64,000 nucleotides of DNA from Actinocatenispora sera (GTDB taxonomy: Bacteria; Actinomycetota; Actinomycetes; Mycobacteriales; Micromonosporaceae): positions 4,216,001 to 4,280,000 of the forward strand of contig NZ_AP023354.1 in assembly GCF_018324685.1 (NCBI RefSeq). The letters run 5' to 3'. Of the stretch, positions 1 to 64,000 are shown in pieces. The translations under genes were made by a program, and so were the position numbers. The notes under the pieces are model-generated. The model saw only the letters and a program-made list of their open reading frames with translations. It did not search any database and was not told the origin of the DNA. Each line of letters starts with the position of its first letter. The stretch's first letter is position 1.

Positions 1-1
1 C

Positions 2-340
2 GCGCTGCTGGAGTGCGACGAGAGTTTCCACGTGCTTCAGGTGATCGACAAGCCGGTGCGCTCGGGCGAGCCGGTCGTGGCGGTCGGCTCCCCGTTGGGG
101 CTGGGCGGATCGGTGACCACCGGGGTGGTCAGTTCGCCGGAGCGTGCGGTGCCGGGCACCGACGACAAGTTCATCCAGTTCGACGCGGCGATCAACCCCG
201 GCAACTCGGGTGGTCCGGTGGTGAACGCGAACGGGCAGGTCGTCGGTATCGCCACCGAGAAGGCGAGGGACGCGGAGGGGATCGGCCTCGCGATCCCGAT
301 CTCCGTACCCTGCGACCAGTTCTCGGTGTGCGGGAAGTGA
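2..340 (+). CDS. S1C trypsin-like serine protease (3' part)
   Basis: This is the C-terminal part of a chymotrypsin-fold serine protease of the HtrA/DegP-like S1C group; the reading frame is open from base 2, so the gene begins upstream of the window. The motif GNSGGPVV at about 193-216 holds the nucleophilic serine, followed by the strand VVGIATEK. The protein stops about 19 residues after AIPI with a Cys-containing tail ([11 protein letters not shown]) and no PDZ domain. Such a short end occurs in membrane-anchored actinomycete S1C proteases, so I read it as a natural end. The next gene encodes a membrane coiled-coil protein on the same strand and may be functionally linked (inference). Confidence 0.85.
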
Positions 341-464
341 TGCCGGCCCGGTTGCCCGGACCAGCGATGATCGTCACGTGGGGGTCGGTGGAAGGGCCCG
401 CTGGTAGTCCCTCCACCGGGTCCGTTGAGGCAGGGGGCGACCGCCCCATGGAGGAGGAGTCACG

Positions 465-938
465 ATGAGCCAACCGGGCTACCCCGGTGGTCCGTTCCCG
501 CCCGACAACAACCCGCAGCAGCCGGGTTGGGGCGCCGGAGCGCCGAACAACCAGCCGCCGCCCGACCCGTACGGGCAGCCACAGCCGATGGGCGGTTTCG
601 GCGAGCAGCCGCCACAGGGTGGTCTGCCGCCGCAGGGCGGGTTCGGCGGCCCGCCCACGAGCGGGGTGCCGGGTACGCCGCCGACCAGCGGTCCCGGCGG
701 CTTCGGCGAGCAGCCGACCAGTGGCCCCGGCGGGTACGGGCCGCCCCCCGGCCCGTACCCGCCGGAACAGCAGCTGCCGCCGGTCGGTGAGGGTCCGCAG
801 CACACCATGGCGTTGCCGGCGATGGGCCCGGGTGGCCCGGTGGCATGCCGCCGGAGAACCGGTTCGCGCCGGTACCGAGCGAGCGCAAGAAGGGCCCGTG
901 GCTGCCGGTTCTGGCCGCGGTCGCCGCGGTGTTCCTGA
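465..938 (+). CDS. Proline/glycine-rich N-terminal half of a frameshifted membrane protein
   Basis: The ATG follows a GGAGGAG ribosome binding site at 451-457. About 120 residues are Pro/Gly/Gln-rich with repeated PPQGG, PPTSG and GPGG units, typical of cytosolic tails of actinomycete membrane proteins. After GPGGP (about 836) this frame turns into Arg-rich sequence and stops at 938, while the adjacent frame continues with MPPENRFAPVP and a membrane segment. The two frames are best read as one protein split by a one-base shift near 836-846, real or a sequencing error in a GC-rich run. The last 30 or so residues given by this frame are probably not native. Confidence 0.55.
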   Translation: MSQPGYPGGPFPPDNNPQQPGWGAGAPNNQPPPDPYGQPQPMGGFGEQPPQGGLPPQGGFGGPPTSGVPGTPPTSGPGGFGEQPTSGPGGYGPPPGPYPPEQQLPPVGEGPQHTMALPAMGPGGPVACRRRTGSRRYRASARRARGCRFWPRSPRCS

Positions 939-1294
939 TCCTGTCGGCGACCATGACCGTGCTGTACGTGTCGAAGAACGGCGACTACAACCAGCAGAAG
1001 AAGCTCGCCGCCTCGCGCCAGGAGACGATCGACACGCTGAACACCAAGGCCGACAAGCTCAACAAGGAGCTGACGTCGGTCAAGAAGCAGCGTGACGACG
1101 CCAAGTCGGACCTGTCCGATGCCAAGGACAAGAACGCCGACGTGACCAAGGAACGCGACACCATCGGCAAGTGCCTCACGCTGCTGGAGGATGCACTGGC
1201 CGCGGCGGCGAAGAACGACGACAAGAAGGTCAACAAGCTGCTCAAGCAGCTCGACGAGCCGTGCAACAAGGCGGACGCCTACCTCGGCAACTGA
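845..1294 (+). CDS. Membrane-anchored coiled-coil protein (C-terminal half)
   Basis: This 149-residue frame carries a basic stretch (SERKK), one membrane helix at about residues 19-41, then a Lys/Asp/Glu-rich coiled coil (about 45-105) and a short C-terminal region with two cysteines (GKCLTLL and EPCNKADAY). No enzyme motif is visible. There is no convincing ribosome binding site before the ATG at 845, which supports it being the continuation of the Pro/Gly-rich frame that starts at 465. It lies just after the S1C protease gene, and a role in anchoring or assisting that protease is possible but unproven. A perfect hairpin terminator follows. Confidence 0.6.
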   Translation: MPPENRFAPVPSERKKGPWLPVLAAVAAVFLILSATMTVLYVSKNGDYNQQKKLAASRQETIDTLNTKADKLNKELTSVKKQRDDAKSDLSDAKDKNADVTKERDTIGKCLTLLEDALAAAAKNDDKKVNKLLKQLDEPCNKADAYLGN

Positions 1295-1319
1295 CCGGGT
1301 GGCCCGCCGGGCGATCGCA

Positions 1320-1356
1320 GGTGATGGGGAGGAGACGACGTCTCCTCCCCATCACC
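1320..1356. terminator. Perfect hairpin between convergent genes
   Basis: An 18-bp perfect stem (one arm GGTGATGGGGAGGAGACG) with a single-base loop at 1338 lies between the coiled-coil gene (+) and the DUF3000 gene (-). Its right arm overlaps or abuts the last codons of the minus-strand gene. There is no long T tract, as usual for actinomycete intrinsic terminators. Its symmetry lets it serve both strands. Confidence 0.8.
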
Positions 1357-1357
1357 G

Positions 1358-1912
1358 TCAGCGGGCGAGGTCGGCAACGCCGGGCGGTGGCAGCCCGGCG
1401 GTCGAGGACAGCAACGCGCACCAGGCTTCCAGGTGGACGCCCAGCTCGGTGGACAGCGGCGTCCAGGAGGCGCGGATCTCCAGATCGGCGGCGGCCGGTG
1501 GCCCGGCCAGTTCGCCGAACCGGGTGGACGTCGTCTGGGTGACGGTGCCGCCGATCGCGGTGTAGTCGGCGCCGTGTGCGTCCAGCGCGTCGATCAGCCA
1601 GCTCCACCCGACCGCCGGGAGCAGCGGGTCGGCCGCGAGTTCCGGCTCGATCTCGGCGGTGAGGTAACTGACCAGCCGCAGCGTCCCCTGCCAGGCCGGA
1701 TGGCCCTGCGGGTCGTACAGCAGGACCAGCCGGCCGGTGGACACCTCGTCCTCGTCGCGCAGCACCGTGGCGCCGATCGCGTGCGCGAACGGCGCAAGCC
1801 GCTTCGGCGCCGGCAGCGGGTCGAGCGCGATCTCCGCCCGCGGCCGGACCGAGGTGAGCCCCTGCACGGCGCGCGTGAACGTCTCGGGGGGCAGCACGGT
1901 CGACGGCGCCAT
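1358..1912 (-). CDS. DUF3000 family protein
   Basis: A 184-residue soluble protein matching the DUF3000 family found almost only in actinobacteria and commonly next to hemE, as here. Function is unknown. The start is the ATG at 1912. It has a long acidic and hydrophobic central region ([13 protein letters not shown], then [20 protein letters not shown]) and no catalytic motif that I recognise. It is divergent from hemE across about 200 bp. The family call rests on overall pattern and context. Confidence 0.8.
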
Positions 1913-2109
1913 GCCACGAGACTAACGGGTGGGACGGCGATGACAGCCGGGCCACGCCGGCCCCGACCGCGGGTCGAACGCGTCGTCGGTCCGGGCCGTC
2001 GCACCCACTGATCGCCCGGATTGTGGGCAACCGCACCGGTTTCTCACCGCGGCGTTTCGCCGCCGTACGCCGCGGGCACCCGGCGGTGCCCGCCGGGCAG
2101 CGTGCGAGG

Positions 2110-3165
2110 ATGGCCGCGATGAGCACGCCGACGAGTACCGAGTCCCCGTTCCTTGCCGCCTGCCGGCGCCGCCCGACCGGCCGCCGGCCGGTCTGGTTCA
2201 TGCGTCAGGCCGGTCGCTCGCTGCCGGAGTACCGCGCGCTGCGCGAGGGCGTGCCGATGCTGACCGCCTGCCGTACGCCGGAGCTGATCACCGAGATCAC
2301 CCTGCAGCCGGTGCGCCGGCTCGGCGTCGACGCCGCGGTCCTGTTCTCCGACATCGTGGTGCCGCTCGCCGCGGCGGGCATCGACGTGGACATCCAGCCG
2401 GGGGTCGGCCCGGTCGTCGCCGAGCCGGTCCGGGACGCTGCCGCGGTCGCCGCGATCCGGCCGCTCGCCCCCGACGATGTCGGGTACGTGCGCACCGCGG
2501 TGCGGGCGCTGGTCGCCGAGCTCGGTGACACCCCGCTGATCGGGTTCGCCGGGGCGCCGTTCACGCTGGCCAGCTACCTGATCGAGGGCGGACCGTCGCG
2601 CAGCCACGCCCGTACCAAGGCGTTGATGCACGGGCAGCCCGAGGTGTGGCACGAGCTGTGTTCCCGGCTCGCGGGGATCGCCGGTGAGTTCCTGAAGGTA
2701 CAGGTGGCGGCCGGGGCGTCGGCGGTGCAGCTGTTCGACTCGTGGGCCGGTGCGCTCTCCGCCGCCGACTACGCCACGTTCGTCGCGCCGCACTCGGCGG
2801 CGGTGCTGCGTACCGTCGCGCAGGCCGCGCCGCAGGTGCCGCGGATCCACTTCGGCGTGGGTACCGGTCACCTGCTGCCGGCGATGGCCGCGGCCGGCGC
2901 GAACGTGGTCGGCGTCGACTGGCGTACCCCGCTGTCGGCCGCGGCCGAGGCGGTCGGCCCGGAGCGGGCGGTGCAGGGCAACCTGGACCCGGCGCTGCTG
3001 CTCGCGCCGTGGCCGGTGGTGGCCGACGAGGTACGGCGGATCTGCGCCGAGGGTGACCAGGCCGCCGGGCACGTGTTCAACCTCGGCCACGGGGTACTGC
3101 CGGAGACCGATCCGGACATGCTGGCCAGGGTGGTCGATCTGGTGCACCAGCTGCCCCCGGCGTAG
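2110..3165 (+). CDS. hemE: Uroporphyrinogen decarboxylase
   Basis: Catalyses four decarboxylations converting uroporphyrinogen III to coproporphyrinogen III in the cytosol. The diagnostic N-terminal motif [16 protein letters not shown], the ILFSDI-type segment ([11 protein letters not shown]) and [17 protein letters not shown] are all present, and the about 351-residue length matches the family. The start is the ATG at 2110 or the one at 2119. The frame is open further upstream, but that part lacks family similarity. It is followed after 31 nt by hemG and then hemQ, so it feeds the coproporphyrin-dependent haem route. Confidence 0.95.
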
Positions 3166-3196
3166 CCGCCGGCGGCGCGCGGGCAATGATGGAGGC

Positions 3197-4711
3197 GTGC
3201 ACGTAGCGGTCGTGGGTGCCGGGATCAGCGGCCTGAGCGCGGCGTGGCGACTGCGCCACCGCCTCGGCGCCGGTGTGGACATCACCCTGCTGGACCAGGC
3301 CGGCCGGTTCGGCGGCAAGCTCACCACCGGTGAGGTGGCCGGCGTCCGGGTCGAGCAGGGCGCCGAGTCGGTGCTGCTGCGCGATCCGGTGGTCGCCGAG
3401 CTGGCCGGTGCGCTCGGGCTCGGCGCGCTGGCGCAGCCGGCGCCGCTGCCGGCCGGCATCGTCGCGGCCGGCGCGACGCGACCGGTGCCGCGCGGTACCC
3501 TGCTCGGCATCCCGACCGATCCATCCACATTGGACAGTGCGGGCCCGGCGCGGGCGACGCCGGAGCCGCCGGGCGGCCCGGACCCGCTGCTGGCGGCCGG
3601 CGCCGACGTGTCGGTCGGTGCGCTGGTGCGCCCCCGGTACGGCGACGAGGTCGTCGACCGGCTGGTCGACCCGCTGCTCGGCGGGGTGTACGCGGGCCGC
3701 GCCGACGACCTGTCGCTCGCCGTCACGGTGCCCGCCCTGCACGCCGCCGCGCAGCACGAGCGGACCCTGTCCGCCGCGGTCCGCGCCGCGCAGGCCGCCG
3801 CGCCGAGGACGACCGGCCCGATGTTCGGTGTGCCCGCCGGCGGGCTGTCCGCGTTCGCCACCGCGCTGGCCGCGGCGAGCGGCGCGACCGCCCGGCTGGA
3901 CGCGCCGGTCCGCGAGCTCGCGCCCACTCCGTCCGGCTGGCGGCTGACCGTCGGCTCCACCCGCGATCCGGAACACCTGACCGCCGACGCGGTGGTGCTC
4001 GCCGTACCGGCCCGGCCGGCCGCCCGGTTGCTGTCCGGGTTCGCGCCGGCCGTCGCGGCCGAGGTCGGCGTGCTCGACTACGCGAGCATCGCGCTGGTCA
4101 CCCTGGTCCTGCCCGGTGACGTGCTGCCGGCCTCGTCCGGGTTCCTCGTCCCGGCGACCGAGGGGTACGCGATCAAGGCGGCCACGTTCGTCGGGCACAA
4201 GTGGCCGCACCTGGCCGCCCCGGACGTCTCGCTGGTGCGGCTCTCGCTCGGCCGGTACGGCGAGACCCGGGTGCTACAGTGCGCCGACGCCGACCTGGCC
4301 GAGCTGGCCCGCGCCGACCTCGCGGCGATCCTCGGTACCCGGCTGCCCGACCCGGTCGGGGTCCGGGTGCAGCGCTGGGGCGGCGCCCTCCCGCAGTACG
4401 GGCCGGGCCACCTGGACCGGATCGCCCGCGCCCGGGCCGGGCTCGCCGAGCACCCGACGCTGGCGCTGGCGGGCGCCGGCTACGACGGGGTGGGCATTCC
4501 GGTCTGCGTCCGTTCCGGCTTCGCCGCCGCCGACCGCCTTGCCGCCACGCCGGCCGCCGACCGCCTTGCCGCCGCCGCCCGCCTTGCCGCCGCACCGGCC
4601 GCCGACCGTCCCGCCGCGGCGGCGGCCGACCGTTCCGCGGCCGGGCCGGGAGTCGGCCGCCGCGCCGCAGCAGCCGATGTTGAACCCGCCGAGATCAGCA
4701 CAGGAGATTGA
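3197..4711 (+). CDS. hemG: Coproporphyrinogen III / protoporphyrinogen oxidase
   Basis: FAD-dependent oxidase (HemY/CgoX type) that aromatises coproporphyrinogen III to coproporphyrin III in actinobacteria. The N-terminus has the dinucleotide-binding motif [15 protein letters not shown], and the C-terminal FAD-contact region has [20 protein letters not shown]. The start is a GTG preceded by GGAGG at 3191. The last about 65 residues after the normal end of the fold are an Ala/Asp/Arg-rich tail made of imperfect AADRLAA repeats (DNA about 4524-4650), absent from typical family members and probably dispensable. It ends 2 nt before the hemQ ATG. Confidence 0.92.
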
Positions 4712-4713
4712 CG

Positions 4714-5418
4714 ATGTCCGACGAGACCGCGAGCAACGCCGCCCGGATCCGGGAACTCAACGCGACCGTGCGGTACACCATGTGGTCGGTGTTCGCCGCG
4801 ACCGCGCCGCTGCCGACGCTGCGCGACGAGCTGACCGGTGAGCTGACCGGGCTGCTGGAAGCGTTGCCGGACAAGGGCGTCGAGGTGCGCGGCACGTACG
4901 ACGTGTCCGGACTGCGGGCCGGCGCCGATCTGATGATCTGGTGGCACTCCGCCGATCCGGACGCGTTGCAGGAGGCGTTCGGTGCGGTGCGCCGTACCCA
5001 GCTCGGCCGGTACCTGACGCCCACCTGGTCGTCGATGGCGGTGCACCGGCCGGCCGAGTTCAACAAGAGCCACCTGCCGGCGTTCCTGTCCGAGCAACCG
5101 CACGACTACGTCGCCGTCTACCCCTTCAACCGGTCGTACGAGTGGTACCTGCTGCCCGACGACGAGCGCCGCTTCATGCTCGCCGAGCACGGCAAGATGG
5201 CCCGCGCATACCCGGACGTGCGGGCCAACACGGTGCCCGCGTTCGCGCTCGGCGACTACGAGTGGATCCTCGCGTTCGAGGCGGACGAGCTGCACCGCAT
5301 CGTGGACCTGATGCGCGAGCTGCGGGCCGCGACCGCGCGCCGGCACACCCGGTTGGAGATCCCGTTCCACACCGGCCGCCGGCGCGACATCGCCGAGATC
5401 ATCGCCGCCCTGCCGTAG
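4714..5418 (+). CDS. hemQ: Coproheme decarboxylase (chlorite dismutase family)
   Basis: HemQ/ChdC converts Fe-coproporphyrin III to haem b by two oxidative decarboxylations. The 234-residue protein shows the family pattern: [10 protein letters not shown] at the N-terminus, the [19 protein letters not shown] strand, [17 protein letters not shown] carrying the catalytic Tyr, and the [18 protein letters not shown] helix whose His is expected to be the haem ligand. The ATG at 4714 follows AGGAG at 4702-4706. It is tightly spaced behind hemG, indicating co-transcription and co-use in the coproporphyrin-dependent pathway. Confidence 0.95.
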
Positions 5419-5444
5419 CCGGTCGAACGCCCGTGGTCGAGCCC

Positions 5445-6302
5445 ATGCCGATCGTGACCGCACCGGCCGCCACCATCGCGGCCGGTGCCGGCTCGGCCGG
5501 CGTCTCCCCGGGTGCCGCCGGTTCGGGCGGCGTCGGCCCGGGTGCCGCCGGTTCGAGCGGCGTCGGCCCGGGTGCTGCGGGTTCGGGCGGCGCGAGCCCG
5601 ACCACCGGGGACGAGATCCCGTACCGGCAGTGGCGGACCGCCGTACCCGGGGCCACGCTGTGGACCCGCCGGGTCGGACCGGCCGGCTCCACCGGCCGGG
5701 TCCTGCCGGACGGCTGCATGGATCTCATCGCCGTCGACGGCGAGCTGATCGTCGCCGGGCCGGACACCCACGCGCACCCGGCGGACAGCCCGCCCGGCAT
5801 GCGGCTCGCGGCCGTACGGTTCGACCCCGGCGTCGGCCCCGCCGTGCTCGGTGTCCCCGCCCGCGAGCTGCGCGACAGCCGGGTACCGCTGTCCGCCCTG
5901 TGGCCGGCGCGCCGGGTGCGCGCGCTGGCCGACCGGCTCGCCGCCGCGCCCGACCCGGCCACCGAGCTCGCCCGGGCGCTGGCCGGACCGTTGTTCACCG
6001 CGAACGATCCGCGGCTGCGCCGGCTCGTCGCCGAGCTCGCCCGTGGTACCCCGGTCGGCACCGTCGCGGCCGACTCGTACCTCAGCGAGCGGCAGCTGCA
6101 CCGGCGCTGCCGCGACGTCTTCGGGTACGGGCCGAAGACCCTGGCCCGGATCCTGCGGATGAACCGGGCGCTGGACGCGGCCCGGGGCGGGCGATCGCTG
6201 GTGGTGGTGGCGGCCGACTTCGGGTACGCCGACCAGGCCCACCTCAGCCGCGACGTGCGCGCCCTCACCGGCGTCCCCCCGACCGTCCTGCTGGCCGACT
6301 GA
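5445..6302 (+). CDS. AraC-family transcriptional regulator with repetitive N-terminal tail
   Basis: The C-terminal third contains an AraC-type double helix-turn-helix (GTVAADSYLSERQLHRRCRD, then ADFGYADQAHLSRDVRALTG). The centre has LPDGCMDLIAVDGELIVAGP, typical of the effector domain called DUF6597. The first about 55 residues are low complexity: three copies of a 10-residue PGAAGSGGVG-like unit encoded by 30-bp tandem repeats at about 5508-5600. The start is uncertain: ATG 5445 or GTG 5433. It lies 26 nt after hemQ on the same strand; a role in haem regulation is not evident from the sequence. Confidence 0.85.
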   Translation: MPIVTAPAATIAAGAGSAGVSPGAAGSGGVGPGAAGSSGVGPGAAGSGGASPTTGDEIPYRQWRTAVPGATLWTRRVGPAGSTGRVLPDGCMDLIAVDGELIVAGPDTHAHPADSPPGMRLAAVRFDPGVGPAVLGVPARELRDSRVPLSALWPARRVRALADRLAAAPDPATELARALAGPLFTANDPRLRRLVAELARGTPVGTVAADSYLSERQLHRRCRDVFGYGPKTLARILRMNRALDAARGGRSLVVVAADFGYADQAHLSRDVRALTGVPPTVLLAD

Positions 6303-6343
6303 ACCGCCTCCGGGTACCTGCGCCGGGCGGCCCGCGGCGGTCG

Positions 6344-7618
6344 TCACGGTTGCCGGATGCCTGCCGCCGGGTCGGTGGCGTCGGCGCTGGGGAGCAACCG
6401 CGCCTGGACGTCGTCGAGCGCGTAGCGGATGGCGCCGGTGACGACCGCGTCCCCGCCGAGGGCGGACAGCCGCAGCGGGGTGGGCGTGAGCACCAACCGT
6501 TGCAGGTGCTGGTCGACCGAGTCGAGGATGCGCGGGCCGGCCCGCGAGATCCCGCCGCCGATGACGAGGACGTCCGGGTCGAGCGTCAGCAGCAGCGGCG
6601 CGAGTCCGCGGGCGAGCCGTACGGCGATGGTGTCCACCACCTCCCGGGCGACGGGGTCGTCGCCGGCCGCCGCGAACACCTCCGGTACGTCCAGATCCGG
6701 CCGGTCGGCGAGCACCGACGCGCGGGCGGGGTCGGCCGCGAGGGTGCGGGCGAGGCGGAGGATCGCGCTGGCCCCGACCTCGCGCTCGAACGGCCCGCGG
6801 CCCTCGTCGTCGGGTTGCGCGCCGTCGTCGTCGCCGAGCACGGTGAGGTAGCCGATCTCTCCGGCGGCGTCGCCCTTGCCGCGGTGCAGCTGGCCACGGA
6901 TGCAGATACCGGCGCCGACCCGTTCGCCCCACAGGACGAACACGACGGTGTCGGCGTCGCGGGCCACCCCGCGCCACCGCTCGCCGAGGACGGCCAGGTT
7001 GACGTCGTTGTCGACCAGGACCGGGCAGCGGAAGAAGCGCCGCAGTTGCTGCTTGAGGTCGAGCGTCGTCCATCCCGGCAGCCCGGGCGCCTGCACGACG
7101 GTGCCCGCGTCCCGGTCGATGATGCCGGGGCTGCCGACCGCCACCGACAGCACCGCATCGTGGGCGATCCCGGCCGCGCTCAGCGCCGTGTCGACCGCGG
7201 ACCGGACGGCGGCGAGGAGCTGGTGCTGGTCCTGCGCCGAGGAGGTGATCCGGCGGGCCGATCCGACGGTGCGGCCGTCCAGGTCGGCGACCAGGACGGC
7301 GGTCTGGTGCGGTCCGATGTCGATGCCCAGCACGTAGCCGGCGTCGGCGCGGAAGCGCACCACCCGGGCGGGCCGGCCGAGCTGGCGTTGCGCGTCCGGC
7401 GCTCGGTCCAGGTAGTCGACCCAGCCGGCCTCGGACAGCTGGTCGATGACGTGGCTGACGGTGGGGCGGGACAGGCCGGAGAGCCGGGCCAGCTCGCCCA
7501 CCCGCAGCGGCCCGCCGGCCCGCAGGACGGCCAGCACCTTGCCCTGGTTGATCAGTCGCAGCAGCGGCGGCCCCGTCGTACCGGACGTTCCTGGCGGCTC
7601 TTGACGACCTCGTGTCAC
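6344..7618 (-). CDS. ROK-family transcriptional repressor/kinase-like protein
   Basis: The N-terminal winged helix (VLRAGGPLRVGELARLSG, then SRPTVSHVIDQLSEAGWVDY) is joined to a ROK sugar-kinase fold with the nucleotide motif VLGIDIGPHQTAVLVADLDG. The usual Cys-rich zinc-binding ROK motif is not evident. The central GERVGAGICIRGQLHRG matches the ROK signature region. Probably a sugar-responsive repressor of the divergent secreted glycosidase-like gene. The start may be GTG 7618 (chosen) or TTG 7639; neither has a strong ribosome binding site. The shared spacer holds two AT-rich palindromes. Confidence 0.85.
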   Translation of the reverse strand: MTRGRQEPPGTSGTTGPPLLRLINQGKVLAVLRAGGPLRVGELARLSGLSRPTVSHVIDQLSEAGWVDYLDRAPDAQRQLGRPARVVRFRADAGYVLGIDIGPHQTAVLVADLDGRTVGSARRITSSAQDQHQLLAAVRSAVDTALSAAGIAHDAVLSVAVGSPGIIDRDAGTVVQAPGLPGWTTLDLKQQLRRFFRCPVLVDNDVNLAVLGERWRGVARDADTVVFVLWGERVGAGICIRGQLHRGKGDAAGEIGYLTVLGDDDGAQPDDEGRGPFEREVGASAILRLARTLAADPARASVLADRPDLDVPEVFAAAGDDPVAREVVDTIAVRLARGLAPLLLTLDPDVLVIGGGISRAGPRILDSVDQHLQRLVLTPTPLRLSALGGDAVVTGAIRYALDDVQARLLPSADATDPAAGIRQP

Positions 7619-7641
7619 CAGGGCATAGTACCGAAGCAAAG

Positions 7642-7663
7642 TTTCGAAAAGAGCTTACGTAAG
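7642..7663. promoter_or_regulatory. Two AT-rich palindromes in the ROK/glycosidase divergent spacer
   Basis: TTTCGAAA (7642-7649) and CTTACGTAAG (7654-7663) are perfect palindromes in an AT-rich island within very GC-rich DNA, between the divergent ROK regulator and secreted protein genes. They are likely operator and/or promoter elements; binding by the ROK protein is an inference. If the ROK gene starts at TTG 7639, the island is directly upstream of it. Confidence 0.55.
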
Positions 7664-7724
7664 TGGCACATTGGCGCAGGCGGTGGCCGACCGGTAGCGG
7701 TCGCGTACGGCAGGAGCTGTCACC

Positions 7725-10700
7725 ATGCATTCGAAACGTCCCCGATCCCTCGTCCTGGCGGTCGCCCTTGCGCTGGTCGCCGCCGTCGCCGCGCAGGTGG
7801 TCGCGCCCACCGGCCCGGCGCTCGCCGCACCCGCCCCGGTCGACGGCTCCGCGCCCGGACCGACGCCCCTGGCCCCGGCGGTGCACAACCCGTACGGCAA
7901 CCCGTACAACGACTTCCTGCGCACGCCGTACGGGGTGACCACCTCGCCGCAGCAGCAGGCGGCGCTGCCGCCCGTCTCCGACGACCCGAACGAGCCGTTC
8001 GACTGGTACCGCAACCCGGTGTCGGTGCTCGGTGTGTACGGCGGGCCGGAGGAGTCCGTCGTCACCGCGAAGGGCGACCTGCAGACCGCGTTCGGCACCC
8101 TGACCTTCGCCACCGGTGCCGACCGCACCCCGATCGACCAGCGGGTCAAGACCTGGCAGGACGGGTACCTGCCGATCCTGCGGGAGCGGTTCGATCGCGA
8201 CGGTGTCCGCAACGAGATCCAGATGTACGCGGCGACGGTCCCGGACGTCACCCAGGTCGCGTACCGGGAGACCTACGGCAACCCGCAGCGGCGGCTCGAC
8301 GCGCCGGTCGACAACATGGTCAACTTCGTCCGGGTGAACCTGACCAACACCGGCGACGCGACCACCACGTACCGGTTCTCGGTCGGGCTCGGCAACGACA
8401 AGGTCGCGGGTGCCGCCGGTACCACCGGCCCGGCCCGGCCCGCGAGCGCGGCCTGGGACGAGGCACGCAACGCCTACCTCGGCGACGGCAAGCTGCTGTT
8501 CACCGCCGACCAGAGCCCCGACCGGGCCAGCGGCGGGAACCTCGACTACGACGTGCGCCTGGCGGCGGGCCAGACCCGGTCGCTGGTGTTCAAGCTGCCG
8601 TACTTCGTCGCGCAGGAATCCGACCTCGCCGCGATCTCCGGCGCCTCGTACCAGGAGTATCTGACCGGGACCGCGGACTTCTGGCACCGCACCCTCGACC
8701 GCGCCGGAACCCGGATCGAGGTGCCCGGTACCGGGGTCGAGAGCAAGATCCTGGACACCTACAAGGCGAGCCTGGCGCTGTCGCTGCTCAGCTTCGACCG
8801 GGTCGACGGGAAGTACTTCTGGGACGCCAACCCCACCGTGTACGACGGCTACTGGCTGCGGGACGCCGCGTTCGACATGGACGGCATGCTCGACGCCGGG
8901 TTTCCCGACATCGTGCGCGGGGTCGACGTGGCGATGCTGGACTACCAGCACGACGACGGGCAGTTCAACTCGCAGAGCGGGCAGCTCGACGCGACCGGGC
9001 AGGCGCTCTGGGCGTTCGGCAACTACTACGCGGCCACCCACGACGCGGCGTTCGCCCGGCAGGTGTGGCCCGCGGTCCAGCGGGCGATGGCCTGGGAGTG
9101 GAAGTTCCGCGACGGCGGGCTGATGCCCGAGGCGGCGATGGACCACGACAACGAAGGGGTGCGCGGCCACCTGCTGACCTACGACCTGTGGAACATCGCG
9201 GGCGAGCAGGGCGCGGCGGCGATCGCGCGGGCGGTCGGGGACGACGCCACCGCCGGCGAGTGGACGCAGCGCCGGACGAAGTACGTCGACCTGTTGCGGG
9301 AGAAGGTGAAGCCGGCGGTGGACCAGCTCGGCTTCCTGCCCACCACGCTGGAGGGCGCGCAGGCCACCGGCGTGCGGACCGGCTGGTACGGCGCCGTGTA
9401 CGGGATCGACTGGGGCAACCTGGAGGCGGTCTGGCCGACCGGCGCGCTCGACCCGCAGGACCCGTGGGTGACCGCCAGCATGAAGGCCTGGGAGCAGAAG
9501 ACCTTCGAGGGCATCTTCGGCTACCCGGAGGGCGGCCTGGAGAACATGCTGCACAGCTACACGACGACCTCGATCGCGATCACCGACGTACGCCGGGGCG
9601 ACCAGTGGGCGGCGCTGCGCTACCTGTACGGCCTGCTGCTGCACACCTCGTCCACGCACATGGCCGCCGAGGCGGTACGGGCGGTCGAGCGGTGGGGGCG
9701 GCACAACCCGCAGACCGACACGATGCCGCACGGCGAGTTCGCCGGCAAGTACCTGACGATGCTGCACGACATGCTCGCGTACGAGGGGCAGGACGACTCG
9801 CTGCACCTGGCCAACGTGTGGTCGCCGCAGTGGGCGCGGCCCGGCCAGCGCATCGCGTTCGCCGGCGACACCGACTTCGGGCACCTGGAGTACTCGATCG
9901 AGGTCGGCGACGCGGGCGCCACGATGCGGCTCGACCCGCCGACCCGGACCGCGCCGAAGAGCATCGTGATCAGCATCCCGCAGAACGACACCGTCACCTC
10001 GGTCACGGTGAACGGGCGTAGCGTGCGGACCTTCCACGCCAACCGCATCACGCTGCCCGCCCTGACCGACCCGGCCGACATCCGGATCGGCTGGCGGCAG
10101 CAGGAGGCGGCCCCCGCCTACTCGTTCGCCCGCGCGGTCTCGGACTACCAGGCGAACTACCGGAAGATGACCGGCGCGCCGCAGGTGGAGATCGCGGACA
10201 CCGCGGTCGGGCACCCGAGCGTGCGGGCCGGGTACCCGCTGCAGGTCACCGCCGAGGTCGTCAACACCGGCGGCGCCGGCTACCTCGACGACCCGCGCGT
10301 CCGGCTCTACGTCGACGGCACGCCGGTGAGTACCGACGACCGGTCGCTGGCCAAGGGGATCGGCTTCACCACACCGAAGCAGGTGATCTCGTTCCAGCGG
10401 CACGACGAGGGCGTGGTACCGGTCGGGCTCGGTACCACGGTGTGCTCGCCGGGCCGGCACACCGTCGGCATCGGACTCGGTGACCAGCCACCGGCGAAGA
10501 CCGTCGCGGTGACCGTACTGCCCATGGTGCCGACGCAGTCCGCCCCGGCGGCCACGCTGAGCCTCGACGCGACCGCGGCGTTCCTGGACGGCGACGGGCC
10601 GGCGACCGCCACCGCAACCATCACCAACCGGGGCTGCGCGCCACTGTCCGATGTGGACATCACCCTGGCGGCGCCGGACGGCTGGTCGGTGCAGCGCACC

Positions 10701-11525
10701 TCGCCGGCGACCGGCCCGGTGGCGCCGGGGGAGTCGGCGACCGTGCGCTGGCACGTCGCACCGGACGGGCACCCGGCCGACACCCAGCCGACGCTGACCG
10801 CCACCGCCGAGTACGGCTGGCGCACCGACCGGTGGGCCGGCCACACCACCGGCAGCGCCGACGCGACCACCACCATGGTGGTCTGTACCGGTGCGCCACC
10901 GCAGGTCGAGCCGGGCACCCGCGCGCAGTGGGACTTCGGCCGCGGGTGTGCAGCCGACCTGTCCGGCTCCGGGCACGACGGCCACGCCGGCTCCGGGGTG
11001 ACGTTCAGCGACACCGGCGCGGTGTTCGACGGTACCGCCGACGGCGCGGTCACGGTGCCCTACGACGACCGGTACCAGCCGGAGTCGATCGGCGCCGGGC
11101 AGACCTGGACGCTGCGGCTGACCGGTGTCGTCCCGGGCAAGGTGGGCGGCGCCTACCAGGCGGTCGCGAACGCCCGCAGCCTGTCGTCGAGCTACTCGAC
11201 CGGCTGGACGGTGTACCTCAACCCGGACGGCACGTTCACCTTCCGGATGTCGCAGGTCGACCACCCGGGATCGACCTACGCGATCGCCCAGTCCGGGGTG
11301 CACGCCGAGGCGGGCCAGCGGTACGACATCGCCGCCCGCTGGGACGGGACCCGGCTGTCGGTCACGGTGTCCGGGGCGGGCAGCGGTACCGGCTCGGCGA
11401 CGCCGAACGGTGGCTACCTGCCGGTCGGCAACGGTCCGATGGATCTCGGCAAGGGCACCACCGGCACCGCCGACTCGTACTTCTTCACCGGGTCGATCGA
11501 GGCCGCCACGATCACCGTGGAGTGA
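7725..11525 (+). CDS. Large secreted glycosidase-like multidomain protein
   Basis: The 1266-residue protein begins with a signal peptide (MHSKRPRSLVLAVALALVAA, cleavage after the ALAAP region near residue 36). Residues about 40-790 look like an (alpha/alpha)6-barrel, six-hairpin glycosidase fold, with YWLRDAAFDMDGMLDAG and MPEAAMDHDNEG supplying candidate catalytic acids. Then come a CARDB-like beta domain (about 815-930), a NEW3-like domain (about 940-1045) and a LamG/concanavalin-like lectin domain (about 1060-1266). It is an exported carbohydrate-active enzyme with binding modules; substrate and GH family are not determinable by eye. Divergent from a ROK regulator that may control it. Confidence 0.7.
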   Translation: MHSKRPRSLVLAVALALVAAVAAQVVAPTGPALAAPAPVDGSAPGPTPLAPAVHNPYGNPYNDFLRTPYGVTTSPQQQAALPPVSDDPNEPFDWYRNPVSVLGVYGGPEESVVTAKGDLQTAFGTLTFATGADRTPIDQRVKTWQDGYLPILRERFDRDGVRNEIQMYAATVPDVTQVAYRETYGNPQRRLDAPVDNMVNFVRVNLTNTGDATTTYRFSVGLGNDKVAGAAGTTGPARPASAAWDEARNAYLGDGKLLFTADQSPDRASGGNLDYDVRLAAGQTRSLVFKLPYFVAQESDLAAISGASYQEYLTGTADFWHRTLDRAGTRIEVPGTGVESKILDTYKASLALSLLSFDRVDGKYFWDANPTVYDGYWLRDAAFDMDGMLDAGFPDIVRGVDVAMLDYQHDDGQFNSQSGQLDATGQALWAFGNYYAATHDAAFARQVWPAVQRAMAWEWKFRDGGLMPEAAMDHDNEGVRGHLLTYDLWNIAGEQGAAAIARAVGDDATAGEWTQRRTKYVDLLREKVKPAVDQLGFLPTTLEGAQATGVRTGWYGAVYGIDWGNLEAVWPTGALDPQDPWVTASMKAWEQKTFEGIFGYPEGGLENMLHSYTTTSIAITDVRRGDQWAALRYLYGLLLHTSSTHMAAEAVRAVERWGRHNPQTDTMPHGEFAGKYLTMLHDMLAYEGQDDSLHLANVWSPQWARPGQRIAFAGDTDFGHLEYSIEVGDAGATMRLDPPTRTAPKSIVISIPQNDTVTSVTVNGRSVRTFHANRITLPALTDPADIRIGWRQQEAAPAYSFARAVSDYQANYRKMTGAPQVEIADTAVGHPSVRAGYPLQVTAEVVNTGGAGYLDDPRVRLYVDGTPVSTDDRSLAKGIGFTTPKQVISFQRHDEGVVPVGLGTTVCSPGRHTVGIGLGDQPPAKTVAVTVLPMVPTQSAPAATLSLDATAAFLDGDGPATATATITNRGCAPLSDVDITLAAPDGWSVQRTSPATGPVAPGESATVRWHVAPDGHPADTQPTLTATAEYGWRTDRWAGHTTGSADATTTMVVCTGAPPQVEPGTRAQWDFGRGCAADLSGSGHDGHAGSGVTFSDTGAVFDGTADGAVTVPYDDRYQPESIGAGQTWTLRLTGVVPGKVGGAYQAVANARSLSSSYSTGWTVYLNPDGTFTFRMSQVDHPGSTYAIAQSGVHAEAGQRYDIAARWDGTRLSVTVSGAGSGTGSATPNGGYLPVGNGPMDLGKGTTGTADSYFFTGSIEAATITVE

Positions 11526-11676
11526 TCACGCCGGGCACCGGGGCCGGGCCGCGGGCCCGGCCCCGGTGCTCACCCGCCGGTGGTGCCGGCTTCGCCCCGG
11601 CCGGTGGTGCGGGCCGGGTGGTGCCAGCTGCGATGTCGGCTGGTGGCGCCGGCTGGTGGTGCCGGTTTCGCCGCGG

Positions 11677-12069
11677 TCAGGCGATCGCGGCGTAGAGGTC
11701 GACGCCGTTGCCGTCCGGGTCGAGCAGGCTCGCGTAGCGCTGGCCCCAGGGCGCGTCGAACGGCTCCGCCACCCCGGGCCGGCCGGCCGCGACCAGCCGC
11801 CGGTAGGTGGCGTCGACCTCGGCCGGATCGGCGCAGCGGAAGGCCAGCCCGACGCGCGGGCTGCCGCTCGGCGCCGTCCAGTCCGGGTGCATCGAGCGGA
11901 CCACGTCCAGGGTGTCCCACATCAGCCGCATGCCCCCGGGCAGCGGCGCCTCCACGTGCGGCTGGGTCTCCGCGTCGGGCGCGATGTCGAGCCCGAGCGA
12001 CCGGTAGAAGGCGAGCGAGGCGGCGAGGTCGGTGGTGACCAGGTCGATGCAGTCGAGTTGTGCAGTCAT
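11677..12069 (-). CDS. VOC (glyoxalase/bleomycin resistance-like) family protein
   Basis: A 130-residue vicinal oxygen chelate protein with one pair of beta-alpha-beta-beta-beta modules: LDCIDLVTTDLAASLAFYRSLGL at the N-terminus and FDAPWGQRYASLLDPDGNGVDLYA at the C-terminus. The ATG at 12069 fits the family start. Many members are metal-dependent lyases, dioxygenases or binding proteins; the substrate here is unknown. It is alone on the minus strand, convergent with the secreted glycosidase-like gene. Confidence 0.85.
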   Translation of the reverse strand: MTAQLDCIDLVTTDLAASLAFYRSLGLDIAPDAETQPHVEAPLPGGMRLMWDTLDVVRSMHPDWTAPSGSPRVGLAFRCADPAEVDATYRRLVAAGRPGVAEPFDAPWGQRYASLLDPDGNGVDLYAAIA

Positions 12070-12182
12070 GCCGGCCACGCTAGCGGCGATGCCGGCGTCG
12101 ACCCTTGACGAAATCGGACGCGTACCGAACGGACCGGCCGGGCACCCGTCGCGGTGACGGATGCCCGGCCGGCGGTGCGCGG

Positions 12183-13526
12183 TCAGCGGGCGAGGGCGCC
12201 CATCGGGTCCCAGGCCGGCAGCACGGTCGGCTCGCCGGACAGCGCCTCCTGCAGCTCCGCCGGCAGCAGGTCGGCACGGGCCGCGATCTCGAACACGTAC
12301 TCGTCGAACCACGAGTCGGTCATGGTGAAGAAGCCCTCCTGGCCGAGGTCGGTCCCCCAGGAGTTCTCCACCCGCCAGCGCCGCGGCGTGCCATCGTCGG
12401 CGATGTCCACGCCGGTGAACAGCATCGCGTGCGACATCGCCGACTCGTGATAGGTGAGCCGGTCGGCCTTGCTCAGCGCGAACGTCGTCGAGTAGACCGA
12501 CGGGTAGTCGAGCAGCTTCGCGTCCCACACGCCGAGCTTCTTGTCGAACTGCTGCGCCACGTCGCAGCCGAACCAGACCGGCTCGCCGCCGGTGATCGTC
12601 TTCGCCGCGACGTCCTTGAGCACCGCCATGTCCACGTTGAGGTAGACCACCGGGGCGCCACCCAGCACGTTGCCGAGGTACTCGACGGTGTAAGTGCGGC
12701 CGGTCGGGTTGCGCGGGTCGTGCACCAGGCAGACGTAGTCGGCCAGCGGCAGCTCGACGTAACGCTGCGCGAACTGCTGCGGGGTCAGCTCGCCGTCCCG
12801 GTGGTACTGCCGGTCGGCGTCGGTCCACTGCCACTCGAACCGCTCCGGCGGGTTGCCCAGGTGGATGGCGAGCACCCGGTACACCACGGTGAGGATCTCC
12901 CGCCGCTGCTCGTCGAGCTCGTCCTCGGTGGCACCGGCGGCCGCCGCGGTGCGCAGCGTGTACGCGCCTTCGCGCAGCACCTTCTGCAGGATCGAGTTCA
13001 TCCGGGCGGTCTGCCCGGACGAGTCGGTCTCCGGCATCGCGCTCTTCGGCACCAGCCCGTGCTTGGCCACCAGCGCGACGAACATGTTCCACTGGCCGCC
13101 GTCCTCGGCGACGTGGCTGAGCAGGTGCGCGACGGTACGGTCGTCGACGTCGGCGCCGGCGGTCTCGATCACCGCGGTCAGGAAGTAGTTGGCGCGCTCC
13201 AGCTTGTCCCAGAACATCAGGTGGTTCTGGGAGAACTCGAAGTCCTTGAGGTTCAGCTTCCGCTTCGCACCGACCCGGAGCAGGTTGAGCCCGGCGAACA
13301 GCCAGCACCGGCCGCTCTTCTGCTGGTCGGTCGCCTTCCAGTCGTCGAGCAGGTGCGACACGGCATGGTCGATGCCGTTGCCCACCGACCGGTCCAGCGC
13401 CACCTGGTCGACCGGGGTCGCGGCCACGGCGTTCTGCGCGACCCGGTTCGCCGGGTTGGCGGCGAACTGCTTGCGCAGCAACTCCAGCTCGTCGGTACCG
13501 AGGGTGTTCCGGCTGCCAGCGTCCAT
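12183..13526 (-). CDS. pepC: C1 family aminopeptidase C (bleomycin hydrolase-like)
   Basis: A cytosolic papain-like cysteine aminopeptidase of about 447 residues, the usual length. The catalytic triad is visible: Cys in QQKSGRCWLFAGLN, His in ESAMSHAMLFTG and Asn in WRVENSWGTD. The oxyanion Gln is in the same QQ segment. The ATG at 13526 is preceded by GGAAAGGAAG. It lies downstream of a GNAT gene on the same strand with a 132-nt gap, so it probably has its own promoter. It would trim peptides, perhaps with the Xaa-Pro aminopeptidase at 44.7 kb in general turnover. Confidence 0.92.
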   Translation of the reverse strand: MDAGSRNTLGTDELELLRKQFAANPANRVAQNAVAATPVDQVALDRSVGNGIDHAVSHLLDDWKATDQQKSGRCWLFAGLNLLRVGAKRKLNLKDFEFSQNHLMFWDKLERANYFLTAVIETAGADVDDRTVAHLLSHVAEDGGQWNMFVALVAKHGLVPKSAMPETDSSGQTARMNSILQKVLREGAYTLRTAAAAGATEDELDEQRREILTVVYRVLAIHLGNPPERFEWQWTDADRQYHRDGELTPQQFAQRYVELPLADYVCLVHDPRNPTGRTYTVEYLGNVLGGAPVVYLNVDMAVLKDVAAKTITGGEPVWFGCDVAQQFDKKLGVWDAKLLDYPSVYSTTFALSKADRLTYHESAMSHAMLFTGVDIADDGTPRRWRVENSWGTDLGQEGFFTMTDSWFDEYVFEIAARADLLPAELQEALSGEPTVLPAWDPMGALAR

Positions 13527-13658
13527 GCCTGCTTCCTTTCCACCGGGCATCGCTGCACCGGCTGTCGGGCTGGGAGGTTCCGACCGCAGGGGGTGCCTCG
13601 TCCGCCGGAACCTCGTACGGCGCCGCGACCCGCCGATCGACCGGCGCCGATGCCGACC

Positions 13659-14117
13659 CTACGTGGCCGGAGGCTGTTCGTGCGAACGCACCATGGGTGT
13701 GTGCGGGATGCCATCTTCCAGGAACGACGCCCCGTCCGGGCGAAAGCCGTACCGGGCGTAGAAGCCGGTCAGATGGCTCTGCGCGCTGAGCGCGACGGTG
13801 CGTGGCCCGATGGCGACCAGCGCCTGGTCGAGCAACCGGCCGGCGAGGCCGCCGCCGCGCGCGTCCGCGGTGGTGCACACCCGGCCGATCCGGGCGGCGC
13901 CCCCCGGCTCGGCGAGGATGCGCAGGTACGAGGCGATCGCGCCGCCCCGCTCGTACCACAGGTGCACGGTGTCCGGTTCGGTGTCCCGGCCGTCCAGCTC
14001 CGGGTACGGACAGTCCTGTTCGACCACGAACACGTCCACCCGCAGCCGCAGGATCTCGTACAGATCGGCGCTGGTCAGCTGGGCGAACCGGGCCCGCCGC
14101 AAGGTCAGATCACTCAC
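13659..14117 (-). CDS. GNAT family N-acetyltransferase (ElaA-like)
   Basis: A 152-residue acetyltransferase resembling ElaA: LYEILRLRVDVFVVEQDCPYPELDG near the N-terminus, the acetyl-CoA loop region RIGRVCTTADARGGGLAGRLLDQAL, and FYARYGFRPDGASFLEDGIPHTPM at the C-terminus. Residues of the R/Q-x-x-G-x-A/G type are present (ARGGGLAG). The acceptor substrate is unknown. The start is ATG 14117. Confidence 0.85.
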   Translation of the reverse strand: MSDLTLRRARFAQLTSADLYEILRLRVDVFVVEQDCPYPELDGRDTEPDTVHLWYERGGAIASYLRILAEPGGAARIGRVCTTADARGGGLAGRLLDQALVAIGPRTVALSAQSHLTGFYARYGFRPDGASFLEDGIPHTPMVRSHEQPPAT

Positions 14118-14173
14118 GGTGCCGAGCCTATTGTGCCGACCGCGACACCGGCCACGGACCTCCGGCGCTCGGC

Positions 14174-14863
14174 TCAGCGCGGCGGGGCGGCCGGAGGCGG
14201 GGCCACGGGCGGCTGACGTCGGGCGTCGAAGTAGCCGCGGGAGCTCGGCAGCGACAGCAGCACCACCGGCCCGACAGTGGTCACGATCAGCAGCACCGCG
14301 GCGAGCCCGCCGATGACGTTGACCGGGGCGAAGGTCACGACCGAACGCGCCACCGCGCCGAGGCAGCCGAGCACGCCGACCAGCCCGAACAGGCAGCCGA
14401 GCAGGTAGGTGCCGATCCGGCCAGCAGGGTGGCCCCGCAGCGTGAGGACGCCGCAGACCACCATCGCGGCGAGTACCAGCAGCACGACGGCGGCCCCGGC
14501 CAGCAGCTCGGCGGACGCGGCGGGCCGGATGTCGCCGCGCAGCGCGAGTCCCAGCAGCGCCAGCGTCGCGGCGATGATCAGCAGCGGCAGTGCGGCCACC
14601 AGGTCGCCGACCCCGGCCAGCGTGACGCTGGTCGGCCGCCGCCCCGGCCCCGCCGCCGCCCGTCCCGGCGGCACCGTGCTCACCGGCATCCCGGGCGGCA
14701 CCGCGCTCACTGGCATCCCGGGCGGCACCGCGCTCACCGGCATCCCGGGCGGCACCGCGCTCACTGGCATCCCAGGGGGTGCACCGACGCTGGGTGTGGG
14801 CACTCCGGGACCGGGGGCGGGGGCGCCGGCGGCCGGTGGGCGGCGTGGTTCGGGCGGCTGCAT
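14174..14863 (-). CDS. Proline-rich-tailed four-helix membrane protein
   Basis: The 229-residue protein starts at ATG 14863, chosen because GAGGAG stands 5 nt upstream; the frame is open to 15004 without a site. The N-terminal third is Pro-rich and contains four tandem 9-residue units PPGMPVSAV, encoded by 27-bp repeats at 14667-14774. About four hydrophobic helices follow (LVAALPLLIIAATLALLGLA, LLAGAAVVLLVLAAMVVCGV, YLLGCLFGLVGVLGCLGAVA, VNVIGGLAAVLLIVTTVGPV). The function is unknown; the architecture resembles many small actinomycete envelope proteins. Confidence 0.75.
   Translation of the reverse strand: MQPPEPRRPPAAGAPAPGPGVPTPSVGAPPGMPVSAVPPGMPVSAVPPGMPVSAVPPGMPVSTVPPGRAAAGPGRRPTSVTLAGVGDLVAALPLLIIAATLALLGLALRGDIRPAASAELLAGAAVVLLVLAAMVVCGVLTLRGHPAGRIGTYLLGCLFGLVGVLGCLGAVARSVVTFAPVNVIGGLAAVLLIVTTVGPVVLLSLPSSRGYFDARRQPPVAPPPAAPPR
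14667..14774. repeat. 27-bp tandem repeat, four copies, coding
   Basis: Four near-identical 27-bp units, each starting GGCGGCACCG and ending GGCATCCC, encode the PPGMPVSAV repeats of the membrane protein on the minus strand. Copies differ by only one or two bases, suggesting recent slippage or recombination. There are no spacers, so this is not a CRISPR array. Confidence 0.9.
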
Positions 14864-15125
14864 CGGTACTCCTCGGTCTGCCGGCGGCGGTCGCAGCGGC
14901 GGACTGCGCGCTGGCGGGACCGTACTGGACCGACCGACGCTATCGAACGGCCACCAGCGTCCGGCGCCGGCTCCGGGCGGGTAGGCGTCATCCGCGCCGG
15001 ACATCCGTCCGGATCGGACCGGGCGGCGGAGACCAGCCGACCGGGCAACGACGGTTACCCGGTCGACGCCCCGACTACCTACGGGGCAGTGTTTTCGCGC
15101 CCTGACAGGGTGCCATCTCGCCGGG

Positions 15126-15554
15126 TCAGGAGGCGGGTTCGCGCGGCTCCAGGGTCAGCGAGACGGAGTTGATGCAGTACCGCTGGTCGGTGGGGGTGTC
15201 GTAGCCCTCACCCTCGAACACGTGGCCGAGGTGCGAGTCGCAGGTGGCGCAGCGCACCTCGGTGCGGGTCATGCCGAGACTGGTGTCGGTGATCAGCCGC
15301 ACGGCCTCCCCGGCCAGCGGGGTGTAGAACGACGGCCAGCCGCAGTGCGACTCGAACTTGGTGTCGCTGCGGAACAGCTCCGCCCCGCAGGCCCGGCACC
15401 GGTAGACACCCTCGGTGGTGGTGTTGACGTATTCGCCGGTGAACGGACGCTCGGTGGCCGCCTCCCGCAGCACCGCGAACTCCTCGGGGCTCAACCGCTC
15501 GCGCCACTCGTCCTCGGTGGCCGGCAGCGGCCGGCTGGTGCTCTGCTCAGTCAT
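15126..15554 (-). CDS. msrB: Peptide-methionine (R)-S-oxide reductase
   Basis: Reduces methionine-R-sulfoxide in proteins. The 142-residue protein has the two zinc-binding CxxC pairs (CRACGAELF and [13 protein letters not shown]) and the catalytic cysteine in RYCINSVSL, with the conserved HCGWPSF segment. Length and start at ATG 15554 match the family. A short hairpin at about 15097-15113 downstream (CCCTG-A-CAGGG core) could serve as its terminator. It is divergent from the F420-type oxidoreductase. Confidence 0.95.
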
Positions 15555-15670
15555 GCTTCAACGGTACGTCGCCTGCCCAGCCGCTCCGGTGCTCGCGTGG
15601 CCGCCGGCGCGATGCCGCCCTATCGTTCGAATCGAGCCCGACCGGCGGTACGGAGGAGTTGACTGGCGGC

Positions 15671-16108
15671 ATGGCCTTGCAGGGGGAGTACGCACCGAGC
15701 CCGTCGCAGCATTCGCGCGACCAGGTGGAGCGGTACGAGAGTTCCGGCGGCACCGAGGGCACCACGATGCGCGGCATCCCGGTGGTGATTCTCACCAGCC
15801 GCGGTGCCCGCAGCGGCAAGATCCGCAAGACGCCGCTGATGCGGGTCGAGCACGACGGCGACTACGCGGTGGTCGCCTCGCTCGGCGGCGCGCCGAAACA
15901 CCCGGTCTGGTACCACAACCTCGTTGCCGACCCACACGTCGAACTGCAGGACGGGCCGGTCAAACGGGCGATGGTGGCGCACGAGGCGACCGGCGCCGAG
16001 CGGGAGACCTGGTGGCGTCGGGCGGTCGAGGCCTACCCGGACTATGCGGACTACCAGACGAAGACCGACCGGATCATCCCGGTCTTCGTCCTCACCCCGA
16101 CCGACTGA
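15671..16108 (+). CDS. Deazaflavin (F420)-dependent nitroreductase family protein
   Basis: A 145-residue split-beta-barrel protein of the Ddn family, which uses the deazaflavin cofactor F420 to reduce quinones or nitro compounds. The family signature [29 protein letters not shown] is seen in pieces, with [22 protein letters not shown] and the C-terminal [13 protein letters not shown]. The ATG at 15671 is preferred over TTG 15659, because TTG abuts the GGAGGAG site at 15652-15658 with no spacing. The natural substrate is unknown. Confidence 0.88.
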
Positions 16109-16185
16109 CCGCGTCGCCGGGCCGCCTCCGCCACCGGTGCGCACCGCCCGGCGCCGCGTCTGGCGCGACACCGGACGGTACCTGG

Positions 16186-18555
16186 CTACGGCCGGACCCG
16201 GGCGATCTGCGGGTCGTGGTCGCTGGTCTGGTTGGCGAACTCGCTGTTGATGTGCACCACCTGGTAGTCGTGCCGCGGCAGCAGCGACGGCGAGACCATC
16301 AGGTGGTCCAGTACCTCCGAGTTGCCCTCGTAGTCGTAGGTGTAGCGGTCCCGCAGCGGCAGCGTGCCCGGCAGGTCGACGAGCGAGTGGTCGGCGGTCA
16401 GGGTGTGCGCCGTGTCGGAGAACTCGAAGTCGTTCAGGTCACCGAGTACCACGATCCTCGCGGCCGGGTCGATCGCCTGAAGCTGCCCGACGAACCGGTG
16501 CACCAGCACCGCCTGCTGGTCGCGCTGCGTCTCCGAGCCGCGCGCCGGCGGCTGGTAGCGGCCCATCAGCGGGTCGTCGCCGCCCTTGGACGCGAAGTGG
16601 TTGGCGAGCACGAACAGCGGCTTGCCGTGGTAGGAGAACTCGCCGGCGAGCGGCTTGCGCGAGTCCTGCCAGGCGTCGTCGGCCGGTGCCACCCGGCCCG
16701 GCGAGTGCGTCAGCTGCGGTACCCCGTGCACCGAGGTGACCGACTCCGGTGTGGTCGAGTCGCCGGGCGAGCGGTCCACGAAGGACAGCCCACGGTCGGT
16801 ACGGAACAGGAAGCCGACCCGGATGTTGCCGCCGGGCTGCCCGCCGTCCTGGTCGTTCACCGGGTCGATCGAGCGCCACTGGTACTTCGGGCCGCCGGCC
16901 GCGGTGACGGCGTCGATCAGCTTGTTCCAGGTCACGTCCGCGGCGACCACGCCGTCGTCGGTGGCGCCGTCGTTGTCCTGGATCTCCTCCACCGCGACGA
17001 TGTCCGGCGAGGACAGGTTGTGCACGATGCCGGTGGCGAGCTTGTCGAACTTGCTCTGCGGGTCGCCCGGCGCCAGGTTCTCCACGTTGTACGTGGCGAT
17101 CGACAGCTCACCGGCCCGCTGCGGCCGGGTGGTGCCCGGCCGCAGGCCGCCGGAGACGACCGTCGGGCTCGCGGTCGGGTAGAGCATGTAGTTGCCGAAC
17201 TGGTAGTCCAGCGGCCCGGACACGGTGCCGGTCAGCCGGTCGCCGGTGTTCGCGTCCGGCACCTTCGCCAGCGTCGAGGACAGGATCAGCCGGCCGGTGT
17301 TCGCGTTGTCGTAGCCGGTGTACTTGACGCCGCCGTTGCGGGTCCGCACGCCCGGGTCGCCGGCCGGCAGCACCGGCAGCTCGCCGTACGAGTTGGTCGG
17401 GCCGACGGCGGTGGCGTGCCGCACCGCGACGAGCATGCCCTCGACCGACTCGTACGTGTCGAGCGCGTTGTGCCGCGGGTCGAACGTGGCGCTCTTCTCC
17501 ACGTCGCCGGGCGAGTCGGTGCGCACCGCGCGCGGGATCCGCAGGCCAGCGGGGCCGAGTACGACGGCCTTCGGCAGCCGCGCGTCGTGGCCGACGACGG
17601 TGACGGTCGGCCTGGTCAGCTCGGTGGTGGACAGGTTGGTGGCGCTGTTGCCCGGCCGGTACTCGCTGACCGTGCCGGCCACGGTCACGCTGTCGCCGCG
17701 GGCCACGGTCGGCTTGGCCGAGGTGAACACGTACAGGCCCTCGCTGGTGGCCGGGTCACGGTCCGGGTGCGGGTCCTGGAACCAGAAGCCCTGCGGGCCG
17801 ACCGCGGTGACCACACCGGGTACCTCGGTGACCGGCTTGCCGGTCAGCGGCGAGTGGTGCGCGGCGCCCTGGATGTCGTGGATGCGGGCCGGCTCGCCGG
17901 TCGGCGGCGGGGTGCTGCCGGTACCGGCCGGATCCGGGTCACCGACGGTGAAGTCGGTGGCGTTGTCGTCGGAGTCGGCGGCGTCGCCGCGCAGCGCGGC
18001 GGTGGTGTTGGACAGCGCCGGTACCGGGCTGCCCTCGGCGTCGGTGACGTTCCCGTACCCGACGAAGTCGCGGACGCCGTCGGTGCCGGCGCAGGACGCG
18101 CCGCAGGCCAGCGCGGTACCGACGGTGACCAGGGCGACCCGGCCGGAGGTGGCGCTCATCGCGATCGAGCCGGTCACGTTCGGGTCGGTCAGCGGCGTGC
18201 TGCCGCCGGCACCGGCCGCCTCGGCGACCAGGTAGTCGGCGCCGGCCGGGATGGCGCCGGTCAGCTTCGTGACCTGCCAGCTGGTGCCGGTGGCGGACGC
18301 GTACTGCACGCTCCAGCCGGACACGTCGACGGCGCTGCCACCGCGGTTGTGCAGCTGGACGTAGTCGTTGGTGAGGGTGGCGCCGGAGTTGCCGCCACCG
18401 CCGTACACCTGGGTGATCACCACGTCGTCGGACGCGGCCTGCGCGGGCGTGACCGCGGCGAGGGTCAGGCCACCGGCCGTGGCGAGAGCGAGCGCGCCGC
18501 CGAGTACGGCGCGGCGCCGCCGTCTCGCCACGGCGGCCGTGATGCGGGACAACAC
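16186..18555 (-). CDS. Secreted LTD / endonuclease-exonuclease-phosphatase family nuclease
   Basis: A 789-residue exported protein related to ExeM/NucH-type extracellular nucleases. The GTG start at 18555 follows GGAGG. An Arg-rich signal peptide (ARRRRRAVLGGALALATAGG, cleaved after QAA) is followed by a lamin-tail domain (about 40-150), an OB-like region (about 240-430) and a DNase-I-fold domain (about 470-789). Catalytic motifs are visible: ATYNVENL, VAVEEIQDNDG, LANHFASKGGDDP, LGDLNDFEFSD and the C-terminal SDHDPQIA with the catalytic His. It probably degrades extracellular DNA for nutrient supply. Confidence 0.85.
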   Translation of the reverse strand: MLSRITAAVARRRRRAVLGGALALATAGGLTLAAVTPAQAASDDVVITQVYGGGGNSGATLTNDYVQLHNRGGSAVDVSGWSVQYASATGTSWQVTKLTGAIPAGADYLVAEAAGAGGSTPLTDPNVTGSIAMSATSGRVALVTVGTALACGASCAGTDGVRDFVGYGNVTDAEGSPVPALSNTTAALRGDAADSDDNATDFTVGDPDPAGTGSTPPPTGEPARIHDIQGAAHHSPLTGKPVTEVPGVVTAVGPQGFWFQDPHPDRDPATSEGLYVFTSAKPTVARGDSVTVAGTVSEYRPGNSATNLSTTELTRPTVTVVGHDARLPKAVVLGPAGLRIPRAVRTDSPGDVEKSATFDPRHNALDTYESVEGMLVAVRHATAVGPTNSYGELPVLPAGDPGVRTRNGGVKYTGYDNANTGRLILSSTLAKVPDANTGDRLTGTVSGPLDYQFGNYMLYPTASPTVVSGGLRPGTTRPQRAGELSIATYNVENLAPGDPQSKFDKLATGIVHNLSSPDIVAVEEIQDNDGATDDGVVAADVTWNKLIDAVTAAGGPKYQWRSIDPVNDQDGGQPGGNIRVGFLFRTDRGLSFVDRSPGDSTTPESVTSVHGVPQLTHSPGRVAPADDAWQDSRKPLAGEFSYHGKPLFVLANHFASKGGDDPLMGRYQPPARGSETQRDQQAVLVHRFVGQLQAIDPAARIVVLGDLNDFEFSDTAHTLTADHSLVDLPGTLPLRDRYTYDYEGNSEVLDHLMVSPSLLPRHDYQVVHINSEFANQTSDHDPQIARVRP

Positions 18556-18741
18556 GCTGGAGCCTCCTGGATCGGTCGTGGGGGACGGCCGGCGCCCCGA
18601 GCCTTGTCGGCAGTCCCGTCGGTACCTCTGCACCACCGGGCGTGGGCAGCCCTTCTGCCTACCACCCGGAGCCGGACAAGTCAGTAACGCCGCGGTATCG
18701 ACCCCCTGAAGTCCACCCGACCGGCGGGCTCGGACGCTGCT

Positions 18742-19266
18742 TCAGGCGGGCGTCACTTCGTCGCGGTGTCGGTGGGCGAGGGCCACGTACAGCTGCCAGG
18801 AGGCGGCGATCGTCGCCGCTTCGGCGTCGCTCACCGGACGGCGGACCTTGCCCGGTACGCCGGCGACCAGCGAACCGGCCGGAACCTGCGCGCCGGGTGG
18901 TACCACCGCGCCGGCGGCGATCAGGCAGCCCGGCTCGATCCGGGCGCCGTTGAGCACGGTGGCGCGCATGCCGATCAGGCAGTCGTCGCCGACGGTCGCG
19001 CCGTGCACGACCGCGCCGTGGCCGATGGTGACCCGCGCACCGATGCTCGCCGGGAACCCGGGGTCGGCGTGCAGCACGGCGGTGTCCTGGACGTTGCTGG
19101 CGGCGCCGATCGACACCGGCGCGACGTCGCCGCGCAGCACCGCGCCGTACCAGACGCCGACGTCGTCGGCCAGGCTCACGTCGCCGACCACGGTTGCGCC
19201 GGGCAGGACCACGACGCCCGGAGCGAGGTGCGGTACGGCGCCGGGCAGGGCGAGGATGCGGGACAT
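18742..19266 (-). CDS. Gamma carbonic anhydrase family protein
   Basis: A 174-residue left-handed beta-helix protein with hexapeptide repeats (VVLPGATVVGDVSLADDVGVWYGAVLRGD in sections). Histidines typical of the gamma-CA zinc site are present in QDTAVLHAD and TIGHGAVVHGA. It may hydrate CO2 or be a catalytically silent relative. The ATG at 19266 was chosen. It lies 86 nt downstream of the inositol/methylmalonate-semialdehyde dehydrogenase gene on the same strand. Since that enzyme releases CO2/bicarbonate, co-expression would make sense, but this is inference. Confidence 0.85.
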   Translation of the reverse strand: MSRILALPGAVPHLAPGVVVLPGATVVGDVSLADDVGVWYGAVLRGDVAPVSIGAASNVQDTAVLHADPGFPASIGARVTIGHGAVVHGATVGDDCLIGMRATVLNGARIEPGCLIAAGAVVPPGAQVPAGSLVAGVPGKVRRPVSDAEAATIAASWQLYVALAHRHRDEVTPA

Positions 19267-19352
19267 GCGAACCACCTCGGCGTTCGTCGGTGGCCGGGGC
19301 GGTCGCCCGGGCCACCGACGATCATGGCAGCCGCGCCGGGTCGTCGCCGCGT

Positions 19353-20828
19353 TCAGCTGGTGGGGAAGTGGTACTGCGGAGCCGCCGCACCGCGCGGCCA
19401 GCGTGCGGTGACCGCCTTGGCGCGGGTGTAGAACGCCACCCCCTCGGTGCCGTACACGTGCGTGTCGCCGAACAGCGAGTCCTTCCAGCCGCCGAACGCG
19501 TGGTAGGCCATCGGTACCGGGATCGGCACGTTGATGCCGACCATCCCCGCGGTCACCTCCCGGCCGAACCGGCGGGCGGCCGCGCCGCTGCCGGTGAAGA
19601 TCGCCGCCCCGTTTCCGTACGGGTTCGCGTTGACCAGCGCGATCGCTTCGTCCAGGGTGGCCGCGCGCAGCACCGCGAGGACCGGCCCGAACACCTCGGT
19701 ACGGTAGATCTCCTGGTCGACGCCGACGTGGTCGAGCAGGCACGGGCCGACGAAGAAGCCGTCACCGGGCTGCTCGCGCCGGTCCACCACCAGCGTCGCG
19801 CCGTCCGCGGTGGCCCGCTCGACGTGCCCGACGATGCGCTCCGCCGCCTGCGCGGTGATCACCGGACCCAGCTCGGTACCGGCGTCCCGGCCGGCGCCGA
19901 CCCGGACCCCGCGGGCCAGCTCGGCCAGCGCGGCAACCAGGTCGTCGGCGCAGTCACCGACCGCCACCACCGCCGAGATCGCCATGCAGCGTTGGCCGGC
20001 CGAGCCGTACGCGGCGCCGGTGATCTGTCGGGCGGCATCGGCGAGGTCGGCGTCCGGCAGCACGACGGCGTGGTTCTTCGCGCCGCCGAGCGCCTGCACC
20101 CGCTTGCCGGCGGCGGTACCCCGCTGGTACACGTGCCGGGCGATCGGGGTGGAGCCGACGAACGACACCGCGGCCACGTCCGGGTGGTCGAGCAGCGCGT
20201 CGACCGCGACCGCGTCGCCGTGCAGCACCGTGAACACCCCGTCCGGCAGCCCGGCCCGCTGCCACAGCCGGGCCAGGATCAGCGCCGCGGACGGGTCCCG
20301 CTCGCTGGGCTTGAGCACGAACGTGTTGCCCGCGGCGATCGCGATCGGATGCATCCACAGCGGCACCATCGCCGGGAAGTTGAACGGGGTGATCCCGGCG
20401 CACACGCCGAGCGGCGCTCGCAGCGACCACGCGTCGACCCCGGTGGACACCTGGTCGGAGTACGCGCCCTTGAGCAGGTGGGCGATCCCGCAGGCGAAGT
20501 CGACGACCTCGCGGCCGCGGGCCACCTCGCCGCGGGCGTCGTCGAGGGTTTTGCCGTGCTCGTCGGTGATCACCCCGGCCAGCTCGTCGGTGTGCGCGGT
20601 GAGCAGCTCGCGGAACCGGAACAGGATCTCGGTGCGCTTGGCGAGTGACAGCTCGTGCCAGTCGTCGAACGCCGCCCGTGCGGACGCAACCGCGGTGTCC
20701 ACATCGGACTTCTCGGCCAGCCGTACCCGCGACTGCACCTGGCCGGTCGCCGGGTTGTACACCGGTGCGCTGCGGGTGCCGTCGCCGGCGGTGCTCGTCC
20801 CGTCGATCCAGTGCTCGATCGTCTGCAT
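19353..20828 (-). CDS. mmsA: CoA-acylating methylmalonate-semialdehyde dehydrogenase
   Basis: An ALDH-superfamily enzyme of 491 residues that converts malonate semialdehyde or methylmalonate semialdehyde to acetyl-CoA or propionyl-CoA with CO2 release; it is the last step of inositol catabolism (IolA). Family features: THPFNFPAMVP-like segment (GITPFNFPAMVPLWM), FVGSTPIARHVY, LGGAKNHAVVLPDAD, and the catalytic Cys in GSAGQRCMAISAVVAVG. The C-terminus FGGWKDSLFGDTHVYG is diagnostic for MMSDH. It is the last iol gene of the minus-strand run, 13 nt after iolD. Confidence 0.93.
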   Translation of the reverse strand: MQTIEHWIDGTSTAGDGTRSAPVYNPATGQVQSRVRLAEKSDVDTAVASARAAFDDWHELSLAKRTEILFRFRELLTAHTDELAGVITDEHGKTLDDARGEVARGREVVDFACGIAHLLKGAYSDQVSTGVDAWSLRAPLGVCAGITPFNFPAMVPLWMHPIAIAAGNTFVLKPSERDPSAALILARLWQRAGLPDGVFTVLHGDAVAVDALLDHPDVAAVSFVGSTPIARHVYQRGTAAGKRVQALGGAKNHAVVLPDADLADAARQITGAAYGSAGQRCMAISAVVAVGDCADDLVAALAELARGVRVGAGRDAGTELGPVITAQAAERIVGHVERATADGATLVVDRREQPGDGFFVGPCLLDHVGVDQEIYRTEVFGPVLAVLRAATLDEAIALVNANPYGNGAAIFTGSGAAARRFGREVTAGMVGINVPIPVPMAYHAFGGWKDSLFGDTHVYGTEGVAFYTRAKAVTARWPRGAAAPQYHFPTS

Positions 20829-20841
20829 CGTTCCGCTTCCC

Positions 20842-22701
20842 CTACAGATAGTGGCGTTGCGCCTGCTTGGCCTGCTCGTACTCGCGGCGCGCGGTGACGG
20901 TGGCGGCCAGTCCCGCCGTCTCGGCGACCGGCACGTCCCACCAGGCGGCCGAGTCCGGCGCCGGTACGAGTGGATCGGTGGCGATCCGGATCACGGTGGT
21001 GCGCTCGCCGCGGCGGGCGGCGGCCAGCGCCGAACGCAGTTCGTCCACAGTGGACACCTCGCATACCGCGGCGCCGAGGCTGGCGGCGTTGGCGGCGAGG
21101 TCGGTCGGCAGCACGTCGCCGGTCAGCCCGCCGCTCTCGTCCCGGTAGCGGTACCAGGTGCCGAAGCGCGGCGCACCGACCGTCTCGGACAGCGCGCCGA
21201 TGGAGGCGAACCCGGCGTTGTCGACCAGTACCACGATCAGCTTGACGCCCTCGGCGACCGCGGTCACCAGCTCCTGCGCCATCATCAGGTACGAGCCGTC
21301 ACCGACCAGGACGAACACCTCGCCCTCGGCGCCGATCGCGAGCTTGGCGCCGAGCCCGCCGGCGATCTCGTAGCCCATGCACGAGTACCCGTACTCCACG
21401 TGGTACTGCCGGGGCGCGCCGGCGCGCCACAGCTTGTGCAGGTCGCCGGGCATCGAACCGGCCGCGCACACCACGATGTCGGCGTCGGTGGCGGCCTCGT
21501 TCACCGCCCCGATCACCTCGCTCTGCGCCGGCAGCGGGGCGTGCCCCAACCGGTATGCACGATCCACAGTGGACGACCAGGCGGCGGCGAGGTCGGCCGC
21601 GCGCCGGCGGTACGCATCGGGTACCTGCCAGCCCGCGAGCGCGCCGGTGAGCTGCTCCAGCGCCCGGCGCGCGTCGGCGAGCACCGCGAGGCCGGACAGC
21701 CGTACCGCGTCCGCGGCGCACACGTTGACGTTGACGAACCGTACGTCCGGATCGGCGAACGCGGTGTGCGAGGCGGTGGTGAAGTCGGCGAACCGGGTAC
21801 CGATGCCGAGCACCAGGTCGGCCTCGGCGGCCAGCGCGTTCGCCGCGGTGCTTCCGGTGGCGCCGATCGCGCCGACCGCGCCGGGGTGGTCGTGTCGCAG
21901 CGACCCCTTGCCGGCCTGCGTCTCGGCGACCGGGATGCCGGTCGCGGCGGCGAACCCGGCGAGCGCGCCGGTGGCGGCCGAGTACCGCACGCCGCCACCG
22001 GCGACGATCAGCGGCCGGTGGGCGGCCCGGATCGCCGCCACCGCCTCGGCCAGCGACTCCGGATCGGCCACCGCGCGGCGTACCGGCCAGACCCGGGGCG
22101 CGGTGAACGCGGCCGGCCAATCGTACGCCTCGGCCTGCACGTCCTGCGGCAGCGCCAGGGTGACCGCGCCGGTCGCGGCCGGGTCGGTCAGCGCCCGCAT
22201 CGCCGCGGGTGCCGCGTCGAGCAGCTGCTCCGGCCGCATGATCCGGTCGAACCACACCGACACCGGGCGCAGGCAGTCGTTCACCGACACGTCCCCGGCG
22301 GACGAGGTCTGCAGCTGCTGCAGCACCGGGTCGGCCGGCCGGGTCGCGAACACGTCGCCGGGCAGCAGCAGTACCGGCAGCCGGTTGATGGTGGCGCCGG
22401 CCGCCCCGGTGACCATGTTCGTCGCGCCCGGCCCGATCGACGAGGTGCAGGCGAACGTCGACAGCCGGTCGCTGACCCGCGCGTACGCCGCCGCGGTGTG
22501 CACCATCGCCTGCTCGTTGCGGGCCTGGTAGTAACGCAGCTCGTCGCCCGCCTGCAGCAGCGCCTGGCCGATCCCGGCGATGTTGCCGTGCCCGAAGATG
22601 CCGAAGCAGCCGGCGAACAGCCGCCGCCGCACCCCGTCCCGCTCGGTGTACTGGTTCGCCAGGAAGCTCACCAGCGCCTGCGCCACCGTGGCCCGCGTCA
22701 T
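20842..22701 (-). CDS. iolD: 3D-(3,5/4)-trihydroxycyclohexane-1,2-dione hydrolase
   Basis: A thiamine-diphosphate enzyme of 619 residues that opens the ring of 3D-trihydroxycyclohexane-1,2-dione to 5-deoxy-glucuronate. N-terminal VAQALVSFLANQYTERDG and GVRRRLFAGCFGIFGHGN are typical of IolD. The ThDP-binding GDG...N motif is seen in VLVGDGSYLMMAQEL and the later VLVDNAGFASIGAL. It overlaps iolB by 4 nt (ATGA), so translation is coupled. Confidence 0.95.
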   Translation of the reverse strand: MTRATVAQALVSFLANQYTERDGVRRRLFAGCFGIFGHGNIAGIGQALLQAGDELRYYQARNEQAMVHTAAAYARVSDRLSTFACTSSIGPGATNMVTGAAGATINRLPVLLLPGDVFATRPADPVLQQLQTSSAGDVSVNDCLRPVSVWFDRIMRPEQLLDAAPAAMRALTDPAATGAVTLALPQDVQAEAYDWPAAFTAPRVWPVRRAVADPESLAEAVAAIRAAHRPLIVAGGGVRYSAATGALAGFAAATGIPVAETQAGKGSLRHDHPGAVGAIGATGSTAANALAAEADLVLGIGTRFADFTTASHTAFADPDVRFVNVNVCAADAVRLSGLAVLADARRALEQLTGALAGWQVPDAYRRRAADLAAAWSSTVDRAYRLGHAPLPAQSEVIGAVNEAATDADIVVCAAGSMPGDLHKLWRAGAPRQYHVEYGYSCMGYEIAGGLGAKLAIGAEGEVFVLVGDGSYLMMAQELVTAVAEGVKLIVVLVDNAGFASIGALSETVGAPRFGTWYRYRDESGGLTGDVLPTDLAANAASLGAAVCEVSTVDELRSALAAARRGERTTVIRIATDPLVPAPDSAAWWDVPVAETAGLAATVTARREYEQAKQAQRHYL

Positions 22702-23543
22702 GACGCCCCCTCCGTGTCGCCCATCGGCAGCCGCCCGTCGATCGGCGCACCGTCCCAGGTGGACCGTATCCAGGCGTGCGCCGGATCGTCGCGGATCCGC
22801 CAGGCCCGCTCCGGCCGCGGCCCGGCCATCACGTTCAGGTAGTACATCGGGTATCCCGGCGCGGCCATCGACGGCCCGTGCCAGCCGTACGGCACCAGCA
22901 CCACGTCACCGGTGCGCACCTCGGCGAGCACGTCGATCGGCCGCTGCCCGGTGCCGTACACCCGGTGGTAGCCCGCGCCGTCGCCGCCGATCTCGAAGTA
23001 GTAGAGCTCCTCCAGCTCCGACTCGTCCGCGGAGTGCTCGTCGTGCTTGTGTGGCGGGTAGCTGGACCAGTTGCCGTCCGGGGTGAGCACCTCGACCACG
23101 ATCAGCCGGTCGCACTCGAAACCGTCGGCCGAAGCGAGGTTGTTGACCTGCCGGCTGCACCGGCCCGCGCCGCGCAGCTCCACCGGCACCTGCCCGGCCG
23201 GCCCGTACCGGAAGGGAAGGTCGCGCTCGCACGGGCCGGCGGCGACGGCGAACCGGCCGCCCGCGGCCGAACCGACGGTGGCGCTCGATCGCCGTGGCAG
23301 GTAGGCGAAGTCGCTGCGACCGGCGAACACGTCGGCCCGGCCGGCCAGCTCGTACCGCTGCCCGCCGCACTCGACGTGCGCGGCGCCGGCCAGCGGGAGT
23401 ACCAGCATCTCCTGCTCGCCGGTGTCGATCGTGGCGCTGCCACCGGGTGCCAGCGCCAGTACCGACAGCCCGGCGTACGACAGCCCGGTCCGGACCGTCC
23501 ACGGTGGACTCGCGGTAGCGCCGAACGGTTGATACCAGTCCAT
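22698..23543 (-). CDS. iolB: 5-deoxy-glucuronate isomerase
   Basis: Bicupin isomerase of 281 residues turning 5-deoxy-D-glucuronate into 2-deoxy-5-keto-gluconate. It has the metal-binding cupin segment NWSSYPPHKHDEHSADESELEE with its His/Glu ligands, then YYFEIGGDGAGYHRVYG and the second His segment VLVPYGWHGPSMAAPGYPMYYLN. Start at ATG 23543 (MDWYQPFG). The 3' end overlaps iolD by 4 nt and it lies 11 nt after the Cgl0159-type gene, so it belongs to the same operon. Confidence 0.94.
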   Translation of the reverse strand: MDWYQPFGATASPPWTVRTGLSYAGLSVLALAPGGSATIDTGEQEMLVLPLAGAAHVECGGQRYELAGRADVFAGRSDFAYLPRRSSATVGSAAGGRFAVAAGPCERDLPFRYGPAGQVPVELRGAGRCSRQVNNLASADGFECDRLIVVEVLTPDGNWSSYPPHKHDEHSADESELEELYYFEIGGDGAGYHRVYGTGQRPIDVLAEVRTGDVVLVPYGWHGPSMAAPGYPMYYLNVMAGPRPERAWRIRDDPAHAWIRSTWDGAPIDGRLPMGDTEGAS

Positions 23544-23554
23544 TCCAGGTCCCC

Positions 23555-24430
23555 TCACAACAGTCCGACGGCGGTGTCGACGGCCGCGGCGACGTCGTCG
23601 TCCGGCGGGTACAGCAGGGCGCGGCCGACGACCAGGCCGCGCACCGACTCGTCGGTCAGCGCCCGCTGCCACGCCGCGTACGTCCGGTCCGGGTCGCCGT
23701 GCGGGTCGCCGCCGAGCAGCACCACCGGCAGCGTGGTCGCCGCCAGTACGCGCGGCATGTCGTCGACCACCGGCAGCTTCAGCCAGGTGTACGCCGACCG
23801 GCTGCCCAGCGCTTGCGCCACCGCGACGGACCGGATCACCGCGTCGGTGGACAGGTCGTTGACCCGCGCCCCGGCGGCGTCCCGGCGTACCCAGAAGGGC
23901 TCCACCATGGAGACCAGCTGGCGCGCCGCGAGCGCCGACACGGCCTGCGAGCAGCGCTCCAGCGCGCCCGCCGTGGCCGGGTCGTCCGGGTCGATGCGCA
24001 GCAGCATCTTGCCGGCGTCGAAGCGCATCGCGGTGATCGTGTCCGCGTCGTAGGCGGTGAACCGGTCGTCGATCTCGAACACCGTGCCGGGCACGCCGCC
24101 CCGGTTCATCGAGCCGACCACGATCTTGTTCGCCAGCGCGTCGAGCAGCAGCAGGTCCTCCAGGATGTCGGCGGTACCGAGCACTCCGGCGACTCCGGGC
24201 CGGGACAGCGCGACGAGCAGCCGGTCGAGCAGGTCGACCCGGTCGGCCATGGCGTTCGCCCGCCCCCGTACGGTCAGCGACGCGCGCGCCGGGTGGTCGG
24301 CGGCGATGAGCAGGAACCTGCCCCGCCGCGCCAGTTCCGGCCCGCGGGGGCGGTTCGCCGCGGCGGTGCACACCGCGTCCGGCGCGGTGGCGCGGGTACG
24401 CACCAGCCGGGCCCGCATGGTGTCAGGCAT
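23555..24430 (-). CDS. Cgl0159-family (beta/alpha)8 protein, probable DKGP aldolase substitute
   Basis: A 291-residue protein of the aldolase-type barrel family named after C. glutamicum Cgl0159, which recurs in actinobacterial inositol clusters. Visible segments: RFLLIAADHPAR at the N-terminus, TWLKLPVVDDMPRVLAAT with a barrel Lys, and VVLLGGDPHGDPDRTY. Its place between iolC and iolB, with no iolJ gene present, suggests it cleaves 2-deoxy-5-keto-gluconate-6-phosphate to DHAP and malonate semialdehyde; this is an inference from context. Its start overlaps the iolC stop by 8 nt. Confidence 0.75.
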   Translation of the reverse strand: MPDTMRARLVRTRATAPDAVCTAAANRPRGPELARRGRFLLIAADHPARASLTVRGRANAMADRVDLLDRLLVALSRPGVAGVLGTADILEDLLLLDALANKIVVGSMNRGGVPGTVFEIDDRFTAYDADTITAMRFDAGKMLLRIDPDDPATAGALERCSQAVSALAARQLVSMVEPFWVRRDAAGARVNDLSTDAVIRSVAVAQALGSRSAYTWLKLPVVDDMPRVLAATTLPVVLLGGDPHGDPDRTYAAWQRALTDESVRGLVVGRALLYPPDDDVAAAVDTAVGLL

Positions 24431-25376
24431 CCGGGGTCATCCGTTCCAGCAGCGCCGTCACCTCGGCGGGGTACGGCATGTCGACCGAGCAGGCGAGCCG
24501 CCCGGCGGCGAGCGCGCCGGCCGCGTTGGCGAACGCGATCGTGTCCGCGAGCGGCCACCCGGCCAGCAGGCCGTGGCACAGCGCGCCGCCGAACGCGTCG
24601 CCGGCGCCGAGCCCGTTCACCACCTCCACCGGCAGCGGCGGCAACTGCACCCGCTCGGTGGCGGTACGGGCCAGCACGCCGGCCGGGCCCTGCTTGACCA
24701 CCGCGAGCCGGACCCCGGCGGCGAGCAGCGCCTCGGCCGCCGCCTCCGGGTCGCTCTCACCGACCGCGATCTCGCATTCGGCCAGGTTGCCCACCGCGAC
24801 GTCGACGCGTCGCACCGCCGCACCGATCTCGCGCCGCGCGCTGTCCTCGTCCGGCCACAGCGTCGGCCGGTAGTCCAGGTCCAGCACCGTGTACGGCCGC
24901 CGGTCCCGCGTCGCGAGCATCGCGTGATGCGCGGCCCGGCTCGGCTGCGCGGACAGTCCGGTACCGGTCAGCCACAGCACCCGCGCCGCCCGTACCGCGT
25001 CGAGGTCGAGCTCGGCCGGTTCGATCTGCAGATCCGGTGCCGACGGATAGCGGTAGAACCAGATCGGAAAGGTGTCCGGCGGGAAGATCTCGCAGAACGT
25101 GATCGGCGTCGGCAGCCCGGCCACCGGCGTCACCCACCGGTCGTCCACCCCGAACCCGCGCAGCGCGCTGTGCAGGAACTCGCCGAACGGGTCCGCCCCG
25201 GTGCGCGAGACGAGCGCCACCCGGCGGCCGTGCCGGGCCGCGGCCACCGCCACGTTCCCCGCGGTACCGCCGAGGTAGCGGCCGAACTGCTCCACCTGCG
25301 CCAGCGGGGTGGCGATGCGCTGCGGGTACAGATCGACGCCGAGCCGGCCCACCGCCAGCACCTCGAATCCGGTCAC
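24423..25376 (-). CDS. iolC: 5-dehydro-2-deoxygluconokinase
   Basis: PfkB-family sugar kinase of 317 residues phosphorylating 2-deoxy-5-keto-gluconate. The N-terminus FEVLAVGRLGVDLYPQ and the GGTAGNVAVAAARHG substrate-binding segment are typical of IolC. The C-terminal PfkB signature with the catalytic Asp is VVNGLGAGDAFGGALCHGLL. It overlaps both neighbours (4 nt with the TIM-barrel gene, 8 nt with the Cgl0159-type gene), indicating one polycistronic unit. Confidence 0.93.
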   Translation of the reverse strand: MTGFEVLAVGRLGVDLYPQRIATPLAQVEQFGRYLGGTAGNVAVAAARHGRRVALVSRTGADPFGEFLHSALRGFGVDDRWVTPVAGLPTPITFCEIFPPDTFPIWFYRYPSAPDLQIEPAELDLDAVRAARVLWLTGTGLSAQPSRAAHHAMLATRDRRPYTVLDLDYRPTLWPDEDSARREIGAAVRRVDVAVGNLAECEIAVGESDPEAAAEALLAAGVRLAVVKQGPAGVLARTATERVQLPPLPVEVVNGLGAGDAFGGALCHGLLAGWPLADTIAFANAAGALAAGRLACSVDMPYPAEVTALLERMTPDA

Positions 25377-26227
25377 GAGAGTACCTTTCGCAGGTGGTCC
25401 AGGCTGGTCGCGACGTCGCCGGCCGGGCCGGCGCCCGGTCCCGGTTCGGCGGCGAGCACCACGTCCTGCTCCAGCACGTACCAGCCGGTGTAGCCGGCGA
25501 GCGCGGCGACGATCGCCGGCACGTCCACGTCACCGGCGCCGAGCGGCCGGTACAGCCCGTCGCGTACCGCGGTGCTGTAGGGCACCGTGCCCGCGCGCAC
25601 CGCCGCGGCGAGCGTGGCGTCCACGTCCTTGAGGTGCACGTGGGCGATGCGGTCGGCCGCCGATCGGCTCAACGCCACCGGATCCACCCCGCCGACCAGT
25701 AGGTGGCCGGTGTCCAGGCAGAGCCCGATCGTGCTGCCGTCGAGCACCCGGTCGACCTCGGCGGCGTTCTCCACCAGCGTGCCGACGTGCGGGTGCAGCG
25801 TCGCTGTCAGCCCGGTGTCGGTGGCGCGCGCCGCGATCGTGTCCAGGTTCGCCAGCAGCGTGCGCCACTGCTCGGCGGTCAGCCGCGGCCGGGTGTCGTA
25901 CCCGTCGGTGCCGGTCGCCGCCGCCAGGACCAGGGTGTCCGCGCCGGCCGCGCGGAACGCCGGGAAGTGCGCCGTCGCGGTGGCGACCGCTTCGCCGGTG
26001 TGCAGGGGCACCGGCACGAACCCGCCGACCGCGACCATCCCGTACTCGGCGAGTACCGCGGCGCGCTCGGCCGGGGCCACCGGCAGGAAGCCGTCCGGCC
26101 CGAACTCGGTGGCGGTCAGCCCCAGCGCGGCCATCTCGGCCAGTACCCGGTCGGGCGCGAGCTGGTGCCCCCAGCCCGGTACCTCGCAGACGCCCCAGGA
26201 GATCGGGGCCGCGGCGATCCGCGTCAC
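25373..26227 (-). CDS. TIM-barrel inosose dehydratase/isomerase (IolE/IolI-like)
   Basis: A 284-residue sugar isomerase/epimerase-fold protein. Metal-ligand motifs are visible: TEFGPDGFLP, TLHPHVGTLVENAAEVD, LCLDTGHLLVGGVDP and AHVHLKDVD. The N-terminus IAAAPISWGVCEVPGWG is the actinobacterial variant of IolE/IolI. Because 2-keto-myo-inositol dehydratase is the only missing step, inosose dehydratase (IolE) is the likely role; IolI isomerase is the alternative. GTG start at 26227, overlapping the iolG stop by 4 nt. Confidence 0.75.
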   Translation of the reverse strand: MTRIAAAPISWGVCEVPGWGHQLAPDRVLAEMAALGLTATEFGPDGFLPVAPAERAAVLAEYGMVAVGGFVPVPLHTGEAVATATAHFPAFRAAGADTLVLAAATGTDGYDTRPRLTAEQWRTLLANLDTIAARATDTGLTATLHPHVGTLVENAAEVDRVLDGSTIGLCLDTGHLLVGGVDPVALSRSAADRIAHVHLKDVDATLAAAVRAGTVPYSTAVRDGLYRPLGAGDVDVPAIVAALAGYTGWYVLEQDVVLAAEPGPGAGPAGDVATSLDHLRKVLS

Positions 26228-27213
26228 GCCGCCTCCTTCACCGCGACCGGCCGGTGTTCCCGCCGGGACCGTTCGGCGGCCTCGGCCACCAGCAGCGCGG
26301 CGAGCGCCTCGGTGCCGGTACAGGGCGACTCCCGCTCGCCCCGGACCAGCTCGACGAACGCGGCCAGCTCGGCGCAGTACGCGGCGGCGAACCGGTCGGC
26401 GAACCCCTGGTACGGCGCGGCCGGCACGGGTCCGCCCGGCTCGGCGGACGGCAGCGGCGCGCGCCCGTCCAGCCCGGCAACGAGCGTCCCGTCCCGGCCG
26501 CACGCCTCCAGCCGCACGTCGTAGCCGGCGCCGTTGTACCGGGTGGTGGTGCAGCTGGCCAGGCACCCGTCGGACAGCGTGAGGACGGCGATGGCGGTGT
26601 CCACGTCGCCGTACTCGGCGAAGTGCGGCTCGCCGGTGTTGCCGCCGACCGCGCTGACCTCCACCACCTCCTGCCCGGTGATCCACCGGACCGCGTCGAA
26701 ATCGTGGACCGCGCAGTCCCGGAAGATGCCGCCGGAGTGGGCGAGGTAGTCCGGGCTCGGCGGGCGCGGGTCGCTGGTGCAGGCGCGGACGGTGTGCAGC
26801 GGGCCGAGTCGGCCGGCCCGGACCGCCTCGCGGACCGCGACGAAGCCGGCGTCGAACCGGCGCTGGAAGCCGACGTGCAGCGCGACCCCGGCCGCGGCGA
26901 CGTGCGAGAGCACGGCCCGGGTCTCGGCGACGTCGGCGGCGACCGGCTTCTCGCAGAAGATCGGCAGGCCGGCGCCGGCAACCCGCCGGATCAGCTCCGG
27001 ATGGGTCCCGGTCGGGGTCGCCACGACGACGCCGTCGGCGCGTTCGAGCAGTTCGGCCATCCGTACCGGGTGGGCCCCGGTGCCGGCGGCGACGGCTTCG
27101 AGACGGACCGGATCGGGGTCGGCGAGCAGGACCTCGTCGACGCTGTCCAGGTGGCTGAGGCTGTCGGCGTGACAGGCGCCGATACGGCCCGCCCCGACGA
27201 GTCCGATGCGCAT
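26224..27213 (-). CDS. iolG: Inositol 2-dehydrogenase (Gfo/Idh/MocA family)
   Basis: NAD-dependent oxidation of myo-inositol to 2-keto-myo-inositol, the entry step of the pathway. The 329-residue protein has the Rossmann motif IGLVGAGRIGACHADSL, the family EKP motif in IFCEKPVAADV, and the catalytic D-x-x-x-H in RDCAVHDFDAVRW. It is the first gene of the minus-strand iol operon, divergent from the GntR regulator across a 218-bp spacer. Specificity for inositol is inferred from the cluster. Confidence 0.88.
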   Translation of the reverse strand: MRIGLVGAGRIGACHADSLSHLDSVDEVLLADPDPVRLEAVAAGTGAHPVRMAELLERADGVVVATPTGTHPELIRRVAGAGLPIFCEKPVAADVAETRAVLSHVAAAGVALHVGFQRRFDAGFVAVREAVRAGRLGPLHTVRACTSDPRPPSPDYLAHSGGIFRDCAVHDFDAVRWITGQEVVEVSAVGGNTGEPHFAEYGDVDTAIAVLTLSDGCLASCTTTRYNGAGYDVRLEACGRDGTLVAGLDGRAPLPSAEPGGPVPAAPYQGFADRFAAAYCAELAAFVELVRGERESPCTGTEALAALLVAEAAERSRREHRPVAVKEAA

Positions 27214-27338
27214 GCGTTGCTGCCTTCCTGCGATGTGCCGCGAGCTCGCGGGCCCTGAGGGTGGCGGAGCGGCAGCCGGCCGGGCCGCTGCCGTTCCGCG
27301 ACTGTTTGTATCCCGGCCGGAGCCGGCCCGTCAAGCAT

Positions 27339-27369
27339 TTGTTAGGACATACGGACGTACTAATATTCT
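27339..27369 (+). promoter_or_regulatory. Promoter and candidate IolR operator
   Basis: TTGTTA (27339-27344) and TAATAT (27361-27366), 16 nt apart, form a plausible sigma-70-type promoter for the GntR gene. Between and over them lies a 22-bp imperfect palindrome (27342-27363) with outer arms TTAG/CTAA and inner AC...GT pairs. This AT-rich patch is unique within the 218-bp spacer between iolG and the GntR gene and is the best candidate operator for control of both. Confidence 0.55.
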
Positions 27370-27431
27370 GTAATCCCGAACAGGTGGGAGGCGACGGTGC
27401 GAACCGCCGCGGACAGCAGGAGGAGCCCGAC

Positions 27432-28175
27432 GTGACCCGCGTTACCGACCTGATCACGATCGACCGCAGCAGCCCGATCCCGCTCTACTTCCAGGTCGCG
27501 TCACGGTTGGAGGAGCTGATCGAGAACGGCGAGCTCGCCCCCGGCAGCCGGTTGGACAACGAGATCCAACTCGCCGACGAGCTCGGCCTGTCGCGCCCGA
27601 CGATGCGCCAGGCCATCGCGCACCTGGTGGACCGCGGCATGCTCACCCGCAAGCGCGGCGTCGGTACCCAGGTGGTGCACGACCGGGTGCGCCGCCGGCT
27701 GGAGCTGACCAGCCTGTACGAGGACCTGGACGGCGCGCACCAGCAGCCCCGTACCGAGCTGCTCACGCTGGAGCGCCGCACCGCCGACGAGCAGGTCGCG
27801 GCCGCGCTGCGGATCGACCCCGGCGCCGAGGTGACCTACCTGGAGCGGCTGCGCTTCGCGGCCGGTGAGCCGCTCGCGCTGATGCGCAACCACCTGCCGG
27901 TGGCGGTGGCCGACCTGACCCGCAAGCAGCTCGTCACCGGCGGCCTGTACGCGGCCCTGCGGGCTGCGGGGATCCGGCTGCGGGTGGCCGACCAGACCAT
28001 CGGCGCCCGGCGCGCCACCACCGCCGAGGCGCGGGTGCTGGACGAGCCGCGGGGCGCGCCGCTGCTCGCGATGACCCGGGTGGCCTACAACGCCGGCGGG
28101 GTGCCCGTCGAGTACGGCTCGCATCTCTACCGCGCCTCCCGGTACACCTTCGAGCTGACCCTGATGGCGCCCTGA
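27432..28175 (+). CDS. GntR/HutC-type regulator of the inositol cluster
   Basis: The 247-residue protein has an N-terminal GntR winged helix (PLYFQVASRLEELIENGEL, SRPTMRQAIAHLVDRGML) and a C-terminal UbiC transcription regulator-associated effector domain (YLERLRFAAGEPLALMRN, VEYGSHLYRASRYTFEL). The GTG at 27432 follows AGGAGGAG. Being divergent from iolG it is probably the inositol-responsive repressor (IolR role), sensing an intermediate. The assignment rests on position and fold. Confidence 0.85.
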   Translation: MTRVTDLITIDRSSPIPLYFQVASRLEELIENGELAPGSRLDNEIQLADELGLSRPTMRQAIAHLVDRGMLTRKRGVGTQVVHDRVRRRLELTSLYEDLDGAHQQPRTELLTLERRTADEQVAAALRIDPGAEVTYLERLRFAAGEPLALMRNHLPVAVADLTRKQLVTGGLYAALRAAGIRLRVADQTIGARRATTAEARVLDEPRGAPLLAMTRVAYNAGGVPVEYGSHLYRASRYTFELTLMAP

Positions 28176-28256
28176 GTCGCCGCGCGGGCCGGCCGCCGCG
28201 CGAGGGACGGCTCGCCGCGATGATCGGGGATCTGTTGTGGGACAGGGGGTTCCTCC

Positions 28257-28933
28257 ATGTACGGGGCGTGTGACCGCTGGCTGGTCTCGGACCTGGACGG
28301 CACGCTCGTCGACCGCTCGCAACGGATCGCCGAGCGGGACGCCGCGGCGGTGGCGGAGTTCCGGGCGGCCGGCGGCGCGGGTATGCCCGGGCGAACGGAA
28401 TCGCGCTGGCGCCGCCGCGACCGCCGGTCACCAAGCTGATGCTGGTCGCCACCTCGCCGGCGGAGCTGACCGGGCTGGAGCGGCGGGTGTCCGACATCGA
28501 CCGTACGGTCGGGCTGGTCCGGTCCGAGCCAACCTACCTGGAGGTGCTGCCGGCCGGGGTCGACAAGGGCAGCGCGCTGCGCCACCTGGCCGATCGCTGC
28601 GGCGTACCGCTGGCCCGGGTCGCGGCGATCGGCGACAACCCGAACGACGTACCGCTGCTTCGGGCCGCCGGGCTCGGCGCGGCGGTCGGCGACGGCGACC
28701 CGGCCGCGCAGCGCGCCGCGGACGTCGTCGTCGGCCCCTGCGGTACCGCAATCGCCGAGCTGGTTGCGCTGCTGCTCGCCGAGCGGTCGGCCGGTACCGT
28801 CGACCCGCCGGTCGACGACGCCACGGCCACCGGCGGTCGGCCGGTCGACAACGCGACGGCCACTGGCGGTCGGCCGGTCAACGGTGCCACGGCCAGCGGC
28901 GGACCGGCTCCAGGTCGACCACCACGACGGTGA
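28257..28933 (+). pseudogene. HAD (Cof-type) hydrolase with internal deletion and frameshift
   Basis: The first 40 residues are a normal HAD start (LVSDLDGTLVDRSQRIAERD, holding nucleophile Asp). After FRAAGGAG the sequence jumps directly to the cap/C-terminal part in another frame: YARANGIALAPP, VTKLMLVATSP, then PAGVDKGSALRHLADRCGV and AAIGDNPNDVPLLRAAG, the last being HAD motif IV. About 100 residues expected between, including motif II, are missing, so it cannot be active. The C-terminus ends in tandem DDATATGGRPV-like repeats (28805-28900) and overlaps the convergent PP2C gene by 56 nt. Confidence 0.8.
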
Positions 28934-29603
28934 CGTTGTCCGGGCCGCCGCCGGCGAGCGCCAGTTCGATCAGCCGGTCGGCGGCCCGGCGCGGCGACGG
29001 TTCGTCCCGCAGCACGTCGGCGATGTCGTCGGCGCTCGCCGCGTCCGACAGCCCGTCGCTGCACAGCAGGTACCGGTCGCCCGGCGTGGCGGGCAGCCGG
29101 GCGTGCCAGGCCGGTACCGGCCGGCCGTCGAGCACCCGGGTGACCACCGAGCGGTGCGGGTGGCGCGGGATGTCGGCCGCGGCCAGGTGGCCGCTCTCCA
29201 CCAGCTGCTGGACGAACGTGTCGTCCCTGGTCAGCTGGGTCAGCTCGGCGTCGCGCAGCCGGTACGCGCGGGAGTCGCCGAGGTGCGCGAGCCGGACCGC
29301 GTCCCGCTCCGGCGCCAGCACGGTCAGGGTGGTGGCCATGCCGGCGTGGGCCGGTTCCGCGTCGACGGCGGCGGCGAGCCGGCGGCTGGCGTCGGCGACG
29401 AGCGCATCCAACCGTGGCGTACGGGTGTCGGCGGCGCGCACCGCCTCGATCGCGAGCGCGCTCGCCACCTCGCCCGCGGCCTCGCCGCCCACCCCGTCGG
29501 CGATCGCGAACAGCCGGCGGCCGGTGTACGCACAGTCTTCGTTGTGGTCGTACACCAGGCCGATGTGGCTCGCGGTCGCGGAACGCGTGGCAGGTCGCAC
29601 CAC
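28878..29603 (-). CDS. PP2C-family serine/threonine phosphatase
   Basis: A 241-residue soluble PP2C/PPM phosphatase with the metal-binding aspartates in YDHNEDCAY, AIADGVGGEAAGEVAS, LLCSDGLSD and GGPDNVTVVVV, and the conserved GDSRAYRLRD. It would dephosphorylate Ser/Thr kinase substrates. The start is GTG 29603 or 29600 with an AGGGTGG site just upstream. It lies 41 nt downstream of the winged-helix regulator on the same strand. Confidence 0.9.
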   Translation of the reverse strand: MVRPATRSATASHIGLVYDHNEDCAYTGRRLFAIADGVGGEAAGEVASALAIEAVRAADTRTPRLDALVADASRRLAAAVDAEPAHAGMATTLTVLAPERDAVRLAHLGDSRAYRLRDAELTQLTRDDTFVQQLVESGHLAAADIPRHPHRSVVTRVLDGRPVPAWHARLPATPGDRYLLCSDGLSDAASADDIADVLRDEPSPRRAADRLIELALAGGGPDNVTVVVVDLEPVRRWPWHR

Positions 29604-29644
29604 CCCACCCTGCCGGCGGCCGCGCCCGGAGTCTGTACGTACTT

Positions 29645-29983
29645 CTACGTAGTACCGGTCGGCCCGGTGCCGCGGAACCGCTGCAGCAAGGCCTCCAGTA
29701 CCTGCATCTCGGCGGCCAGGGCCCGCCGGCCGGCCGGGGTGATCACCGCCCAGGTGCGCGGCCGCCGTCCCTCGTACCCCTTGGTGAGCTCGACCAGCCC
29801 CTGCTTGGCGAGCACGTCGAGGTGCCGGCCGAGGTTCCCGTCCGTCAGCGCCAGGGTGCGCTTCAGGTAGGGGAAGTCGGCCCGCTCCGCCTCGTCGAGC
29901 ACGGTGAGCAGGGCGAGCCGGGTCTTCTGGTGCACCGCGTCGTCGAGGTCGAGCGCCGGGTGCGGGCCCGGGTCGGTGCTCAT
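29645..29983 (-). CDS. Winged-helix transcriptional regulator (ArsR-like fold)
   Basis: A 112-residue protein with one winged helix: LALLTVLDEAERADFPYLKR, TDGNLGRHLDVLAKQGLVEL and wing GYEGRRPRTWAVITPAGRRAL. This is the transcriptional-regulator type often encoded with a small membrane protein, as here: its ATG overlaps the stop of the upstream membrane gene by 4 nt. It is probably an autoregulator of the pair. No metal-binding cysteines are present. Confidence 0.85.
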   Translation of the reverse strand: MSTDPGPHPALDLDDAVHQKTRLALLTVLDEAERADFPYLKRTLALTDGNLGRHLDVLAKQGLVELTKGYEGRRPRTWAVITPAGRRALAAEMQVLEALLQRFRGTGPTGTT

Positions 29984-30588
29984 CCGGCGGCGAGCTCTCG
30001 TCGCCGGGCCAGCGCGGCACCGCCGATCATGGCCATGCCGAGCAGCCCGTCGCCGAGCCACGCCAGCCACAGCCAGCCGGAGCCGGCGGTGGCGACCGCG
30101 AGAATCGCGGCGGTACCGCCGAGCACGCCGGTGACCGCCGCCCAGCGGCCGAGCTGCGCGTCGTGCTGCCACCAGCCGAGCGCGGCGAGCACCGCGGCCG
30201 GCCAGACCAGCGGGGCGAACACCCCGACGAACAGCACCGGCAGGAACAGCAGGACGACCAGCAGCAGCGCGATCAGGTACCGCCGGGTGGCATGCCGGTA
30301 GGTGCGGCGGCCCTCGCCGACGCCGTCGCGCCGGGCCCGGCGCCGGGCCGCCAACCACAGCGCGCCGAGGCCGACGGCCGTCGTGATCGGCCAGTACGCC
30401 AGCAGGGCGAGGTGCCGGCCGCCGGCCGCGAGCTGGCCCGTCAGCGGTCCGTCGAGCACCGGGTAGAGCAGGATGAGCACGCCGAACACCACCAGTGGTG
30501 CGGAGGTGGCTCGCTGGTCGGCGCGCACCCGGGCGCGCAGCCGGCCCAGCTCGGGGACGAGCTGGGCCGGGTCGGTGGTGCTCTCCAT
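29980..30588 (-). CDS. Integral membrane protein coupled to winged-helix regulator
   Basis: A 202-residue protein with about six hydrophobic helices: LVVFGVLILLYPVL, LLAYWPITTAVGLGALWL, LIALLLVVLLFLPVLFVGVF, PAAVLAALGWW, GVLGGTAAILAVATAG and LAWLGDGLLGMAMIGGAAL. ATG 30588 was chosen because AGAAGGG stands upstream; the frame is open to 30660. Function is unknown. The 4-nt overlap with the regulator gene marks a two-gene sensor/effector-like unit. Confidence 0.75.
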   Translation of the reverse strand: MESTTDPAQLVPELGRLRARVRADQRATSAPLVVFGVLILLYPVLDGPLTGQLAAGGRHLALLAYWPITTAVGLGALWLAARRRARRDGVGEGRRTYRHATRRYLIALLLVVLLFLPVLFVGVFAPLVWPAAVLAALGWWQHDAQLGRWAAVTGVLGGTAAILAVATAGSGWLWLAWLGDGLLGMAMIGGAALARRRELAAG

Positions 30589-30626
30589 GGCTGCCCTTCT
30601 TCGCGTCGGCTTCTCGGTCTCGCAGA

Positions 30627-30645
30627 TAACTCTGTAGTAGAGAGT
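30627..30645. promoter_or_regulatory. Inverted repeat upstream of the membrane protein/regulator pair
   Basis: ACTCT and AGAGT arms around GTAGTAG lie about 40 nt upstream of the minus-strand membrane protein start, in the only AT-richer stretch of the spacer toward the divergent LuxR gene. It is a candidate operator for the winged-helix regulator. The match is short, so this is tentative. Confidence 0.35.
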
Positions 30646-30737
30646 ACTCGCTGTACGCAAGTCGAGGCGAGACCGAGTACCGCGACCTCTGGGGCGGCCC
30701 GGTGGGCCTTCTAGAGTGGACGGGCGGAGGTGGGCCG

Positions 30738-31988
30738 GTGCTGCCGTTGGTCGGGCGTACGGACGAGATGCGGGCGGTGGCAGCCGCCTGGCGCTCGCTA
30801 CGCAGCGAACCGACCCGCTGCCGGATCGTGGTGGTCACCGGCGGGATCGGTGTCGGCAAGAGCCGGCTCGCCGCCGAGGCGGTGACCGCGCTGGCGCCGC
30901 CGCCGGGCTCGGTGCTCACCGGCCAGGCCCGCGCCCACCGGCCCGCCCCGTACGATCTGACCGCGTCGGCGCTCAGCGGGCGCGCGGCGGGCGAACTCGG
31001 CATCTCGGACGATGCGCTCGCCTGGCTGACCCAGCGGGCGGAGCCGGCCACGCGCCGGTTCGCGCCGGAGGCGCTGCTGCGCACCGCGGTCGACGCGATC
31101 CGGGCGCTGCACCGCACCGGCCCCGGCGTCCTGGTGGTGGAGGATCTGCACGACCTCGACCCGGCCAGCCTGGAGGTGGTCGGCGAACTGGCCACCGCCC
31201 CCGACCTGCCGGTGCTGCTGCTCGTCACCGCCCGCACCTCGCGCGGGCTCGCCGGCCGGGTCCTGGCCCGGCTGTGCGGCACCGACCGCACCACCCGGCT
31301 GCACCTCGCGCCGCTGACGGTCCAGCAGGTCGCGGCGGCCCTGCCGGATCCGGCCGGGGCGGATCTCGCCGCCACCGTGTGGCGCCGGACCAGCGGAAAC
31401 CCGTTCTGGTTGACCGAGCTGGTCGCCGCTGCCGACCTGACCGGCCCGCCCGGTGACCAGCTGATGGCGCTCGCCGCCGACCGGGTGCCGGCCGGTCTGG
31501 TCCGGCTCGCGCAGGCGGCGGCGCTGCTCGGCGAGCCGGTGGAGCCGGCGACGCTGGCCCGGTTCGTACCGGCTCACGACGCTCCGGCGGCAGCCGACAC
31601 CGCCGTCGACCGGCTGGTCGAGAGCGGCGTCCTGCGCTCCGACGCGGACGGCGGGCTGCGGTTCGGGCAGCCGATCCTGGCCGAGTGCCTGGCCGCCGCC
31701 GCGCTGCCGTCGCTGCGCTCGGCGGTGGCCGCCGCCCGGGCCGCCGCGGCCGGCTCCGACCCCGACGACGACGCCGCCCGCCGGTGGGCGTCGCTCACCG
31801 CGCGGGAGCGCGACGTGGTGCGGCTGCTCGCCGACGGGATGACCAACCGCCAGCTGGCCCGCGCACTGGACATCTCGGTACGGACCGCCACCGTGCACGT
31901 GTCCAACGTGCTGCGCAAGACCGGCGCCGTCTCCCGTACCGAGGTGGCCCTGTTCGCCCTGCGGCACGGTGTCCTGGACGCCACCTGA
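30738..31988 (+). CDS. AAA ATPase / LuxR-type transcriptional regulator
   Basis: The 416-residue protein combines an N-terminal AAA/AAA_16 ATPase (Walker A TGGIGVGKSRLA, Walker B GVLVVEDLHDLD, then LLLVTARTSRG) with a C-terminal LuxR HTH (LTARERDVVRLLADGMTNRQ, then VRTATVHVSNVLRKTGAVSR). It is much shorter than classical LAL regulators of about 900 residues because the long TPR middle is missing, giving a compact LAL-like protein. The GTG at 30738 is preceded by GGAGGTG at 30726-30732. The target genes and ligand are unknown. Confidence 0.88.
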   Translation: MLPLVGRTDEMRAVAAAWRSLRSEPTRCRIVVVTGGIGVGKSRLAAEAVTALAPPPGSVLTGQARAHRPAPYDLTASALSGRAAGELGISDDALAWLTQRAEPATRRFAPEALLRTAVDAIRALHRTGPGVLVVEDLHDLDPASLEVVGELATAPDLPVLLLVTARTSRGLAGRVLARLCGTDRTTRLHLAPLTVQQVAAALPDPAGADLAATVWRRTSGNPFWLTELVAAADLTGPPGDQLMALAADRVPAGLVRLAQAAALLGEPVEPATLARFVPAHDAPAAADTAVDRLVESGVLRSDADGGLRFGQPILAECLAAAALPSLRSAVAAARAAAAGSDPDDDAARRWASLTARERDVVRLLADGMTNRQLARALDISVRTATVHVSNVLRKTGAVSRTEVALFALRHGVLDAT

Positions 31989-32067
31989 GGCTCGCCGGTA
32001 CGCGTCGATCGACCGGCCGCCGGCGGGTTGCGGTGGTCGTTCAGGTCGATGTGGCAGGGTTGACCAG

Positions 32068-33105
32068 ATGTCGACGAGGACCGACGAGACGCCGATGCAC
32101 CGGGCCGCTCGGGTGTCGGACTCGATGCGTGCACTCGCCGAGCGTCGCCTCCGGCAGCGCGGTTGGCGCACGATGATCGTGCCCTACGCCGGCTACGGTG
32201 CGCCGGGCTGGGCCCGGGTGATCTGCCGGGTGCTGCTTCGCCCGCCGGACCCCCGCCCGCCGCGGCCCCGCACCAAGCACCGCAAGGTACGCGGCTGGCG
32301 CAGCTTCACGTCGGTCCCGGCGCAGGGCGTGCCGGTGACGATCGTGGCGGGTCAGCGGCGGGTCGAGGCGCTCACCGACCGCGGCGGGTTCGTCGACCTG
32401 CGGGTCGACGCGGAGCTGACGCCCGGCTGGGACCAGGTGATGCTGGAGAGCGAGGGCACCGCCGCGGTGCCGGCGCCGGTCCGGGTCGTCGACCCGGACG
32501 TCCGGTTCGGCATCGTGTCCGACGTGGACGACACGGTGATGGTGACCGCGCTGCCCCGGCCGCTGCTCGCCGCCTGGAACACGTTCGTCCTGGACGAGCA
32601 CGCGCGCGCCTCGGTGCCCGGGATGGCCGTGCTGTACGAGCGGCTCGCCACCGGCCATCCCGGCGCGCCGGTGTTCTACCTGTCCACCGGCGCCTGGAAC
32701 GTGGCGCCGACACTGTCCCGATTCCTGTCCCGGCACCTGTTCCCGGCCGGCCCGCTGCTGCTGACCGACTGGGGCCCGACCACCGACTCGTGGTTTCGCA
32801 GCGGGCGCGAGCACAAGCGGGACACGCTGCGCCGGCTGACGACGGAGTTCCCGTCGATCCGGTGGCTGCTGATCGGCGACGACGGCCAGCACGACGAGCA
32901 GCTGTACGCGGAGTTCGCCGCCGAGTTCGGCGACCACGTGGCGGCGGTGGCGATCCGGCGGCTGTCGCCCACCCAGTCGCTGCTGGCCCGCGGCCTGCCC
33001 GCACCGCACGGCGCGCCGCACGGTCAGGACCTGACCTGGCTGTCCGCCCCGGACGGCGCCGGCCTGTCCACCCTGCTGCGCGAGGCCGGCCTGCTCCCCG
33101 ACTGA
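32068..33105 (+). CDS. App1-family phosphatase (DUF2183, HAD-like)
   Basis: A 345-residue protein with the App1 phosphatidate-phosphatase-like DxDDT motif in GIVSDVDDTVMVTA, followed by APVFYLSTGAWNVAPTLSRF and LLIGDDGQHDEQLYAEFA, the expected HAD motifs. The N-terminal about 130 residues form a beta-rich region. It probably removes phosphate from a lipid or other organic phosphate; the substrate is unproven. No signal peptide is seen. Start is ATG 32068. Confidence 0.88.
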   Translation: MSTRTDETPMHRAARVSDSMRALAERRLRQRGWRTMIVPYAGYGAPGWARVICRVLLRPPDPRPPRPRTKHRKVRGWRSFTSVPAQGVPVTIVAGQRRVEALTDRGGFVDLRVDAELTPGWDQVMLESEGTAAVPAPVRVVDPDVRFGIVSDVDDTVMVTALPRPLLAAWNTFVLDEHARASVPGMAVLYERLATGHPGAPVFYLSTGAWNVAPTLSRFLSRHLFPAGPLLLTDWGPTTDSWFRSGREHKRDTLRRLTTEFPSIRWLLIGDDGQHDEQLYAEFAAEFGDHVAAVAIRRLSPTQSLLARGLPAPHGAPHGQDLTWLSAPDGAGLSTLLREAGLLPD

Positions 33106-33205
33106 CCGCAGCAGATCGGGCCCTCGGCCCGGGGTCGCGCGCGCCATCGCCGGCGGGCGGCCGTCCATGCGACCCGGTCGCGCGGGGTGGCAGGCCGTCC
33201 GCCGG

Positions 33206-35677
33206 TCACCTCCGGCGCGGGTTGGTACGGCGAGTCGCCGGTGCGGTGGTCGGGTCCGCCGGCCACGGGTGCCGCGGGTAGCGTCCGCGTAGCTCGGCCC
33301 GTACCGCCGGATAGCCGGTTCGCCAGAAGGACGCCAGGTCGCTCGTCACCGCGGTCGGGCGGCCGGCGGGGGACAGCAGGTGCAGCGTCAGCGGTACCCG
33401 CCCGGCAGCGATGCGCGGGGTCTCCGCCGCGCCGAACATCTCCTGTACCTTCACCGCGAGTACCGGCGCGGCCGGATCGGTGTAGTCGACCCGGATCGCC
33501 GAGCCGCTGGGCACCGCGACCCGCTCCGGCGCGAGCCGGTCCAGCTCGGCGGTCTGGCGCCAGTCGAGCAGCCGGCGCAGCGCGGCACCGGCGTCGACGC
33601 GGGCCAGGTCGGCCCGGCGGCGGGCCCGAGCCAGTTCGGGACCCAGCCACCGGTCCGGGTCGGCGACCAGCCCGGCGTCCGAGACGTCCGGCCACGGCGC
33701 GCCGAACACGGTGCGGCAGAAGGCGATCCGGTCCCGCAGCGCGGTGCCTCCCGGGCCGAACCGGAGCAGTTGCGGTCCCTCTGCGCGCAGGCCGGCGAGC
33801 AGCGCGTCGTGCACGGCGGTGGGGTCCGGGTGCCGGATCGGCCGGACCGACAGCGGGATGGCGCCGAGCCGCTCGGTCCGTTCGGCGCGCACATCGCCGT
33901 CGTACCAGCCGATCCGCTGTTCGGTGTGTCGCAGCGCGGCGCCGATCTCGGCGGCGGTGTCCGCGTCGATCGCCGCGGCGAGGCGGATCCGGGCGGCGGC
34001 CCGGCCGACCGGGCGGTCCGCGACGGCGATCGCCAGCCACTCGGCGCCGTGCAGTCCCGAGCCCGGCGACAGCTGCGCCTCGGTACCGCCGGCCATCAGG
34101 TAGCTGCCCGTCTCGCCGTCTCGTCGCCGGGCGATCCGTTCCGGGAACGCCAGTGCCGCAACGACTCCGGCCGCGGCCTCGGCGCTGACGCCGGTGTCCG
34201 GGTGGCGCGGCGCGGCCCGCTGCAACCGGTGCGCCTCGGCCCGCCAGCCGGACGCGCGCCGGTCCCGCTCGACCGCTCGGCGGGCGGCGGCCAGGTCGTC
34301 GCCTCCGGCGCTGTCCGGCTCGGCCAGCAGCGCCACCAGCTCCGCGGTACGCCGGCTGCCCAGTCGCGGCGCGCCGTCGAGCAGCGCCCGGGCCAGCCGC
34401 GGGTGGGTACCGGCGGCGGCGAGCGCACGGCCCCGGTCGGTCACCCGGCCCTGCGGGTCGACGGCGCCGAGCGCGAGGAGCGTCTCGGTGGCCACCGCCA
34501 TCGCACCGGCCGGTGGCGGCTCGGGCAGCGCCAGGCCGGTCCCGTCCGGCCGCCCCCAGCAGGCCAGGTCCAGCGCGAACGAGGTGAGATCGGCGACCGC
34601 GATCTCCGGCTCCGGCCGGGCCGGCAGCCGCTCGTGCTGCGCCGCCGACCAGCACCGGTAGACGGTACCCGGGCCCTGGCGCCCGGCCCGGCCCGCCCGC
34701 TGCTCGGCGGCGGCGCGAGACACCGGTACGGTCGCGAGCGAGCCGAGGCCGCGGGCCAGGTCCACCCGGGGCACCCGGGCCAGGCCGGCGTCGACGACGA
34801 CCCGTACCCCCGGGACGGTCAGGCTGCTCTCGGCGACCGAGGTGGTGAGCACCACGCGACGGTGGCCGGAACCACCCCGCAGCACCGCATCCTGGGCCGC
34901 CGCCGGGAGCCGCCCGTGCAGCTCCGCCACCTCGGCATCCACAGTGGACAGTGCGGAGTGGACGGTGCGGATCTCACCGGTACCGGGCAGGAACACCAGC
35001 ACGTCGCCGGTGGTCTCGGCCAGCGCCCGGCGCACCGTGGCCGCCACGTGCGAGAGCAGGGCCGGATCGACCCGCAGCCCGAGCGGCGGCCGGACCGGTG
35101 CCGGCGGCGGGCACCATACCGGGGTCACCGGATGCAGCGCCGCCGACGCGGTCACCACCGGTGCGGACAGCGCCGAGCGCAGCGCCGGTACGTCCGCGGT
35201 GGCCGAGGTGGCGAGCAGCCACAGATCCTCGCGCAGCACGGCCCGCACGTCGGTGGTGAACGCCAGCGCCAGGTCCGAATCGACGGCCCGTTCGTGGCAC
35301 TCGTCCAGGATCACCGCGGCGACGCCGGGCAGCTCCTCGTCGCGCAGCAGCCGGCGTACCAGCAGGCCGGTGGTGACCACCTCGACCCGGGTCCGAGCCG
35401 AGACCCGGCGCTCGCCGCGCACCGCGTACCCGATCCGATCGCCGACCGGCTCGCCCAGCAGGTCGGCCATCCGCCGGGCCGCGGCCCGGGTCGCCACCCG
35501 GCGCGGTTCGGCCACCACGACCCGACCCTCGAGAGCGTCCGCCAGCGCCAGCGGCGCCAGCGTGGTCTTGCCGGTGCCGGGCGGCGCCACCAGCACCGCG
35601 CTCCCGGCCGCTCGCAGCGTGTCGGTCAGCTCGCGAAGCACCGACCGGATCGGCAGGTCGGGCTCGGCGGGCAGCAT
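33206..35677 (-). CDS. hrpB: ATP-dependent helicase HrpB
   Basis: A DEAH-group superfamily 2 helicase of 823 residues, the standard HrpB length. Walker A is APPGTGKTTLAPLAL and motif II is LDECHERAVDSDLAL (DECH rather than DEAH, a known variation). Motif III SATAD and motif VI AAAEQRAGRAGRQGPGTVYR are present. The C-terminal HrpB domain follows from about residue 480, ending in LLSPAGRPTAVTSDLASFW. The RNA or DNA role in actinobacteria is not established. The start at ATG 35677 lacks a strong ribosome binding site. Confidence 0.93.
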   Translation of the reverse strand: MLPAEPDLPIRSVLRELTDTLRAAGSAVLVAPPGTGKTTLAPLALADALEGRVVVAEPRRVATRAAARRMADLLGEPVGDRIGYAVRGERRVSARTRVEVVTTGLLVRRLLRDEELPGVAAVILDECHERAVDSDLALAFTTDVRAVLREDLWLLATSATADVPALRSALSAPVVTASAALHPVTPVWCPPPAPVRPPLGLRVDPALLSHVAATVRRALAETTGDVLVFLPGTGEIRTVHSALSTVDAEVAELHGRLPAAAQDAVLRGGSGHRRVVLTTSVAESSLTVPGVRVVVDAGLARVPRVDLARGLGSLATVPVSRAAAEQRAGRAGRQGPGTVYRCWSAAQHERLPARPEPEIAVADLTSFALDLACWGRPDGTGLALPEPPPAGAMAVATETLLALGAVDPQGRVTDRGRALAAAGTHPRLARALLDGAPRLGSRRTAELVALLAEPDSAGGDDLAAARRAVERDRRASGWRAEAHRLQRAAPRHPDTGVSAEAAAGVVAALAFPERIARRRDGETGSYLMAGGTEAQLSPGSGLHGAEWLAIAVADRPVGRAAARIRLAAAIDADTAAEIGAALRHTEQRIGWYDGDVRAERTERLGAIPLSVRPIRHPDPTAVHDALLAGLRAEGPQLLRFGPGGTALRDRIAFCRTVFGAPWPDVSDAGLVADPDRWLGPELARARRRADLARVDAGAALRRLLDWRQTAELDRLAPERVAVPSGSAIRVDYTDPAAPVLAVKVQEMFGAAETPRIAAGRVPLTLHLLSPAGRPTAVTSDLASFWRTGYPAVRAELRGRYPRHPWPADPTTAPATRRTNPRRR

Positions 35678-35766
35678 CCGGCCAGTCTGCCGCACCGCCC
35701 GCCGGACAGGCGGGGTCGGGGGCCGGCGCGAGGTTTGCCCCCGGCGCTCTCGGGAACCATCAAGGT

Positions 35767-36024
35767 ATGACGCGGCCACGGGGCGATCTGCCGTTCGGGC
35801 CGCCGGCACACAGTGCCTTGAACCTGCGCCTGGCGTTGGCGCTGTTCGGGTTCGTCGTCGCCGGTGGCGCGGCGGTCGCCGCCTTCGTACTGGGCCGGGT
35901 ACTGCCCGGCGTGGTCCTCGCCGCCGTCGCGGTCGTTGCCCTCGGCAACGCCGCCTGGGTGCAGTACCGGCGCCGCCAGCGCCGCCGCGCCGAGCACGGC
36001 AAGCGCCACTCGCTGTTCGAGTAA
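35767..36024 (+). CDS. Small DUF6343-like membrane protein
   Basis: An 85-residue protein with the pattern PPAHSALNLRLALALFGFVV, a second hydrophobic segment VVLAAVAVVALGNAAWVQ and a highly basic C-terminus (YRRRQRRRAEHGKRHS). This fits the small two-helix DUF6343 proteins of actinomycetes. The function is unknown. It is divergent from hrpB across 89 bp and convergent with the CapA-like gene. AAGG stands just before the ATG. Confidence 0.7.
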   Translation: MTRPRGDLPFGPPAHSALNLRLALALFGFVVAGGAAVAAFVLGRVLPGVVLAAVAVVALGNAAWVQYRRRQRRRAEHGKRHSLFE

Positions 36025-36039
36025 CCGAGCCTGGCGCGA

Positions 36040-37263
36040 TCAGGCCAGCGGCACGTGCGCGCCGAGCGCGTTCACCGCGGCGCCGATCCGGTCGTACTCG
36101 CGCTGGTAGACCGAGCGTCGCGCGGCCGGCGGGTGACCGGCCAGCGCGGTGGACAGGGTGACCAGCCGGATCTTCGGGGAGATGTCCACCCAGGTCGGCA
36201 CCGCGTCGACGTGGCTGACCCGCCAGTGACCGTCGGCCGACTCGGTGAACGTCAGCCGCGGCATCACACCCTCCCGGCTGGCCGCGATCGGGTCCTCGTG
36301 CCGGGCGATCTCGTTGCCCATCCCGTACACGACCCACTTGCCGCCGATGCGCTGGAACGGTTGCACCACATGGGCGTGGCAGCCGAGGATCGCGTCCACG
36401 TCGGGCGAGGCGAGCAGGGTACGGGCCTGGGCGCGCTGCTCGTCGGTCGGCTGCTGCCGGTACTCGGTGCCCCAGTGCAGCGACAGCAGCACGATGTCGG
36501 CGCCGGCGGCCCGGGCGGCGTGCGCGGCGGTCAGGATCCGGTGCACGTCGGTGATGTTCACCAACCACGGCTGTCCGGCCGGTAGCGACAGGCCGGTGTT
36601 GAGCCCGAACGTGTACGACAGGTCCGCGATGCGCACCCCGGGCACGTCGATCAGGTCGGTGCGGGCGGCCTCCCGGGCGCTGCGTGCGGTACCGGCGTGG
36701 TGCAGGTGCGCGGCGTCCAGTGCGGCGAGCGTGTCGCGCACGCCCGCGCTGCCCTGGTCGTACGAGTGGTTCGAGGCGGTGGAGCAGTCGTCGAACCCGG
36801 TGGCCCGTACCGCGTCGAGCACCTGCGGCGGGGCGGCGAACCGGGGCCAGCCCCGCGGCGCGGCGCCGGGGCCGGCGAGCGGCGTCTCCAGGTGGCAGAT
36901 CGCGAGATCCGCCCCGGACACGGCCGGGCGTACCCCGGCGAAGATGTCGCGGAAGTCCATCCGGCCGTGCCCGTCGGCGCGGGCCTGCTGCCACACCGGC
37001 GGGTGGACCAGCACGTCACCGGCGCCGAGCACGGTGACCTGGCGCGGGCCGGAGGGAGAGGGCTGCGCGGCGGAGCGTGCCGGTGAGGAGGCGGCGGGGG
37101 AGACCGTCCGCGGCCCGTCCGCCGCGCAACCCGCGGCGGCGATGACCACCACCGCCGCCGCAGCAGCGACGATCGTGCAGCTGCGCTGCCAGGTCCGGCG
37201 CGCCCGGCTGGCCCCGGTCGGGACCGCACCCCGCAGGGCGGCAGTCCAGGCGCGTCGCGACAT
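36040..37263 (-). CDS. CapA-family metallophosphatase-like lipoprotein
   Basis: The 407-residue protein shows the CapA (PGA_cap) calcineurin-like fold: VTVLGAGDVLVHP, ICHLETPLAGPG, CSTASNHSYDQGSAG, LLSLHWGTEY, LGCHAHVVQPFQRIG and VYGMGNEIA. The N-terminus has a basic stretch and a hydrophobic segment ending IAAAGC, so it is probably an exported lipoprotein. The family includes capsule-biosynthesis proteins, but many members are isolated phosphoesterases, as here, without other cap genes. Start is ATG 37263. Confidence 0.85.
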   Translation of the reverse strand: MSRRAWTAALRGAVPTGASRARRTWQRSCTIVAAAAAVVVIAAAGCAADGPRTVSPAASSPARSAAQPSPSGPRQVTVLGAGDVLVHPPVWQQARADGHGRMDFRDIFAGVRPAVSGADLAICHLETPLAGPGAAPRGWPRFAAPPQVLDAVRATGFDDCSTASNHSYDQGSAGVRDTLAALDAAHLHHAGTARSAREAARTDLIDVPGVRIADLSYTFGLNTGLSLPAGQPWLVNITDVHRILTAAHAARAAGADIVLLSLHWGTEYRQQPTDEQRAQARTLLASPDVDAILGCHAHVVQPFQRIGGKWVVYGMGNEIARHEDPIAASREGVMPRLTFTESADGHWRVSHVDAVPTWVDISPKIRLVTLSTALAGHPPAARRSVYQREYDRIGAAVNALGAHVPLA

Positions 37264-37504
37264 CGGCCAACCGTACCGACACCATTGCCGCGCCGCGGCG
37301 ATTCGGTGATTTTCCCCGCAGCCGGATCCTGGGAAGCACGTCCACCCCGCGCGGCACCCTGGGTAGGGTCGCCGCAGACATCGACGTCTGGAGCGCAACG
37401 AGGCAGGCTCACCGAGCCCGCCCCGACACCGACCGCAGGCAGGACGACTCGGCGTCGACGGGGGTCGCGGCACCTCCGGCCACGCCGGCGAAAGGCGCGA
37501 CGAG

Positions 37505-38944
37505 ATGAGCGAGCAAGCCAACATCGGGGTGACCGGCCTGGCCGTGATGGGGCGAAACCTGGCCCGCAACCTGGCCCGGCACGGACACACGGTGGCCCTG
37601 CACAACCGGCACCAGCAACGCACCGACGACCTGGTGTCGCAGTTCGGCGACGAGGGGACCTTCGTCCCGACCGGCTCGGCGGCGGAGTTCGTCGCCGCGC
37701 TGGAGCGGCCGCGCAAGCTGATCGTGATGGTCAAGGCGGGTGGGCCGACCGACGCGGTCATCGACGAGTTCACCCCGCTGCTGGACGAGGGCGACATGAT
37801 CGTCGACGGCGGCAACGCGCACTTCGCCGACACCCGGCGCCGGGAGAAGGCGCTGCGCGAGCAGGGCCTGCACTTCGTCGGTACCGGCGTGTCCGGCGGG
37901 GAGGAGGGTGCGCTGCACGGCCCGAGCATCATGCCCGGCGGATCGAAGCAGGCGTACGCGTCGCTCGGGCCGATCCTGACCGACATCGCCGCCGACGTGG
38001 ACGGCACCCCGTGCTGCACGCACATCGGACCGGACGGCGCCGGCCACTTCGTCAAGATGGTGCACAACGGCATCGAGTACGCCGACATGCAGCTGATCGC
38101 CGAGGCCTACGACCTGCTGCGGCACGCGCTCGGGCTGGAACCGGCGCAGATCGCGGACATCTTCCGCGACTGGAACACCGGCCGGCTCGACTCGTACCTG
38201 ATCGAGATCACCGCGCAGGTGCTCGGGCACGTCGACGCGGCGACCGGCAAGCCGTTCGTCGACGTGGTGGTCGACCAGGCGGAGCAGAAGGGTACCGGCC
38301 GCTGGACCGTGCAGACCGCGCTGGAGCTGGGCGTGCCGACCACCGGCATCGCCGAGGCGGTGTTCGCCCGGTCGCTGTCCGGCGGTGCGGCGCTGCGCGA
38401 GGCGGCCCGCGGGCTGCCCGGCCCGGTCCGCGCGCCGATCACCGGCGCCGCCGCCGAGACGCTGGCCGCCGACATCGAGCAGGCGCTGTACGCCTCCAAG
38501 GTGGTCGCGTACGCGCAGGGCTTCAACGAGATCCAGGCCGGCGCGGCGGAGTACGACTGGCCGATCGACCTGGGCGCGGTGGCCACCATCTGGCGTGGCG
38601 GCTGCATCATCCGGGCCGCGTTCCTGGACGATATCCGCGCCGCGTACGCGAAGGACCCGGCGCTGCCGACGCTGCTGACCGACGGCGGCTTCGCCGAGGC
38701 GGTACGCGACGCGCAGGACTCCTGGCGGTCCGTGGTCGCCGCCGCGGCCCGGCTCGGCATCCCGGCGCCCGGTTTCTCCTCCGCCCTGTCGTACTACGAC
38801 GCTCTGCGGGCGCAGCGGCTGCCCGCCGCGCTGGTGCAGGGCCAGCGGGACTACTTTGGGGCGCATACCTACCAGCGGGTCGACCGCCCGGGCACCTTCC
38901 ATACCGAGTGGGCCACCCGCGACGCAGCGGAACACGAGGTGTAG
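37505..38944 (+). CDS. gndA: NADP-dependent 6-phosphogluconate dehydrogenase
   Basis: Oxidative decarboxylation of 6-phosphogluconate to ribulose 5-phosphate in the pentose phosphate pathway. The 479 residues match the long (about 470) form. Motifs: IGVTGLAVMGRNLARNLA, MIVDGGNAHFADTRRREK, GVSGGEEGALHGPSIMPGG, catalytic HFVKMVHNGIEYADMQLIAE, and the C-terminal AQRDYFGAHTYQRVD-like end (GQRDYFGAHTYQR). It is followed after 3 nt by a dienelactone-hydrolase-type gene, so they are probably co-transcribed. Confidence 0.95.
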   Translation: MSEQANIGVTGLAVMGRNLARNLARHGHTVALHNRHQQRTDDLVSQFGDEGTFVPTGSAAEFVAALERPRKLIVMVKAGGPTDAVIDEFTPLLDEGDMIVDGGNAHFADTRRREKALREQGLHFVGTGVSGGEEGALHGPSIMPGGSKQAYASLGPILTDIAADVDGTPCCTHIGPDGAGHFVKMVHNGIEYADMQLIAEAYDLLRHALGLEPAQIADIFRDWNTGRLDSYLIEITAQVLGHVDAATGKPFVDVVVDQAEQKGTGRWTVQTALELGVPTTGIAEAVFARSLSGGAALREAARGLPGPVRAPITGAAAETLAADIEQALYASKVVAYAQGFNEIQAGAAEYDWPIDLGAVATIWRGGCIIRAAFLDDIRAAYAKDPALPTLLTDGGFAEAVRDAQDSWRSVVAAAARLGIPAPGFSSALSYYDALRAQRLPAALVQGQRDYFGAHTYQRVDRPGTFHTEWATRDAAEHEV

Positions 38945-38947
38945 CAG

Positions 38948-39691
38948 TTGAGCTACGACGCAATCCAGGCGGAGACCGTCACCATCGGCGGTGACGGCGG
39001 TGACCGGATCGAGGCGTACCAGGCGCGCCCGCTCGGCCCCGGCCCGTTCGGCGCCGTGGTGGTGATCCACCACCTGCCCGGGTACGACCGGGAGACCAAG
39101 GAGACGGTGCGCCGGTTCGCCACCGAGGGCTACCTCGCGGTCTGCCCGAACCTGTACTCGCGGCAGGGCGCCGGGCTGTCCCACGAGGAGGCGGCGAAGC
39201 TGGTCCGCGAGGACGGCGGGATCTCCGACGAGCAGCTGATCGGCGATGTCGCCGGCGCCGCCGCGTACCTGCGCGAGCAGACCAGCAGCAACGGCAAGGT
39301 CGGGTGCATCGGGTTCTGCTCCGGCGGCCGGCAGGCATTCCTTGCCGCGGCCAACGTCGACCTGGACGCCGCGGTGGACTGCTACGGCGCGTTCGTGGTC
39401 GGCAACCCGCCGGAGGGGTCCCCGTTGCGCGCCACCGAGATCCTCGACCAGGCGCCGAACCTGCGCTGCCCGCTGCTGGGCCTGTTCGGCAACGACGACC
39501 AGTATCCGTCCCCCGACCAGGTGGCGACCCTGGAGAAGGAGCTGGCCAGGCTCGGCAAACCGCACGAGTTCCACTCGTACGACGGGGCCGGCCACGCGTT
39601 CTTCTCCGTCGACGGCCCCCGGTACCGGCCGGAGGCGGCGGTGGACGGGTGGTCGAAGATCCTCGACTTCTACGGCCGCCACCTGAGCTGA
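38948..39691 (+). CDS. Dienelactone hydrolase family protein
   Basis: A 247-residue alpha/beta hydrolase: GAVVVIHHLPGYDRETKE, nucleophile Cys in VGCIGFCSGGRQAFLAAA, acid in LGLFGNDDQYPSP and His in YDGAGHAFFS. The Cys nucleophile in a G-x-C-x-G-G context is diagnostic for dienelactone hydrolases. The TTG start at 38948 lies 3 nt after the gnd stop, with GAGGTG at 38937-38942 as ribosome binding site. The substrate is unknown; no chlorocatechol genes are nearby. Confidence 0.87.
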   Translation: MSYDAIQAETVTIGGDGGDRIEAYQARPLGPGPFGAVVVIHHLPGYDRETKETVRRFATEGYLAVCPNLYSRQGAGLSHEEAAKLVREDGGISDEQLIGDVAGAAAYLREQTSSNGKVGCIGFCSGGRQAFLAAANVDLDAAVDCYGAFVVGNPPEGSPLRATEILDQAPNLRCPLLGLFGNDDQYPSPDQVATLEKELARLGKPHEFHSYDGAGHAFFSVDGPRYRPEAAVDGWSKILDFYGRHLS

Positions 39692-39781
39692 CGACGGCGG
39701 CGGGGGTCACCTCGGGGGCGGCGGGGGTCACCTCGGGGTGGTCCCCGCCGCACCGTCTCCGGTGCGGGCGGCGCACCTGGC

Positions 39782-40618
39782 TCAGAGGCCGAACAACGTG
39801 CGCACGATGTCGACGTAGAAGTTGCCCTCGATGTGCCGGAAGATCGCGAACGGCTCGCCCGGGCTGCCCACGAACGGCCGCAGCGTCCACGCCAGTTGGG
39901 TGCCGACGAAGCCGAACACCACGATCCAGACGTACAGCAGCGCCATGCTCGCCTGCCGCTCCGGCGCCGGTGGTACCGGTCGCGCCGGGGCGGCGCCGTT
40001 GGCCGGTGTCGGGGCGCCGGCGGCCGGCAACGCCACGGGCTCCCCGTGGTTCCCGGCGCCGGCCATCGCCGGGACCGGTTGCACCGCAACGGGTTGCCCG
40101 GCGGGCACGGACACGGCCGGTACCCCCACCGGCTGGTTCATCGACCGCATGCCGCCGACGAGGAACTTCAGCCCCACGAACGCGGTGAGCGTCATGATCG
40201 CGACGTTGAGCAGCTTGTAGAAGGAGTAGTGCGGCGCGGTCACCAGGAAGAACAGGCTGATCGGCGCGAACGCCAGGCACAGCGTGGACATCACCGTGAC
40301 CGCGACCGAGACCAGCGCCACCGCCTGCCGGATCGACAGCCGGGCCCCGAAGACCAGGTTGAACAGGTACAGCGTCGGCAGGCAGATCACCAGCGTCACG
40401 AGCAGCAGGATCGGCAGCTTCACCGCGGAGGCGACCGCCTGCAGCGCCCCGTTGGAGGCGCCGAGCACCGCGCCGTACAGGGCGAGGGAGATGGCCGCGG
40501 AGGCCAACAGCTGCCCGATCAGCGGGCCGAGGTCGCGGTCGTCCCGGATCTGCTCCCAGACTCCGGACCGGTCTCGCAGGATGCGCTCGATCACGAGCAG
40601 GCTCTGTGCGGATGCCAT
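39782..40618 (-). CDS. Yip1-like integral membrane protein
   Basis: A 278-residue protein with five helices in the first 160 residues (LLASAAISLALYGAVLG, LPILLLVTLVICLPTLYLF, VALVSVAVTVMSTLCLAFA, ISLFFLVTAP, LLNVAIMTLTAFVGLKFLVG), a Pro/Ala-rich loop (about 175-225) and a last helix (ALLYVWIVVFGFVGTQLAW). The arrangement resembles Yip1/DUF1282-like proteins. The function is unknown. Confidence 0.65.
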   Translation of the reverse strand: MASAQSLLVIERILRDRSGVWEQIRDDRDLGPLIGQLLASAAISLALYGAVLGASNGALQAVASAVKLPILLLVTLVICLPTLYLFNLVFGARLSIRQAVALVSVAVTVMSTLCLAFAPISLFFLVTAPHYSFYKLLNVAIMTLTAFVGLKFLVGGMRSMNQPVGVPAVSVPAGQPVAVQPVPAMAGAGNHGEPVALPAAGAPTPANGAAPARPVPPAPERQASMALLYVWIVVFGFVGTQLAWTLRPFVGSPGEPFAIFRHIEGNFYVDIVRTLFGL

Positions 40619-40677
40619 GGCAGGCTCCTTGCTGCGACGACGTCGAAGTCGCTACACCCTAAAGGACGCAGACAACG

Positions 40678-41337
40678 TCAGTCGGTCCGGTCCCGGTCGC
40701 CACCGGTCAATCGCCGCAGTTCGCTCGCGGTGAGGCCGGCCCGGTCCAGCTCGTCGGACAGCGCGGCGAGCGACGGCGCCGACCCGGACGGCGCGGGCCC
40801 GGTGGACGCCAGCCGTTCCAACCGGCGTACCTCGTCGGCGAGGGCGGCATGCCTGGCCGGATCGGCGCCGCAGTCGGCGGCGGTGGTCACCACCGCCCAC
40901 TCGATCCGGCGCAGCGACGCCTCGTCGAGGGTCTCCGAACCGGCGCGGATCGCGTCGATCGTCTGCTGCGCGGCGAGCAGCAGCGCCGCCGCCGCCGGGT
41001 CGGCGGCGGTCAGCGCGGCGAGTCGGCGGCGGCCGAACAGGACGCCGGCGGACTCGGCCGCGCGCTCGCGGCGCAGGCTGACCGCGCCGCGCACCGCGAC
41101 CAGCCCGGCGACCAGCGCGACGAGCAGCCCGCCGTCGCCGGCCACCGCGCCGAACAGCGGCGACGCGCCGTTCGGCCGGGCGCCGGACAGCAGGATGGCG
41201 AGCCCGCCGATCCCGAACAGCACGGCGACGATCGCGGTCAGCAGCACCGTGGCGGGCTCCGTACCGGCGGCGAGAAGTCGGCGCCGCACCGGGTCGGGCA
41301 CCTGGGGTGCACAGACCGCTCGTGGCCGCCCGGTCAC
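40678..41337 (-). CDS. Two-helix membrane protein, paralogue A
   Basis: A 219-residue protein with start GTG 41337 chosen by alignment to its paralogue at 43883-44518. It shares AVCAPQVPDPVRRRLL at the N-terminus, two hydrophobic segments (VLLTAIVAVLFGIGGLAIL; GGLLVALVAGLVAVRGAV) and the cytosolic helix motif RRIEWAVVTTAADCGADPAR. The family is not one I can name. The pair brackets a TetR-monooxygenase unit, which suggests duplication or a shared function. Confidence 0.7.
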   Translation of the reverse strand: MTGRPRAVCAPQVPDPVRRRLLAAGTEPATVLLTAIVAVLFGIGGLAILLSGARPNGASPLFGAVAGDGGLLVALVAGLVAVRGAVSLRRERAAESAGVLFGRRRLAALTAADPAAAALLLAAQQTIDAIRAGSETLDEASLRRIEWAVVTTAADCGADPARHAALADEVRRLERLASTGPAPSGSAPSLAALSDELDRAGLTASELRRLTGGDRDRTD

Positions 41338-41509
41338 GAGCGTCGCCCCGCGTCGACCCGGGCCGGCGGATGGTCCCGCTGTCTCATGTGCCCTGTCGTA
41401 CCACAGCGGTTCGCTCCCGGCGGGCCCGCCGGGAGCGATGCGGGCGTGCTCGTCGGCGTGGCGGATCGTGGGGCCCACCTGAGGCGAAGAAATTGCCTGA
41501 CTGGAAAAG

Positions 41510-41537
41510 TTGCTTGTCGCGCAAAAATCTGTATGGT
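41510..41537 (+). promoter_or_regulatory. Leaderless-type promoter of the TetR gene
   Basis: TTGCTT (41510-41515) and TATGGT (41532-41537), 16 nt apart, stand so that transcription would begin about 7 nt after the -10 box, at or next to the ATG at 41544. TTGC and GCAA arms around TTGTCGC (41510-41524) could be a TetR operator half-pair. Confidence 0.55.
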
Positions 41538-41543
41538 GGGTGC

Positions 41544-42173
41544 ATGGCAGCCGACCCGAGCGGCCTGCGGGCTCGCAAGAAGGAACAGACGCGCATCGCG
41601 CTGAGCTGGGCCACGATCCGGCTCGCCGTCGATCGCGGCCTGGCCAACGTCCGGGTGGAGGACATCGCCGCCGAGGTCGGCGTGTCGCCACGCACGTTCA
41701 ACAACTACTTCGCCAGCAAGGGCGAGGCGATCGCCGACCGGGAACTGGAACGGTTCCGGCAGTTCGCCGACGCACTGCGCGGGCGCCCGGCCGACGAGCC
41801 ACTGTGGCCGGCGATCACCGCCGCCGTGCGCGAGCGGTACGCGCTGACCGGTGAGGCCGGCGCCGACGAGGAGGCCGACGAGACCGCCCGGCAGCGGTGG
41901 GTCGAGGGGGTGCGGCTGATGATCGCCGAGCCGGCCGTGCAGCGCGACCTGGCCGCCGCGTCCGCCGCCGCGGAGCAGCAACTCGCCGCGGCCGTCGCCG
42001 CCCGCACCGGTACCGACCCGGACCGCGACATGTTCCCGCGACTGGTCGCCGGCACGGTCGGGGTCGTGCTCGGCACCGCTCGGCAGCAGTGGCTGCGCGA
42101 CCAGTCGGTGCCGATCGCCGACCTGATCGCCGACGCGCTGGCGCAGGTCGCCAACGGCCTCGGTTCCCCCTGA
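41544..42173 (+). CDS. TetR-family transcriptional regulator
   Basis: A 209-residue regulator with N-terminal HTH (TRIALSWATIRLAVDRGLAN, VRVEDIAAEVGVSPRTFNNYF), and a variable C-terminal ligand domain. The HTH ending PRTFNNYFASKGEAIADREL is the type seen in actinomycete AcrR-like regulators. ATG 44 nt-free leader: it probably starts at the mRNA 5' end. The next gene on the same strand is a flavin monooxygenase, its likely target. Confidence 0.9.
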   Translation: MAADPSGLRARKKEQTRIALSWATIRLAVDRGLANVRVEDIAAEVGVSPRTFNNYFASKGEAIADRELERFRQFADALRGRPADEPLWPAITAAVRERYALTGEAGADEEADETARQRWVEGVRLMIAEPAVQRDLAAASAAAEQQLAAAVAARTGTDPDRDMFPRLVAGTVGVVLGTARQQWLRDQSVPIADLIADALAQVANGLGSP

Positions 42174-42234
42174 CCAACCCGGGCGCTCGCGCCGAACCGG
42201 GCGGGCCCGCTCGTGCCGACCCGGGCGCAGCGGC

Positions 42235-42296
42235 CGACCCGCCGCCCGACCGACCCGCCGCCCGACCGACCTCGAACCCACCGACCTCGAACCCAC
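42235..42296. repeat. Two short tandem duplications in the TetR-monooxygenase spacer
   Basis: A 16-bp unit CGACCCGCCGCCCGAC occurs twice in tandem (42235-42266), followed directly by a 15-bp unit CGACCTCGAACCCAC twice in tandem (42267-42296). They lie in the 248-bp spacer, which otherwise shows no gene. They probably reflect replication slippage. Confidence 0.85.
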
Positions 42297-42421
42297 CGAC
42301 CGACCCCGACATCGACCCGCTCGACGCCCGCCCACCGGGCCGCGCATCGACCGTGCCGCAACACATCCATGCCACTCGTGGCCCGCCCGGGCCGCGCGCT
42401 CGATCCTGCTCGGAGGAAATC

Positions 42422-43975
42422 ATGTCCGAAGACGTCGTCATCGCCGGCGCCGGCCCCACCGGCCTGCTGCTCGCCATCGAACTGAGCCTGGCCGGCGTGC
42501 GGCCACTGGTACTGGAGGCGCTGCCGGAACGGTTGCCGCACAACCGGGCCAACGGCCTGGTCGGCCAGGTGGTCCGGATGCTGGACCGGCGCGGCCTGTA
42601 CGAGCGGATCGCCGGCACGCCGGGGCCGCCGGCACCGGCCCCGCAGTACATGTTCGGCGGGCTGCCCCTCGATCTCGCCGACCTGCCCGACAACCCGCTG
42701 TACCTGCTGCCGGTGCCGCAGCGGCAGCTCGAGGACGTGCTGGAGGCCCGGGCCCGCGAGCTCGGCGTACCGATCCGGTTCGGGCACCGGCTGACCGGCC
42801 TGAGCCAGACCGCCGACGCGGCCACCGCGCGGGTCGCCGGCCCGGACGGTGAGTACGAGCTGGCCACGGCGTACCTGGTGGGCGCGGACGGCGGGCACAG
42901 CGCCACCCGCAAGCTCGCCGGCATCGGCTTCCCGGGGGTGTCGCGGGACGACAGCGTCTCCCGGTCGGCGCACGTCCACATCCCCGACGAGCTGCGCGAC
43001 CCGGCCACCGGCGGGCTGCGCGTGCCCGGCCACGGCGTCGTCCCGCCGTTCGGGTACCACCGCACCGAGCAGGGCCTGTTCGTGTACGCGCCGTTCCCGA
43101 GCGGTCCGCCCGGGCTGAACACGCTGGAGTGGAACGATCTGGACACCGAGGGTGAGTTCGATCTCGCCGGAATGCACGCGAGCGTACGGCGGGTGCTCGG
43201 CGTCGACGTGGGCTTCACGGCGCCGACCGGGCCGGGCCCGCACCTGCTGCGCCGGCTGGTCGGCGGCCACACCCGGATCGCCGAGACGTACCGGTCCGGC
43301 CGGGTGCTGCTGGTCGGTGACGCGGCGCACGTGCACGCCGCGGTCGGCGGCCCGGGGCTCAACCTCGGCCTGCAGGACGCGATCAACCTGGGCTGGAAGC
43401 TCGCCGCCGCGCTGGGCGGGCGGGACGACCTGCTGGAGACCTACCAGGCGGAGCGGCGTCCGGTGGGGGAGCGGGTCGTGACGCACACGCAGGCGCAGTC
43501 CGCGCTGATCGCGTCCGGACCGCAGACCACCGCACTGCGGTCGGTGCTGGCCGAGCTGCTCGCCGACCGGCCGGCCAGGCTGCGGCTGGCCGAGCTGCTC
43601 GCCGGCGCCGACGTGCGGTACCCGGCGGAGCCGGACGCGCACCCGCTGGCCGGTCGGTGGGCGCCGGACCTGGTGCTGCGCACCGAAACCGGACCGGTGC
43701 GGCTGGCCGAGCTGACCGCGGCGGGCCGCCCGCTGCTGGTCGACCTGACCCGCGGCCACGACCTCGCGGCCGAGCTTGCCGCCGGTACGGGTCGGGTCGA
43801 GGTGGTCAGCGCGGCGCCGATCGACGGGGCGCCGACGGCGATGCTGCTGCGGCCGGACTGCTACCTGGCGTGGGCCAGCGACTCAGCGGACCCGGACCCG
43901 GCGGAGCGGGCCGCACTGCGTGCCGCGGCCGGGCGCTGGCTCGCTGCGCGGCGGGTGGTCGAGCCGGTCGCGTGA
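42422..43975 (+). CDS. FAD-dependent aromatic-type monooxygenase
   Basis: Class A flavoprotein monooxygenase of 517 residues: FAD motif VVIAGAGPTGLLLAIEL, the DG motif YLVGADGGHSATRKLAG, and GDAAHVHAAVGGPGLNLGLQDA. A thioredoxin-like C-terminal domain (about 390-517) completes the PheA/RdmE-type architecture, used for hydroxylating phenols or polyketides. GGAGGAA precedes the ATG. No biosynthetic cluster adjoins, so the substrate is open; the upstream TetR gene may respond to it. The 3' end overlaps the convergent membrane gene by 93 nt. Confidence 0.9.
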   Translation: MSEDVVIAGAGPTGLLLAIELSLAGVRPLVLEALPERLPHNRANGLVGQVVRMLDRRGLYERIAGTPGPPAPAPQYMFGGLPLDLADLPDNPLYLLPVPQRQLEDVLEARARELGVPIRFGHRLTGLSQTADAATARVAGPDGEYELATAYLVGADGGHSATRKLAGIGFPGVSRDDSVSRSAHVHIPDELRDPATGGLRVPGHGVVPPFGYHRTEQGLFVYAPFPSGPPGLNTLEWNDLDTEGEFDLAGMHASVRRVLGVDVGFTAPTGPGPHLLRRLVGGHTRIAETYRSGRVLLVGDAAHVHAAVGGPGLNLGLQDAINLGWKLAAALGGRDDLLETYQAERRPVGERVVTHTQAQSALIASGPQTTALRSVLAELLADRPARLRLAELLAGADVRYPAEPDAHPLAGRWAPDLVLRTETGPVRLAELTAAGRPLLVDLTRGHDLAAELAAGTGRVEVVSAAPIDGAPTAMLLRPDCYLAWASDSADPDPAERAALRAAAGRWLAARRVVEPVA

Positions 43976-44518
43976 CTCCTCCTGCCAGTCCGCCCAGCGA
44001 GACAGCTGGTCGACCTGGTCGGACAGCTCGCTGCGGCGGCCGGCGTCGCCGCCGCAGTCCAGCGCGGCCCGGCTCACCGCCCACTCGGCCCGGCGCAGCG
44101 CGAGCTCGTCGTCGCGGACCGAGGCGGCCCGGATCCGGTCGATGTCGTGCTGGGCGAGGGCGAGCAACGCCGCCGCCTGCGGATCGCGGACCGCGAGGTC
44201 GGCCAGCAGGTGCCGGCTGAGGAACACTCCGGTGCGCTGCGCCCAGCGCCGGCGCAGCGCACAGAACACCCCGTGCACCACGGTCAGCCCGGCGGCGCCC
44301 GCGACGAGCAGGCCGCCACCCCCGACCAGCTCGTCGAACGTGTGCGGGGCGCCCTCCGGCCGACCGCTGGAGGCGAGCACGGCCACCGCGCCGGCGCCGA
44401 ACAGGGCGGTCAGCACCGCGGCGAGCAACGCCATCGAGGAGTCGGCACCGTCGAGCAGCCGCCGTCGCATCGGCTCGGAGACCTGGGGCGCGCACACCGG
44501 GCGCAGCTGATCGACCAT
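43883..44518 (-). CDS. Two-helix membrane protein, paralogue B
   Basis: A 211-residue paralogue of the protein at 40678-41337: RPVCAPQVSEPMRRRLL, helices MALLAAVLTALFGAGAVAVL and GGGGLLVAGAAGLTVVHGVF, and RRAEWAVSRAALDCGGDAGR match in order. Its last about 30 residues are encoded antisense to the end of the monooxygenase gene and have no counterpart in the paralogue, so the natural end may once have been shorter. The function is unknown. Confidence 0.7.
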   Translation of the reverse strand: MVDQLRPVCAPQVSEPMRRRLLDGADSSMALLAAVLTALFGAGAVAVLASSGRPEGAPHTFDELVGGGGLLVAGAAGLTVVHGVFCALRRRWAQRTGVFLSRHLLADLAVRDPQAAALLALAQHDIDRIRAASVRDDELALRRAEWAVSRAALDCGGDAGRRSELSDQVDQLSRWADWQEESRDRLDHPPRSEPAPGRGTQCGPLRRVRVR

Positions 44519-44646
44519 GCGCCTGTCGTATCACAACCCGACGCCGACGGGCACTCCGGAGGCCCATGACACGTCGATCATTTCGGTACGCAAACCGGGC
44601 GGCCGGTTTGGCTCCGCGCCCCAGCCGGCGGATCACGCAGCCCCGC

Positions 44647-44706
44647 GTTGATCAAGGGATTCGGTCATCCGTTCCCGGCACGACGTGACCGAATCCCTTG
44701 ATCAAC
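44647..44706. terminator. Long perfect inverted repeat containing a dispersed motif
   Basis: Two 21-bp perfectly complementary arms (44647-44667 and 44686-44706, left arm beginning GTTGATCAAGGGATT) flank an 18-nt loop. It lies 30 nt downstream of the minus-strand aminopeptidase gene, so it may terminate that transcript. The core CGCGTTGATCAAGGGATT recurs in inverted orientation at about 51991-52008, so this is also a dispersed repeat unit. Confidence 0.7.
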
Positions 44707-44735
44707 CTCGGGGGGGTCCGGGGTGGGCGGTGGGG

Positions 44736-46151
44736 TCAGGGGGTTGTGTCTACTGTGGACATCCAGGACTCGACGTCGGCGGCGGTGCGGGGCAGCGCAT
44801 GCGACAGCAGCTGGTAGCCGTCCGCGGTGATCAGCACGTTCTCCTCGATCCGGTACCCGAGACCGCGGAAGGCGGCCGGCACCAGCTCGTCGTCCGGCTG
44901 GAAGTACAGGCCGGGCTCGACGGTGAGCACGTGGCCGGGCGCGAGCGTGCCGTCCAGGTACTCGCCGGCCCGGGCCGAGGCGCAGTCGTGCACGTCCAGG
45001 CCGAGCATGTGGCCGGAGCCGCACAGCGTCCAGCGCCGGTAGATCGTGGAGGCCGGATCCAGCGCCTCCTCCGCCGAGCAGGGCAGCAGGCCGAGGTCGG
45101 CCAGGCCGTACGCGGTGACCCGCATCGCCGCGCGGTGGAAGTTGCGGTACGGCGCGCCCGGCTTCAGCTCCGCCAGCGCCGCGTCGTTCGCCGCCCGGTT
45201 CAGCTCGTACAGGTCGCGCTGGATCGGGGTGAAGTGGCCGGAGATCGGCAGCACCCGGGTGATGTCCGCGGTGTACAACGAGCGGGTCTCCACCCCGGCA
45301 TCGAGCAGCAGCAGGTCGCCGTCGCGGACCGGGCCGTCGTTGGCGATCCAGTGCAGCGTGGTCGCGTGCGGGCCGGCCGCGACGATCGAGTGGTACCCGA
45401 CGTCGTTGCCCTCGGTGCGGGCGCGCCGCCAGAACGTGCCCTCCAGGTACCGCTCCGAGGTGGCCTTGGCCCGGTCCAGCGCGCGCACCACGTCGGCGAA
45501 GCCGCGGGCGGTGCTGTCGCAGGCCAGCTGGAGTTGCTCGATCTCGTACGCGTCCTTGACCAGCCGCAGCTCGGCCAGCACCGCGGCAAGCTCGTCCTCG
45601 GCGTACCCGTCGTCGCGCGCCGGCACCAGCGCGTCCACGTCGGCGTCGACCCCGCGCAGCACCCGGGTGGGCAGCGTGCCGCGCAGCGCGGACTCCAGGT
45701 CCGCCACGTCGCGGGTGGTCAGGCCGAGTTCGGCGGCGGACTCGGCGAGCGACGGCCGGCGGCCCACCCACAGCTCGCCGGCCCGGCTGCGGTAGAACTC
45801 GCCGTTGTCCCGGCGCGAGCGCGGCGGCGCGAACAGCGTGTCACCGTCCGGCTCGACCACCAGTACCGAGCCGGCGTGCTGGTCGCCGGACAGCCACACG
45901 TAGTTGGAGTGCGGCCGGAACCGGTAGTCCTGGTCGGCCGAGCGGGTCTTGAGCCGCCCGGCCGGCACCACGATCCGCTCGCCGGGGAACGCGGCCCGCA
46001 GCCGGTCGCGGCGCTTGGCGGCGAACCCGGCGACCGGCAGCTGCGCCAGCTCGCGACGCTCGGTGTCCGCCCAGCCGGTACTCATGAACGCGTCCAGCGC
46101 CTCGGTCGGCGGCCAGTCGTGGCTGCCGGTGGCGAACTGCTCGCGGGCCAT
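44736..46151 (-). CDS. pepP: Xaa-Pro aminopeptidase (aminopeptidase P family)
   Basis: A 471-residue M24B metallopeptidase cleaving N-terminal residues before proline. The N-terminal domain (FRPHSNYVWLSGDQHAGSVL) precedes the pita-bread catalytic domain with metal ligands in LLLLDAGVETRSLYTADITR, SGHMLGLDVHDCA, VLTVEPGLYF and YRIEENVLIT. GTG 46154 is also possible, but ATG 46151 gives a proper 4-nt spacing to GGAGG. It is a stand-alone gene with an inverted repeat downstream. Confidence 0.93.
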   Translation of the reverse strand: MAREQFATGSHDWPPTEALDAFMSTGWADTERRELAQLPVAGFAAKRRDRLRAAFPGERIVVPAGRLKTRSADQDYRFRPHSNYVWLSGDQHAGSVLVVEPDGDTLFAPPRSRRDNGEFYRSRAGELWVGRRPSLAESAAELGLTTRDVADLESALRGTLPTRVLRGVDADVDALVPARDDGYAEDELAAVLAELRLVKDAYEIEQLQLACDSTARGFADVVRALDRAKATSERYLEGTFWRRARTEGNDVGYHSIVAAGPHATTLHWIANDGPVRDGDLLLLDAGVETRSLYTADITRVLPISGHFTPIQRDLYELNRAANDAALAELKPGAPYRNFHRAAMRVTAYGLADLGLLPCSAEEALDPASTIYRRWTLCGSGHMLGLDVHDCASARAGEYLDGTLAPGHVLTVEPGLYFQPDDELVPAAFRGLGYRIEENVLITADGYQLLSHALPRTAADVESWMSTVDTTP

Positions 46152-46324
46152 CACGCCTCCCAGCGTTCCGTATGCCGAACGACCCCACGCTAGGCACCGG
46201 ACCCGCCCAGGTCAATGCGGCCGCCCTGGCTTCGGTGTACCGCTGGCTGTTTGTCCGGCAGCGCCGGCGGCCCGGCGGGCGACCTCACGGCGCTGCTGTT
46301 CGATTCACGGAACGGCCGTGCGGT

Positions 46325-47182
46325 TCACGCGTCGCCGAGGAACTGGTCCAGCTCGGCGTCGACCAGGGTCGCGGCGTCGATGCCCACCGCGGCGAGCACG
46401 CCCTCCAGCTCCATCCCGACGATCCCGTGCAACCGCACCCAGAGCCGGATCGCGGCCGCGGCGACCGTGGGCTCGACGGCCGTGTCCCGGCTGCGGGCCC
46501 ACTCGGCGACCTCGCCGCGCAGCCGGGGCGGGGCCGGCGGCAGCGGCCGGTCGAGCGCCGCGACCAGCTCCAGCAGTACCCGCATGGCCTGCTGCGACGC
46601 GGTCACCACCGCCGGGTCGGCAAGATGCCCGTCCCCGTACGGGTCGGCCAGCATCACCCGGTAGACCGCCGGGTCGGCGAGCGCCCAGTCCCGGTATGCG
46701 CCGGCCACCGCCCGCAGCCGCCCGGCCGGCCGGCGCCGCCTCGCCGCCTCGGCGGCCGCGGTCACCGCCGCGGCCAGTTCCTCGAAGCCGACCGTCGCGA
46801 GCGCGGTCACCAGCGCGGCGCGGGAGTCGAAGTAGCGGTAGATCGCCGGGCCGGACATGCCCATGGCGCGGGCGATGCCGTTCAGCGACAGCCCCGGTAC
46901 GCCGCGCTGTGCGAGCTGGGTGCGGGCCCGTGCCACGATCTCCGCCCGGGTCGCCGCGCGCTGCCGCTCCCGCCGGCCCGGGGGCGCCGGCGCGTCCGGC
47001 GGCGTCCCGGCCCCGCGCGGCGCCCCGGCCCCGCTCGGCGTCCCGGCCCCGCTCGGCGTCCCGGCCCCGCTCGGCGCTTTCCGCGGCGTGCCGGCGCTGC
47101 TCGGCGTCCATGCCCCGCTCGGCGCGTCCGGTGGCGTCGCGGCCTCGCTCGGCGCGGGGGCGCGGTCGCTCGGTCGCGTCAC
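46325..47182 (-). CDS. TetR-family regulator with repetitive N-terminal tail
   Basis: A TetR HTH (IVARARTQLAQRGVPGLSLN, ARAMGMSGPAIYRYFDSRA) is followed by a WHG-type C-terminal domain (AGAYRDWALADPAVYRVMLA). It is preceded by about 75 Pro/Ala/Gly/Ser residues containing SGAGTP repeats from 18-bp DNA units (about 47030-47085). The GTG start at 47182 overlaps the NmrA-family gene stop by 4 nt; a start nearer the HTH is possible. Probable repressor of its own operon through the palindrome at 48059-48076. Confidence 0.85.
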   Translation of the reverse strand: MTRPSDRAPAPSEAATPPDAPSGAWTPSSAGTPRKAPSGAGTPSGAGTPSGAGAPRGAGTPPDAPAPPGRRERQRAATRAEIVARARTQLAQRGVPGLSLNGIARAMGMSGPAIYRYFDSRAALVTALATVGFEELAAAVTAAAEAARRRRPAGRLRAVAGAYRDWALADPAVYRVMLADPYGDGHLADPAVVTASQQAMRVLLELVAALDRPLPPAPPRLRGEVAEWARSRDTAVEPTVAAAAIRLWVRLHGIVGMELEGVLAAVGIDAATLVDAELDQFLGDA

Positions 47183-48033
47183 GCGCGGAAGGCGTCGGCG
47201 TAGGCGCTCGCGAACTCGTCCACGCTGCGCGCCGGGTGCCCGGTCAGGTCCGGCACCGCGGATGAGACGGCGGCGGCCTCGCCGCGCCGGTAGTGCGCGT
47301 AGTCCTCCAGCAGGCCGTCGACCTGCCAGTCGGGCAGCGCGCCGCGCAGCTGGGCGGCGAACTCGTCCGGCGACACGTCGGCGAAGTGCACCGGCCGGCC
47401 GGTGGCGGCCGAGATCGCCTCGGCCAGCCGGGCGTGCGTGATCGCCGCCGGTCCGGTGAGGTCGTACGTGCGGCCCTGGTGGCCGTCGGAGGTCAGCACG
47501 GCGGCGGCCGCGTCGCCGATGTCGCGCACGTCGACGGCGCTGACCGTGGCGTCGCCGATCGGTGCGCCGAATCCACCCGTCGCCCGGATCAGGCCGGCGA
47601 ACGCCAGGGTGCCCTGCAGGAACAGGTTGGGGCGCAGGATGGTGTGCGCCGGGCCGTGCTCCGCCGCGTAGCGCTCGACCTCGGCGTGCCAGCGCAGGAA
47701 CCGGACCGGCGAGTCGGCTGTGGCGGCGAGCTGGGACAGGATCGCGACCTGGCCGACGCCGGCCGCCCGGGCCGCGTCGAGGAACCGGATCTGCCGCTGT
47801 GCCGCCTGTTCCGAGGACGGCGTCACCAGGTACGCCGCGTCGACGTCGGCGAGCGCCGCAGTCAGCGCAGCGCGGTCGTCGAAGTCGGCCACCGCCGTCT
47901 CGTCCGCACTGGCCAGCGCGGTCTCGCCGGCCTTGCGCTGCATCGCCCGCACCGTCACGTCGCGACCGGCCAGCGCCTGCAGCACCGCGCCGCCGGTGGC
48001 GCCGGTCGCGCCGGTCACCAGAATCCGTCGCAT
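47179..48033 (-). CDS. NmrA-like NAD(P)-binding protein
   Basis: An atypical short-chain dehydrogenase of 284 residues: RRILVTGATGATGGAVLQAL is the dinucleotide motif, then DVDAAYLVTPSSEQAAQRQ and HTILRPNLFLQGTLAF. It resembles quinone-reductase/redox-sensor proteins of the NmrA/HSCARG and QOR2 type. It is co-transcribed and translationally coupled with a TetR gene, a frequent pairing in actinomycetes. Confidence 0.88.
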   Translation of the reverse strand: MRRILVTGATGATGGAVLQALAGRDVTVRAMQRKAGETALASADETAVADFDDRAALTAALADVDAAYLVTPSSEQAAQRQIRFLDAARAAGVGQVAILSQLAATADSPVRFLRWHAEVERYAAEHGPAHTILRPNLFLQGTLAFAGLIRATGGFGAPIGDATVSAVDVRDIGDAAAAVLTSDGHQGRTYDLTGPAAITHARLAEAISAATGRPVHFADVSPDEFAAQLRGALPDWQVDGLLEDYAHYRRGEAAAVSSAVPDLTGHPARSVDEFASAYADAFRA

Positions 48034-48050
48034 GATCGTCCGCCTCTTCA

Positions 48051-48076
48051 GTTATACCCTCTAACAAAAGTTAGAG
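48051..48076 (-). promoter_or_regulatory. Promoter and TetR-type operator of the NmrA-TetR operon
   Basis: CTCTAAC-AAAA-GTTAGAG (48059-48076) is a perfect 7-bp inverted repeat. On the minus strand a -10 box TATAAC (48051-48056) lies 2 nt downstream of it, so the repeat fills the -35/-10 spacer where a repressor would block RNA polymerase. The TetR protein of the same operon is the obvious candidate ligand-responsive repressor. Confidence 0.7.
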
Positions 48077-48080
48077 TAGC

Positions 48081-48566
48081 TCACTGTGATGCGGCAGCAA
48101 CGTGACGGTCCCCACCGCCGGGGCGCCAGCACAGCGTCAGCTCCGGCAGCCGCTCCATGTTGTCGTCGCCGCGCCCGACCTCGACGAAGCCGTGCCGGGC
48201 GTAGAACGCGCGCGCCTCGACGTTGGCCTCGAACACGTGCAGCGTCAGGCACTCCGGGCTGTACTCGCGCACCGCGGCCAACAGCCGCGAGCCGAGGCCA
48301 CGCCGGCGCCGCTCGGGCAGCAGGTACAGGGCGTCGAGCAGGGTTCCGGCCAGCGCCGCGTAACCGGCGAGCGTGCCGTCCACCTCCGCCACCAGTACGC
48401 GCCGGGACGGCAGGACGGCATCTCGTACCCACGCCGTCACCTGCTCCTGACTGCGCCGCTGCGGTGGCAGGTACGGCATGGTTTCGGCCCGGGACCGCCG
48501 GTGCACCCGGGCGATGCCCGCCGCGTCGTCGACGACCGCCGGACGGATGAGAATCGCGTTCCGCAT
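48081..48566 (-). CDS. GNAT family N-acetyltransferase
   Basis: A 161-residue acetyltransferase: ILIRPAVVDDAAGIARVHRR, the acetyl-CoA pyrophosphate loop PERRRRGLGSRLLAAV and the C-terminal VEARAFYARHGFVEVGRGDD. The R-R-G-L-G motif is clear. ATG 48566 was chosen from the family alignment pattern. The substrate is unknown. Confidence 0.88.
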   Translation of the reverse strand: MRNAILIRPAVVDDAAGIARVHRRSRAETMPYLPPQRRSQEQVTAWVRDAVLPSRRVLVAEVDGTLAGYAALAGTLLDALYLLPERRRRGLGSRLLAAVREYSPECLTLHVFEANVEARAFYARHGFVEVGRGDDNMERLPELTLCWRPGGGDRHVAAASQ

Positions 48567-48653
48567 GCGCTGACCGTACGGCCCGGCGGGCGTCGCCGCC
48601 CGCGGTTTCGGCCGCGCCGGTCCGGGCACCCGCGCGAGCCGGCGGGAAGCGGG

Positions 48654-49433
48654 TCAGCGGTCGTCGGGCAGCAGCGCGGGGCGGATCGCGGCGCCGCCGT
48701 CGACCACCAGCGTCTGGCCGGTCAGCCAGCTCGACGCCGCCCCGGCGAGGAAGACCGCGGTGGCGGCGATGTCGGCCGGCTCGCCGATCCGGCCGAGCGG
48801 AATGGCCGCATTCAGCGCCGGCTCGCGGCCCTCCCACAGGGCGCGGGCGAGCCGGGTGCGGACGATCCCGGGCGCGATCGCGTTGACCCGCACCCGCGGC
48901 GCGAGTTCCGCGGCGAACTGCCTGGTCAGATGGATGACCGCGGCCTTCGTCGCGTTGTAGTAGCCGATGCCGGGTTCGGTCAGCAGCCCGCCGACCGAGG
49001 CCAGGTTGACGATGGCGCCGCCGCGCTCGCGCATCGACGCGCGCCACACCGCCTGCGTCCACAGCACCACCGACAGCTGGTTGACCTGGACCGTCTTCTC
49101 GGCGCGGGCCACGTCCAGGTCCACCATCGGGCCGTAGTACGGATTCGTCCCGGCGTTGTTGACCAGCACGTCGACGCCGCCGAACGCCTCGACCGCGGCG
49201 GCGACGCAGGCGGCGGCGGCGTCCGGGTCGCCCACGTGCGCGGCGTGCGTGCGGACCTCGACCCCGGGGTACGCGGCGCGCACCCGCGCGGCGACCTCGT
49301 CGAGCGCCTGCTGCCGGCGCGAGGAGAGCAACACGTGGCAGCCCTCGGCGGCCAGCGCGGTCGCGATCGCGGCGCCGATCCCGCGCGACGCGCCGGTCAC
49401 CAGAGCGCTGCGCCCGGCCAGTCCGGTGTCCAT
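48654..49433 (-). CDS. SDR family oxidoreductase
   Basis: A classical short-chain dehydrogenase of 259 residues: TGASRGIGAAIATAL (cofactor), VDVLVNNAGTNPYYGP, catalytic Ser near IVNLASVGG and the YxxxK motif in GIGYYNATKAAVIHL, with the IPLGRIGEPADIAATAVFLA end. It is divergent from a second SDR gene heading an acyl-CoA dehydrogenase/MaoC operon and may share its lipid or alcohol oxidation pathway. Confidence 0.9.
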   Translation of the reverse strand: MDTGLAGRSALVTGASRGIGAAIATALAAEGCHVLLSSRRQQALDEVAARVRAAYPGVEVRTHAAHVGDPDAAAACVAAAVEAFGGVDVLVNNAGTNPYYGPMVDLDVARAEKTVQVNQLSVVLWTQAVWRASMRERGGAIVNLASVGGLLTEPGIGYYNATKAAVIHLTRQFAAELAPRVRVNAIAPGIVRTRLARALWEGREPALNAAIPLGRIGEPADIAATAVFLAGAASSWLTGQTLVVDGGAAIRPALLPDDR

Positions 49434-49499
49434 CCGTGCCCCTTTCGCGGCACCGGGCCGGCCGGCGTGCAGGTCCCGGGCGGTGTCCGATGCGCGGCG

Positions 49500-49539
49500 T
49501 TGACGTGGTTCGCCGATGGGCTTACCTTACCGACCAGTA
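49500..49539 (+). promoter_or_regulatory. Promoter and TetR-like operator between divergent SDR genes
   Basis: TTGACG (49500-49505), 17 nt, TACCTT (49523-49528) forms a strong actinomycete-style promoter for the SDR-ACAD-MaoC operon. TACCGACCAGTA (49528-49539) is an imperfect 12-bp palindrome (TAC-CGAC/CAGTA-type) overlapping the predicted start, typical of TetR-type operators. Confidence 0.55.
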
Positions 49540-49574
49540 GCGTGCCGTTCAGCCGACACGAAAAGAGGTCCAGT

Positions 49575-50333
49575 GTGGACAGGTTCACCGGGCGGGTCGC
49601 CGTGGTCACCGGCGCGGCGCAGGGCATCGGCGCGGCCACCGCACGCCGGTTGGCGGCCGAGGGCGCGACGGTGGCGGTACTGGACCTCGATCTCGACCGC
49701 ACCGCCGACACCGTCGCGACCATCCGGGCGGCCGGCGGCAGCGCCGACGGGTACGCCGTGGATGTCGCCGACGCGGGTTCGGTGACCGCGGCGATCGACG
49801 CCGTCGCCGGCGCGCACGGGCGGATCGACGTGCTGGTCAACGACGCCGGCGTGACCCGCGACAACCTGGTGCACAAGCTCGCCGAGGACGACTGGGACAC
49901 CGTTCTCGACGTCAACCTCAAGGGCGCGTACCTGGTCAGCCGGGCGGCGCAGCAGCACATGGTGCCGGCCGGGTACGGGCGGATCGTGTCGCTGTCGTCC
50001 ACCTCCGCGCTGGGCAACCGCGGCCAGGCCAACTACGCCGCGGCGAAGGCCGGCATCCAGGGACTGACCGCGACGCTCGCGATCGAGCTCGGCCGGTACG
50101 GGATCACCGCGAACGCGGTGGCGCCCGGCTACGTGGCGACCGCGATGACCGCGGCGACCGCGCGGCGGGTCGGCCTGGACCCGGCCGAGCACCAGCGGCT
50201 CGCCGCCGAGCAGATCCCGGTCCGCCGGGTCGGCCGGCCGGACGACATCGCGGCCGCGATCGCGTTCCTGGCCTCCGAGGAGGCCGGCTACGTCAGCGGC
50301 CAGACCCTGTACGTGAACGGGGGGCTGCGCTGA
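49575..50333 (+). CDS. SDR family oxidoreductase (FabG-like)
   Basis: A 252-residue short-chain dehydrogenase: GRVAVVTGAAQGIGAATARR, VDVAD, VLVNDAGVTRDNL, catalytic Ser in RIVSLSSTSALGN, YAAAKAGIQGLTATLAIEL and FLASEEAGYVSGQTLYVNGG. It is a 3-oxoacyl-ACP/CoA reductase-like enzyme by sequence. The GTG at 49575 follows GAGG. It overlaps the acyl-CoA dehydrogenase gene by 1 nt (TGATG), showing one operon. Confidence 0.88.
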   Translation: MDRFTGRVAVVTGAAQGIGAATARRLAAEGATVAVLDLDLDRTADTVATIRAAGGSADGYAVDVADAGSVTAAIDAVAGAHGRIDVLVNDAGVTRDNLVHKLAEDDWDTVLDVNLKGAYLVSRAAQQHMVPAGYGRIVSLSSTSALGNRGQANYAAAKAGIQGLTATLAIELGRYGITANAVAPGYVATAMTAATARRVGLDPAEHQRLAAEQIPVRRVGRPDDIAAAIAFLASEEAGYVSGQTLYVNGGLR

Positions 50334-51496
50334 TGGAGTTCGGCCTCACCGACGAGCAGCGCGCGATCCGGGACACGGTGCGCGACTTCGTCCGCAAGGA
50401 GCTGACGCCGCGCGAACCCGACGTGCTGGCCCGCGACCGGCGCGGTGAGCCCGGCCTGACCCGCGACGAGCTGACCGCGCTGCAGGACAAGGCGCGCGGT
50501 TTCGGTTTCTGGGGCCTGTCCACCCCCGAGCAGTACGGCGGGATGGACCTGGACGCGGTCACCCAGGCGCTGATCCACACCGAGCTGGGCCGCACGTACG
50601 TCCCGTTCGTGTTCGGCGGCGAGGCGGACAACATCCTGTACGAGGCGAACGACACGCAGCGCGCCGAGTACCTGCTGCCCACCATCGAGGGCGACCGGAT
50701 CTCCTGCTTCGCGATCACCGAGCCGGGCGCCGGCTCGGACGCGGCGAACATCCGGCTCACCGCCCGCGCCGACGGCGACGACTGGCTGCTGTCCGGCGAG
50801 AAGACGTTCATCACCAACGGCAACGACGCCGACTTCGCCATCGTCATCGCGCTCACCGACCCGGCCGCCGGCGCCCGCGGCGGTTCGACCGCGTTCCTGG
50901 TGGACCGGTCGATGGGCTGGACCTCGTCGCCGATCGTCACGATGGGCCCGGCCGAGCCGGCGTCGCTGTTCTTCGACCAGGTCCGGGTGCCGTCCTCGCA
51001 CATCCTCGGCGAGGTCGGGCAGGGCTGGCGGCTCGCGATGCGCTGGATCGGCCGCGGCCGGTACCTGATCCCGGCGCGGGCGGTCGGGATCGCCGAGCGG
51101 GCGCTGTCGATGGCCGTCGAGTACGCGAACACCCGGGAGACGTTCGGCGCACCGATCGCCGCGAACCAGGCGATCCAGTGGATGATCGCGGACAGCGAGC
51201 TGGAACTGGAGGCGGCCCGGCTGCTGGTGCTGCGGGCCGCCTGGCTGGTCGACACCGGTGCCGACGCCCGGCACGCGTCCTCGATGGCGAAGCTGTCCGG
51301 CGCCACCATGGTCAACCGGGTGATCGACCGGGTACTGCAGGTGCACGGCGGCATGGGCTACACCCGGGAGCTGCCGATCGAACGCTGGTACCGGGAGGTG
51401 CGGCTGTTTCGCATCTTCGAAGGCACCGACGAGATGCAGCGGCTGATCCTCGCCCGCGACCTGCTGCGCGGCTACACGAAGGTGGGGCTGGTGTGA
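50333..51496 (+). CDS. Acyl-CoA dehydrogenase family protein
   Basis: An FAD-dependent dehydrogenase of 387 residues: CFAITEPGAGSDAANIRL, WLLSGEKTFITNGNDADFAIV, LGEVGQGWRLAMRWIGRGR, and the C-terminal VLQVHGGMGYTRELPIERWYREVR. The catalytic-base region EGTDEMQRL is present. It introduces a double bond into an acyl-CoA. Coupled to the SDR gene before it and to the MaoC gene after it (4-nt overlap), it suggests a beta-oxidation-like module. Confidence 0.92.
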   Translation: MEFGLTDEQRAIRDTVRDFVRKELTPREPDVLARDRRGEPGLTRDELTALQDKARGFGFWGLSTPEQYGGMDLDAVTQALIHTELGRTYVPFVFGGEADNILYEANDTQRAEYLLPTIEGDRISCFAITEPGAGSDAANIRLTARADGDDWLLSGEKTFITNGNDADFAIVIALTDPAAGARGGSTAFLVDRSMGWTSSPIVTMGPAEPASLFFDQVRVPSSHILGEVGQGWRLAMRWIGRGRYLIPARAVGIAERALSMAVEYANTRETFGAPIAANQAIQWMIADSELELEAARLLVLRAAWLVDTGADARHASSMAKLSGATMVNRVIDRVLQVHGGMGYTRELPIERWYREVRLFRIFEGTDEMQRLILARDLLRGYTKVGLV

Positions 51497-51942
51497 GGAC
51501 GTTCCGCAGCGCCGCCGAGCTGCTCGCCGCGGTCGGTACCGATCTCGGTACCAGTGGTGCCCGGCCGGTCAACCAGGCCCGCATCGACGCGTTCGCCGAC
51601 GCCACCGGCGACCGGCAGTGGATCCACGTCGACGCCGAGCGGGCCGCGGCCGGGCCCTTCGGTACCACGGTGGCGCACGGGTTCCTGACCCTGTCGCTGT
51701 TGCCGATGTTGCTGCGCGAGGTGGTCGAGGTGCGGGCCGCACACGCGCTCAACTACGGACTGGACCGGGTCCGCTTCCCGGCACCACTACCCGCGGGCTC
51801 CCGGGTACGCGCCAGCGCGACCCTGCTGTCCGCCGACCCGGCCGACGGTGGCGTGCAGACGGTGCTGCGCGCCACCGTCCAGGCCGCGGGTGCCGCCAAG
51901 CCCTGCTGCGTCGCGGACCTGGTCACCCGCTACCTGTTCTGA
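51493..51942 (+). CDS. MaoC-family (hotdog) enoyl-CoA hydratase-like protein
   Basis: A 149-residue hotdog-fold protein with the MaoC hydratase motif FADATGDRQWIHVDAERAA and FGTTVAHGFLTLSLLPML, giving the catalytic Asp/His dyad. GTG start overlaps the acyl-CoA dehydrogenase stop by 4 nt. Together with the SDR and the dehydrogenase it can catalyse desaturation, hydration and oxidation of an acyl-CoA. Confidence 0.88.
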   Translation: MRTFRSAAELLAAVGTDLGTSGARPVNQARIDAFADATGDRQWIHVDAERAAAGPFGTTVAHGFLTLSLLPMLLREVVEVRAAHALNYGLDRVRFPAPLPAGSRVRASATLLSADPADGGVQTVLRATVQAAGAAKPCCVADLVTRYLF

Positions 51943-51982
51943 TCCGGGCCGCCGCCCGCACTGATCGAGGTTCGGTGGTACG

Positions 51983-52020
51983 CCGGGACCAATCCCTTGA
52001 TCAACGCGGGTTGGTCCCGG
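51983..52020. repeat. Second copy of the TTGATCAAGGGATT dispersed repeat, inside a hairpin
   Basis: CCGGGACCAA (51983-51992) and TTGGTCCCGG (52011-52020) form a 10-bp stem whose 18-nt loop carries the inverse of the TTGATCAAGGGATT core seen at 44647-44706. It lies between convergent genes (MaoC + and SDR -), so it may act as a bidirectional terminator. Confidence 0.7.
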
Positions 52021-52033
52021 GCGCCGCGACCCT

Positions 52034-52067
52034 GGCCGCGGCCGCGGCCGCGGCCGCGGCCGCGGCC
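52034..52067. repeat. GGCCGC hexanucleotide array
   Basis: About 5.7 uninterrupted copies of GGCCGC lie in the convergent spacer just before the SDR 3' end. The run is self-complementary, contains overlapping NotI-like octamers, and probably expanded by slippage. Confidence 0.9.
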
Positions 52068-52080
52068 GGTGGGGCTGGTG

Positions 52081-52797
52081 TCAGGCCGCGGCGGGGCCGC
52101 CGTCGACCGGCAGCACCGTGCCGGTGAGGTACGCGTTGGTCATCAGCGCGAGGATCGCCCGCGCGACGTCGTCGGCGGTGGCGATCCGGCCCATCGTCGC
52201 GGCCTTGCCGTACTGGGTGAACACCGCCTCGCGCGCCTCGGCGGGGAAGCCGGACCACCAGGCGGTGTCGACGACACCGGGGGAGACCGCGTTGACCCGG
52301 ACCGGGGCCAGTTCGGCGGCGAGGCTGGCCACCCCGGCCTCCACCGCGCCGTTGATCATCGCCAGGCCGACCGCGCCGGGCGCCGCGTTGCGGGCGCTGG
52401 CCGCGCCGACCAGGGTGATCGAGCCGCCCGGCCGCAGCGCCGGCAGCGCCGCCTGGATCGCACCGAGGAAGCCGATCACCTTGGTGTCGAGCCCGCTGCG
52501 GACCGAGGCGAGGTCGAGCCCGGCGACGGGGCCGATGCCGGCGGCGTCGCCGGCGGCGAGGACCAGGTGGTCCAGCCGTTCCGGCATCGCGGCGGCGATC
52601 GTGTCGTGGTCGTGCAGGTCGGCGATGCGCCAGGCGATGCCGTCGCCGGCGGCGCGCAGCCGAGACTCGTTGCGGCCGGTGACGGTGACCTCGGCGCCGG
52701 CGGCCCGCGCGGCCCGTGCGGTGGCCAGCCCGATGCCGGAACTGCCGCCGGCGACAAGAACGGTGGTGCCTGCCAGGAATTCATTCTGAGACGTCAT
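52081..52797 (-). CDS. SDR family oxidoreductase
   Basis: A 238-residue short-chain dehydrogenase: TVLVAGGSSGIGLATARAAR, HLVLAAGDAAGIGP and the end TGTVLPVDGG. The usual catalytic Y-x-x-x-K is replaced around VGLAMINGAVEAGVASL (no Tyr/Lys pair), so classic SDR catalysis is doubtful; it may be a redox sensor or use another mechanism. It is divergent from a TetR gene across only 44 bp and is the likely target of that regulator. Confidence 0.85.
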   Translation of the reverse strand: MTSQNEFLAGTTVLVAGGSSGIGLATARAARAAGAEVTVTGRNESRLRAAGDGIAWRIADLHDHDTIAAAMPERLDHLVLAAGDAAGIGPVAGLDLASVRSGLDTKVIGFLGAIQAALPALRPGGSITLVGAASARNAAPGAVGLAMINGAVEAGVASLAAELAPVRVNAVSPGVVDTAWWSGFPAEAREAVFTQYGKAATMGRIATADDVARAILALMTNAYLTGTVLPVDGGPAAA

Positions 52798-52841
52798 GTC
52801 TCGAAATATATCCGAGGCAGCGCGTCTCGTAAACTGACCGG
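52798..52841. promoter_or_regulatory. Compact divergent leaderless promoters with palindrome
   Basis: On the minus strand TTTACG-17 nt-TATATT ends 7 nt before the SDR ATG. On the plus strand TAAACT (52830-52835) ends 6 nt before the TetR ATG at 52842, with no clear -35. Both mRNAs would be leaderless. CTCG...CGAG (52800-52803, 52813-52816) brackets the minus-strand -10 and is a candidate operator. Confidence 0.55.
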
Positions 52842-53381
52842 ATGGACGAGGTGAGCGCGAAGCGGGGTCGGCCGCGGGACGAGCGGGCCCGGAAGGCCAT
52901 CCTGCGGGCGGCCCGGGACCTGCTGCTCGAGGACGGGTACGCCGCGTTGACCGTCGAGGGCATCGCCCGGCGCGCCGGCGTCGGCCGGCAGACCGTGTAC
53001 CGGTGGTGGCAGGGCAAGGCCGACGTCGCGCTGGAGGCGATGAACGCCCAGGCCGAGCTGGAGATCGCGGCGACCGATCTGGCCGCCTTCGTGCGCGAGA
53101 CGTTCATCGTCGCGCCGCGGTACGTGCCGGCACTGTCCGGGCTGATGGCGCACGCCCAGCTCGACCCGGCGTTCGCGGCCCGGTTCCGGGCCGAGTTCCT
53201 GGACCGCCGGCGGGCGGCACTGATCGCGCTGGTCCGCGCCGAGCTTCCGGCACTCGACCCGGAGTACGCCGCCGACCTGGTGTTCGGCACCCTCTGGTAC
53301 CTGGTGCTGACCCGGCCGGACCGGCTCGACGCCGAGTTCGCCGACCGGATGTACGAGACGCTGCACGCGCAGCGACCGTGA
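52842..53381 (+). CDS. TetR-family transcriptional regulator
   Basis: A 179-residue TetR protein: KRGRPRDERARKAILRAARD, YAALTVEGIARRAGVGRQTV, then YRWWQGKADVALEAM. The C-terminal domain (TetR_C_16 or AcrR-like) has LAAFVRETFIVAPRYVPALS. It is divergent from the SDR gene, probably repressing it and itself. Confidence 0.9.
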   Translation: MDEVSAKRGRPRDERARKAILRAARDLLLEDGYAALTVEGIARRAGVGRQTVYRWWQGKADVALEAMNAQAELEIAATDLAAFVRETFIVAPRYVPALSGLMAHAQLDPAFAARFRAEFLDRRRAALIALVRAELPALDPEYAADLVFGTLWYLVLTRPDRLDAEFADRMYETLHAQRP

Positions 53382-53435
53382 CCCGGCGGCCCGGCCCCGC
53401 TCACCGGCCCGGGATGTGATGCACACTGCGTTAAG

Positions 53436-53465
53436 TTGACCGACGGCGAACAACGTCGTTAGGTT
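53436..53465 (+). promoter_or_regulatory. Promoter of the uORF/ABC importer transcript
   Basis: TTGACC (53436-53441), 18 nt, TAGGTT (53460-53465). The predicted start is at about 53472, the G of the GTG that opens the uORF, so this mRNA would begin with a start codon. Confidence 0.55.
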
Positions 53466-53471
53466 CGCTGC

Positions 53472-53555
53472 GTGGACGGTCACCTGCATCTCGGCTACGA
53501 GCTCGCGCTGCTCGCGAACCACGAGCACGCGGTCGCCGACGTGCACTGTCGCTGA
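53472..53555 (+). CDS. Putative 27-residue leader peptide (leaderless uORF)
   Basis: GTG at 53472 to TGA 53553-53555 encodes VDGHLHLGYELALLANHEHA then VADVHCR: 27 residues with five His and a penultimate Cys. The GTG coincides with the predicted transcription start 7 nt after the -10 box. A hairpin follows the stop immediately (CCGACC/GGTCGG, 53556-53572). The architecture fits attenuation-type leader peptides known in actinobacteria, but the effector amino acid is not known. It lies 196 nt upstream of the ABC importer SBP gene. Confidence 0.5.
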   Translation: MDGHLHLGYELALLANHEHAVADVHCR

Positions 53556-53693
53556 CCGACCCGTCCGGTCGGGCCGTCGAGCCCGCCGACCCCACCCCAG
53601 CCCGGTGACCGTCCGTGTCGGACGAAGCCGTTGCTTCTTGCCCCTTTTCTTGTGCATTTCCGCTGGCTAGTGTCATTTGCGGTCATACCGCCG

Positions 53694-53723
53694 ACCGGCA
53701 GCGGTGTGCTTTCGGCTGCCGGT
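53694..53723 (+). promoter_or_regulatory. Hairpin in the leader of the ABC importer gene
   Basis: ACCGGCAGC (53694-53702) pairs with GCTGCCGGT (53715-53723) around a 12-nt loop, 28 nt upstream of the SBP start and before its AGGAG. It could be an RNA regulatory element or an mRNA stabiliser in the leader following the uORF. Confidence 0.5.
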
Positions 53724-53750
53724 ACCCCTCCGGCGTTTCAAGGAGCCCTC

Positions 53751-55451
53751 GTGAACCGCAAACCCGTCCTGTCGATCGCCGCGGGTGCGCTGCTGGCCGG
53801 CACCCTCGCCGCCTGCGGCAACACCGGCGGTGGGTCGTCCACCACCGCGTTCGATCCGAAGACCTGCCAGGGCGGCACGCTGGAGGTGCTGAACCAGCGG
53901 GACATCACGCACCTCGACCCGGCCCGGATCTACACCTCCGGCGGCGGCAACATCCCGTCGCTGCTGTTCCGGACGCTGACCACGCGCAACCGGGCCGCCG
54001 GGGCGGCCGGCGCCAACGTGGTACCGGACCTCGCCACCGACCTCGGCACGCCCAGCGACAACGCCAAGAGCTGGACCTACCACCTGCGGTCCGGCCTGAA
54101 GTACTCCGACGGCACCGCGATCACCAGCGCCGACATCAAGTACGGCATCGAGCGCTCGTTCTCGCCGGACCTGCCGGGCGGCGCCGCGTACCTGCGCGAC
54201 TGGCTGGTCGGCGCGAAGAACTACGCCGGCCCGTACAAGGACCCGAAGGGCCTGGGCGCGATCGAGACGCCCGACGCCAGGACGATCGTGTTCCACCTCA
54301 ACAGCCCGCACGGTGACTTCCCGTACCTCGCCACCGCGACCCAGTTCGCGCCGGTACCGAAGGCGAAGGACGACGGGGTCAACTACGAGAAGCACCCGGT
54401 CTCCAGCGGCCCGTACCAGATCAAGACGTACCAGAAGAACAAGAAGCTGGTGCTGACCCGCAACAAGAACTGGTCCCGCAGCATCGACCCGGAGCGGCTG
54501 GCCTGCCCGGACACCATCGACATCACCTCCGGGCTCAACCCGGACGTGATCAACCAGCGGCTGGCGGCGAGCTCCGGCAACGACGCGAACGCGGTCACCA
54601 CCGACACCGACCTCGGCCCGGCGCAGATCTCCCAGCTGCAGGGCAACCCGGAGCTGGCCAAGCGCGTCGCCAAGGGCAACTTCCCGTACACGTACTACCT
54701 GACGTACGACACGACGAAGGCGCCGTTCGACAAGCTGAAGGTGCGCGAGGCGTTCAGCTACGCGGTCAACCGCAACTCGGTGATCAACGCGATCGGCGGC
54801 AGCTCGCTGGGGTACCCGGCGACCACGTTCCTGCCGAAGCAGAAGTCGATGGGCTACCAGCCGTACGACTACTTCCCGGCCGGCAAGAGCGGCAACCCGG
54901 CGAAGGCCAAGCAGCTGCTGGCCCAGGCCGGCTACCCGCACGGACTGACGGTCACGTTGGCGCACAACAACACCGCCGACGACCCGAGCGGCCCCGAGGT
55001 GGCGACCGCGGTGCAGGACGCGCTGAAGAAGGCCGGCATCACCGTCAAGCTGCAGACCATCGACTCCAACTCCTACTACGACACGCTGAACGACCCGAAG
55101 ACCCAGCCGCAGGTGGCGATCGCCGGTTGGGGTGCGGACTGGCCGAGCGGCGGACCGTTCCTGATCCCGCTGTTCGACGGCCGGCAGATCTTCCCGTCCG
55201 GCGGCAACTTCAACACCGCGATGGTGAACGATCCGGCGGTGAACAAGCAGATCGACCGGATCAACGCGATCACCGACCCGGCGCAGGCCGCGAAGGCGTG
55301 GGGTGAGCTGGACGCCTCGATGGGCAAGCAGGCCTGGTACGTGCCGCTCTACCATGGCAAGGACCTGGCGCTGTACGGCAAGAACGTCAAGAACGCCTTC
55401 GTCTCGGACTGGACCGGCGTCTACGACCTGTCCCAGCTCTCGGTCAAGTGA
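53751..55451 (+). CDS. Peptide-type ABC transporter substrate-binding lipoprotein
   Basis: A family-5 extracellular solute-binding protein of 566 residues (DppA/OppA type). The signal peptide ends in a lipobox (GTLAACG), so it is membrane-anchored outside the cell. Typical segments: TLEVLNQRDITHLDPARIYT, LKYSDGTAITSADIKYGIER and VREAFSYAVNRNSVINAIGG. GTG at 53751 follows AAGGAG. The 4-nt overlap with the first permease gene indicates one operon. Confidence 0.92.
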   Translation: MNRKPVLSIAAGALLAGTLAACGNTGGGSSTTAFDPKTCQGGTLEVLNQRDITHLDPARIYTSGGGNIPSLLFRTLTTRNRAAGAAGANVVPDLATDLGTPSDNAKSWTYHLRSGLKYSDGTAITSADIKYGIERSFSPDLPGGAAYLRDWLVGAKNYAGPYKDPKGLGAIETPDARTIVFHLNSPHGDFPYLATATQFAPVPKAKDDGVNYEKHPVSSGPYQIKTYQKNKKLVLTRNKNWSRSIDPERLACPDTIDITSGLNPDVINQRLAASSGNDANAVTTDTDLGPAQISQLQGNPELAKRVAKGNFPYTYYLTYDTTKAPFDKLKVREAFSYAVNRNSVINAIGGSSLGYPATTFLPKQKSMGYQPYDYFPAGKSGNPAKAKQLLAQAGYPHGLTVTLAHNNTADDPSGPEVATAVQDALKKAGITVKLQTIDSNSYYDTLNDPKTQPQVAIAGWGADWPSGGPFLIPLFDGRQIFPSGGNFNTAMVNDPAVNKQIDRINAITDPAQAAKAWGELDASMGKQAWYVPLYHGKDLALYGKNVKNAFVSDWTGVYDLSQLSVK

Positions 55452-56410
55452 GTACCGACGCACTGACCGACCAGGCCACCGCGCCGGCGCCCGAGGGGGG
55501 CGCCGGCGCCCGGTCGGTGTGGCGCGCGTTGCGCCGCGAGCCGGCCGCGCTGGTCGGGCTGATCGTGGTCCTGCTGCTGATCGTGGTGGCGCTCGCGGCG
55601 CCGCTGCTGACCGCGCTGGAGGGACAGGACTACACCAGCTACCACGACGGGCTGCTCGACTCGGCCCGCGGCGGGGTACCGACCGGTGACCTCGGCGGCA
55701 TCTCCGCGCAGCACTGGCTCGGGGTGGAGCCCAAGACCGGCCGCGACCTGTTCGCCCGGGTCGTGTACGGCGCCCGGGTCTCGCTCACGGTCGCCATCTC
55801 GGCCACGATCCTGCAACTGCTGATCGGGCTGACGATCGGGCTGGCCGCGGGGCTGGGTGGCCGCATCGCCGACGCGGTGCTGTCCCGGGTGACCGACCTG
55901 GTACTGGCGTTCCCGGCCCTGATCTTCTCGATCGCGCTGCTGGGCATCGTGCCGCAGTCGTTCCCCCGGCCGGTCCTGCTGGTGCTGGTGTTGGCGCTGT
56001 TCGGGTGGGCCGGCACGGCCCGCATCGCCCGCGGGCAGGCGCTGACGCTCAAGACCCGCGACTACGTGGCGGCGGCCCGGCTCGCCGGCGGCCGCGGTGC
56101 CCGGCTGGCCCGCCGGGAGATCCTGCCCGGCCTCGCCGCGCCGGTAATCACGTACGCGGCGCTGATGGTGCCGGGCAACATCGTGGCCGAGGCCGGCCTG
56201 TCCTTCCTCGGCGTGGGCATCAACCCGCCGACCCCGTCCTGGGGGCAGATGCTGTCGTCGGCGACCACCTGGTTCAGCGGTGACCCGATGTACGTGGCGA
56301 TCCCCGGCGTGCTGCTGTTCGCCACCGTGCTGTCGTTCACGCTGTTCGGCGACGGGCTGCGCAACGCGCTGGATCCGCGCAGCACGTCGCTGTCGAAGAG
56401 GGCGGAGTAG
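55448..56410 (+). CDS. Peptide-type ABC transporter permease (DppC-like)
   Basis: A 320-residue permease: N-terminal OppC_N region (VWRALRREPAALVGLIVVLL), then the BPD_transp_1 domain with about five more helices and the coupling motif ARLAGGRGARLARREILPGL (EAA loop). VEAGLSFLGVGINPPTPSWG is typical of DppC/OppC. GTG overlaps the SBP stop. It partners the DppB-like permease encoded next. Confidence 0.92.
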   Translation: MSTDALTDQATAPAPEGGAGARSVWRALRREPAALVGLIVVLLLIVVALAAPLLTALEGQDYTSYHDGLLDSARGGVPTGDLGGISAQHWLGVEPKTGRDLFARVVYGARVSLTVAISATILQLLIGLTIGLAAGLGGRIADAVLSRVTDLVLAFPALIFSIALLGIVPQSFPRPVLLVLVLALFGWAGTARIARGQALTLKTRDYVAAARLAGGRGARLARREILPGLAAPVITYAALMVPGNIVAEAGLSFLGVGINPPTPSWGQMLSSATTWFSGDPMYVAIPGVLLFATVLSFTLFGDGLRNALDPRSTSLSKRAE

Positions 56411-56412
56411 CC

Positions 56413-56509
56413 GTGGCCGCATACCTGATCCGGCGTGGCGTCATCGCCGCGCCGGTGTTCGTCGGTCTCGAGTGGCAGGAGTCGGCGTGGCCGCATACCT
56501 GATCCGGCG
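56413..56509. repeat. 23-bp direct repeat duplicating a gene start
   Basis: GTGGCCGCATACCTGATCCG plus GCG occurs at 56413-56435 and 56487-56509, 74 bp apart. Both copies begin with GTG and encode VAAYLIRR. Only the second is in frame with the permease; the first is shifted and stops early. It looks like a partial duplication of the permease gene start. Confidence 0.9.
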
Positions 56510-57479
56510 GGTGCTCGGCGCGCTGGTGGTGCTGCTCGTGCTGTCCGCCGCCGTGTACGTCATCTTCTACGCGCTGCCCGGCAACCCGGCGCAGCTGGTC
56601 TGCGGCCCGAAGACCTGCCAGCCCGACCAGCTGCACCGCATCGAGACCGAGCTCGGCCTCGACCAGCCGATCTACCTGCAGTACTGGCACTTCCTGATCG
56701 GCATCTTCGCCGGCCGGACGTTCTCCGGCGGGCCGGAGGCGATCCACTGCGCGGCGCCGTGCCTGGGCTACTCGTACCAGACCGGCGAGCCGGTGACCTC
56801 GCTGCTGCTCGACCGGCTGCCGGTGTCGGCGTCGCTGGTCGTCGGTGGCTTCGTCATCTGGGTACTGGTCGGCGTCGGGCTCGGCGTGATCTCCGCGCTG
56901 CGCCGCGGCCGGGCCCTGGACCGCGTCGTCACCACCGCGACGCTCGCCGGCAACTCGGTACCGGTGTTCCTGGTCGGGTTGCTGCTGCTGATCGTGTTCT
57001 GCGTGTACCTGCGGTGGCTGCCGTTCCCCGGCTACCAGCCGCTGACCGCGAACCCGGCGCTGTGGGCGCAGAACCTGATCCTGCCGTGGGTGTCGCTGTC
57101 GGTGGTGTCGGCCGCCGTCTACACCCGGCTGACCCGCACCTCGATGCTGGAAACGCTGGCGGAGGACCACATCCGCACGTTCCGGGCGTACGGGCTGAGC
57201 GAGTCGCGGGTGATCCGCCGGCACGCCCTGCGCGGCGCGCTGACTCCGCTGATCACGATCGGCACCATCGACCTGGCCACCTCGCTGACCGGGGCGACGC
57301 TGACCGAGAGCCTGTTCGGCCTGCCCGGGTTGGGGCAGCTGCTGGTGACCTCGGTACGCAACATCGACCTGCCCGTGGTGGTCGGCGTGACGATCCTGGC
57401 CGGCACGGTCATCGTGGTGGCCAACATGTTCGCCGACATCCTGTACTCGGTGGCCGACCGGAGGGTGGCGCTGGCATGA
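56487..57479 (+). CDS. Peptide-type ABC transporter permease (DppB-like)
   Basis: A 330-residue permease: N-terminal VAAYLIRRVLGALVVLLVLS, FYALPGNPAQLVCGPKTCQP, and the coupling EAA motif with HIRTFRAYGLSESRVIRRHA. GTG 56487 was chosen because AGGAG precedes it by 6 nt; the frame is also open to GTG 56472. It overlaps the ATPase gene by 4 nt. Confidence 0.92.
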   Translation: MAAYLIRRVLGALVVLLVLSAAVYVIFYALPGNPAQLVCGPKTCQPDQLHRIETELGLDQPIYLQYWHFLIGIFAGRTFSGGPEAIHCAAPCLGYSYQTGEPVTSLLLDRLPVSASLVVGGFVIWVLVGVGLGVISALRRGRALDRVVTTATLAGNSVPVFLVGLLLLIVFCVYLRWLPFPGYQPLTANPALWAQNLILPWVSLSVVSAAVYTRLTRTSMLETLAEDHIRTFRAYGLSESRVIRRHALRGALTPLITIGTIDLATSLTGATLTESLFGLPGLGQLLVTSVRNIDLPVVVGVTILAGTVIVVANMFADILYSVADRRVALA

Positions 57480-59194
57480 CCGACCAGCTTTCGCCGGAGC
57501 CGTCCTCGCACGTGCCGGCCCCGCGGTCCGGCGATCCGGCCGCCGCGCCGATCGTCGCGGTGGACGGGCTGACGGTGACGTTCCCCGGCGGTACCCGGGC
57601 GGTCGACGGGGTGTCGTTCGACCTGGCGCCGGGCGCGTCGCTCGGCATCGTGGGGGAGTCCGGGTCGGGCAAGAGCGCGACCGCGCTGGCCTTGCTCGGC
57701 CTGCACCATGGCACCGGTGCGCGGCTCACCGGCCGGGTCGAGGTCGCCGGTACCGTCGTGGACGACGCCGATCCGGAACGGCTGCGGCGGCTGCGCGGCG
57801 CGACCGCGGCGATGGTGTTCCAGGACCCGATGTCGGCGCTCGACCCGTACTTCAGCGTCGGCAGCCAGATCGCCGAGGTGTACCGGCTGCACACCGGCGC
57901 GTCCCGGCGCGCGGCGTGGTCCCGCGCGGTGGAGGTGCTCGACCACGTCGGGATCCCGCACGCAGCCCGGCGCGCGTCCGAGCCGCCGCACCAGTTCTCC
58001 GGCGGGCAACGGCAGCGGGCGCTGATCGCGATGGCGCTGGCGCTGCGGCCGAAGGTGCTGATCGCCGACGAGCCGACCACCGCGCTGGACGTGACGGTCC
58101 AGGCGCAGATCCTCGACCTGCTGCACGGGCTTCGCGCCGAGACCGGGATGGCGCTGCTGCTGGTCACCCACGACCTCGGGGTGATCGCCGGCACCGTCGA
58201 CGAGGTACTGGTGATGCAGCGCGGCCGGATCGTCGAGCGCGGCGGCGTGCGCCAGGTGCTGTCCGCGCCGGAGCACGACTACACCCGGGCGCTGCTGTCG
58301 GCGGTACCTCGGGTCGACGCGCCACGCCAACGCGCCCTGGCGGACGGCGCGGCTCCGGTCGAACCGCTGGTGCGGATGGTGGACGTGCGGCAGGACTTCC
58401 CGGTCGGCCGCGGCCTCGTGCCGGGCCGGCACCGCAGCGTCGCCGCGGTCGACGGGGTGAGCCTGGACGTGCGGCGCGGCGAGGTCCTCGGCGTGGTCGG
58501 CGAGTCCGGCTCGGGCAAGACGACGCTGGCCCGGATGATGGTGCGGCTGCTGCGTCCCACCGGCGGCCGGGTCGAGTTCGACGGCACCGAGATCGGCGGG
58601 CTGTCCGATCGCCGGCTCGCGCCCTTCCGGCGGGACCTGCAGATGGTGTTCCAGGACCCGATCTCGGCGCTGAACCCGCGCCGCAGCGTGGGGGAGAGCA
58701 TCGCCGATCCGTTGCGTACCGCGGGGATCCGGGACGACGCCCGGATCCGGGCCACGGTGCGGGAGTGGCTGGCGCGGGTCGGGCTGGACCCGGACCGCTA
58801 CGACGCCTACCCGCACGAGTTCTCCGGCGGGCAGCGCCAGCGCATCGGCATCGCCCGCGCGCTGGTCCGCTCGCCCCGGCTCGTGGTGTGCGACGAGCCG
58901 GTGTCGGCGCTGGACGTCTCCACCCAGGCGCAGATCATCGACCTGCTCGCGCAGCTGCGGGCCGAACTGGACCTGACCGTGGTGTTCGTCGCGCACGACC
59001 TCGCGGTGGTACGCCAGGTGTCCGACCGGGTCGCGGTGATGCACGGCGGGAAGCTCGTCGAGCTGGCCGACGCGGACACCGTCTACACCGATCCGCAGCA
59101 CGACTACACCCGCACGCTGCTTGCCGCGGTACCGGTACTCGATCCCGACCTGGCCGCGCAACGCCGGGCTGAGCGCGTCGCAGTGGCCGGCTGA
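57476..59194 (+). CDS. Fused dual ABC ATPase (DppD-DppF type)
   Basis: A 572-residue protein with two complete ABC domains: Walker [16 protein letters not shown] and [15 protein letters not shown], signatures [15 protein letters not shown] and [15 protein letters not shown], and Walker [12 protein letters not shown] and [11 protein letters not shown]. It powers the importer formed with the SBP and permeases. The fusion of the two usual ATPases is common in actinobacteria. Its stop overlaps the SUMF1-like gene by 1 nt. Confidence 0.94.
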
Positions 59195-59979
59195 TGGCCG
59201 ATCCCGTGCGGGCCGGCAACGACCCGGCACCGGCTGGTCGCCGACCCGTCGAGCCACTCACCGGTGACCCGGCCGGCGGTTCGACGGCGGCTGCGGCCAC
59301 GTCGGCCGCTCGCGGCCCGGCGGTCGATCCGGTACCGGTGCCGCTCGGGCCCGGCACGGTGACCCTGTCCGACCGTCGCACCCAGCGGTCCTGGCAGGTG
59401 CCGCTGCGCCGGTACCTGCTCGATCCGGTACCGGTGACCCAGCGCCGGTACGCGGCGGTCACCGGCGCCATGCCGAGCGCCGTCGACGACCCGGACCGCC
59501 CGGTCGACGGCGTCTCCTGGTGGGACGCGGTGCGGTTCTGCAACGCGTACTCCCGGGCCGCCGGGCTCACTCCGGTGTACCGGATCGACGGCGAGGACGT
59601 CTCGGTAGCCGCCGGCGCCGACGGGTACCGGCTGCCGACCGAGGCGGAGTGGGAGTTCGCCTGCCGGGCCGGCAGCACCGGCCCGCGCTACGGCGAACTG
59701 GCCGAGATCGCCTGGTACCGCGGCAACTCCGGCGGGCACAGCCACCCGGTCGGCACCCGGTCGGCGAACGCGTGGGGCCTGTCCGACCTGCTCGGCAACG
59801 TGTGGGAGTGGTGCTTCGACCACTACGACCCGCAGGTGTACGGCAGCTACCGGGTGCTGCGCGGCGGCGGCTGGGCGGACGAGCACTGGAGCTGCCGTGC
59901 CTCGGTACGCCGGCGCAGCCACCCCACCTTCCGCATCGACGACGTCGGCTTCCGCCTGGCCTGCTCCGTCCCGTCCTGA
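59194..59979 (+). CDS. SUMF1/EgtB/PvdO-family protein (FGE-like)
   Basis: A 261-residue formylglycine-generating-enzyme fold: DGVSWWDAVRFCNAYSRAAG, YRLPTEAEWEFACRAGSTG, GLSDLLGNVWEWCFDHYDP and VLRGGGWADEHWSCRASVRR. The first of the two copper-binding active-site cysteines of true FGE is replaced by Asp in this GGGWADEHWSC segment and only the second Cys remains, so sulfatase activation is unlikely. Translationally coupled to the importer ATPase (TGATG), it may modify or bind the imported substrate; no signal peptide is seen. The first about 45 residues are low complexity. Confidence 0.8.
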   Translation: MADPVRAGNDPAPAGRRPVEPLTGDPAGGSTAAAATSAARGPAVDPVPVPLGPGTVTLSDRRTQRSWQVPLRRYLLDPVPVTQRRYAAVTGAMPSAVDDPDRPVDGVSWWDAVRFCNAYSRAAGLTPVYRIDGEDVSVAAGADGYRLPTEAEWEFACRAGSTGPRYGELAEIAWYRGNSGGHSHPVGTRSANAWGLSDLLGNVWEWCFDHYDPQVYGSYRVLRGGGWADEHWSCRASVRRRSHPTFRIDDVGFRLACSVPS

Positions 59980-60060
59980 CCCGGCCGCGTTCGGCTGGTG
60001 CCGCAGCTAGGAGGTCCGCACCGAATGCCGTCGGTGGTACGGGCGGCACCGTCCCGGGCG

Positions 60061-60987
60061 TCAGCGTCCGGGTACCCCGGTTCCGGTCTCGGCGAGGAAG
60101 TCGGTGATCAGGGCGGCGGTGCGATCGGGCAGCTCGTACAGCAGGGCGTGGCTGGCCGGGAGTGACACGGCGCGGACCAGCGGGTTGGCCAGCCCGGCCA
60201 GCCGCGCGGCGACGTGCCGGCGGTACGCCTCGGTCAGCGCGCCGAACTCCTGCTGCTCGGGCAGGTCGCGCTCGGCCGACACCACCAGCGTCGGCCGCAC
60301 CGCGCGCCGGTACAGCGGGTACGGGTCGGCTTCGCGCAGGGCGGCCCGGATGTCGCGCAGTGCGCCGGCGCCCGGTCGGGCGAACGTCTCGCCGGCGCGC
60401 GTCACCAGGCCCGCCCGTACCGCTGTCTCGGCGTCGTCGGCCGACAACCCGGCCGCCTCCGCGGCGCTGCGCCGGGAGGTCACCATCGCCTGTACCGCCG
60501 GCTCGGGCAGCGGCCCGGCGAGCATCGCCTCCATCGCGTCGAACTGGCCCGCCAGCCTCGCGAGCAGTTCCACGGCCGTGTCCGCGGCGAGGCCCGGGCA
60601 CTGTTGCGGTGAGCGTACCGACGGGTGCCCGTCCAGGTTGACCACCGCCGGGCAGTCCGGCCGCCGGCCCGCCCAGTACACCGCGAGCAGCCCGCCCAGC
60701 GACATGCCGACCACCGCCGGCGTGCCGGTGCCGAGCGCCGTCACGGTGGCGTCCAGCGCGTCGCAGGCCCGCGCCCAGTTCCACGTGCCGCCGGGCGCCG
60801 CACCGTGCCCGGGCAGGTCGACCGCGACGACCCGGTGCCGTTTCCGCAGCGCCGGCACCAGCGGGTACCAGTCGTGCCGGCTGCCGCCCGCGCCGTGCAG
60901 CAACAGCACCGGCGGCCCGTCACCGCCGTGGTCCTCGACCGGCAGTACGCCGACCGGCGTGTCGTCGTGCCGTGTGGCTGGGCTCAT
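60061..60987 (-). CDS. Alpha/beta hydrolase
   Basis: A 308-residue alpha/beta hydrolase: oxyanion HG in VLLLHGAGGSRHDWYPLVPA, nucleophile elbow AVVGMSLGGLLAVYWAG, acid in RPTLVVSAERDLPE and His in VSLPASHALLYELP. It fits the esterase/epoxide-hydrolase-like fold with a lid. ATG overlaps the HTH gene stop by 4 nt. The substrate is unknown. Confidence 0.88.
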   Translation of the reverse strand: MSPATRHDDTPVGVLPVEDHGGDGPPVLLLHGAGGSRHDWYPLVPALRKRHRVVAVDLPGHGAAPGGTWNWARACDALDATVTALGTGTPAVVGMSLGGLLAVYWAGRRPDCPAVVNLDGHPSVRSPQQCPGLAADTAVELLARLAGQFDAMEAMLAGPLPEPAVQAMVTSRRSAAEAAGLSADDAETAVRAGLVTRAGETFARPGAGALRDIRAALREADPYPLYRRAVRPTLVVSAERDLPEQQEFGALTEAYRRHVAARLAGLANPLVRAVSLPASHALLYELPDRTAALITDFLAETGTGVPGR

Positions 60988-61454
60988 CGCGGTGCCTCCA
61001 GAGTGGACAGTCGAGCTCGGACGGAGGTGACCCGGACCCCGCCATCGGGGTGCCGGTCGAGCTTGCCGCGCTGGATCAGGTCGTGCACCGCCTGCCGGGT
61101 GACGCCGAGCATCGCGCCGGCCACCGCGTACGACACGTGGTGCGCGCCGGGATGCCCGACCCGCCGGGCGACGACCCGGCCGAGCGGGGTGGCCCACCAG
61201 GCGGCCGGCGGGTCGAACGCGGCATCATCCGGGTACAGCGTGGCGACCAGCCGGGCGGCGGTGAACCTGGCCTGCCGGCCGTCCGGGCCGAGCAGTTGTA
61301 CTGTCCACACCTGCGTCTGCTCGTACACCCTGGTGCGCAACGTGTCGACCGTGCGGTCGCCGTCGAGCAGGATCTCCAGCGGGTCGAGCAGCCGGGTACC
61401 GACGACCTCGGTCAGCTGCCGCCGCAGGTCGTCGGGATCGGGAAGTCCAGACAC
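60984..61454 (-). CDS. HTH DNA-binding protein paired with the hydrolase
   Basis: A 156-residue protein whose C-terminal part is an excisionase-like helix-turn-helix: HHVSYAVAGAMLGVTRQAVHD, then LIQRGKLDRHPDGGVRVTSV. The N-terminal part is not a family I can name. GTG 61454 was chosen because AAGGAGG stands 7 nt upstream; the frame is open to 61505. Immediately upstream is the CTTGAC/GTCAAG array, the likely binding site of this protein, which would then control itself and the hydrolase. Confidence 0.75.
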   Translation of the reverse strand: MSGLPDPDDLRRQLTEVVGTRLLDPLEILLDGDRTVDTLRTRVYEQTQVWTVQLLGPDGRQARFTAARLVATLYPDDAAFDPPAAWWATPLGRVVARRVGHPGAHHVSYAVAGAMLGVTRQAVHDLIQRGKLDRHPDGGVRVTSVRARLSTLEAPR

Positions 61455-61465
61455 GGCCTCGCCTC

Positions 61466-61506
61466 CTTGACGACCAGTGTCAAGCTGCTTGACGCCGATT
61501 GTCAAG
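61466..61506. promoter_or_regulatory. Symmetric CTTGAC/GTCAAG operator array
   Basis: CTTGAC (61466-61471), 7 nt, GTCAAG (61479-61484), 3 nt, CTTGAC (61488-61493), 7 nt, GTCAAG (61501-61506): two inverted pairs of hexamers in perfect register. On the minus strand two of them read as TTGACA boxes, so bound protein would also cover a -35 element of the HTH-hydrolase operon. Confidence 0.75.
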
Positions 61507-61538
61507 GGCGGCGCCTTTGCGAGCAGTAGGCCGGCGAC

Positions 61539-62268
61539 GTGCCGATGAAGCTGTCCGGCCTGCGTGTCCTGCTCGACTTTTACCAGGTCACCGACACCGA
61601 GCTGCGGTCCGAGCTGCTGACCCTGCAGAAGCTGGGCAACCAGCGCGGTTGCCGGGCCGGACTGGGCACCGTGACCAGCTCGTTCTCGACGTTTCTGGGG
61701 CTGGAGAGCGCCGCGACCAGGATCAGCATCTTCGATGCCGCTGATGGTGCACGGACTCCTGCAGACCGAAGACTATGCGCGAGCCATCGACAGGCTTGCC
61801 CTCAACTCGACACCGGAGTCCGTCGAGCGGCAGGTGCAGATCCGCATGGGGCGGCAGCAGAACGTCTGGACCCGTGATGAGCCGCCGACGTTGGAGTTCG
61901 TCCTGGACGAGGCGGCGCTGCGCCGCCCGGTTGGTTCTCGTGCCACGATGCATGCCCAGCTGCTGCACCTGATCGAGCTGTCCGACCGGTGCCAGCTGCA
62001 GGTGATCCCGTTGCGTGGCGGCGCACACCTGGGCCCGCTCGGGGCCATCACGATCTTCGAGTTCCCCGAGGAACTGCACTCGCCGGTGCCCTACGTGGAG
62101 GGGCAGGCGGGCAACCTCTATCTGGAGAAGTCGGCCGAGCTGGCGCGGGCTAACCTGACCGACAACCGCCTCACCGCGGCGGCGCTCAGCCCGGCCGACT
62201 CGGCGGAGCTGATCGCCCGGCTCCCGGCCGAGGACCCCGTGATGATCAGGTTGGAGCCGGGATCGTGA
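61539..62268 (+). pseudogene. XRE-family regulator remnant (DUF5753), truncated and frameshifted
   Basis: The visible part is the end of an XRE HTH linker (MKLSGLRVLLDFYQVTDTEL) and the DUF5753 domain (MVHGLLQTEDYARAIDRLAL, RMGRQQNVW, FVLDEAALRRPVGS, VIPLRGGAHLGPLGAITIFE). The N-terminal HTH, about 55 residues, is missing: an in-frame stop precedes GDVPMK. A frameshift at about 61735 separates FLGLESAATRISIFDA from the rest. The gene is decayed; its usual DUF397 partner follows with a 4-nt overlap. Confidence 0.8.
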
Positions 62269-62519
62269 CCGTCGACCTCGCCAACGCCGTGTGGCGCGAG
62301 AGCATCATGTCAGCGAGCAACGGAGGCTGCGTCGAGGTGGCCGACCTCGGCGAGGTCGTCGCGGTGCGCGACTCGAAGCAGCCCGACGTCGTCGTCACCG
62401 TACCGGGAGATCATCGGTGGCGTGTCCGGCGACGAGCGGGTTCCATGCTTCGCGGATGGCGGTCGGCAGGACGAGTTCGTCCCACAGGTCGACGAGTAGC
62501 ACTCCATCGACGTAGGTGA
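62265..62519 (+). pseudogene. DUF397 gene truncated by the convergent neighbour
   Basis: The first about 40 residues are a DUF397 domain: AVWRESIMSASNGGCVEVAD, then LGEVVAVRDSKQPD. After VVVTVPGDH the expected FTPxEWxAF end is replaced by unrelated Arg-rich sequence. The break falls at the 3' end of the convergent gene that ends at 62395. DUF397 proteins are normally small partners of XRE/DUF5753 regulators, matching the remnant just upstream. Confidence 0.75.
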
Positions 62520-62736
62520 GCACGTCTTCCGGGGTGCCTTCGCGGAGAACGATCTCGTACACCCACGCCCGATCGCGCCGGCGACCCAGATTGAAGCTGC
62601 GGCCGGTGTCGGACCAGTTCAGCGACAGCGGCAGCACGACCGTCGCTAGCGCTCGCTCGGCGGGGAGGCGCGGCAGCACGTTCGGGACCTGGACGGGTAG
62701 GCCGCGATAGGTGGCGACCTCGCGGAATTCGATCAT
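62395..62736 (-). CDS. Conserved-type small actinomycete protein of unknown function
   Basis: A 113-residue soluble protein (MIEFREVATYRGLPVQVPNV at the start; REGTPEDVLTYVDGVLLVDL in the second half). ATG 62736 was chosen by the sensible N-terminus. No motif is recognised. It lies convergent against a truncated DUF397 gene, so it may have been inserted or retained next to a defunct XRE module; a toxin-antitoxin role is possible but unsupported. Confidence 0.6.
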   Translation of the reverse strand: MIEFREVATYRGLPVQVPNVLPRLPAERALATVVLPLSLNWSDTGRSFNLGRRRDRAWVYEIVLREGTPEDVLTYVDGVLLVDLWDELVLPTAIREAWNPLVAGHATDDLPVR

Positions 62737-62881
62737 GGTGCTTGATGCTCGCTTGTCACGTGGCACGAGGTAGCGGGTCTCCTACGCAGCCACCGACGCC
62801 CTGGGCTGTCGAAGAGCGCGCGGGACGGGCAGACGACAGCGCGGCGCCGCCGGACGGGCGGCGCCGCGGTGGGTGGTGTGC

Positions 62882-63376
62882 TCAGCGGGTGGCGAGGGCG
62901 GTGTCGATGCTGGCCAGTACCGCCGGGTCGTCGGGCACGGTGGTCGGGCGGTGCCGGGCGATCACCGAGCCGTCCGCGCCGAGGACGAACTTCTCGAAGT
63001 TCCACTGCACGTCGCCGGCGGTGCCGTCGGCGTCGGCCGCCTCGGTCAGCGCGGCGTAGACCGGGTGCCGGCCGGCGCCGTTCACCTCGATCTTCTCGGT
63101 CAGCGGGAAGCTCACCCCGTACGTGGTGGAGCAGAACGTGCGGATCTCCTCCGCGCTGCCCGGCTCCTGCTCACCGAACTGGTTGCACGGCACGCCGACG
63201 ACGGTCAGGCCGCGGTCGGCGTACTCGCCGGCCAGCTTCTCCAGCGCCGTGTACTGCGGGGTCAGGCCGCACTTCGACGCGACGTTGACGACCAGCAGCG
63301 CGTTGCCCGCGGCGAGCTGGCGAAGCGAGCTCGGCGCACCCTCCAGCGTGCCGATCGGCAGATCCAGTACGGACAC
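62882..63376 (-). CDS. Glutathione peroxidase family protein
   Basis: A 164-residue thiol peroxidase of the glutathione peroxidase family: catalytic Cys in NVASKCGLTPQYTALEKL, GVPCNQFGEQEPGSAEEIRT with the Gln, and VQWNFEKFVLGADG with the Trp/Asn of the active site. It probably uses thioredoxin-type reductants. The GTG at 63376 is preceded by an AAGGAGG site at 63384-63390 region (complement), but no stop codon separates it from the siderophore-interacting protein frame upstream, so it is also the C-terminal end of that longer frame. Confidence 0.9.
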   Translation of the reverse strand: MSVLDLPIGTLEGAPSSLRQLAAGNALLVVNVASKCGLTPQYTALEKLAGEYADRGLTVVGVPCNQFGEQEPGSAEEIRTFCSTTYGVSFPLTEKIEVNGAGRHPVYAALTEAADADGTAGDVQWNFEKFVLGADGSVIARHRPTTVPDDPAVLASIDTALATR

Positions 63377-64000
63377 CGTTTCCTCCTTGTTTTCGGAACC
63401 GCGCCCGGCGGCCTGCTCGGCGGCCTCGTCGGCCTCGCGCTCGGCGCGCTTGGCGATGCGCCACGCCTCGTCGTCCATCCCGCGCCGCCAGTAGCCGGAG
63501 ATCGACACCTGGTCGCGGGACAGGCGCAACTCGTCGAACAGGTACCCGCGCAGGGTACGGACGTCGCCGGCCTCGCCGTGCACGAACGCGTGCCCGCGGC
63601 CGGCCGGCACCGGCAGTGCCCGGACCGCCTCGGGCAGGCTGGGGCCGGCACCGCGGTACACCCACTGCACCGTCGTCCGCTCGCCGTGCGCCAGGGCGAT
63701 CTGCTCGGACGGCCCGTCGACCTCGATGAACGCCCAGGCCGGGGTGGCGGCGGGGATGCGCTCCAGGGCGGCGGCGATCGCCGGCAGCGCCGACTCGTCG
63801 CCGGCCAGCAGGTGCCAGTCGGCGGTCGGGTCCGGCGCGTACGCACCACCCGGCCCGGCGAGCAACACCTCGTCGCCCGGCTTGAGGCCGGCGGCCCACG
63901 GGCCGGCCAGACCCTGCTCGCCGTGGTACACGAAGTCCAGGATCAGCCCGTCGGCGTCGACGCCGCGCACGGTGTAGGTCCGCAGCACCGGCCACTGTTC
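62882..64000 (-). CDS. Siderophore-interacting protein, in frame with glutathione peroxidase (partial)
   Basis: The frame is open from 64000 (N-terminus outside) through to 62882. The part from 64000 to about 63420 is the C-terminal NAD(P)-binding SIP domain of an FAD-dependent ferric-siderophore reductase: DGLILDFVYHGEQGLAGPWA, GDESALPAIAAALERIPAAT, and the conserved end ISGYWRRGMDDEAWRIAKRA. A charged linker (READEAAEQAAGRGSENKEE) then leads directly into the glutathione peroxidase domain. Either a natural fusion or two genes lacking a separating stop, with an internal GTG start. Confidence 0.75.
   Translation of the reverse strand, partial: EQWPVLRTYTVRGVDADGLILDFVYHGEQGLAGPWAAGLKPGDEVLLAGPGGAYAPDPTADWHLLAGDESALPAIAAALERIPAATPAWAFIEVDGPSEQIALAHGERTTVQWVYRGAGPSLPEAVRALPVPAGRGHAFVHGEAGDVRTLRGYLFDELRLSRDQVSISGYWRRGMDDEAWRIAKRAEREADEAAEQAAGRGSENKEETVSVLDLPIGTLEGAPSSLRQLAAGNALLVVNVASKCGLTPQYTALEKLAGEYADRGLTVVGVPCNQFGEQEPGSAEEIRTFCSTTYGVSFPLTEKIEVNGAGRHPVYAALTEAADADGTAGDVQWNFEKFVLGADGSVIARHRPTTVPDDPAVLASIDTALATR

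Follow-up and report, generated by a model that had tools for sequence, protein, structure and literature searches.

A conserved inverted-repeat array before a regulator–hydrolase gene pair in Actinocatenispora sera, most likely the switch of an unnamed regulator

The locus and its two proteins

The window analysed here, a stretch of 64,000 nucleotides of Actinocatenispora sera, carries on its minus strand a gene for a 156-residue regulator followed by a gene for an alpha/beta hydrolase, and an array of short repeats lies directly before the pair (Table 1). The initial annotation had described four hexamers forming two inverted pairs with exact 7-3-7 spacing, and the coordinates bear this out: two exact CTTGAC-N7-GTCAAG palindromes occupy 61466-61506, with 3 bases between them. 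The GTG start of the regulator gene, which is single-copy in the source genome, is preceded at 7 bases by AAGGAGG. The coupling of this gene to a hydrolase, also proposed at the outset, holds in the window, where the two frames overlap in an ATGA and the second product matches the Abhydrolase_6 profile (PF12697, E 8.9e-21, 76 bits against a threshold of 26.3), which places it in the alpha/beta hydrolase superfamily.

Table 1. Features of the array and of the genes and protein domains next to it; DNA positions are those of the window.
Feature	Position	Strand	Remarks
Alpha/beta hydrolase gene, 308 aa (Abhydrolase_6)	60061..60987	-	ATGA overlap with regulator stop codon
Regulator gene, 156 aa	60984..61454	-	GTG start at 61454; directly downstream of array
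Shine-Dalgarno sequence AAGGAGG	61462..61468	-	merged with last half-site
Palindrome A, CTTGAC-N7-GTCAAG	61466..61484		regulator-proximal; CTTGAC 61466-61471, GTCAAG 61479-61484; overlaps minus-strand Shine-Dalgarno sequence
Predicted -10 hexamer GACACT (weak)	61476..61481	-	18-bp spacer; by eye, relatives compared
Palindrome B, CTTGAC-N7-GTCAAG	61488..61506		distal; CTTGAC 61488-61493, GTCAAG 61501-61506; TTGACA within, on minus strand
Predicted -35 hexamer TTGACA	61500..61505	-	coincides with outer half-site; position kept in relatives
Regulator N-terminal helical domain (predicted)	residues ~7-98		AlphaFold2 model
Regulator C-terminal Xis/BldC-like winged HTH (predicted)	residues ~101-154		AlphaFold2 model and structural match

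A pattern search of the whole 7,044,238-base (7.04-Mb) genome returned the exact palindrome in these two adjacent copies and nowhere else, against about 0.09 exact copies per genome expected from the base composition of the window. It is by exactness and adjacency that the array stands out; the 2 palindrome matches found in the window when up to 2 mismatches are allowed are unexceptional (shuffle mean 1.01, with at least 2 matches in 26 of 100 shuffles). We rejected a chance origin in view of the exact copies, set against the 0.09 expected, together with the conservation in homologues described below. The source genome gave no sign of a wider regulon, the 7 further places that match with one mismatch being fewer than the 14 found for the reversed control.

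Several other features surround the operon. Positions 55448-59194 hold ORFs resembling, from their translations only, a peptide-type ABC transporter operon (permeases, fused ATPases), and a protein of the FGE-sulfatase type (formylglycine-generating enzyme-like) is encoded at 59194-59979, convergent to the hydrolase. On the other side of the array, a DUF5753 regulator remnant (61539-62519), split over two frames and matching no HTH profile, lies together with a DUF397 ORF; the block of about 1.37 kb that bears it (61514-62885) begins 7 bases from the array and stands in place of 58 bp in Actinocatenispora comari.

An AlphaFold2 model of the regulator built from 51 family sequences reached a pLDDT of 94.6 and places the HTH at the C-terminus, in agreement with the initial annotation, with no long helix after it. 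The best structural match of the HTH is the Xis of mycobacteriophage Pukovnik (4j2n; Z 8.6, rmsd 1.3 Å over 50 residues), and it also matches BldC (6ama_A; Z 7.2, 2.5 Å over 50 residues, model residues 104-153). Foldseek returned nothing at E<=0.001 with the whole model, nor with the N-terminal domain alone, which when folded by itself reached a pLDDT of 94.0 and whose best second-look Z was 4.1; this does not show that the predicted domain is a new fold. The regulator matched no NCBIfam, PADLOC or PHROG model. Kinship with MftR was considered and rejected, the profile similarity to its C-terminal domain (TetR_C_14, PF17754) being weak: the window regulator scores 21.4 bits, below the Pfam gathering threshold of 22.7, and the search against PDB MftR gave E 0.47, although 27 of the 51 family members match the profile at E<=0.01.

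For the hydrolase no specific activity is assigned, because none of its 21 NCBIfam matches reaches the cut-off, and its PDB relatives suggest no substrate, being general (best E 1e-11, "possible hydrolase"). A defence or phage origin was likewise set aside: PADLOC at E<=0.01 matched neither protein, the regulator has no PHROG, and no phage record has a match. The hydrolase has one PHROG match, to a general esterase/lipase, and the sole plasmid record with a match, from Nonomuraea gerenzanensis, has the look of a mislabelled chromosome, being 11.85 Mb long.

Array and regulator gene across genomes

Counting the source genome, the regulator family occurs in 18 of 101 genomes, and a scan of named genomes, which detects close relatives only, gave 52 loci, 3 of them repeating the 101-genome search. 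The closest homologues belong to A. comari (89% identity) and A. rupis (66%), and others to Nonomuraea, Actinomadura, Microbispora, Micromonospora, Saccharopolyspora and further genera. Three duplicates (L006, L008 and L011, of L023, L024 and L055) were removed, and leaving out four truncated matches (L069, L070, L071 and L074) brought 72 loci down to 68. The initial annotation had named a lack of the array upstream of orthologues as evidence against its proposal; instead, a 23-bp consensus site, TACTTGAC-N7-GTCAAGTA, reaches our cut-off of at least 13 of 16 positions upstream of 67 of the 68 non-truncated homologues, as scored with a consensus built from these very loci. Among 1343 control stretches taken from those loci the scores go no higher than 12, a value reached by 8; the one exceptional locus (L021) has a best site of 12/16.

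When two sites were scored together, 53 of the 68 loci proved to have them 21 bp apart (7-2-7) and 13 to have one good site, from which it follows that the pair is not needed everywhere. The window and A. comari have their sites 22 bp apart, so that the 7-3-7 spacing, exact as it is in the window, does not stand as a family rule and is better seen as a local variant of the 7-2-7 arrangement. Near-invariant positions in the 53 two-site loci are 4-8 and 37-42, whereas most of the sequence in the N7 cores and flanks drifts. The 21-bp period amounts to two helical turns, a phasing that makes cooperative binding of dimers plausible. Two loci depart from the common layout, one with three palindromes in succession (L058) and another with two full palindromes about 41 bp apart (L160). 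Among the truncated regulator matches, three have no site in the 400 bases upstream (L069, L070 and L071, with best scores of 9, 10 and 8/16) and the truncated gene at L097 also lacks the array, but the site is still there at L074 (13/16), and hence array and gene are not always lost jointly.

Because the consensus had been derived from homologue loci, we searched whole genomes for the array, using the pattern TACTTGAC-N9-CAAGTACTTG with at most one mismatch. Among 200 Streptosporangiaceae genomes, 40 have the regulator family, and the array is confined to these, being present in 33 of the 40 and in none of the 160 without the gene (Fisher p = 3e-31, for genomes that are related and hence non-independent); the reversed control pattern matches in 7 of the 200. 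The search for the array upstream of homologues that the initial annotation had proposed thus came out in its favour. Each of the 33 genomes has a single array place, 9-57 bp before the gene match in 32 of them, and 14 of these arrays are loci behind the consensus while 19 are new. The seven gene-bearing genomes without a pattern match have a two-site array with more mismatches (G423), an altered array (G435), one site each (G398, G552 and G465, the last being locus L064) or a truncated gene without array (G115 and G561, the latter being L069).

In a class-wide draw, the site occurs with at most one mismatch in 11 of 296 genomes and the regulator family in 10 of 292, both being present in 7. 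Exact palindromes occur in 4 genomes, each time upstream of a homologue; a further 4 have a one-mismatch site without the gene, and for the reversed control there are 8 genomes with a match. One genome without the regulator family has a site, TACTTGAC-N7-GACAAGTA, beside ORFs resembling an AraC-type regulator and a monooxygenase (L081 in G202); this site is probably due to chance.

These counts bear on the possibility that the array belongs to some other regulator encoded elsewhere, for instance an HspR-like or XRE-type protein, which would control the operon incidentally. The array resembles the HspR site, CTTGAGT-N7-ACTCAAG in the excerpted text of PMC6102357, and a DUF5753 remnant adjoins it in the window. 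Against this, the array is present in 33 of 40 genomes with the gene and 0 of 160 without it, each of the 33 having it at a single place, and A. comari has the array without the remnant-bearing block. We therefore regard control by an outside regulator as quite improbable. We rejected HspR in particular, since CTTGAC-N7-GTCAAG differs from its HAIR element and no HAIR lies within one mismatch in the source genome, a weak argument given that real HspR sites can be degenerate.

By partner calls that include Pfam checks on 14 proteins, the gene after the regulator encodes a hydrolase at 52 of the 68 loci, an aldo/keto reductase at 6, a PLP enzyme at 3 and none of these at 7. Four aldo/keto reductase loci (L056, L057, L060 and L061) still have the array, scoring 28/30. 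The array thus goes with the regulator and not with the hydrolase, for which other enzymes stand in at 9 of 68 loci; this refines the original proposal of an HTH-hydrolase pair under the array.

Two single cases concern the link between protein and DNA. In BldC, the excerpted text of PMC5859096 gives Lys26 and Arg30 as base contacts and Thr27 as a phosphate contact, and regulator residues 121, 122 and 125 align to Lys26, Thr27 and Arg30 when counted without gaps from the starts of the structural-match ranges. Residue 122, in the recognition helix, is Gly in 85 of the 90 distinct HTH stretches compared; 4 others have Ala there and one has Phe. The protein with Phe is that of locus L156 (the altered array of G435), where the first position of CTTGAC is changed from C to A in 3 of the 4 half-sites and to G in the fourth, an ATTGAC-type array; this would be expected if the regulator reads its own array, though it is a single event. 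In G441, a full array lies directly before a broken hydrolase ORF (L147, contig C129), while a different contig carries the regulator gene, which has a degenerate site only. If that assembly (960 contigs, 5% contamination) is right, the array there would act in trans on the enzyme alone.

Promoter overlap and a model of self-repression

The predicted promoter falls on the array. Start codons, and the two classes of loci that they define, were assigned by rule and not from transcripts, taking the first in-frame start from 3 bases before the array end. A GTG within the last half-site is the first usable start at 26 of the 53 two-site loci. At 25 of these 26, TTGACN is followed by TAnnnT at a distance of 19 bp, and 23 have no Shine-Dalgarno-like word in the 20 bases past the array. 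The other 27 loci include 24 with such a word and 18 in which GAnnnT or TAnnnT fits with a 17-bp spacer, the -10 being in each case the best of five spacers and hence a fit, not a proof. With the GTG in the array and Shine-Dalgarno-like words missing from 23 of its 26 members, the first class looks leaderless.

One could suppose from this overlap that no protein binds the repeats, which would be kept only as promoter hexamers, with RNA or chance symmetry accounting for the rest. It speaks for this that TTGAC matches a -35 hexamer and that translation signals run into the last half-site: the Shine-Dalgarno sequence in the window, the start codon at 26 of 53 loci. A promoter role leaves unexplained, however, the near-invariant fourth half-site GTCAAG and the repetition at 21 bp, and a transcript starting at the in-array GTG would leave the repeats mostly outside the RNA, so that we give this explanation very little credence.

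We suggest that the array is most likely the switch through which an unnamed regulator controls itself and the adjacent enzyme gene, and we put the probability that the encoded protein binds the array and represses its own operon at roughly two in three. The array would be the operator-promoter of a regulator-enzyme operon, on which the 156-residue protein would sit as two dimers, one per palindrome, by way of its C-terminal winged HTH, the N-terminal helical domain serving in dimerisation and probably as ligand domain. The outer half-site TTGAC would be the -35, while the array's inner portion would lie over the -10 region, so that the bound protein would block RNA polymerase, as the position of the sites over both hexamers suggests. 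The operon would remain self-repressed until a small molecule frees the protein, and the co-transcribed enzyme may act on this same molecule or on one related to it, a guess from operon logic. Binding, repression, cooperativity, ligand control and the role of the enzyme are all steps that we infer.

The main rival to self-repression is activation in the manner of MerR, in which the protein would bind the array and realign a promoter with an over-long spacer rather than block it. A long (19-bp) spacer is typical of MerR-activated promoters, the GTG-in-array loci have TTGACN and TAnnnT at just this distance in 25 of 26 cases, and the DNA-binding domain has a MerR-like fold. Against this, the palindromes lie over the -35 and -10 hexamers and not merely between them, a 17-bp spacer fits 18 of the 27 loci of the other class, and the HTH is C-terminal without a long helix after it. 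We consider such activation unlikely.

More tentatively, and with some doubt, these loci might represent an undescribed family of self-contained switches in the Actinomycetota, each comprising a single-locus promoter-operator, a regulator whose N-terminal helical domain is a sensor of a new type, and an exchangeable enzyme (hydrolase, aldo/keto reductase or PLP enzyme) acting on the sensed molecule. Since each genome has the site at a single place and the enzyme partner varies by lineage, the system is possibly a compact natural sensor module. Sequence analysis alone supplies a regulator family, unnamed in the curated libraries searched here, with an operator, a map of its promoter and a mechanism that can be tested; the identity of the ligand would reveal a metabolite watched by these soil bacteria, and the array and regulator together could be used as a genetic switch for actinomycetes.

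Relation to known systems

A literature search of open-licence papers returned, among those listed, no description that we recognised of the motif or of the regulator-hydrolase pair, and the nearest systems each share a part of the arrangement. Pukovnik Xis is a lone small excision factor, and unlike the window regulator it has neither the N-terminal domain nor an enzyme partner. The operator dyad of classical MerR proteins sits inside a 19-20-bp promoter spacer; here the palindromes cover the hexamers, and the fitted spacer measures 19 bp at 25 of the 26 loci with an in-array GTG and 17 bp at 18 of the other 27. The protein also differs from classical MerR in its C-terminal HTH, the MerR arrangement being an N-terminal HTH and a coiled coil.

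HspR carries its HTH at the N-terminus and controls heat-shock genes. It is, in the excerpted text of PMC6102357, a MerR-family repressor of its own promoter for which cooperative dimers are proposed, and its HAIR element resembles the array in its CTTGA-type inverted repeats and N7 core; the distance from CTTGA to TCAAG is 11 bases in HAIR as given there and 9 in the window array. BldC, a MerR-like regulator of Streptomyces, shares with the window regulator the winged-HTH fold and repeated DNA sites. According to the portion of PMC5859096 used here, it is a protein of 68 residues that lacks a dimerisation or effector domain and recognises head-to-tail direct repeats, whereas the window regulator has an added helical N-terminal domain of about 98 residues, confidently predicted and with a presumptive role, and the array consists of conserved inverted repeats, not direct repeats alone. 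CvkR is described in the excerpted text of PMC9938897 as a small MerR-like repressor of CAST systems with inverted-repeat sites and leaderless expression. It differs from the window system, on the same portion of that source, in its motif (AnnACATnATGTnnT), its cyanobacterial host, its C-terminal sensor region and its target, a CRISPR-associated transposase.

By analogy, the system would work like an autoregulated repressor of the HspR or CvkR type equipped with a winged helix of the BldC/Xis type. What sets it apart from HspR, CvkR, BldC and Xis is the combination of a C-terminal HTH, an extra helical domain and inverted sites with another core.
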